In this document: one piece after another, positions 1-32,188 of the stretch | How the letters are laid out: each line of letters opens with the position of its first letter | How positions within the stretch are numbered: position 1 is the stretch's first letter | Assembly: GCA_900128585.1 (NCBI GenBank) | Contig: LT642218.1 | Location: 1-32,188 of the forward strand | Direction of reading: 5' to 3' | Length of the DNA stretch: 32,188 nucleotides | From: Stramenopiles sp. TOSAG23-3 | Taxonomy: Eukaryota > Sar | Made by a program: the position numbers and the translations under genes | Notes under the pieces: model-generated | What the model was told of the DNA's origin: nothing | Database searches by the model: none | What the model saw: the letters and a program-made list of their open reading frames with translations, nothing else

Positions 1-2
1 CG

Positions 3-2321
3 TTCTCAAGAGGAGGTTCTGCCTATGCGACCGCAAACCGTAATTTAAACCTGCGGGTGGCTGACCCCAGGTTGAGCGAAAACATCACCGAAGTAGATAA
101 AGAGCTAATGATTGATGCCATAAGGCAGGTTAAAATCAAACGTTTTATTCGGCAGCACGAAGGTAACTCGTGGAACCATCTGCCTCAATATAATTTTACT
201 ACAGACAAAAGGACACAGTTAGGAATCATGGTAGAAAACGGTGATATTATCTCGTCTTCAGCAATCCATACAACAGACAAGATATTAAAAGATGCTTATG
301 GCAGAGCACAGAAATTAACAGACTTCCACCAAGTGGACATGGAAGAGTTGATGTTGCAGTCGGTGGGTGCCCTCCAAGAACTTATTGAAATAAACAAGAC
401 TTTGGTGACGAAATTTCTGCAGAGAACCACGATATCGTTGCAATATTTAGAACGGCGAGTCAATGAACTTACGGGGTCCGTTGCATACCTTAACACTAGT
501 GTTTTTGAAGAAACCAAGAAAGCGCGGGAAGATGTGGTTCGGCTTGCAGAAGTTGAGGAGAGGCTGGTATTTGCGCGTATAGAAGAACAGCGCAATCGCA
601 GTACCGAAGGGAGGAAGCTCGCAGACCATTCTCACACACTTGCATTAGTGCTGGAACAAGAAAAGGATCAAAACGAGAACGAGCGCCTTGACAAAGCGCA
701 CAAACTTAACATTCGCGTTGTCTACGAAAAAGAGAAAGCGCGTAGGGAAACAGAGTTAGAAATAGAACGAATAAGAAACTTGACCCGGGTCCAAGCCGCA
801 AAAGAAGCAGAAGTTATCGCAGCGGAAGCTAGAATCCGACAAGAACGGTTGAACGAAGACATCAGGTTACGCATGTTGGAAGCCCAGGGGAAGATGGACC
901 AGAAACGTTGGACGGCCGCCATTATGACAGTGTCGAAGGTAGCAGGGGACGCGTTTTACGGTTTTCTAGGGAACGCGGCTAGCGTGCGAACAGCAGTACT
1001 GATAGTAGTTGCCATTATTGCAGGAATATATTTCTCTCGCGAGGGCTCCAAATTGGCAATAGAGAAGGTGAGAGAGTGGCTTCACAAGAAGCCTAGCTTG
1101 GTTCGTGAAACAAGTTATTTAAGCATGTGGGCGGTTGCGATGAAACGCACTAGGTCTTACTTTGCCGGCACCGTACCATTAATGGATGGAATAATTTTAA
1201 ACGAAGCATTGGATTTTCGTTTGCGATCGTTAGCATCAAGTCTTGCAAACACGAAGAAACACGGCGCTCCCTTGCGTCACATACTTTTTCACGGACCTCC
1301 AGGGACAGGGAAAACAATGGTAGCTCGGCACATCGCAGAGCGATCTGGGCTGGATTACGCAATCATGAGTGGGGGCGACGTTGCGCCGTTAAAGCAGGAG
1401 GCAGTCACAGAAATCCATAAACTTATGAAATGGTCAAACAACAGTAGCCGGGGATTGATGTTATTCATCGACGAAGCAGAAGCTTTTGTTGGGACGCGGT
1501 CCAGGGCCGTGAGCAGCGAGCACCTCCGGAATGCACTGAACGCACTCCTGTTCCATACTGGTACACAATCTGCAAATTTTATGATGGTGCTAGCAACAAA
1601 TAGACCGCAAGATTTAGACCCAGCGATAATTGATAGGGTTGATGACGCAATGGGTTTCGGCCTCCCATCACTTCGGGAAAGAGAAATGTTATGCGCACTC
1701 TACTTCAAGAAATATGTAAACCCAACGTTAATGACGCAGGAGGAAGCCGAAGCCGCCGCTGCTGCTGCCTCCGACGCAGCCACCGAAGCCCCGGCTACGT
1801 CGGTTGAAGAGGATACCGCTCCCGACGAAGGTCCGTCGACACGGACTCGAAGAGGCCGGGGAAGGAAGAAAAAAACCACGCCAAAGAAGAAGACAACTCC
1901 AAAACGCAGGACGACATCCAGACGGAGGCGCGGCCGTTCAAAATCGAAGCCTGTAGAGGCACCAGCCGTTGCAAACACGTCTGATATGGCTTGGGCTGAA
2001 GTTGCAAATACAAACTCCGTGGCCGCCACAGAGTCGAAGTCGTGGCGAGATGTATTGTACGATGTCGTTCACCGCTGCTTTGGGAAGCGTACTGACATCA
2101 AGACCAGTGGTATCTACGTTGAAACTATCAAAGAGTTGGCGGGAAGGCTGGAGGGGTTTTCTGGTCGTGAAATAGCAAAATTTATGATTAGTGTGCAAGC
2201 GCTTGCGTACGCCCAGCAGGACGCCACCATCACTGCGAGTGTCTTGACATTATTGACGGACGCCAAACTGCAGGAGCATGAGCTGAAAGAAAAAGCTCGG
2301 GAAAACAGTGACCAGTACTAG
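3..2321 (+). CDS. ATAD3: ATAD3-like mitochondrial AAA+ ATPase, 5' end outside window
   Basis: ATAD3 is an inner-mitochondrial-membrane AAA+ ATPase linked to nucleoid organisation, contact sites and lipid handling. Numbering from the GTG at 57: a long charged coiled coil (about 150-290), one hydrophobic segment (about 311-326), Walker A GPPGTGKT (413-420), Walker B LMLFIDEAEA (about 466-475), a sensor-1-like ATNRPQDLDPAI, and a C-terminal lid with the family's EGFSGREIAKF signature. The frame is open from base 3 and the codon at 57 is GTG, so the true start is either upstream of the window or the first internal ATG at 108. Two things are odd. About 100 residues (562-662) are inserted in the lid, first Ala/Glu-rich and then strongly Lys/Arg-rich. 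There is also an N-terminal stretch before the coiled coil that I cannot match to the family. The identification is firm; the N-terminus is not. Confidence 0.9.
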   Translation, partial: FSRGGSAYATANRNLNLRVADPRLSENITEVDKELMIDAIRQVKIKRFIRQHEGNSWNHLPQYNFTTDKRTQLGIMVENGDIISSSAIHTTDKILKDAYGRAQKLTDFHQVDMEELMLQSVGALQELIEINKTLVTKFLQRTTISLQYLERRVNELTGSVAYLNTSVFEETKKAREDVVRLAEVEERLVFARIEEQRNRSTEGRKLADHSHTLALVLEQEKDQNENERLDKAHKLNIRVVYEKEKARRETELEIERIRNLTRVQAAKEAEVIAAEARIRQERLNEDIRLRMLEAQGKMDQKRWTAAIMTVSKVAGDAFYGFLGNAASVRTAVLIVVAIIAGIYFSREGSKLAIEKVREWLHKKPSLVRETSYLSMWAVAMKRTRSYFAGTVPLMDGIILNEALDFRLRSLASSLANTKKHGAPLRHILFHGPPGTGKTMVARHIAERSGLDYAIMSGGDVAPLKQEAVTEIHKLMKWSNNSSRGLMLFIDEAEAFVGTRSRAVSSEHLRNALNALLFHTGTQSANFMMVLATNRPQDLDPAIIDRVDDAMGFGLPSLREREMLCALYFKKYVNPTLMTQEEAEAAAAAASDAATEAPATSVEEDTAPDEGPSTRTRRGRGRKKKTTPKKKTTPKRRTTSRRRRGRSKSKPVEAPAVANTSDMAWAEVANTNSVAATESKSWRDVLYDVVHRCFGKRTDIKTSGIYVETIKELAGRLEGFSGREIAKFMISVQALAYAQQDATITASVLTLLTDAKLQEHELKEKARENSDQY

Positions 2322-2432
2322 AGAATTCATTGCGTTTATTTGTAATACGTTAAGATTTACGAACACCAGAGGTTACATTTTTAATTAATCAGCCCCCTAC
2401 CCCCTGGTTGAAAGGCCCGTAAGCTGAATGGG

Positions 2433-3809
2433 TCACATTTTGCTCCTCACTGGTGCGAGCAGGGTCCGTGACAGCACAAACGACACGTAGTCACCAAATG
2501 CCCAAACCGCTTTGCCGACAAAGTTTCCTTCCATTTGCATTATCTTTGTTTTCTCCAAGATCCATTTTACTCCCGCAGCCACTTTTCCATTCAATACAAG
2601 CTTGTTAAACCCGAGGGACCCGTCATATCGCCCAAGACTAATTACGTAAACTAGTGGGGAGACAGAAGCACCGACAGCAGCATCTGGGTACTTCAACAAT
2701 GTCTCTACCTTGGCCACCATTCGTAAGACATTCTCCGCCGCTAATTTCCCATTCAGCTCTGCGTAATAAGCTTGTTTAATTTCCTTCGCGGGATGAACCA
2801 TTGCGTCACCAACAGCAAAACAGTTTGGGTTATCACCGACGATCTGAAGGTAGTCGTTCACCTGTATCGCTCCTCGTTTGTCTAAACTCGCTGCCATGTC
2901 CCCCTGCGCCATCGCTCTAGTATTGCATTTCATTCCAAAACATACGAACACAACATCGGCTTCAATTCGCCGCCCTCCTTTTGTAGTACACCCCGTCTTG
3001 TCGATAACACCCAACATTTCTCCTAATACAAGTTCTGCACCACGATTATGAAACCAATCTTCTGTGTGAGCAATCGAAGATTTTGGGAACAAGGGAACCA
3101 AGTGGTCCTGCGCGTCAACAATTGTGATTTTCTTCCCTGGATAGTGGCAAATAACTTCCGCGGCAAGCTCTGTGCCAACTGCGCCACCCCCCAGCACTAG
3201 AACAGATTGGGCTTTTCTAATTTTCTTACTTTGTGCAACCCAGCTAGATTTACGAGCCACCACGTCATTCTCGCTATCGTCTGGTGTAATTGATGATCCA
3301 TAATTTGCACCAGTTGCCACAATTAAATAGTCAAAAAATATTCGAGAGACTGGACCGCCCCCAGCCTTTTGCACCCCAACACTATCCTTGTTTATCTCTA
3401 CTGCTTTTGCCTGGATAAACTTGTGAGGCGCAGCCAACTGAGGCATCGGGCGGGCAACGGATTCATGAAGTTCTGGATCGCAGAACAAACGCAGTATACC
3501 AGGAATATATTCAAAATAGGATCTTTGGTCAACCAATATTATACGTATCCCAGGTTTGCCCTTCAATTCGTTGAGGGCGGACAGACCCCCAAAAGAACCC
3601 CCTATAATTAGGACGGTTTTCAAGTTTATATCCATCGCGAAGGCAGAGAAAGAGTGCTCAAACCAGTTCGAATTGCTTGTTTTCAGCCTTTCAAAGTGGC
3701 CGTGCGTTTTTTTTCCAGCGAGTAGCGCTCCCAATCGTCCGTGTACAAGTCTTTGTAGCAAATGTAGGGAACGAAGACCAAATGGCTGAGTACCAGCCAA
3801 CTTGATCAT
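2433..3809 (-). CDS. AIFM2/FSP1-like FAD-dependent NAD(P)H:quinone oxidoreductase
   Basis: This is a two-dinucleotide-fold flavoprotein of the AIFM2/FSP1 and type-II NADH dehydrogenase superfamily; such enzymes pass electrons from NAD(P)H to quinones. Visible motifs are the FAD-binding GGSFGG (70-75) after a beta strand, a second NAD-binding strand-turn VLVLGGGAVG (near 204-213), and the second FAD contact VGDA (333-336). The length (458, or 400 from the inner Met59) and the C-terminal hydrophobic/basic segment suit the AIFM2 branch. Two starts are possible. The ATG at 3809 adds 58 residues rich in Arg, Lys, Ser and Leu with no acid until about residue 40, which looks like a mitochondrial presequence. 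The ATG at 3635 gives the classical short N-terminus. The gene converges on the ATAD3 gene, with only 111 bp between stops. The exact acceptor cannot be read from sequence. Confidence 0.85.
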   Translation of the reverse strand: MIKLAGTQPFGLRSLHLLQRLVHGRLGALLAGKKTHGHFERLKTSNSNWFEHSFSAFAMDINLKTVLIIGGSFGGLSALNELKGKPGIRIILVDQRSYFEYIPGILRLFCDPELHESVARPMPQLAAPHKFIQAKAVEINKDSVGVQKAGGGPVSRIFFDYLIVATGANYGSSITPDDSENDVVARKSSWVAQSKKIRKAQSVLVLGGGAVGTELAAEVICHYPGKKITIVDAQDHLVPLFPKSSIAHTEDWFHNRGAELVLGEMLGVIDKTGCTTKGGRRIEADVVFVCFGMKCNTRAMAQGDMAASLDKRGAIQVNDYLQIVGDNPNCFAVGDAMVHPAKEIKQAYYAELNGKLAAENVLRMVAKVETLLKYPDAAVGASVSPLVYVISLGRYDGSLGFNKLVLNGKVAAGVKWILEKTKIMQMEGNFVGKAVWAFGDYVSFVLSRTLLAPVRSKM

Positions 3810-4843
3810 GTAGTTTACAAATTGCTTTGAATATAATGCATTGTATTATAGTAAACTTTACACAAACAATTAAATGGCTTAAAAATGATTTGGTTTGTTC
3901 TTTTTTGTGGTGGTCATCATCATCATCAATCATATTTTTCGTGGTGTTTTTTGTTGTTGTTGTTGTGTTGTTGTTGTTTGTTTTTTTTCATTTTTTTTTA
4001 TTATTCTTTCTCTTCTTTATTCTTCTTCTTCTTCCTCGATCGAAGATGTGTTCTTTCTTCTTCTATTCTTCGCAAAATATATTATCATCAAATGGAGATT
4101 ATATTATATGCTTTGATATATACATATTAAGGTACATCTATAAATATTACATAAACATAATAAATGTATATATCATATATGTACTTAAACATATTCTTGT
4201 GCTCTGTTTATGTTTTACTTACCCAAAGCATGATTGAAAGAAGAGACGTTGTGATCAAAATAATTAATTAGCATTGAAGAGAAATTTCACTTTCTTCTTC
4301 TTCTTTTTCTTGCGATTGGTTCTGTTCTTCAGGTGCTGTTATTATATTATATAGAAAAGAAAGAACGGTTAACTTTTTCACATGAACACAGCATATTAAA
4401 ATTAATTATTATTATTATTAAAAAGTTTCTCTATTTTTAGGAGAGGAAGTGTCATAGTGCTGTGCTTTGTGTTTTTTGTAGTAGTACGGTATAATAATAA
4501 ATAATATTTTAATGATGATATTGAAAACAAGAATTGTAAAGTTACTACAACAGTATTAAAATAATGTAATACTATCTAAATCAATATATATCATCAACAA
4601 CATTATTATAACAACATATTTTCTTTCATTCCAACAACAATTTAATTATATGGTATTCTTCGCTATGAACAACGTAAAAAAATACTACAGTTATTTATCT
4701 ATCAATCAAATTACTCCTCACGCACCCACCAACAAAGCGCTCTAATGACGTCGATAAATGCCATCAAAGACAGAGATCCAATACGAATAAAACCACCCGG
4801 ACTTAGAAGGTGAAGCGCGCAAAATATATTGCTGTTTTTGACA
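3810..4843. other. AT-rich intergenic region with microsatellites
   Basis: Divergent spacer between the FSP1-like gene and the Ser-Pro-rich gene. It holds a TCA run (3914-3930), a GTT-rich run (3951-3985), a TTC run (4011-4037) and an ATT run (4405-4421). The only long frames here are low-complexity translations of these repeats. No RNA gene was recognised. It presumably carries both promoters, but no clear core element stands out. Confidence 0.7.
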
Positions 4844-5596
4844 ATGCCGGCGCTATTGTCCATTACGTCCATCGCGGCCAAAGGAGTATCTCGAGAGGAC
4901 CCGGAAATAGAAAATCGTGCAAATAGTGCCAACTTAGGCGTTTCCAAAGCCGTCAAAGGAAGCCCTCGCGCTGGATTTAGCAGAAGAGGACGGGCTCATC
5001 GCCCTAGTCCTATAACTACAAAAAATTCACATAGTCGTTTTAGAACACCTTGCTCTCCGTCACCTTCCAGCGTTCGGAACAAAGCATTTCGCGTGCGGCC
5101 TACCCGGCCCTCAACCCCGAGAGAAAATACTAGCCCACGGGTTGTGCGCTTATCCCCATCAAATGGGGAGCCTGGAGCGATTGACAGGCCCGTATACATA
5201 CATAGCCCCCTGGCGTCGCCGGTTACAGAAGAAACCCCACTGGCATCTCCGAAGAGTGTCCATGTATGCTTGGAAGAATACACACTGATCAATAGCCCTT
5301 CATTAGTTCGCCAGACTTTAGATCTCGACTACGACGACTCTGGCGAAGAAGTGGAAAGTGCGACGCCGTTAGTACTAGATATAAATACCGTTGCAAATGA
5401 TTTCAATGCTTTGTTCGGTCAGGTGAGGCAAGTTACAAAAGAGAATATAGATAAATTTCTAGACGACATGATACGATTATCTCCGAGCCCCCAGACATTG
5501 AAATCTGAGCGTGGCGATTTTTTTGGACTGCGAGACCAATTGAGGAGGAACCGAAGATTTATTGACAATAAGAAGATGCGCCGTAAGAAGAAGTGA
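4844..5596 (+). CDS. Ser/Thr-Pro-rich basic protein, function unknown
   Basis: A 250-residue protein I do not recognise. The start is taken as the ATG at 4844; the frame extends upstream only to a TTG at 4829 and an in-frame stop at 4811. The first 150 residues look disordered and carry many proline-directed sites (RPSP, TPCSPSP, STPRE, SPLASP, TPLASPKS). An acidic patch (YDDSGEEVES) follows, then a short, possibly helical block around DINTVANDFNALFGQV and IDKFLDDMIRL, then a very basic tail ending MRRKKK. Coding-like composition stands out sharply from the AT-rich flanks, which supports a real gene. A CDK or MAPK substrate, or a chromatin- or cytoskeleton-bound regulator, would fit, but that is inference only. 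It converges on the TIPIN gene. Confidence 0.7.
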   Translation: MPALLSITSIAAKGVSREDPEIENRANSANLGVSKAVKGSPRAGFSRRGRAHRPSPITTKNSHSRFRTPCSPSPSSVRNKAFRVRPTRPSTPRENTSPRVVRLSPSNGEPGAIDRPVYIHSPLASPVTEETPLASPKSVHVCLEEYTLINSPSLVRQTLDLDYDDSGEEVESATPLVLDINTVANDFNALFGQVRQVTKENIDKFLDDMIRLSPSPQTLKSERGDFFGLRDQLRRNRRFIDNKKMRRKKK

Positions 5597-5894
5597 GAGG
5601 GAGGCAAGGAGGCAAAAGAGTTTGGCTTTTGTTGACTGCGTCTCTAAAAATAATAGCATAATGCACCTTCGTTAATTGATTTTTATTTCAGCATTATATA
5701 AACTGCATTTCTTTTGTTCACAAAATCCCATGCTTGCAAATCTTTGCGCTTCGTTGCATATTTCTACGTTTTGTAAAATTGTTAACTTAAACTTATGAAA
5801 TGATATGCTTACGTATATTACAATCCACACAACAAAATTATACATCACAACCGAGATCCCGAGGGCTCGCATGGATCAGTTGGGTGCGGCCAAC
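5597..5894. other. Convergent 3' spacer
   Basis: About 300 bp between two convergent stop codons, AT-rich, presumably the two 3' UTRs. No RNA gene, repeat or further coding region is visible. Confidence 0.6.
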
Positions 5895-7241
5895 CTATGG
5901 CATTTCGTCGCTCATTTCTAAAGGTACAGTGGCTGGAAACGTTTCCTCGTCACTCGAGACGACAGGCTGCGTTGCAACCAGTGCTACTGTTGACTGCGGT
6001 TGCGGGGTAGCCTCTCCACTAAGTTCCTGGGCCTCTCCATCGTCGTCGTCAACAGTCAATAGTACAGTTGCAGGCAAGCTGTCCGGCCCAGCAGCCTGGC
6101 TCCCAGCCGTTGACGGGGAAACCGATTCATTTTCGTCTGCTGCGGTGCCCGTAATGTTTGCCGCGGCCTTGCCAGCCACCACAGTCTCCTCAGGCCCCGT
6201 CGACTTCGCAGGAGAGGCATACGCAGACAAATCAATGTCGGCAAACAAATCATCGTCGTTACCGAACTCGTCGTATTGAGCAGCCATGCTATTCTTTTTC
6301 TCCTGGAGTCTTCTTTCGGCCGCTTCCCTTTTCCTCGCGATTTCTTCTGCCGACGCCAGGGCCTTCTCGTTTTCTGTGACAGTGGCCGATTGCTCTTGCA
6401 GCCGGTCGTAATCGTTGTCACCAACTATGAAATTGTCCTCCTCATCGTCCGCCACCTGCTGAGCGTTCTGAAAATCAGATTCACGCGTTGCCAGCAGATC
6501 CTCCCACGCCAGGTCCAAGTCTTTTAGCTCGCCCCTTGCATCAGTTTCGTCTTCTAAGTCGAGGGAGTTCCGAATTCGTAGAAGTATTCGGGCACGCTCC
6601 TTTTCGTGGTGAGCGTATTGCCCAGTCCAGTAACGCATACTCTGCACATGTTCCCTGACCGAAAGCTTTCCTCCTATTTTTTCACACTTGTCGATCACGT
6701 CTTCAAAAGACAAAAAAGGTGCCATGGATTTTGCCCAGCGCCGGTAATTTTGCAAAAGCCTTCGCAGATCGTCGCCCTCTCTACCGGTCCCGCTAAACGT
6801 CTGCTTGCCAGGAAAATCTTTGTCCCCCCTGTCCGTTTTCAGTGTACGACAGAACGCGGGCGCAAGGGCCTCTAGGCCTTCGCGGCCAGTGAGCCTGTCT
6901 TCGTCAAGCTTAGGGCGCTTTCTCTTCTTTTTCAATGGTTTCGGGACATTCTCTTGCTCTGTCGAATTTTCACCGGTGACCGCCACCGCGTCCGGAAGGC
7001 CATCGCCTAGTTTGTCGGTATTCTGATTTTCATATGGCTTGTCTACATCAGGCGCCGGTTCACTGCCAGCAGCATTGGCTGCGTGTTGCGCATTGTATTC
7101 CTCCCCTTCACTATCGAACCCTAAGTCGATCATTCCGTCATCTGGAAGTCTCGCAGCAGATAATGTTGCCATCCTGTTGCGATATAATAGTCCACGATCA
7201 AATAATTTCGCTTGATCGTCTTCCGTATAAATTCTTGACAT
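5895..7241 (-). CDS. TIPIN: TIPIN/Swi3/Csm3-like replication-fork protection protein
   Basis: TIPIN (Swi3 in fission yeast, Csm3 in budding yeast) partners Timeless/Tof1 at the replisome to stabilise stalled forks and support checkpoint signalling. The Swi3 domain spans about 103-203: a basic run KPLKKKRKRPKLDEDRL, then GREGLEALAPAF, an insert, DDLRRLLQNYRRWA, and the diagnostic SFEDVIDKCEKIG, matching the helix order of the family. The flanks are acidic and look disordered. A helical Glu/Arg-rich stretch lies near 285-315, and the C-terminal 120 residues are rich in Thr, Ser, Glu and Ala with several TV and DE segments. Length (448) exceeds human TIPIN because of this tail. The start ATG at 7241 opens MSRIYTEDD. 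The identification rests on the domain; the tail shows no recognised motif. Confidence 0.85.
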   Translation of the reverse strand: MSRIYTEDDQAKLFDRGLLYRNRMATLSAARLPDDGMIDLGFDSEGEEYNAQHAANAAGSEPAPDVDKPYENQNTDKLGDGLPDAVAVTGENSTEQENVPKPLKKKRKRPKLDEDRLTGREGLEALAPAFCRTLKTDRGDKDFPGKQTFSGTGREGDDLRRLLQNYRRWAKSMAPFLSFEDVIDKCEKIGGKLSVREHVQSMRYWTGQYAHHEKERARILLRIRNSLDLEDETDARGELKDLDLAWEDLLATRESDFQNAQQVADDEEDNFIVGDNDYDRLQEQSATVTENEKALASAEEIARKREAAERRLQEKKNSMAAQYDEFGNDDDLFADIDLSAYASPAKSTGPEETVVAGKAAANITGTAADENESVSPSTAGSQAAGPDSLPATVLLTVDDDDGEAQELSGEATPQPQSTVALVATQPVVSSDEETFPATVPLEMSDEMP

Positions 7242-9180
7242 TAACTTTTGCCAGTTAATCTTTACTCAATCGCTTCCTGTTGAAACTGTTTTACTTGAAC
7301 ATATACGTGGTGCACAAATAACCTGATGATATTCTTTAACAATGGAAGTAGAAAAGACAACAACACAAGGAAGAAAGAAAAAAAAAAGACAACAACAACA
7401 CAAGAAGAGAATCATCACCTATTAAATAAAATGTGAATAGAAAAAGAAGCACCACCACCACCACCACCATATAATACCACCACCACATCTATCATTCATT
7501 AATCATATCTATTCTACACTGTAATCATCATCATCCTCCATCGGTGTGGTGTATCTTTCTATATGTGACATAATAATTAAGCTTAAGCTTTCTTCTATTT
7601 ATACAAAGTAAGGAATTATATTCATTCCACCACTTCGAAATGAATACATATCAATTAATCATACTATGACAACATAAATAATAATGTAAAGTTCAAAAAA
7701 TAAATAAATGAGGAAAATAATTTATTAAATTAAGGTAGGGAATAAGAAGAGTGTTTTATTTTATAGAAGTAAGTATAGCATGGCATTGCGCCTTTTGATT
7801 TTATTATTGTTTTTTTTTTTGCTATTAGAAGGGGTTAATAATGAAGGAGATATTAAACAGGAGATACCATCGTTTCAATCGTTTGGCGGGAATTTTAAGA
7901 AAAGAAGAAATGAATAAGCAAATTATACGAATAATACCTATAAGATATTATTTTATATAATTAGAACAGGGTCTTATATTAGCTATGTACTTATATGTAA
8001 ATTAGTACATTTAGTTAGTATATAAATTGAATCACAACAATATTCCATTTCTACCCGATACAACCGATAAGAAACAAAGTAAGGAAAGGTGTCCGTCCTC
8101 TAAATAGAAATTGTAATGTTAATTACTCTCTAATACTTCACTTGATATCATTATTGGATTTATATGCATAATTAGTATGGTACGTACATTACCTTAACAA
8201 TAATATTTGGATATTCCACTTCGACCCTTCATATTAGAATTGGTTCCTATCTATCTATCTACAAAATAATAGTAGTAAACTATCATCTACAGTATGGTCT
8301 CTCTTCCTTTCGATTCAAATCGTTTAACCGAAGGATGAAGAAGTTTTTCATTTCAAAAACCGAACAATGAATTAGATAGCAATAGCACAGAAACCGGAGG
8401 ATGAATTTCCTTCTTTCATTTTTTTTTTTTAAATGTTTCACAGAGAAAGAATTTTATTTTTTAAATAAACTACAACACAAAGAAGACAAGCCAACGCATA
8501 GAAATATTACATAAGACAGCATTGCCGTTCCCATTTTAATAATTTGAAGATAGATGCTTCAAATACGTTCTATCAACCTTTTATCAAAATATTAATATAG
8601 AATTACAAGGGAGTGATCATTTCGTACAATGCTCTGATTCTATTATTTTGAACTTTACTTTTCTTTCCTTTGCTATTATTATCTTGTAATATTTATTCTC
8701 TATCATTCCAAATCTATCGAGTTAAAAGACTCCCTCCCTGTCTTCCTTGTAATTTTCATTGTTCAATTGTATTCTTTGTTTTGTTTTGTTTATATATTTA
8801 ATTAAATTTCTTCTACGTAATTATTTTTTTTAAATAATAAAAATTAAAAAAAAAGCTGAAGCATCATCATTCTTCATCTGATATTAAAATGAACAAATAC
8901 ATGGGAATAGAGGGAAGAAAACAATAACAAACAGGACGAAAAAATAAATAATTGTTGTTGATCATCATCATCACATTGCACGTAGAAGAACAATTGGAAA
9001 AATAGTAACAAGTATACTACTCGTTCATTGTTTTACTATTGACGATTCTGAATAAAATTTTATCACCCAAACTCACTCGAAGAAACTACAAATGATACAC
9101 CTTTCAACACGAAAAGGAATTAACCAGCGAGTACGAATTTTGTGAACTATACCTGACTTTAAAGATCTGTATTGGAAAAG
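7242..9180. other. Long AT-rich divergent intergenic region
   Basis: About 1.9 kb between the TIPIN and DNAI2 starts. It contains CAC/ACC repeats (7450-7470 and 7477-7486), poly-T and poly-A runs, a short TATC run near 8248-8262, and a palindromic TTAAGCTTAA near 7578-7587. No conserved protein, tRNA or other RNA was recognised. Both promoters must lie here. Confidence 0.65.
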
Positions 9181-10926
9181 ATGGAAGTTGCCTTTTTGTA
9201 TACCCCCGAGCGCAAAGAGTTTGGTCACCAATGCAACTTTGACGACAATATTCCCCGTGTGATGGAAGCTATTCCGAGCACATCCGTCTACGACGAGGAG
9301 TACCTGCCAAAGAATCCTAGCATTTTGGAAGTTGATACGACACCAAACTATTCTATTAATACGTGCAACACCCAGCGCTTTGTTCAGAAGTCCAAGGGTA
9401 TGACGCACAGCGAGGGTGGCTGGCCTAAAGACGTCGACTACACCGAGCAAAACGATACCTTGCGTTACCGGCGTAAAACGGAGAAGGACGACGACTACAA
9501 GAACACGGTGAAGATGTTGGGTCCAGTTGTCGACCGATGTGTCAGGCAAAACAACACGATCGACATATATGAAGAATATTTTGCCGGGACTGTCGTTGAC
9601 CATAGTAGCGAGCCCCCCAGTGCCAAGGGTCTCGCTGTCTTCCGTGACCCGAACACTATTAAACGCACGGCAACTAGTGTCAACTGGCATCCCGATGGAT
9701 CGAAGATTGCAGTTTCATACAGTATTTTGAACTTTCAGGACCCTCGATTCAGTAGCGAACGAATGCCGATTAAAAGTTACATTTGGGACATTCTCAATCC
9801 GAACACGCCAGAACAAGAGTTGCAGCCGGCCAGTCCACTGTGCTGCCTGCGGTTCAATCCCAAAACGCCGGAAACATTGGTAGGTGGGAGTTACAACGGG
9901 TTGATTAGTTTTTACGACCTTCGTAAATCTGGCGCGGCACCGTACGAAACATCTGTCATAGAGAATAGTCATCACGATCCGGTTTATGACGTATTCTGGA
10001 TTAGTAACAAAACGGGCAATCTGTGTGCATCCGTAAGTACCGATGGCCAAATGTTATGGTGGGACACCCGTCGACTGGGCGAGCCGACCGAAAAGTTGCA
10101 GTTGAAAACGCCCGCTGGCACTGTCCTGGGCGGTTCGTCCATGGCGTACAACACCGAAGCTGGGCCCACGAAATATCTCGTCGGAACGGAACAGGGTATT
10201 GTCCTGTCCGTGAACACGCGTAACCAGAAGCAGAACAACGGCATCGTCGTCTACGACGAAGGGCCAGGGAAGCATCATGGCCCGATTTACGGAATTGAGC
10301 GCAACCCGGTCCATACCAAGTTCTTCTTGACCATTGGAGACTGGACAGCGCGCGTGTGGGTCGAGGACCTCAAGACACCCATAATGACCACCAAGTATCA
10401 CGCCTCCTACTTGACTGCAGGGTGCTGGAGTCCGACCCGCTGTGGTGTATTCTACTGCACCCGTATGGACGGTGTTGTGGATATTTGGGACTTCTTCTAC
10501 TCACAAAACGAAGTTGCCTACAGCCATAAGGTTGGAGACGCGGCCTTGTCGTCCGTCTCCGTGCAAGGAACGCCCCAAAGTGGAGGGCGCCTCGTCGCTG
10601 TCGGGGATGTTAACGGTACCGTGTCCTTGCTGGAAGTGTGTGATAGCCTAGCCGTTCCCCAGTCGAACGAAAAGGCGGCGATTGGCGGAATGTTAGACAG
10701 AGAGCAAAAGCGAGAGAAAAACCTTGAGTCGCGTGCAAAAGAAATTGCACGAAGAAATGACACGTTGAAACGCGAAAAGGAGCGCGAGGCGCAAGAAAAG
10801 AAAGATGGAAAGGATGATAAAATGGAGGAAATCCTTCGCAAAGTGGACGCCGAGTTTTTGGCCATGATTAAAAAGGTTGAGGACCAAGAGAGCTCGAAAG
10901 AGGAGAAAGGCGGCGCCTCATCGTAA
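9181..10926 (+). CDS. DNAI2: Axonemal outer-arm dynein intermediate chain 2 (IC2/IC69 family)
   Basis: WD-repeat intermediate chain of the outer dynein arm, needed to assemble and dock the motor on ciliary doublets (human DNAI2, Chlamydomonas ODA6/IC69). The start is the ATG at 9181 (MEVAFLYTPERKEFG); the frame runs 9 nt further up only to a TTG. Family-specific blocks in order: KEFGHQCNF, EGGWPKDVD, QNNTIDIYEEYF, IKRTATSVNWHPDG, SYIWDILNPN, FNPKTPETLVGGSYNG, SHHDPVYDVFW, STDGQMLWWDTRR, VGTEQGIVLS, HHGPIYGIERNP, TIGDWTARVW, TRMDGVVDIWDF and DVNGTVSLLEV. A charged coiled-coil tail follows from about 505. Length (581) matches the family. No introns and no disruptions. It implies that the organism builds motile cilia. 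Confidence 0.97.
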   Translation: MEVAFLYTPERKEFGHQCNFDDNIPRVMEAIPSTSVYDEEYLPKNPSILEVDTTPNYSINTCNTQRFVQKSKGMTHSEGGWPKDVDYTEQNDTLRYRRKTEKDDDYKNTVKMLGPVVDRCVRQNNTIDIYEEYFAGTVVDHSSEPPSAKGLAVFRDPNTIKRTATSVNWHPDGSKIAVSYSILNFQDPRFSSERMPIKSYIWDILNPNTPEQELQPASPLCCLRFNPKTPETLVGGSYNGLISFYDLRKSGAAPYETSVIENSHHDPVYDVFWISNKTGNLCASVSTDGQMLWWDTRRLGEPTEKLQLKTPAGTVLGGSSMAYNTEAGPTKYLVGTEQGIVLSVNTRNQKQNNGIVVYDEGPGKHHGPIYGIERNPVHTKFFLTIGDWTARVWVEDLKTPIMTTKYHASYLTAGCWSPTRCGVFYCTRMDGVVDIWDFFYSQNEVAYSHKVGDAALSSVSVQGTPQSGGRLVAVGDVNGTVSLLEVCDSLAVPQSNEKAAIGGMLDREQKREKNLESRAKEIARRNDTLKREKEREAQEKKDGKDDKMEEILRKVDAEFLAMIKKVEDQESSKEEKGGASS

Positions 10927-11741
10927 ATTGTACAAAGGCTTTGTCGAGCAACCGATAAAATAGTGCCCGTCGAGCGAGAACTGTTCTGCATGGGGCCACG
11001 CCCTTGCACCAATTTCGTAATGGCACTTCCACCTTCCTCGAGCTGACTTGTTGTCAACTCTGACTTTCACATCATCGCCGAGGCATGACCCACTTCAATA
11101 CAACGGAAAGCGGATTCTCCGAATGCCTTGCATTTGGCAAATGGGAGCCGGTCGTCGTGTACGGTTGCAGGGAGTGAAGACGGGTTTTCTTTTGTCTTTG
11201 TTACCTACAGAGCATAAACTATTTTGTATCATATATATAATATTTTCACACAACAAGACAAAATCATACTTCCAAAAAGGAAGAAAATATGTATTTTTTT
11301 TAGTAGTAGATGTTGTTGATGTGATTCTTCCGTCTTCTTGTAGTATATTGTTTCCCATTGTAATCCTTTATATTTGTTTGTTCATTTAATGACACTATTG
11401 GGCTATTAGTCCTCCTGTCTTATTATTATTTCCATTTTATTTCCAGTTATTGAGATCCTCGTATATTGTTCTTCATTTCGTCTTATTACTTGTTTCCCTT
11501 ACTATACTTATATGTACTTAAAATACGTACATCTTCATCATCTTCTAAGAACAACACCGATCATCCACATCACCAAACCAACAGGAACAACAAAGAAAGA
11601 AAGGAGAAACAATATATCACGCACACAAAATAGACTTCAGATGGTGGGCGCAGAATCTCATACGTTCACCGGTAAGCGTGTCAGAGTAACATCAGCATAC
11701 AGTCTTCCCACACACCAGAAGTGCAAGAACGGATAAACACG
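10927..11741. other. Intergenic region between DNAI2 and HIG1 genes
   Basis: About 0.8 kb. The first 250 bp are less AT-rich and probably belong to the DNAI2 3' UTR; the rest is AT-rich with CATC repeats. An ATG at 11641 opens a short frame that does not reach the HIG1 gene. No RNA gene was recognised. Confidence 0.55.
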
Positions 11742-12053
11742 ATGTCGTACGACGACGAATCGTTTGGTGATAAATTCAAGAGAAAGTTCTCCGCGGACCC
11801 TTTCGTCCCGATCGGGTGTGCTCTGACTGCGGGAATTTTAGCCTCTGGGCTCGGGAACTTTACCAAAATCGGTAACAGACAAAATGCAATTAAGAGCCAG
11901 AAACTCATGCGAGCAAGGGTAATGATGCAGGGTATCACACTTGGATTTTTAGCATGGGGAACATTCATGGCCAACATGACCAAAAGCGAAAGGGAGGAAA
12001 AAATTCGAACAGGAGAAATAAAGCGTTACAACCTCGCGGAGGCAAAGGATTAG
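11742..12053 (+). CDS. HIG1-domain mitochondrial protein (HIGD/Rcf1-like)
   Basis: A 103-residue protein of the hypoxia-induced-gene-1 family, small inner-mitochondrial-membrane proteins that associate with cytochrome c oxidase and respiratory supercomplexes. The start is the ATG at 11742 (MSYDDESFG); an in-frame GTG 21 nt upstream is unlikely to be used. The family's DPFVPIGCALTAGIL opens TM1 (about 20-40). A basic loop with RARVMMQ follows (the RxRx3Q core of the HIG1 motif, 57-63), then TM2 (about 64-79) and a charged C-terminus. Single-domain HIGD1/2 proteins are about this size, so it is full-length. It converges on the DYRK gene. Confidence 0.9.
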   Translation: MSYDDESFGDKFKRKFSADPFVPIGCALTAGILASGLGNFTKIGNRQNAIKSQKLMRARVMMQGITLGFLAWGTFMANMTKSEREEKIRTGEIKRYNLAEAKD

Positions 12054-12252
12054 GAGTGGTAGGAAGGGTTAGCATTATTATAACTTCCCTACGACAAGAA
12101 GATCACGTAATCTTACAAAGAGTTTTTCAAAAGCTTATGCACAAAGGCGGTATGATGATATGCTTACTAGAATTAAAACTTTAAGTCTCTAATTTACTTC
12201 CCTCGTTGTCCTTCCTCTAGTGCGGGTGAAACCCTACCTGCACGTGTCGATC

Positions 12253-13941
12253 TCACATAATAGGTGTCTGGGTACAAGCATCTCGCTTCACGTTATCGGC
12301 GGCAGTACTTGCGGTGTCAGCTTTCGCGGCTTCGCTCGGGGATGACATCGTTGCATCGTCATCCTCATTGTCTGCTTTTTCGGGCTTCAATTGTGAAGAC
12401 GTGCCGCTGCCGGCAGATGTATTTGTTGACGAGGTGGCTTTGCCAGGCATACTCGGGGCACCCCCTTGAGCGCTTTTGTTTGCCGTATCGATTTCTTGAA
12501 AGAAGGGATGGTTGAGGGCTTCTATGGGTTTTATTCGAGACCCAGGGCGGTAGTCCAACATGCGGTCTATGAGGTCCATAAACAACAAATAGTACTTTGC
12601 TGAGTGCATGGGGTCCCCTTGACGCCGCCCCCCAGGCCCGCCAGTTTCTACCCCCAATATGGACGACATCGTTCGACTCTCTCCACCACCGTACCGCCGC
12701 TTGCTGCCGGACTTCTTCTGTTTCATGGCGTAGTAGGGTTGCTGTCCCCCGACAACCTCGGCTGGCTGCGATGTCTCGGCTTCGCCGGGCTTGGGTGTTA
12801 CTAGCTCAAAAAACGTTTTTGTTTTGCTTGCTTTCTCTATCATATCTAAAGGCGGCATCCCACGCAGAGCCACGACCCTTGACATTTGGTCAAACTCGTC
12901 CGTCCCGTTAAACAACGGTTCCCCCGTATGCATTTCAACAAGTATGCACCCCAAACTCCACATATCAATTTCCACACCGTACTTTAACCCAAGCATTACT
13001 TCTGGCGATCGGTAGAACCGACTCTGGATATACGTATACATGCGCTTATCCGCGCGGCAACTGCTCCCAAAATCGATCAACTTGATAGCGCTGCGTTTTG
13101 GGTCACGCAGCAAAATATTTTCTGGCTTCAGATCACAATGAATGATGTTGATTTCTGGCAAACTAAGGAACGCCAAACACTTCAGGATTTGACGAGCGAA
13201 TTTCTTTATTAGGTTCAGCGAAACCCCGCGGAACCTCGTGTTCCGAAGGAGTTCGTACAAATTATTTGCCAGCATTTCAAATACTAAGCACTGGTGCTTA
13301 TGGTGCAAAAACGTTTCTTGAAGGCGCACTACGAACCACTGGTCGTTCGGGTCTTTCTCGTTTAAAAATTTTAATAGCTCAATCTCAGTCTTGGCCTGAA
13401 AGTAAAAAGGCCGTTTGCTTTTAATAATCTTGATCGCAACCTCGCAATTTTCCTTTATATCGAACGCTCGCACCACTTGGCCGAATGAACCCTTCCCAAT
13501 CTTTTCCATGACACGGTAACGATCTTGTATCACTTCCCCGACGATTATTTTGTAATCATAGTTTTCGTCATCGTGCCCGTCGTTATACAGGTTTTTTTTC
13601 TTCGCTTCCCTTTTCTTCTTGTAGTACACTTCGTTTATGTGCTTGTACGTCTTTATAAGGTTCACTGATAACTTTCTAACAGGGGCCTCCATCGGGTCCC
13701 GCGGTTTTGCCCTGGCGGCCGTGGTGGCACTGCTCTGTTTCGATGTCGACAACTTTCCACTACTGCCGGCGGTACCCTCGGCCACGGATGTTGCCGGAGC
13801 CGAACGGGCCCCGCTCGATCTCTGCTTGGTTGCCTGGTCGCCGCTCTTGTCACTATCATTGCCTTCTGAAGGCACGGGGGGAGACAGATCACTGGAAGGA
13901 GCTGCCGGATTTTCATTATCCCCCGAGTTGATAGAAGACAT
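12253..13941 (-). CDS. DYRK1-type dual-specificity kinase
   Basis: A Ser/Thr kinase that autophosphorylates its activation-loop tyrosine during folding, then phosphorylates Ser/Thr. In order: a low-complexity Ser/Ala/Pro N-terminus, a bipartite basic stretch KKKREAKKK (108-116), the DYRK-homology box YNDGHDDENYDYK (119-131), the glycine loop GKGSFGQV (149-156), the ATP lysine K171, HCDLKPEN (catalytic D270), DFG (290-292), the activation motif YTY with Y304, and SRFYRSPEV. The segment ILGVETGGPGGRR is highly specific to the DYRK1 class and replaces the HIPK/DYRK2 sequence. All catalytic residues are present. The kinase domain carries a short Pro/Glu/Thr insert (near 390-410), and the C-terminus is Ser/Thr/Ala-rich. 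The DH box and GGPGGRR block together place it with DYRK1A/B; nuclear localisation is inferred from the basic stretch. Confidence 0.95.
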   Translation of the reverse strand: MSSINSGDNENPAAPSSDLSPPVPSEGNDSDKSGDQATKQRSSGARSAPATSVAEGTAGSSGKLSTSKQSSATTAARAKPRDPMEAPVRKLSVNLIKTYKHINEVYYKKKREAKKKNLYNDGHDDENYDYKIIVGEVIQDRYRVMEKIGKGSFGQVVRAFDIKENCEVAIKIIKSKRPFYFQAKTEIELLKFLNEKDPNDQWFVVRLQETFLHHKHQCLVFEMLANNLYELLRNTRFRGVSLNLIKKFARQILKCLAFLSLPEINIIHCDLKPENILLRDPKRSAIKLIDFGSSCRADKRMYTYIQSRFYRSPEVMLGLKYGVEIDMWSLGCILVEMHTGEPLFNGTDEFDQMSRVVALRGMPPLDMIEKASKTKTFFELVTPKPGEAETSQPAEVVGGQQPYYAMKQKKSGSKRRYGGGESRTMSSILGVETGGPGGRRQGDPMHSAKYYLLFMDLIDRMLDYRPGSRIKPIEALNHPFFQEIDTANKSAQGGAPSMPGKATSSTNTSAGSGTSSQLKPEKADNEDDDATMSSPSEAAKADTASTAADNVKRDACTQTPIM

Positions 13942-16817
13942 GATTTCCCGAACTTCAAAACGATGCCGTGCCGGCCGCAGTATCTAAAAGAAGCCTCCCG
14001 CTAACTCGCAGTCCCGGTGTTGAACGACAGTGGGTGTCTCGGAGCGGGCGAGGCTTCGTCTCTGAGTTCTCACTATTGCGACAATATTAAATATTCTGTT
14101 AGCCTGGCGTATTAAATGAATTACCGTACGTGTTCCTGCTATCTCTATAAAAGAGTGATAATAAAATGTTGCCAAAATAAGTCCCGCTTCATCAAAGTGA
14201 ACACTCTTCATTACAATCAACGAATTGTACCTTGCCTTTAATTTTACTTTTCTTTGATTGAAGGAACGAAACCAGTGTTTCCGTTTATTATTTAAAAAAG
14301 ATGATGATGATGATTTATATAGGAATACAATGGGTGAATAATATTCTTTTTCGGGAAAAAAGTAAAAAAAAGGAGGAAAGAGGGAAGGAGGAGGAATGAA
14401 GAAGGTTTAAGGGAATAATTATTTATACAAAGTAATATTATTGGTCAGTGTATAAGAAATTAATATGGAAATAGCATAAGGAAAAGGAACAAAACACCAC
14501 AAAGGCATATATTCGTATTCTTTTAATTTAATATAATTGGGATTAATATAAGTATTCTTTACATTACAAAATAATGTCTATCTAATATCTTCATAGTACA
14601 AATATTTGTATGCTTATAATGTTAGAATCTCAAGAACATATGTTATTTCACTAACACTGCTGACAATTGTACTATACCTATGCAATTAAATTTTATATTT
14701 CATTGTTAGAACATTGATATGCGTTCAAAAAATAAAGTATAGATAGGACATCTTTTACATATATACAATATTGATAATAGGAAGCAAAATGACCTGAACA
14801 CCTTTTCCCTAATTCAGCCGGTGACAGAGAACAGAAACCCCCAAGTCTACTACACCAATGCTATTCCTATGTACATAATTTTGGTTCCGCACTTGATAGT
14901 TTTCCCACTTAATCCTATGTTATTAATATATCATATACTGTTCATAGCTAATCAGTGTAGTATTTAATTAAAATTCACTCTTTTCAGTAGGGCAGAATAT
15001 GCTAAGGAAGAAATTTCCTCTAGAATCCTAGTCTATAAAATCCCCGGGAAAATTATTGAGGCAGGGGATGATGTTCAATAGTATTGTTATGTAACACGCA
15101 ACATATGTTGGCTAATCTGAAACAATAAGATAGCTAAGAAAGTGGCCCCTAAATTTTCAAGAACTGTACGCGGCAGTAAGGAAACCTTCCTTCCTTTTTC
15201 TATTTCATAAATGTATACTATATATAGTAACTATTGTACAATAAGTACATATTCAAATTGGAGGAACCGGGGAGGATGTTGCGTACAGGAACAAAGCATT
15301 GAAGACAAAAGACAGACCCACGTCTTCAAAATATATAAGTTGCAGCAATTGTAAATGCATGTATATTTTGACAATGGTAAGTATTTGGGTGACGGAGTTT
15401 ATAGCCGCTAAATAATGTACACCGTATTTTCACTGTTATCTTTATGTATAAAGTGTACCACAAACCACAAAGTTCCAAAACCATTTCTTCTTGGAGATTA
15501 TTCATTGGTAGTTTTATATAAAGGTGTCTTTCATAACTATTCGTTTTGTATATTTAAATGATTAACGTAGTGTATAATATTGTTATATATCACACCTGTT
15601 CAAATATTGTATTTGATGTAAATATACGATTGTAGGAGCATATCAGGAAAATAAATTAGAAAGAGGAAAAGTCGTTATTTTTCTTTCTTCTTTTTTACAA
15701 TTTTTTTCTTTTTTTTATTCTGTATTATTATTGCTCGAGCGATCATCATTTTTAAGTTTAAGCCAGGCGAAGAAGCCACTACTTTCAATTCCATCTTCTT
15801 ACTTCAAAACTATAGTTATATAAGTGTATTACAATACTTCCATTTGATAGATTAAAAAATGAAGGTTAATCTGGAAAGAAGTAAAAACAATGATAATAGG
15901 ATTACACAGTATTAAATATTTTATTACTACAATAGGAGGGAGTACGGCAGTCAAAATTAAGAGCAATGAATTGAAATGAAAATTCATTAAAAGTTTATCG
16001 ATCCTTTTCCTATGTTGTGAGTTGTGACAATGTTAAATAACACAACTGAAAGAATTGAATTTTTTTTCGCTGTGCTGTGTCATTTATTACTCTGTGCTCT
16101 GAATTGATGAATAATTAACCGTCGTTATTTTATTATTTTATTTATTAGTGAAGTAAGTCCTCAGTCTTCATCATCGTCAGTTATTAATTATATTTCAATT
16201 TATTATAGTCTACCCTATGTATTACATTACATACGTGATGAAGTAATAATATTTATGTTAGACTACTTGAGACGACTATTGGTTGGTACCGTAGGTAACT
16301 ACAGTACATTCGTTTTATCCAAGTGATTCATGTCGCATTTGAAAATTATTTTGGAAACCAACCCTTTTATTCGTTTTGTATTCTAATGTGTTTTGATAGG
16401 GATATTTATTACATCGGCATATCATTGGGTTGGTTTCCAAAGTAATTTTAAAATGCGACATGAATCACTTGGATTATTATTGATTCTAAACCACAAAAAT
16501 AATAGTCTTATACCTCTTTACCAAGTACGGTATAGTAGAGAAGATGAAGAAACAAAAACCAGATAAACAACATAGTAAAAAAGAACAACATACAACAAAA
16601 AACCCGAGGAATAGCTAAATAAATATGAACAAGAAGAAAGAAAGTATCATTTCAGCGATGATAATTTCTTATCGATTCGTCTATCAACATATAATTAAAG
16701 TAAAAAGAAGTCGACTGGAAACGAATTGAGATTGTTAGTACAACAACGAGCTCTCTACACGGGAAGAAAAGGATTCGTACATAGATTCTGATTTCAGAAA
16801 AAAGGTAGCATTAGAGA
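13942..16817. other. 2.9 kb AT-rich divergent intergenic region
   Basis: The longest gene-free stretch here, between the DYRK and MARVEL-SH3 starts. Most is AT-rich with poly-T/poly-A and a GAT run near 14300. Its one striking element is the inverted repeat at 16317-16474, listed separately. No tRNA, snRNA or conserved protein was recognised. Short frames (for example 13984-14220 on the minus strand) lack coding character. Confidence 0.65.
16317..16474. repeat. 158-bp inverted repeat (hairpin-forming)
   Basis: Left arm 16317-16364 and right arm 16427-16474 are reverse complements at 46 of 48 positions, with a 62-nt loop. The arms begin ATCCAAGTGATTCATG and end CATGAATCACTTGGAT. Of the two differences, one would be a G-U pair in a plus-strand transcript. 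A match this good over 48 bases is not expected by chance even in AT-rich DNA. It could be a miniature inverted-repeat transposon, a small-RNA precursor or a recent palindromic duplication. I see no clear target-site duplication at the ends. Confidence 0.85.
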
Positions 16818-18026
16818 ATGGTTCCCGCACGTAAACCACCTCGAAATCCAGAAGAAGATGTTTCGTCCTCCAACGGCTCCGACGAGTCGGTCGAGTCGGT
16901 AGTAAGTGACGGTGACGTCGATACAACCGGTGATGTCGAGAGCAGCGACGTATCGGATATGGAAGCTGGGCAAGCAACGCCGCGAGCAATACAGGAAGTC
17001 GACTTGGATGGAAATCCACCGATGAACGACCTAGGATATGATGACGTTAAACTGAAGTGGTACCTTGGTATTCGGCTCTTCCAGACCCTTTTAGCAATGA
17101 CCTCTTTTATTGCTTTGGCGGAGTCACCTGCTTTTGGCGAGATGAAAAAGAATGCAACAACAGGCTTCCAGACTTCTCAAACGGTAGATAACAAAACTAC
17201 GATACAGAATGTCAAGAACAGCGGGATATGTGGTAGTGACGACACCGGTATCGCTAGCTGTTACAATATGATCACCGCGAGCAACTATTTGATGGCCACT
17301 GGCGTTTTGTACTGGATGTATTTGCTTCTGCTGATGCTTGCTCAAGTTGCAATGTTCTTCAACAAAGTCATTGTTGAGAACAAACGATTCTTGCAAGTTC
17401 AGATCGGTACTGATTTTCTATGGCTATTCTTCTCCACGACGTCTAACGCTGCTGTCGGCGGATCGTCTGGGGACGATAACTGGAGACTGTCCGTGTGCAT
17501 GATGTTATTTATTACGTGGACGCAAGTTGGCAGTCTTCTTCTTGGCCTAAAAATTTGGTACACAAGAAAATTGATAGACGCAGGGATCTTGAAAGAGGCC
17601 GATCTCCGTGAACTAGAGGCACCCGCAAAGAAAGAAACGCCCAAAAAGGCCCATAAGAAGAAGAAAAAGAAGACCATCAAGGAGGAACAAAAAAAGCGGG
17701 GCATAGATGCAAAGAAATCGAAATCTGCCAAAAAGCCGAAATCTGCCAAGAAGAAGAAGAAGAAGAAACAGCCCGCTCCCTTGCCCGAGGAGGGCCCGGC
17801 AGAGGTTTCGCTAACCACGCTTGTTGCGACGCACTCTTTTCCAGGAAAAAACACGAGCGATTTCGTTGCTGGGAGAGATTTAGCATTTAAAAGGAGCGAC
17901 GTGCTCTTTGGAATAGAAATGAAGCACAATGGAGCTTGGTGGTTTGGAAGAGATAAAGATGGCAACGAAGGGGAATTTCCTTCAAATCGTGTCGCAGAGG
18001 TTCCAAATGCGCCGGAGACGTCGTAA
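16818..18026 (+). CDS. Four-TM MARVEL-like membrane protein with C-terminal SH3 domain
   Basis: A 402-residue protein. The N-terminus (1-75) is acidic and Ser/Asp-rich. Four hydrophobic segments follow (about 82-103, 155-181, 194-214 and 224-248), with two cysteines (C138, C148) in the loop between TM1 and TM2, as in MARVEL/tetraspan vesicle proteins. A strongly basic linker (271-317) contains runs of lysine and a repeated KSAKKPKSAKK. The C-terminus is an SH3 fold: AxHSFPG (337-343) in place of ALYDY, the paired WW (374-375), then GEFPSNRV (385-392). SH3 domains bind proline-rich partners, so this may scaffold cytosolic or actin-linked proteins at a membrane. The MARVEL call rests on topology only; the SH3 call is strong. 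The start ATG at 16818 is the first in the frame. Confidence 0.8.
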   Translation: MVPARKPPRNPEEDVSSSNGSDESVESVVSDGDVDTTGDVESSDVSDMEAGQATPRAIQEVDLDGNPPMNDLGYDDVKLKWYLGIRLFQTLLAMTSFIALAESPAFGEMKKNATTGFQTSQTVDNKTTIQNVKNSGICGSDDTGIASCYNMITASNYLMATGVLYWMYLLLLMLAQVAMFFNKVIVENKRFLQVQIGTDFLWLFFSTTSNAAVGGSSGDDNWRLSVCMMLFITWTQVGSLLLGLKIWYTRKLIDAGILKEADLRELEAPAKKETPKKAHKKKKKKTIKEEQKKRGIDAKKSKSAKKPKSAKKKKKKKQPAPLPEEGPAEVSLTTLVATHSFPGKNTSDFVAGRDLAFKRSDVLFGIEMKHNGAWWFGRDKDGNEGEFPSNRVAEVPNAPETS

Positions 18027-18140
18027 CTGAGAAAACTGGGCATTCAAGCAACCCCGCACCAAGGATTTAGTTCTACTATATAATTCTTTCTGCTCAAATA
18101 TAAACTAAACGGCAGCAAAAATTAAATTTTACTTTTTTTA

Positions 18141-18188
18141 AAACAAGAAAATTGGCTGTTATTTAAAAACAAGAAAATTGGCTGTTAT
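18141..18188. repeat. Two tandem copies of a dispersed 21-nt motif
   Basis: Two exact copies (18141-18161 and 18167-18187), 26 nt apart, share the core AGAAAATTGGCTGTTA. Three further exact copies lie 8.5 kb away (26672, 26864, 26941). They sit just downstream of the coiled-coil gene on its strand. The reverse complement contains CCAAT. Confidence 0.9.
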
Positions 18189-18293
18189 ATTTAAGTAATT
18201 AAATTTAGCTTCGTCGTACCCTAATTACTGCGAACTGGAACTCTAAATTTAGACATGTTCAAGGTTTACTTTTTCTTTACAAGAAAATTTTTT

Positions 18294-21200
18294 TCAGTTC
18301 AATCGAACATTGGTGGTAAACTGCAAATATGCAAAACAAACTGCACACAATACTGCAATGGTTGAAAACAAAACGCTTGGATACCTTGAGATCCCTTTAG
18401 GCGCATCTTCATCTTCCAACCTGCCAGATACGTTGTCCTCGACAGCTGTTGACGATTTGCCTCCTGAAGTTGCACCTTCGCGGGTTTTGAAATACGACAG
18501 GAAGTTCTCCCACTCAATTTCTTGATGGCCATCTTTATCCATACTTTGAAACACAGCTTCAAATTTATCGCGCGTGACACCTTCGTAAACATGCTGGGCT
18601 AAATCGAACTGTTTTGCAACGTTCTTACTTTCACGCAAGGCTTCTAGGAACTCAGTTGGTGTCAACAAACCATCATGGGTTTTGTTCATTAGGTCGAACA
18701 AGCTTTTGATAGATGCCTCTCTTCCCTTACTGCTAGAGTGCTCGTCAATTATTTTCAAAGCTCCCATTATCTTTTCATGAGCCTCCAAATATCTCGTGTG
18801 TTGATCCCTAATAATGTTTCCTGTGCTTTCCAAGGACTCCGTTTGTGATTTAACCAGCATAACTTTATAAAAGCTGGTTTGCGCTTTGAGTTGTGCCGCT
18901 ATATTGTTAGATAGTTTATCAAGCAGCGCATCACAGCCCTCTTTGACGGCTGTATGAATTTCGGACTTGAGTGCTGCGTTAACTTCGGCATTCAATTTTC
19001 GCCTTCCGCTCTCCATTTTCGCTTGTAACTGTTCGTTTAACCGGACCATGCGATCGTTCATGGAATGCTGGAAATGTTCAATACCTTCACACCTCTCGGA
19101 AATCGAGTCATATTTTGCAATCGTCATTCCCATCATATTTTCGATAGTCTCCATAACGTTTGCGACCAGATCATGAGCTGCCCCCTCTGCAACCTGGGTT
19201 TGTGAACGGACGTTTTCCATGTTTGCCATATTATTGATATTTAACTTGGCAATCATTTGCTTTATATCGCTTGTCGATTCCTTCATCTCGGAGCCCAAGT
19301 GGTGCCTGTTCGCGATTATTTGTTTGTCTAGTTCAAGGAGTTTTGCTTCCACAAGAGGCCCGGCAAAGTCACTCGAGATCGTGTTGTCGTCCTGCTGCCG
19401 CAATTGGTATCGTTCTTCAAGTAGCTGTCGCACTTCTCCGTGAGTAGTTGATAATTTCGATTCAAGATCTCGAGACAACTGTGATTTGATACCTGATATA
19501 TTTTCATTTAACGATGCTGTGGCACTCCCCAAAATGCCGTTGATGAAACCTTTCAGGCCATTTGTGTAGGCGGAAGCTTCTACTTTAATCTTTTCTTCAA
19601 TACAGGGTTTCAAACGATTGATAATTGCGTCGGCAAACTGATGACATTTGCTCGTTGAGCCCGTATCGTTCAGGAGGAACAACTTCACTTCCGCCAACGT
19701 CGACTCTATCTGCTTGTTACTAGTAAGAAGGTCCTTCGGGTTCCACTCGAACTGCGGCGCATTCAGTTTGGAAATATGCTCCAATACCTGCGTACAAATA
19801 GTGTTGGCAAGTGCCGTGCTGTCTAAATTAATGGGGTCCAAGTTCAACGCGTCCTTGCGTTCCACCAATGTTTGTAATGCTTCTAATTTCTTAAGCAAGC
19901 GTGCACTGGCATTCGCCTCCGAGCTGGTCGTGTTCAGTTTGGAAATTTCTTCTGAGAATCGCTTAGAAATAGTGTTGACAAGTGTTTTGGTGTCGAAATT
20001 AAGGCTGCCGACCTTCGAAACCTCTTTGCTTTCGACCGACATTTGCAAAGCTTCCAATTGCTTAAGCAAACGCGCGCTATTAACGACGCTTTCGCCTTTA
20101 TATTCGTCCTTGCTTTCTATTAATGCCTGTATATCATCGAATCGCATCATCACGGGTTCCGTGTCGAACGCTTTTGCATCCAATTTTCGCATCAAAAGCC
20201 CTAAAGTTTCTGAACGATAACGCGAGAAATCCTTGCTAAACTTTGTTTTGAGCTCATCGAGTTGGCTCGTTATGCTCTGATCCAACGAAGCCCGGTTCCG
20301 TTTCAGAAAGTTCTTTAGCTCTAAGTGCCGTTTTCGAGAATGATTGAGCGAGTCTAAATGATGCTTTTGTTCACTCAAGACCATTTCCTTCAGATCCCCC
20401 AGATTTGCGTCAAAAACACCCGGCGAATGTCTGTGCTCCTCAGTATATGCTAACAGCATCGAGTGAATCGATTCCAATCGCCCCGAATCCGATGACTGCC
20501 GTCCCTCCTTCTCTCGTTCGCGTACCTCTGGGATCGCTTGTAGCAGAATATTCCTCGACCTCTCGAATGCTCGTTTTGTGTCCGCAGCCGATGTTTCCAG
20601 TCTCGCACCTACGAATGCTTTTAACTCCGTCAATTTACTACTGATTGAAATATCAAATTGGGATAGCTTTTCCACCAAGTGTTTCGAAAGCAACGTCTCG
20701 ACGTTGCTGATTTTTTTCAAAACTTCCGGCTGCTCCACGCCATGCTTCAGTGTACGAAAAATGTCCTGTAACTCTTCAACAAAAACTAGTCTCTCCTTGT
20801 ACTGCAGATTCTCGTAGATGCTATTATGTTCCTCAGTTGTTCGAATGTTCAACCTATCTTCAATACTATTCTTGATATCATCCAAGTCCGTTAGGTGGTT
20901 ACTCTGCGCTACGTGGAAGTCCATTTCCGAATGAACTAAAATTTCGTCATACTCTGTGGGATGCTTAACTTCTGGAGTGTAAACCTGCAAATGCACTGCT
21001 CCATGCTCGTCGTTAGTGGAGTCTGGAGACCCAGTCCGGGTTGAGGACGGAGACCCATTGGACGACCCAGGGGAAATCTGAAGGGCACCCCTCGCGGTCT
21101 CTAAGTTTTGTGTGACCTGAGCAATGGTCTTCTGGAAATCAGTCAAAACAAAATTTTCGCCAGAATTGCTGTCTGGAAACGATCTTTCCTGTAAAATCCC

Positions 21201-21365
21201 ATTTGCTTTGGCCAAATTCTGGGATATTTCTCTGTACATGGACCGCAGCTTATTTTCATTTCTCTCCGGCGCGGTTTTTCCCGTGGGTACAACTATATTC
21301 CCCTTGTCACTATTGTACCGGAGGGTATTTTCTTCCGACAATTCGATACCTGATGGTTTCGACAT
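18294..21365 (-). CDS. Long coiled-coil protein with EF-hands and C-terminal membrane anchor
   Basis: A 1,023-residue protein I cannot assign to a named family. Start: ATG at 21365 (MSKPSGIEL); the frame reaches a TTG 15 nt upstream, then an in-frame stop. Most of it is helical, heptad-like and rich in Lys, Glu, Leu and Ser. A 49-residue block (430-478) is repeated at 487-535 with 26 of 49 residues identical, each beginning SARLLK and ending ISKLN. Near the C-terminus are an EF-hand-like pair: the first loop (894-905, NKTHDGLLTPTE) has Asn at position 1 and Thr at 3; the second (from 943, DKDGHQEIEWEN) lacks the usual Glu at 12. A single hydrophobic segment (about 997-1015) then ends five to eight residues before the stop, which is tail-anchor topology. 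Its 3' end is the source or sister of the terminal exon of the gene at 27130-29020. Calcium sensing and membrane tethering are inference. Confidence 0.8.
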   Translation of the reverse strand: MSKPSGIELSEENTLRYNSDKGNIVVPTGKTAPERNENKLRSMYREISQNLAKANGILQERSFPDSNSGENFVLTDFQKTIAQVTQNLETARGALQISPGSSNGSPSSTRTGSPDSTNDEHGAVHLQVYTPEVKHPTEYDEILVHSEMDFHVAQSNHLTDLDDIKNSIEDRLNIRTTEEHNSIYENLQYKERLVFVEELQDIFRTLKHGVEQPEVLKKISNVETLLSKHLVEKLSQFDISISSKLTELKAFVGARLETSAADTKRAFERSRNILLQAIPEVREREKEGRQSSDSGRLESIHSMLLAYTEEHRHSPGVFDANLGDLKEMVLSEQKHHLDSLNHSRKRHLELKNFLKRNRASLDQSITSQLDELKTKFSKDFSRYRSETLGLLMRKLDAKAFDTEPVMMRFDDIQALIESKDEYKGESVVNSARLLKQLEALQMSVESKEVSKVGSLNFDTKTLVNTISKRFSEEISKLNTTSSEANASARLLKKLEALQTLVERKDALNLDPINLDSTALANTICTQVLEHISKLNAPQFEWNPKDLLTSNKQIESTLAEVKLFLLNDTGSTSKCHQFADAIINRLKPCIEEKIKVEASAYTNGLKGFINGILGSATASLNENISGIKSQLSRDLESKLSTTHGEVRQLLEERYQLRQQDDNTISSDFAGPLVEAKLLELDKQIIANRHHLGSEMKESTSDIKQMIAKLNINNMANMENVRSQTQVAEGAAHDLVANVMETIENMMGMTIAKYDSISERCEGIEHFQHSMNDRMVRLNEQLQAKMESGRRKLNAEVNAALKSEIHTAVKEGCDALLDKLSNNIAAQLKAQTSFYKVMLVKSQTESLESTGNIIRDQHTRYLEAHEKIMGALKIIDEHSSSKGREASIKSLFDLMNKTHDGLLTPTEFLEALRESKNVAKQFDLAQHVYEGVTRDKFEAVFQSMDKDGHQEIEWENFLSYFKTREGATSGGKSSTAVEDNVSGRLEDEDAPKGISRYPSVLFSTIAVLCAVCFAYLQFTTNVRLN

Positions 21366-21380
21366 TTGTTCGACAGGCAA

Positions 21381-22506
21381 GGTTTCATATGGCTTCGGTT
21401 AAGTGTCTGTTTGTCCCGTTGGCGTTAATCTTAGGCTTTTATGACCTGGTACGGTTTCAGGTGGGCATTGGTGTATTATATTTATCTAATTTCAAAATTG
21501 AGTGATTTCAAGCGGTCTTCTTTCAATTTATTAGTTGTAGATTAATAAAGCCCTTGTGGTGTGTTGTTGTTATTGTTGTAGCAGAACTTTTTTTATTCTT
21601 CGTTTCTTCTTTCACTTTCTTCACTTTTCACTTTCCTTCTTTCTTCTTTTTTTTTTAATTATTATTATTATTTAATTACAATGCTGTTGGATGTTGGAAG
21701 AGTACTTGCTGCGAATGATGAAGAAGAGTAAAATTTAACGATATTTATATAGATAATCAATAAAGAAATATGTAATTATAATCTGTATGAATATTCATTT
21801 GTTTGTATAATATATAATAAATACATAACTAAGGTTTCTATCTAATATATATAATATAAACACAGCAGCATTATAGTTTCTAATCAACAAATTTTCGAAA
21901 TTTCTGGTCGGTTGCCGGTTGCGCGGCTCTTTCTATTTATTCTTCTTATTTTTTTTCTGCATTTTTCTACAATATTTACGAAGGTTACAGATATTATTTA
22001 ATGAACAATACAAAGGAATACAATTGGGAAAGGGAAAAAAAGGGAGGAGAGCTGGGCTGGGGCCTGCTGGGGCGGGGGTAATAAATAATCGCACGCGCAA
22101 CTGAGCACAGTTGTCGTATATGCTATTTTGATGCTAGAGGAAGATGATGATGACTTTATTTAACATAATATTATCGACGCGATGATATGATGATGACGTT
22201 GTTTTGTATCGAATAAAATGTTTGTTGTAACTTTATACAATACATATATACAGGCTATAACATATTTCAATTACCAACAACAAATATGAGGAACAGCGTC
22301 GGCCGGACCGAGGAGTTTTTTTAGAAGTCACCGGAGACGACGACCAACGAGAGAAAGAGAAAGCCGTCCGGACACGGACACTTCAACTTTACTTCAGTCC
22401 ACACACTGCTTCAAATGCATCGCACGCGTTCACTTACGGTGAAGATTCTAATTTACTCACTGAAAAAAGTCGCAGCTAGTATAACTTTACTTATCGACAA
22501 AAACCA
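21381..22506. other. Divergent intergenic region upstream of desaturase
   Basis: About 1.1 kb, AT-rich, with TTC and ATT runs (21595-21675) and GATGAT runs near 22145 and 22185. It contains a GC-rich G-tract cluster at 22054-22078, listed separately. The last 200 bp before the desaturase ATG are less AT-rich and may be its 5' UTR. No RNA gene was recognised. Confidence 0.6.
22054..22078 (+). promoter_or_regulatory. Potential G-quadruplex motif upstream of desaturase
   Basis: Four G-runs of 3, 4, 4 and 5 with loops of 2, 6 and 1 nt meet the standard intramolecular quadruplex pattern, with three more GGG runs just upstream (22026, 22032, 22042). It lies about 430 bp before the desaturase ATG on the coding strand, within otherwise AT-rich DNA. 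The motif is plain; any regulatory effect is inference. Confidence 0.5.
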
Positions 22507-24021
22507 ATGGCACGAGTTGTTAAAAGAAACGTCAAACGAGGTGTACCTAAACAGGACGATGCTGAGGAAGACCCTGCCCTAATTTGGAGGGAGGACTATG
22601 GTGTCTCCAAGAAGTGTGTGGTGCACCCGAAGATTCCTGCAAAACTGAAAGCAAAAGGTCTGCCAAAGTATACGATGGCACAAGTAGCAGAGCACAACAC
22701 GAAAGATGATTGTTGGATCATTCTAGACGATCGCGTCTATGACATAACAGACTTTATTGACCGTCACCCTGGTGGTGTTGGGCCCGTTGTCAACATGGCC
22801 GGGAAGGACGCCACTGACGTCTTTGCAAACTATCATGCGGCGCGCGTCTACAAGACCATGCTTTCTAAATTCATGGTTGGGGAAGTGACCGACGTAGTTG
22901 TTTACCCCCATGTTGCAGATTTTCGAGCGGCTCGGCAACAAATGCTTGAGGAGGGCCTTTTTGAAACCGATTATTCCTACTATTTGAAACTAGGCATATG
23001 GCTCGCATGCTGGTTTTTCGGTTCCATAGGTCTTTCCTTGGGTTACATCGGCGGAGGGAGCACTGTCATGCGAATGCTGGGCGCGGGAATGATGGGAATA
23101 TTCTGGCAGCAGCTGGCTGGACTAGGCCACGACCTTGGGCATTCTGGGGTCTCGCACAATTTTCATAAGGATCACTTGGTTGGTTCCATCCTCAGTTCCC
23201 TGATGGGGCTGTCCGTATGCTGGTGGAAGAGCGACCACAACACCCATCATATTGTATGCAACGCTGTAGAGCACGACCCAAACATACAGCACATGCCGAT
23301 GCTGGCGATCACAGAGAAGATATTCCGAAAACCTTTCTGGGACACTTACCACAAAAAGAAAGTAAGCATGGACTGGCTTGCCCGACTTTTAGTGAGCTAC
23401 CAACACATAGTATTTTACCCATTGATGGCTGTAGGACGATGGAACCTGTACGCCCAAGGTATTATTTACCTGGTGACAAACCACGATAAGGCCCACTACA
23501 AGTGGACGGAGCTTACCGGTATTTCCGTGTTTTTCGCATGGATGTTTTCCTTGGCGCTTTCAATGCCGACTGGGATGGAGAGTCTGGGATGGCTGCTTGT
23601 CTCTCACGCCGTTGCTGGAATTCTCCATGTACAAATTGTTCTTTCGCACTGGTCGATGGAAACCTACATGGGTACCCCGTACACCAATTTGGAGACGGAG
23701 TGGTACCTAATGCAGCTCCGCACAACCCTGAATGTTGATACGCCAGAATGGCTGGATTACTTGCACATTGGTTTGCAATTTCAAATTGAGCATCACCTAT
23801 TCCCTCGACTCCCAAGGCACAACCTTCGCAAAGCAAGGAAATTGGTAAAGGCAATCTGCCATAAGCACGACATCCACTACCATGAGCCAGGTTTTATTGC
23901 TGGCAACATAGAAATGTGGCATTCGCTCAAAGATGCTGCAATGGCTGCTCGGAAAACCACCAAAGCCGATGGGGGGTTTTACGAAAGCAGGCTATGGGCA
24001 GGTTTGAACGCAGAGGGTTGA
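22507..24021 (+). CDS. Cytochrome b5-fused front-end desaturase (sphingolipid delta-8 / fatty-acid delta-6 type)
   Basis: A membrane di-iron desaturase that inserts a double bond between an existing one and the carboxyl end, with its own cytochrome b5 electron donor. It should act in the ER. The b5 domain (about 55-130) has heme ligands in HPGG (H87) and NYHAA (H110). The three histidine boxes are HDLGH (208-212), HNTHH (244-248) and QIEHH (426-430). Gln in place of the first His of box 3 marks front-end enzymes. Box 2 lies in WWKSDHNTHHIVCN followed by EHDPNIQHMP, a context I associate with fungal and protist sphingolipid delta-8 and related acyl desaturases. Several hydrophobic segments separate the boxes. 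Length (504) is normal for the family, with an N-terminal basic leader of about 50. The substrate (sphingoid base or acyl chain) cannot be decided from sequence alone. Confidence 0.92.
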   Translation: MARVVKRNVKRGVPKQDDAEEDPALIWREDYGVSKKCVVHPKIPAKLKAKGLPKYTMAQVAEHNTKDDCWIILDDRVYDITDFIDRHPGGVGPVVNMAGKDATDVFANYHAARVYKTMLSKFMVGEVTDVVVYPHVADFRAARQQMLEEGLFETDYSYYLKLGIWLACWFFGSIGLSLGYIGGGSTVMRMLGAGMMGIFWQQLAGLGHDLGHSGVSHNFHKDHLVGSILSSLMGLSVCWWKSDHNTHHIVCNAVEHDPNIQHMPMLAITEKIFRKPFWDTYHKKKVSMDWLARLLVSYQHIVFYPLMAVGRWNLYAQGIIYLVTNHDKAHYKWTELTGISVFFAWMFSLALSMPTGMESLGWLLVSHAVAGILHVQIVLSHWSMETYMGTPYTNLETEWYLMQLRTTLNVDTPEWLDYLHIGLQFQIEHHLFPRLPRHNLRKARKLVKAICHKHDIHYHEPGFIAGNIEMWHSLKDAAMAARKTTKADGGFYESRLWAGLNAEG

Positions 24022-24618
24022 TTGCACACGGATTAGTCCAAAACATCAAATATTTTTATTCTTGTGTAAAACCTAATAATAATTTTGTTTCTAATATGCT
24101 GTAAAAAGACGATAAGAAAAATCTTGGAAACCCCTACTCTAAAGTTATCTGCATCCCCACCCACCGTTTATTTTTATTTTTAATTTACACACATTTTAAT
24201 TTACACACAATAATTATTGTCCGGTTATAACAACAATACGAGAGACCAATATAGACAGGTGGTAGGCACACAAAGGAACACAACAGGGTATACAAACCGG
24301 CGTCAGTGATCGCATACTACACATTTTTTTTCTTATTGGATACTTCCTTTATTACTCTCCTCCTCCCTCCTCCTCCTTCTTCCTATTCTCTCCTCCTGCC
24401 TCCTGCCTCCTGCTGCCTCACCGATATTTTTTTTTTTATTATTATAAAATATAATAATAATAAATTAATATATATAATAATAATAATAAAAAAATATGCC
24501 AGAAGCACACATATTATTACATTATCAACATTGCTCGATAACATGAGTAACAACACTGTTTCGTAATTTATAATCAGACTGATGTTCATATTTTGAATTT
24601 TCAAGCATCTAATAATTC
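24022..24618. other. Intergenic region with polypyrimidine tract and AT microsatellite
   Basis: About 600 bp between the desaturase and the DnaJ-like gene. It includes a TCC/CTGCC-rich pyrimidine tract (24354-24418), a poly-T run (24427-24436) and an imperfect TAA/ATA microsatellite (24438-24496). No coding or RNA gene was recognised. Confidence 0.6.
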
Positions 24619-26541
24619 ATGGGCATACCTATCGCGTGGACACCCAGTATGAACGTCTTTTTCTGCCTGCTTGTAATCGCAGGCAGATTACCCGTGGGTG
24701 GGTCGTCTATATCTTTTCGCTCGCGCCCAGAGTCGTGGGATTGGTTGGGATTGAAGCCTTGCCCTTCGAAAAACTCATCACTGGTATCCCCTCCGTCCAA
24801 ATGTTCGAATGTGCAAACGCCCAATGATGGCGTATACTACTCTATAGAACGATTTTCGGAAAGTAAACTTTCTTATGCTACTGCTGTCGCAGCGACCGGT
24901 ATATCAAAAACTACCACAGCAGTTATTGGACTGATTGGGAAAGATGATGAGATTTACTTGATCCATTTAAACATTGTTGACCCTGCCAACGGGAACAGTA
25001 AAAGCAAAATAGTGTACAGATCGCTGAATCGAGAGTCGCTTCGCCGTGAAAACGTGCATGAGGCTGACGTTCCATCATTTCTTTTAGAGCGGGAAAATCT
25101 CGTTGGCGATGGGACTTTACGTTTCTGGGTATCATTGCATTCAAATATTATTCATGTTGGTTTAGGACATAGCGTTGGGATGGAATCTAGCATTAGGATG
25201 CGCTTCACTCACCGTGGTATCGGTCAAAATGTCGAATCCTCCGCTGTCGAATCATTTCGCATCTCTCGAGTGTCAATCATGTCCACAGGGGCATCGATTA
25301 AGTGGTCGCTTTGCACGGTAGAGTATCGCATCAATATACAAAATTATTTAGAAAGTGCTGATGACACACCCACCCTATTTCGTTTATCGGAGAAGGGTTT
25401 AGAAGAGCGGCATCGCGCATTGTCTCGCGGGGAAAATATTTTATGGGGAAACCCTGGTGATGCGTGGCGTGTACGCTCTGGGGAAAAGCGACGCTTGATT
25501 TCTCAGTTCGTCACACTCCCAAGCAGTGGCGGTGCACTTCAATTGTATTCAATACATGAATGCCTGACCTTACCGGCTGACCAATTCGAATTGGTAATGA
25601 AATTTGGCTGTAAGCGTGGTAGATTTGAATTTCGTCGAGGGAAAGTAACAGATACCACGATGCGATACGGGCAGTCTGTAGAGACAAAACTAAATATTAC
25701 GTTAGAGCAAGCATACTTTGGGCACACGTTTCCAGCCGAATATACAAGGACCTCGTTTTGCCCTCACTGCCACGGTACAGGTGGAGTAAATAAGTCTTCA
25801 CTAGAGGTATGCAGTGTCTGTGGAGGAAAAGGTTCTGTCGTACACAGGGATCAGCTCCAACAACATTCCCACCAATGCAGTTCTCATTCCCACTCGAAGC
25901 AGGGGTTTCATTCTGAAACATCGACGCTAGTATTTGAGCAGCATCAACATCTTTCATGCGACCGCTGTCAAGGACGCGGGGAAGTTGTCAAGCCAGGGGG
26001 CGCCTGCACCGTCTGCCACGGTTCGGGGGTTGTAACAGAAACAAAAGAAACTCAAATTTTGCTCCCACGTGGCACACCTAATGAATATAAAATAGTACTG
26101 GATGGAGAAGGTCATGAAAACCACAACTTGAAACCTGGTAATTTGGTTCTTGTGGTAACAGTATTAAACCACAGACAGTTTGTGCGCGTCAAAAATGATC
26201 TTGAACTTGCGATTAACATGACTATCAAAGAGGCCCTGAACGGTTTCCAGCGAACGCTGAGGCACTTGAATGGGTCCGAAGCAATCATGGTGCGTAAAGG
26301 AATCTCAGCACCTGGGCTTCGTTTGCGTGTTGTTGGCGCTGGGATGCCTATCGTTAACAAAATAGATAAGTTTGGAGACTTGGTTCTTTTGCTTTCGATT
26401 CAGTTGCCAGAATCGATACTGAAACATAAATTAAATGTGTTTGGTGAAGTCATGACGGGTAACCCTCAGGAAAAAAGGGTCATACCGCATGAAACTTCAA
26501 ATCCAACCGCCCAAACAGTTTTTACTTGGGTTGGCAATTAG
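24619..26541 (+). CDS. Secretory-pathway DnaJ-like protein with zinc finger and C-terminal domains but no J domain
   Basis: A 640-residue protein. The N-terminus is hydrophobic (MNVFFCLLVIAG at 11-22, after Met1 or starting at Met11) and reads as a signal peptide, so the protein should enter the ER. Residues about 70-245 resemble, by eye, the beta-sandwich domain named after farnesoic acid O-methyltransferase (FWVSLHSNIIHVGLG, SIKWSLC); this is tentative. From about 365 the DnaJ core is clear: LEQAYFGHTFPAEY, then four CxxCxGxG motifs (C381, C398, C447, C463), then LDGEGHENHNLKPGNLVLVV, EALNGFQRTLRHLNG and GAGMP. There is no J domain and no HPD anywhere, so it could not stimulate Hsp70 in the usual way. 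The zinc finger is split by a His-rich insert (about 410-445). No KDEL-type tail. It may be a client-binding holdase, but that is inference. Confidence 0.85.
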   Translation: MGIPIAWTPSMNVFFCLLVIAGRLPVGGSSISFRSRPESWDWLGLKPCPSKNSSLVSPPSKCSNVQTPNDGVYYSIERFSESKLSYATAVAATGISKTTTAVIGLIGKDDEIYLIHLNIVDPANGNSKSKIVYRSLNRESLRRENVHEADVPSFLLERENLVGDGTLRFWVSLHSNIIHVGLGHSVGMESSIRMRFTHRGIGQNVESSAVESFRISRVSIMSTGASIKWSLCTVEYRINIQNYLESADDTPTLFRLSEKGLEERHRALSRGENILWGNPGDAWRVRSGEKRRLISQFVTLPSSGGALQLYSIHECLTLPADQFELVMKFGCKRGRFEFRRGKVTDTTMRYGQSVETKLNITLEQAYFGHTFPAEYTRTSFCPHCHGTGGVNKSSLEVCSVCGGKGSVVHRDQLQQHSHQCSSHSHSKQGFHSETSTLVFEQHQHLSCDRCQGRGEVVKPGGACTVCHGSGVVTETKETQILLPRGTPNEYKIVLDGEGHENHNLKPGNLVLVVTVLNHRQFVRVKNDLELAINMTIKEALNGFQRTLRHLNGSEAIMVRKGISAPGLRLRVVGAGMPIVNKIDKFGDLVLLLSIQLPESILKHKLNVFGEVMTGNPQEKRVIPHETSNPTAQTVFTWVGN

Positions 26542-27129
26542 GATTTAGATGTTTTGGCCCTTTTACAACCCAAGTGTTTTGGGTGAAGCCCCAGAGAAGT
26601 TTAAATTCACTGGGCCTTTGCTAAACGCACAACGGGCTGTAATGGGTATTACGGAGAGATTTAATTAAAAAAAACAAGAAAATTGGCTGTTAGTTAAGTA
26701 ATTAAAATTAATGTACTGCGAACTGAAATCTAGATATAGACAATTCTAGGTTTGCATTCCGTCATAAACTGCGAACTAAGCTATCATTCTCAGATGTACT
26801 CCATTGATGATCTGAATCAGTTGATGGATTAACACTGCTTTCAAATGAATGAGATTTAATTAAAAACAAGAAAATTGGCTGTTATTTAAGATTTAATTAA
26901 AACTTTATAGTAGTACCAAGGTATATATGCATAATACTAAAAACAAGAAAATTGGCTGTTATTTTTTATAAGTATAATTAAATTTAGCGTCCTCATACCC
27001 TAATCCTAACTTGGTTCTGTAGTTTTGTTTCATTATTCGTTGTCAATCACAGAGGGGATGATATATCTACTCTTAATAAATGTTTTGTTGGGTAAAACAA
27101 ATTTATTTTTCAGAGCGTCACACACAAAA
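26542..27129. other. Convergent spacer carrying dispersed repeats
   Basis: Between the stops of the DnaJ-like gene and the EF-hand exon. It carries three copies of the 21-nt motif and shorter pieces shared with 18188-18270: TAAGTAATTAAA, TACTGCGAACTG (26714 and 18227; a third CTGCGAACT at 26769), and AATTAAATTTAGC followed by TACCCTAAT (26978-27004). This is the duplicated 3' flank of the coiled-coil gene. Confidence 0.75.
26672..26961. repeat. Three dispersed copies of the 21-nt motif
   Basis: Exact copies at 26672-26692, 26864-26884 and 26941-26961, same orientation as the two at 18141-18187. Copies at 26864 and 26941 share three further bases (TAA) at the left. The spacing is irregular (192 and 77 nt). 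Confidence 0.9.
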
Positions 27130-29020
27130 TCATACCAACGAGGATCCTCGACGGGCGTTTTTGCCCTTCTTCTTGTTTTTCTTTTTTTTCTTTCCAGAGT
27201 TCCCATTAGACGCCTCTTCATCTTCCAACCTGCCAGATACGTTGTCCTCGACAGCTGTTGACGATTTGCCTCCTGCAGATGCACCTTCGTGGGTTTGGAA
27301 ATACGACAGAAAGTTCTCCCACTCAATTTCTCGATGGCCATCTTTATCCATACTTTGAAACACAACTTCAAATTTATCGCGTGTGACACCTTCGTGAACA
27401 TGCTGGGCTAAATCAAACTGTTTTGCAACGTCCTTACTTTCACGCAAGGCAATTAGGAACTCAATTGGTGTCAACGAACCATCATGGTTTTTGTCCATTA
27501 TGTCGAACAAGCGTTTGATAGATGCATCTCTACTGCTATGGTATAAATCAGTGGCTACGTCAGCAAATCATAGATTCGGGGTGGTGATGAAAGATATTTG
27601 ATGATAAGACTTACCTTGAATTGCCCGGCGACGAAGCAGGGCTGCCATTCTGAGCACTTACCTCTATTGCTTCGCCCAAGTTAGTTGGTACAAGCGCGGA
27701 GGTTCCGTGCGATGATCCTGGTGATTTCTTTGCTTTTGGGCTCACAATATTTTTGGAATGACTGGATGAAGATTCCACCATCGGGGAAGTATCCGAACTA
27801 GCTGCTTGCGGTGAATTGGGGCGGGGGAAACGAGGCTTGGGGGACACCGGCACAACCGATTTTCGACGCTGCATTGTCCCTGGGGGTGCTTTGCTCACTT
27901 GGGACGGTGAAAACGTACACTCCCGTAAACCCTGATCTTCCAACCTAGAATTCGCAAGGGACTTGTAATCTGGCGCGGCAAGCCTCTTTTTTGTTTTTGC
28001 AACGCCAGATTCGTACAACCGGTTGAAAAACTTTAGCTGCTCTCCTTCGCTGGTTACGACCTTGCTTTTGATGGGACCAATATTTTTCTCCTCCTCCTCA
28101 GTCTTCTTCCTTCGTTCCAACATTGCCACGCCTTGATTGTACAGCCTTTCGCTCGCCGGCGTTGTGTCCTCCACTGCAGCATCACTCTGTTCTTTCTTCT
28201 GCTTCCCAGACGATGGCTTCGATATGGCCGGGGAAAAGGTGCACTCTGCCATCGTGTTGTCCACCAGGGCCTTTCTCTTTTCATCCAACTTTTTTTCATT
28301 CGCTTTGGCGTCGGAATATAGTCGTGCATAGACGCCCGACACGCTATTTTTTTGGGCCATCTTTTCCGATTTTGTATCCAAAACGGGCGAAAAAGTACAG
28401 TCTCTTACTTCGTTCTCCATTTTGCGTTGCTCCAATTGCATTTGTTTCTTTTTCAAACTATCTGGGTCATACAGTCTATTCCGAGATTTTGCGACTTTCT
28501 TATTTAACTTAGGGGTAAACGTACAACCCCGAAGACCCTCCATTTTCTCTCGTTCTTTTTTTCGGCGTTGGGACGCAGTGGCCTGGCTAAACAGGCGCTC
28601 CCCGGGTGAGCCCTTGATTTTCGATTTGTACCGGCTTCCCTTCGTAGAAAGCTTCGGTTGAAACGTGCAGTTCCGTGGCCTCGCGGCTATGGTTGCCTTT
28701 TTCTTCTTTTGGGACATTGTCGCTTGAATATGCAGCCGTTCAAACCTGTTGGTTGCCCTCGACAACGTCGTTGCTCCGTCGCTATCGTCAGTGGACCCTT
28801 TCCCACGGCGCTTCTTCAAAGGCTTGGTGAATTTCTCCGGCCGAAACGTCAACCCTGTCTGCGACTTTTGCTTTCGTCGCGTTTCCATCCTCTCTTTGCG
28901 GAGTTTTGCATCGTCGTACAGAGAGTGCAACCGTGCCATGTTTGCGGTCTTCTTCGGTTTTGAAGCCGAAACGCCCCCGCCGCCGCCCTGCTCCGCTTGC
29001 TGAACCGCCAAGGACGCCAT
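27130..29020 (-). CDS. RLY/CTFxP-repeat protein with spliced-on EF-hand terminal exon (two exons)
   Basis: Exon 1 (29020-27615) encodes seven loose repeats, each about 35 residues: RLY or RLF/RLH, a charged helix rich in Lys/Arg/Glu, then CTFxPxL (repeats near 31, 95, 141, 181, 232, 291 and 334; the sixth lacks the CTF part). A Ser/Pro-rich stretch follows (380-468). The apparent stop TAA at 27611-27613 lies inside a perfect donor, AAG/GTAAGT. Splicing to 27535 (or 27532) joins in frame to exon 2 (to 27130), giving 603 residues. Exon 2 carries a canonical EF-hand loop (483-494, DKNHDGSLTPIE), a degenerate second loop, and a lysine-rich tail instead of a membrane segment. Repeats of this kind occur in uncharacterised protist proteins, some probably cytoskeletal; the function is unknown. 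Without splicing exon 1 would encode 469 residues. Confidence 0.78.
27201..27539. repeat. Duplicated segment, paralogous to about 18392-18735
   Basis: The two segments align almost without gaps on the DNA level. At the protein level, 91 of 110 residues are identical across the EF-hand region (by-eye count). Similarity stops at the splice acceptor on one side and just before the differing C-terminal tails on the other, then resumes patchily in the 3' flank. Confidence 0.9.
27536..27614 (-). other. Spliceosomal intron, 79 nt (or 82 nt)
   Basis: Donor GTAAGT at 27614-27609, branch-point-like TGCTGAC about 30 nt before the acceptor, and acceptor TAG at 27538-27536 followed at once by a second CAG (27535-27533). 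Both acceptors keep the frame. Splicing is inferred from these signals and from the phase match between the two coding blocks. Confidence 0.75.
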
Positions 29021-29597
29021 TGTACCGAGGAAACTCTTCGACTTGACTAATCCACAATATTATATCCAATGGGTTGGCGGTAACAAAATAGTTAAGCTAT
29101 TTGGGAAGAAATGGAAAGTATCGCGTATTCTTTATCCCTTTTTAGTTTGAAAAGGTCGTTGTACACATTAACTTGTGAACAATGTGTCGTTATCCTAATG
29201 GATGCAAAGAAGAATGTTGTTGTGTTGCACTTTTGTTGTTGGTGGTGGTAGATGACTTACTTACTACTACCAGGTAATAGTTCGCCTATATTTTTTTAAT
29301 ATAATATATTACCTTTTTTTATACCTTCTTCCTTCCTCTACCAGGTTATAAATAGGGCCGCCCGTCAAGTTAAAAATAAAAAAAGTACTAACGTCTTCAT
29401 TCTTCATCCAAGTATTAATAATAATAATAATAATAGTATTATCAAATAAAATATATATATGTAATATTAATACAAATGGTTCGTATACTTTATATTATAT
29501 TACCTATATGATATGGATGGTGTTGATATGTACAAAACAAATCTGAAAACTAATTAATCAGCAGATGGGCAAGGGAACTTTGCAATCTACCAGCCTG
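29021..29597. other. AT-rich spacer between two minus-strand genes
   Basis: About 580 bp holding the promoter of the RLY-repeat gene and the 3' UTR of the CFAP20DC-like gene. It has an ATA/TAA run (29414-29435). No RNA gene was recognised. Confidence 0.6.
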
Positions 29598-31742
29598 CTA
29601 CTGCTGAATTTCATAATAGCGCCCGGTGGAAGGGTCAAAGTAACACGCCAAGACACTATCGTATATTAACTCAACGGAGTGGTCTTTCTTTTCGGTTTCG
29701 CATGGGACGTGCTCGGCTGCCTCCACGTCATCACCGTCTTCCACATCGACTTCATTGTCGTCAGCAGCGTCTGCTTCCCCCTGCAGGGCTTCTTCTTCGT
29801 CCCCAAACTCCTCTAAATAAGCTTCCTCTAGCTCCATCAATTTCCTGCGCTTTTCATCCAACAAAAGCTGTTTCGCCACCAGCTCGTCGTTTTCAGGGAC
29901 GGCGTCCTGCTGGGAATCAACCTCCTCGTGGTCGACAGAACCGAGCTCGACATCAACATCGTCCAGGACCCCTTCGTGCCGTTCGATATTGGCCAGGGGC
30001 ATATCCAATTCGTCATTTCCGACGATTGTCGAAAGTACCAGTTCATCGTCATCGTCGTACATGGAATCCCCTGAATCATATTGCTTTATCGACTCCAAGT
30101 CCTCTACTGCCATGTCATTCTGCGGTACGGCTTCGCCCTCAAACGATAGTGCGGATTCGTCTAGGTTTTGGGAAAGTTGCTCCGAACTCTGCCTTACAAA
30201 AAGTGCCGCCTCATCTTCTTCCCGGTTTTCACGGGAGTCGGTATTTGCCATTGTTATGTTGTCGTCTTCCTCATACAGCGATACGTGCTGGCGCAAGGAT
30301 CGCAGGGACGTACCATCAACGAATGGCTGATCGTTCTCTAGTCTAGGATCGCCTCCATCGTCCGAAAATCCTTCCGATTCGGACATCGCCCCCTGGGCCT
30401 TTTCTTCCGGGTGAAATGCGACAGCCGAAGTGGCACCGAAATACTCAATGTCGTTTTCATCCTGCTGGCCACCCAATCGGCAACCCGATTCAAAAGATTC
30501 TTCAAGGGTTTGTGCCTTCTGCGGGGAACCCGGTGGCGTGGCAACCACTTCCAGTGCTTGAGACATGGGCGTGCGTTTTGGCGCGGGCGTTAGGTGCGGC
30601 GTGGTCGGGGTCATCGAGGGGCTCGTGACCGGGTATGCAACACGTGGAAGAGAGGGACTCGTCCCGCTCGTCCGTGTATTTTTCGGCTTGCGCAACATCG
30701 GGGCCGGAACTTTGTTCATGTACTTTTCTTGAAAATTGTTTGGCATTATTTTCATCGCGCGCAGGGGGGAAGGCACTTGCTTCCATGCAGACTTGACCGG
30801 GCGGGGCGGGGTGGTGGAGCCACCAGGGGTCGGCGCCGCGTGGCGTTGTCGAGGCTCCGGGGTGTATCGCGTTCCGAACGCAAGAGATGGGGATGGCATA
30901 ATTTTCTTCATCGGGGTTCTGTTGGGGTTGGAGCGAACGGACGTAGGCGTACCGTGGTGTCCAGGAGATTGCCGCCGATCAGGCTGCTGCGCAGGCGAAC
31001 GGCCAACTCGGGGCCGTCGCGCGGAAGTTGGAACCTTTTCATCGAACCTCAAATCATTGTTTTCCGCGATGTACGCCATGTCCAGCGATGGCTCTATCGG
31101 CCGATGGCTTTCGAGCACGGAGGCGTTGTACAACCAATAAAGGCAGTTGACACCACTTGCAAAAGCCAACGGTGTCGGTATTCCTGCCAGGCCATGGGGG
31201 TTTGTGCGGACCGTAAATATATTTCGCAATTTGCACACCGAGTGCACGGTAATATTATCGCAAACTCTGAAGGAGCTGCCGCCGGTATCATCTTCAAAGC
31301 ACTCGTTCGTGATGCTCAGCATGTCGACCACTAGATTGGTCCACTTTCCCCTCTCTAACCCGTGCAGGGGAATTTGCGCGTGCAGCTCCCCGTACAACTC
31401 TTCCTTAAACGCGGTCGAAAACACGAGGCGTCTTCGCGTGAGCTTGTCATCCGATATGATGATTTCTGTCGTAAACGGGCGGCCTCTGGGAACAAAGATC
31501 TGCATGACCAAGAACGGGCGGGACGGCGTAAGTCCCAAACTGGCGTTTTTTTTCTTTGGCAGGAGGACAGAGGTGGACCGCCCGCCAGAGAGTGTCAGCA
31601 CGTATCCTTTCGCGGACCGGTCGTAAACCCTGGTGACGGCACCTTTGGCACAACAGCGGTCCAGGGGTCGACTCCCGGAGGACTTGAAGACCACCTCGAA
31701 GGGTTTCTTGGCACTTGTGCCTACCATTTGTGGAGCATACAT
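29598..31742 (-). CDS. CFAP20DC: CFAP20-domain protein, CFAP20DC (C3orf67)-like
   Basis: The N-terminal ~185 residues form a CFAP20/DUF667 domain, the fold of the ciliary inner-junction protein CFAP20. Recognisable blocks: FEVVFKSSGSRPLD, GYVLTLSGG, LGLTPSRPFLVMQIFVPRG, FTTEIIISDDKLTRRRLVFST, LHAQIPL, GKWTNLVVDM and VCKLRNIFTVRTNP. A long Ser/Pro/Thr-rich, then acidic, disordered region follows. The last 20 residues (LIYDSVLACYFDPSTGRYYE) match the short C-terminal motif of vertebrate CFAP20DC, so both ends support orthology and not just domain sharing. Start: ATG at 31742; a second ATG at 31727 would give a slightly shorter N-terminus. No introns. A role at the cilium or basal body is likely by homology but is not shown by the sequence. 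Confidence 0.88.
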   Translation of the reverse strand: MYAPQMVGTSAKKPFEVVFKSSGSRPLDRCCAKGAVTRVYDRSAKGYVLTLSGGRSTSVLLPKKKNASLGLTPSRPFLVMQIFVPRGRPFTTEIIISDDKLTRRRLVFSTAFKEELYGELHAQIPLHGLERGKWTNLVVDMLSITNECFEDDTGGSSFRVCDNITVHSVCKLRNIFTVRTNPHGLAGIPTPLAFASGVNCLYWLYNASVLESHRPIEPSLDMAYIAENNDLRFDEKVPTSARRPRVGRSPAQQPDRRQSPGHHGTPTSVRSNPNRTPMKKIMPSPSLAFGTRYTPEPRQRHAAPTPGGSTTPPRPVKSAWKQVPSPLRAMKIMPNNFQEKYMNKVPAPMLRKPKNTRTSGTSPSLPRVAYPVTSPSMTPTTPHLTPAPKRTPMSQALEVVATPPGSPQKAQTLEESFESGCRLGGQQDENDIEYFGATSAVAFHPEEKAQGAMSESEGFSDDGGDPRLENDQPFVDGTSLRSLRQHVSLYEEDDNITMANTDSRENREEDEAALFVRQSSEQLSQNLDESALSFEGEAVPQNDMAVEDLESIKQYDSGDSMYDDDDELVLSTIVGNDELDMPLANIERHEGVLDDVDVELGSVDHEEVDSQQDAVPENDELVAKQLLLDEKRRKLMELEEAYLEEFGDEEEALQGEADAADDNEVDVEDGDDVEAAEHVPCETEKKDHSVELIYDSVLACYFDPSTGRYYEIQQ

Positions 31743-32188
31743 ATTTCAAACCAGGAAACGAACGTGGGTTCCTTTTAATATCTGTATGGTATAAAATCTA
31801 CCTTTTCTCCCTATCTTTTCTGCTTTTTAGCTTATTGTTGCGATGGTATTTTCCTTTGGTTAAACTATTACTTTTATTACACTTATATCCCTTTCTTTCG
31901 AAAATGTTGTAGTAAAAGTGTTTCCTACAATTCAAGAGGTGTAGGTTGGTTGAATGGGAGGATGAGTCTTCTTCCGCCCTGCTGTTGCTTCCTTTTTAAA
32001 TTCACTCAATCATCACTAACTCACCTTTTCAAAAATATTATTATTGGTAAATAATATATTATAATTACAACAACACAGCATCAAGAAAAGGAAGGAAAAA
32101 ATACTGAAGAAGAAAAAAAGAAAAATTTGAAATGAATCTAGCAAAAAGAAGAAGAGGAAGAAGAAGAAGGAGATTCTAATGTTATACT
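31743..32188. other. AT-rich region to window end
   Basis: Upstream of the CFAP20DC-like gene, running to the window edge. It ends in a purine-rich GAA run (32143-32172). No gene was recognised; a neighbour may begin beyond the edge. Confidence 0.5.

Follow-up and report, generated by a model that had tools for sequence, protein, structure and literature searches.

In animals, the joining of exons from adjacent genes is likely the main route of domain gain, and at least 80% of gain events are preceded by a duplication, in the account of Buljan et al. (2010; PMC2926785). For the gain of introns, the closest description is the AGGT model (Ma et al. 2016; PMC4974935). Here we describe a locus of Stramenopiles sp. 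TOSAG23-3 in which a gene for a protein with RLY and CTFxP repeats lies directly upstream of an EF-hand region that is nearly identical to part of a coiled-coil gene. Such a chimera would belong to a familiar class of events; what is unusual is the intron-poor genome around it. The window (the whole stretch of DNA that was analyzed, 32,188 nucleotides) is the entire contig C478 of a eukaryotic assembly of 12.9 Mb in 660 contigs. The first-pass annotation described the locus as a recent chimeric gene made by segmental duplication and exon capture. Our tentative reading, for which we put the chances just short of even, is that the RLY gene is a young spliced chimera with an EF-hand fragment copied from the coiled-coil gene. 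The features are listed in Table 1.

Table 1. Features of the RLY gene, the coiled-coil gene, and their surroundings in the window
Feature	Position	Strand	Basis or remark
Exon 1, RLY/CTFxP-repeat coding sequence	27615..29020	-	Open frame; relatives P0003-P0016
Donor GTAAGT with TAA stop (27611-27613) inside	27609..27614	-	Sequence
Candidate intron, 79 nt	27536..27614	-	Sequence only, putative splicing
CTGAC, possible branch point	27559..27563	-	A 24 nt from 3' splice site
CTGAT, alternative possible branch point	27547-27551	-	A 12 nt from 3' splice site
TAGCAGT, in-phase candidate acceptors TAG and CAG	27532..27538	-	Also in coiled-coil gene, 18729-18735
Putative exon 2, EF-hand pair, Lys-rich tail, and TGA stop	27130..27535	-	Open frame, Pfam, phase
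Second GTAAGT, phase 0	27656..27661	-	47 nt upstream of first
Copied piece	27197..27531	-	92.5% identical to 18388-18722
Lys-rich tail	27130..27196	-	Not found in presumed donor; possibly old RLY C-terminus
Coiled-coil gene, EF-hand pair and hydrophobic C-terminus, orphan	18294..21365	-	Open frame, Pfam, hydropathy
Matching piece within coiled-coil gene	18388..18722	-	92.5% identity to 27197-27531
Dispersed-repeat cores	18144-18185 and 26675-26959		Downstream of both EF-hand genes, same orientation

The RLY open frame (27611-29020, minus strand) has 469 codons and ends AAT TCA AGG TAA. As the first-pass annotation had proposed, its stop codon lies inside a GTAAGT donor, a 79-nt candidate intron with CTGAC follows (27614-27536), and exon 1 can be joined in phase to the EF-hand frame; the sequence agrees on all three counts. 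Joining 27615 to 27535 (acceptor TAG) or to 27532 (acceptor CAG) gives a single open frame of 603 or 602 aa, respectively. Our intron scan (see below) paired this donor with yet another in-phase acceptor, a third AG at a distance of 85 nt. Pyrimidines make up 60% of the 20 nt preceding the acceptor AG. Judged by eye, the second GTAAGT (27661) does not match the phase of the EF frame at the 27535, 27532, and 27529 acceptors. The two perfect GTAAGT sites at the RLY gene are 47 nt apart, and the mean spacing of this hexamer is ~6.2 kb. Over its 390 nt, the EF region has a coding-like composition (+17.7 nats). The score of the 120 nt preceding the donor is +2.8 nats, and sampled 120-nt coding stretches have a mean of +4.4 (sd 5.4). 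The first ATG of the EF frame encodes the Met directly preceding loop 1. Therefore, a free-standing EF frame would lack the first helix, for which an upstream exon is needed.

The copied piece and its counterpart lie on the same strand and align over 335 bp with no indel and no stop codon. Their products share 91 of 111 aligned residues, so the near copy reported earlier is real, but its denominator of 110 was one residue short. The likeness between the copies stops sharply. Three alignments of the sequences 3' of the copied piece, compared with shuffles, detected no similarity between the two genes (P 0.43, 0.78, and 0.85). On the 5' side, only TAGCAGT (7 nt) is shared, across a 6-nt in-frame gap, and free alignment of it was not significant (P 0.58). 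Beyond the 335 bp, then, the copied piece brings at most the acceptor-bearing TAGCAGT. It sits in the RLY gene without the presumed donor's stop, hydrophobic tail, or 3' flank, and neither the proposed intron nor the Lys-rich tail comes from that donor. We also considered a duplication across the whole 3' end of both genes, suggested by a repeat that both have downstream (see below), and rejected it because the intervening stretch was not alignable. A search of the 12.9-Mb assembly at E ≤0.001 returned these two matches only and no third copy of the EF-hand piece.

There are 25 differences between the copies (21.5 nonsynonymous and 3.5 synonymous). The dN/dS ratio is 1.69, and neutrality is not rejected (one-sided P 0.37), so this comparison does not show selection for function. 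A dS of ~0.05 fits the recent origin that had been proposed. Gene conversion gave no clear signal and was dropped as an explanation (longest identical run 61 nt, P 0.13), but it keeps a residual probability, and the age is qualified to that extent.

The coiled-coil gene is a single open frame of 1023 codons, and the matching piece is internal to it. Therefore, if this gene was the donor, no exon was captured: there is no donor exon to capture, and this part of the first-pass annotation has to be given up, although the reverse direction of copying would require a fresh look at that outcome. What survives of the proposed chimera by segmental duplication is the shared EF-hand segment, in phase across a well-formed intron; the event is better described as the insertion of a fragment than of an exon. 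The two parts of the gene do differ in ancestry, with exon 1 resembling P0003-P0016 and the EF-hand part the coiled-coil gene, as in a chimeric gene. The 3' end of the donor mRNA, which a retrocopy would include, was not seen: the RLY gene has none of the donor's tail, stop, or 3' flank. The coiled-coil open frame has no intron that a retrocopy could have lost.

The hydrophobic C-terminal segment of the coiled-coil protein reaches a best 19-residue hydropathy of 2.16. The gene also contains an internal direct repeat (19762-19907 and 19933-20078, 72% identity over 146 bp). Searches for relatives of the protein found only itself, both at E ≤0.01 among 263 candidates (P0001) and at E ≤0.1 among the matches listed when 7988 candidates were scored. 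These protein searches took candidates of 0.55 to 1.75 times the query length, which placed small separate EF-hand frames outside their range. In viral contigs, one pattern search had no match, and another had 29 pattern matches, none of which was confirmed by tblastn.

Cores of a dispersed repeat lie downstream of both EF-hand genes. The core, ACAGCCAATTTTCTTG, has 675 exact copies in the 12.9 Mb (reversed control, 0), and of the 87 long frames in 232 kb, 9 are followed by the repeat within 300 bp, whereas none has it ahead of the start. With a repeat this common, its occurrence at both genes says little for a duplication of the whole 3' end. The window also contains palindromic inverted repeats (16317-16474, 24428-24494, and 21800-21862; 75 to 78% identity).

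The genome is intron-poor. Counted by hand, 63 of the 99 kinase matches span from profile position ≤10 to ≥250 in a single open frame, and none of the 27 helicase matches has a stop inside. Six of nine stretches with partial matches were inspected; no clear intron was seen, and one had a change of frame. The Prp8 domain had no match in the assembly, which is uninformative because prokaryote-only controls also matched nowhere. The frame of a beta-tubulin gene (L017, on contig C121) breaks and resumes in another frame, with a stretch missing by inspection, reflecting a frameshift or an assembly error.

We scanned both strands of 232 kb (200 kb plus the window) for introns. Five of the 75 GTAAGT sites passed the intron filter, and two of these five were the RLY gene's own pair. 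For 12 decoy hexamers, 26 of 1052 sites passed (0 to 7 each; 7 of 118 for TGAAGT). The RLY donor ranked first among the five candidates with a branch-point-motif bonus and third without it, and stricter thresholds removed every candidate, the RLY site among them. The RLY site is not clearly above background. Among the 87 frames of ≥250 codons in the 232 kb, 2 have their stop inside GTAAGT or GTGAGT, the RLY gene being one of them, so a stop in such a place is no great rarity in itself. Contig C412 has a frame of 867 codons on its minus strand whose stop likewise lies inside GTAAGT (position 41561 of the reverse complement of bases 1-50000), with a possible 48-nt intron. The argument for splicing of the RLY gene is thus one of combination, in which the donor, the phase, and the open EF frame, with the tail described below, point the same way. 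The junction had been called active-looking. By sequence, the intron is indeed well formed and in phase; its splicing is putative, in an intron-poor genome and with a scan near background.

Both copies are recognized as EF-hand pairs. With the pair profile EF-hand_7 (PF13499, cut-off 30), the RLY copy scores 36.7 bits (E 5.6e-09) and the coiled-coil copy 37.2; with EF-hand_1 (PF00036, cut-off 25.4), the scores are 33.0 and 24.7. The RLY scores were obtained from 27130-27510, a stretch that leaves out the opening residues of helix 1. Loops were compared with the EF-hand signature. Loop 1 of the RLY copy, DKNHDGSLTPIEF, is a canonical 12-residue Ca2+ loop, and loop 2 fails the signature. At loop 1, the RLY copy has the canonical DKNHDGSLTPIE, whereas NKTHDGLLTPTE of the coiled-coil copy is not canonical, and the latter copy has no canonical Ca2+ loop at all. 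A structural model of the EF-hand part, of low confidence (mean pLDDT 47.9), places helices at residues 3-17, 24-32, 53-65, and 73-81, in the expected order.

A search with the joined protein (7991 candidates scored) returned at least 16 proteins at E ≤0.01. P0001 is the coiled-coil protein, and P0002 is the RLY gene itself, stored as an unspliced 469-aa call that ends at NSR. P0003 to P0007 are 42 to 47% identical to the RLY protein, and the nine proteins P0008 to P0016, among them P0013 from Triparma verrucosa, are 25 to 30% identical. Pfam at E ≤1 found no EF-hand in P0003-P0010 or P0013 (9 of the 14 relatives scanned); P0011, P0012, P0014, P0015, and P0016 are without a precomputed Pfam domain. 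The proposed search of related genomes for an RLY gene with an EF-hand therefore came back empty for the nine relatives scanned as stored protein calls. This absence could be an artefact of gene calling, because P0002 omits the EF-hand of this very gene. All five closer relatives (P0003-P0007) lack an EF-hand, which agrees with its gain by the RLY gene, but the calls are unspliced, and the direction of copying is our interpretation.

Against such an artefact, the C-terminus KKV.SR.S..V is shared by P0003, P0004, P0006, and P0007, as true termini of these four calls would be; P0005 lacks it and was excluded from the tail tests. The C-terminus of the spliced RLY protein would be KKKKKNKKKGKNARRGSSLV, which has four of the seven residues that are invariant in those four ends. 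A four-residue match occurred in 0 of 150 ORF C-termini of the genome (shuffles, P 0.014). By BLOSUM62 the likeness was weaker, with 3 of 150 ends equally good (shuffle P 0.22), and both tests were devised after the likeness had been seen. The unspliced end NSR scored -8.25 against the ends of the relatives (mean of 150 ORF ends, -7.6). The tail thus weakly resembles the C-terminus of relatives that have no EF-hand. If this likeness is real, the EF-hand entered the old gene internally instead of being attached after its end, and the C-terminus of the family is retained in the spliced form. Within the same proteins, MAFFT aligned DSAIDML of the relatives with DASIKRL of the EF-hand part; we considered this match to be probably due to chance and did not retain it as homology.

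These observations bear on whether the RLY gene is spliced at all and on which gene held the EF-hand first. The gene may be unspliced, its protein ending at NSR and the downstream EF-hand piece being a non-functional duplicate that has not decayed. A dN/dS indistinguishable from neutral speaks for this, as do the scarcity of introns, the near-background scan, the two stop-bearing donors among 87 long frames, and the stored database call. However, the junction is in phase, the frame is intact without an indel, loop 1 has stayed canonical, and the terminus resembles that of the family only when spliced. We regard the unspliced gene as somewhat unlikely. An assembly artefact is far less probable still, even though the assembly is metagenome-like and incomplete and the beta-tubulin gene shows that at least one other gene has a broken frame, because 25 differences between the copies and flanks that differ on both sides cannot come from misjoining one sequence.

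Because the coiled-coil gene is an orphan, we infer the direction of copying from indirect evidence. The RLY relatives favor a gain by the RLY gene: as their stored proteins have no EF-hand, copying from the coiled-coil gene needs one gain, whereas the other directions need two. Alternatively, the RLY gene held the EF-hand first, or both genes took it from elsewhere. Loop 1 is indeed more canonical in the RLY copy, which also scores higher with EF-hand_1, and the copied piece starts at a splice acceptor, as it would if it came from a spliced exon; the orphan status of the coiled-coil gene leaves room for this as well. But the parent copy may have decayed later, the stored proteins of the RLY relatives speak for one gain, and the assembly shows no copy from a third source at E ≤0.001. 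It does have two further, weak EF-hand matches at other places, but these resemble ordinary EF-hand proteins and do not settle the direction. We consider a reversed direction or third source unlikely. The loop and the EF-hand_1 scores suggest that the common ancestor of the copies had a full loop, which the presumed donor probably lost later; this does not fix the direction.

Returning to a spliced chimera with the coiled-coil gene as donor, the events may have been as follows. A fragment of ~335 to 350 bp from inside the EF-hand part of the coiled-coil gene would have been copied, without a change of orientation, to a site ~8.8 kb away at the 3' end of the RLY gene, whose frame ended in a putative donor site holding its own stop codon. 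The intron would consist largely of resident sequence, with an AG from the extreme edge of the copied piece as its acceptor. Splicing would then remove the stop and append two EF-hands, the first with a complete set of Ca2+ ligands, along with the Lys-rich tail, which may be the old RLY C-terminus. The predicted product would have ~602 residues, a repeat scaffold with a Ca2+-responsive tail, and this may also describe its function. In its fullest form, this would mean that the arrival of a foreign coding fragment at the 3' end of a gene created a spliceosomal intron in an intron-poor genome, the host stop becoming part of the donor site and an AG of the fragment the acceptor, and that a Ca2+ sensor joined a cytoskeleton-type repeat protein as the parent copy lost its Ca2+ ligands. 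We think this complete scenario unlikely as a whole.

The value of young chimeras with sharp, datable pieces is that they still show how a domain was gained, step by step. If the RLY gene is spliced, a single event would have provided both a domain and, perhaps, an intron that it did not have before, in a genome with few introns otherwise, and its former stop would now serve in a donor site. As P0002 illustrates, extensions of this kind can escape gene calling that ignores splicing.

One neighbor of the RLY gene in the window encodes a CFA20-domain protein, and another encodes a WD40 protein (WD40-type Pfam matches only) that is presumably dynein-intermediate-chain-like. In a profile search of the PDB, Toxoplasma CIP3 (chain 9y9z_63) gave a sub-threshold match over CTFxP-like motifs (E 0.8). 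CIP3 is described as an extended protein that wraps protofilaments 2-5 and penetrates the tubulin wall (PMC12819142). Its motif match is not significant, and we claim no membership for the RLY protein; a cytoskeletal role is a lead and no more. The EF-hand part of RLY is similar to those of SCaMC-1, KChIP2, NCS-1, and calsenilin (E 1.1e-4 to 7.7e-4). Unlike these Ca2+ sensors, it has a canonical loop 1 only and is fused to an unrelated repeat protein.

With the domain gains described by Buljan et al. (PMC2926785), the RLY gene shares a duplicated piece of a nearby gene that would add a domain near the end of the protein. It differs from that account in that the piece lies within a gene of one open frame, comes without its stop, and is not a donor exon, and in that the genome is intron-poor. 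As the AGGT model is presented (PMC4974935), splice signals come partly from a formerly exonic duplication boundary, and the same would hold here. In contrast to that model, the RLY duplication is not tandem, the donor site overlaps the host stop, and the acceptor edge alone may have been copied.
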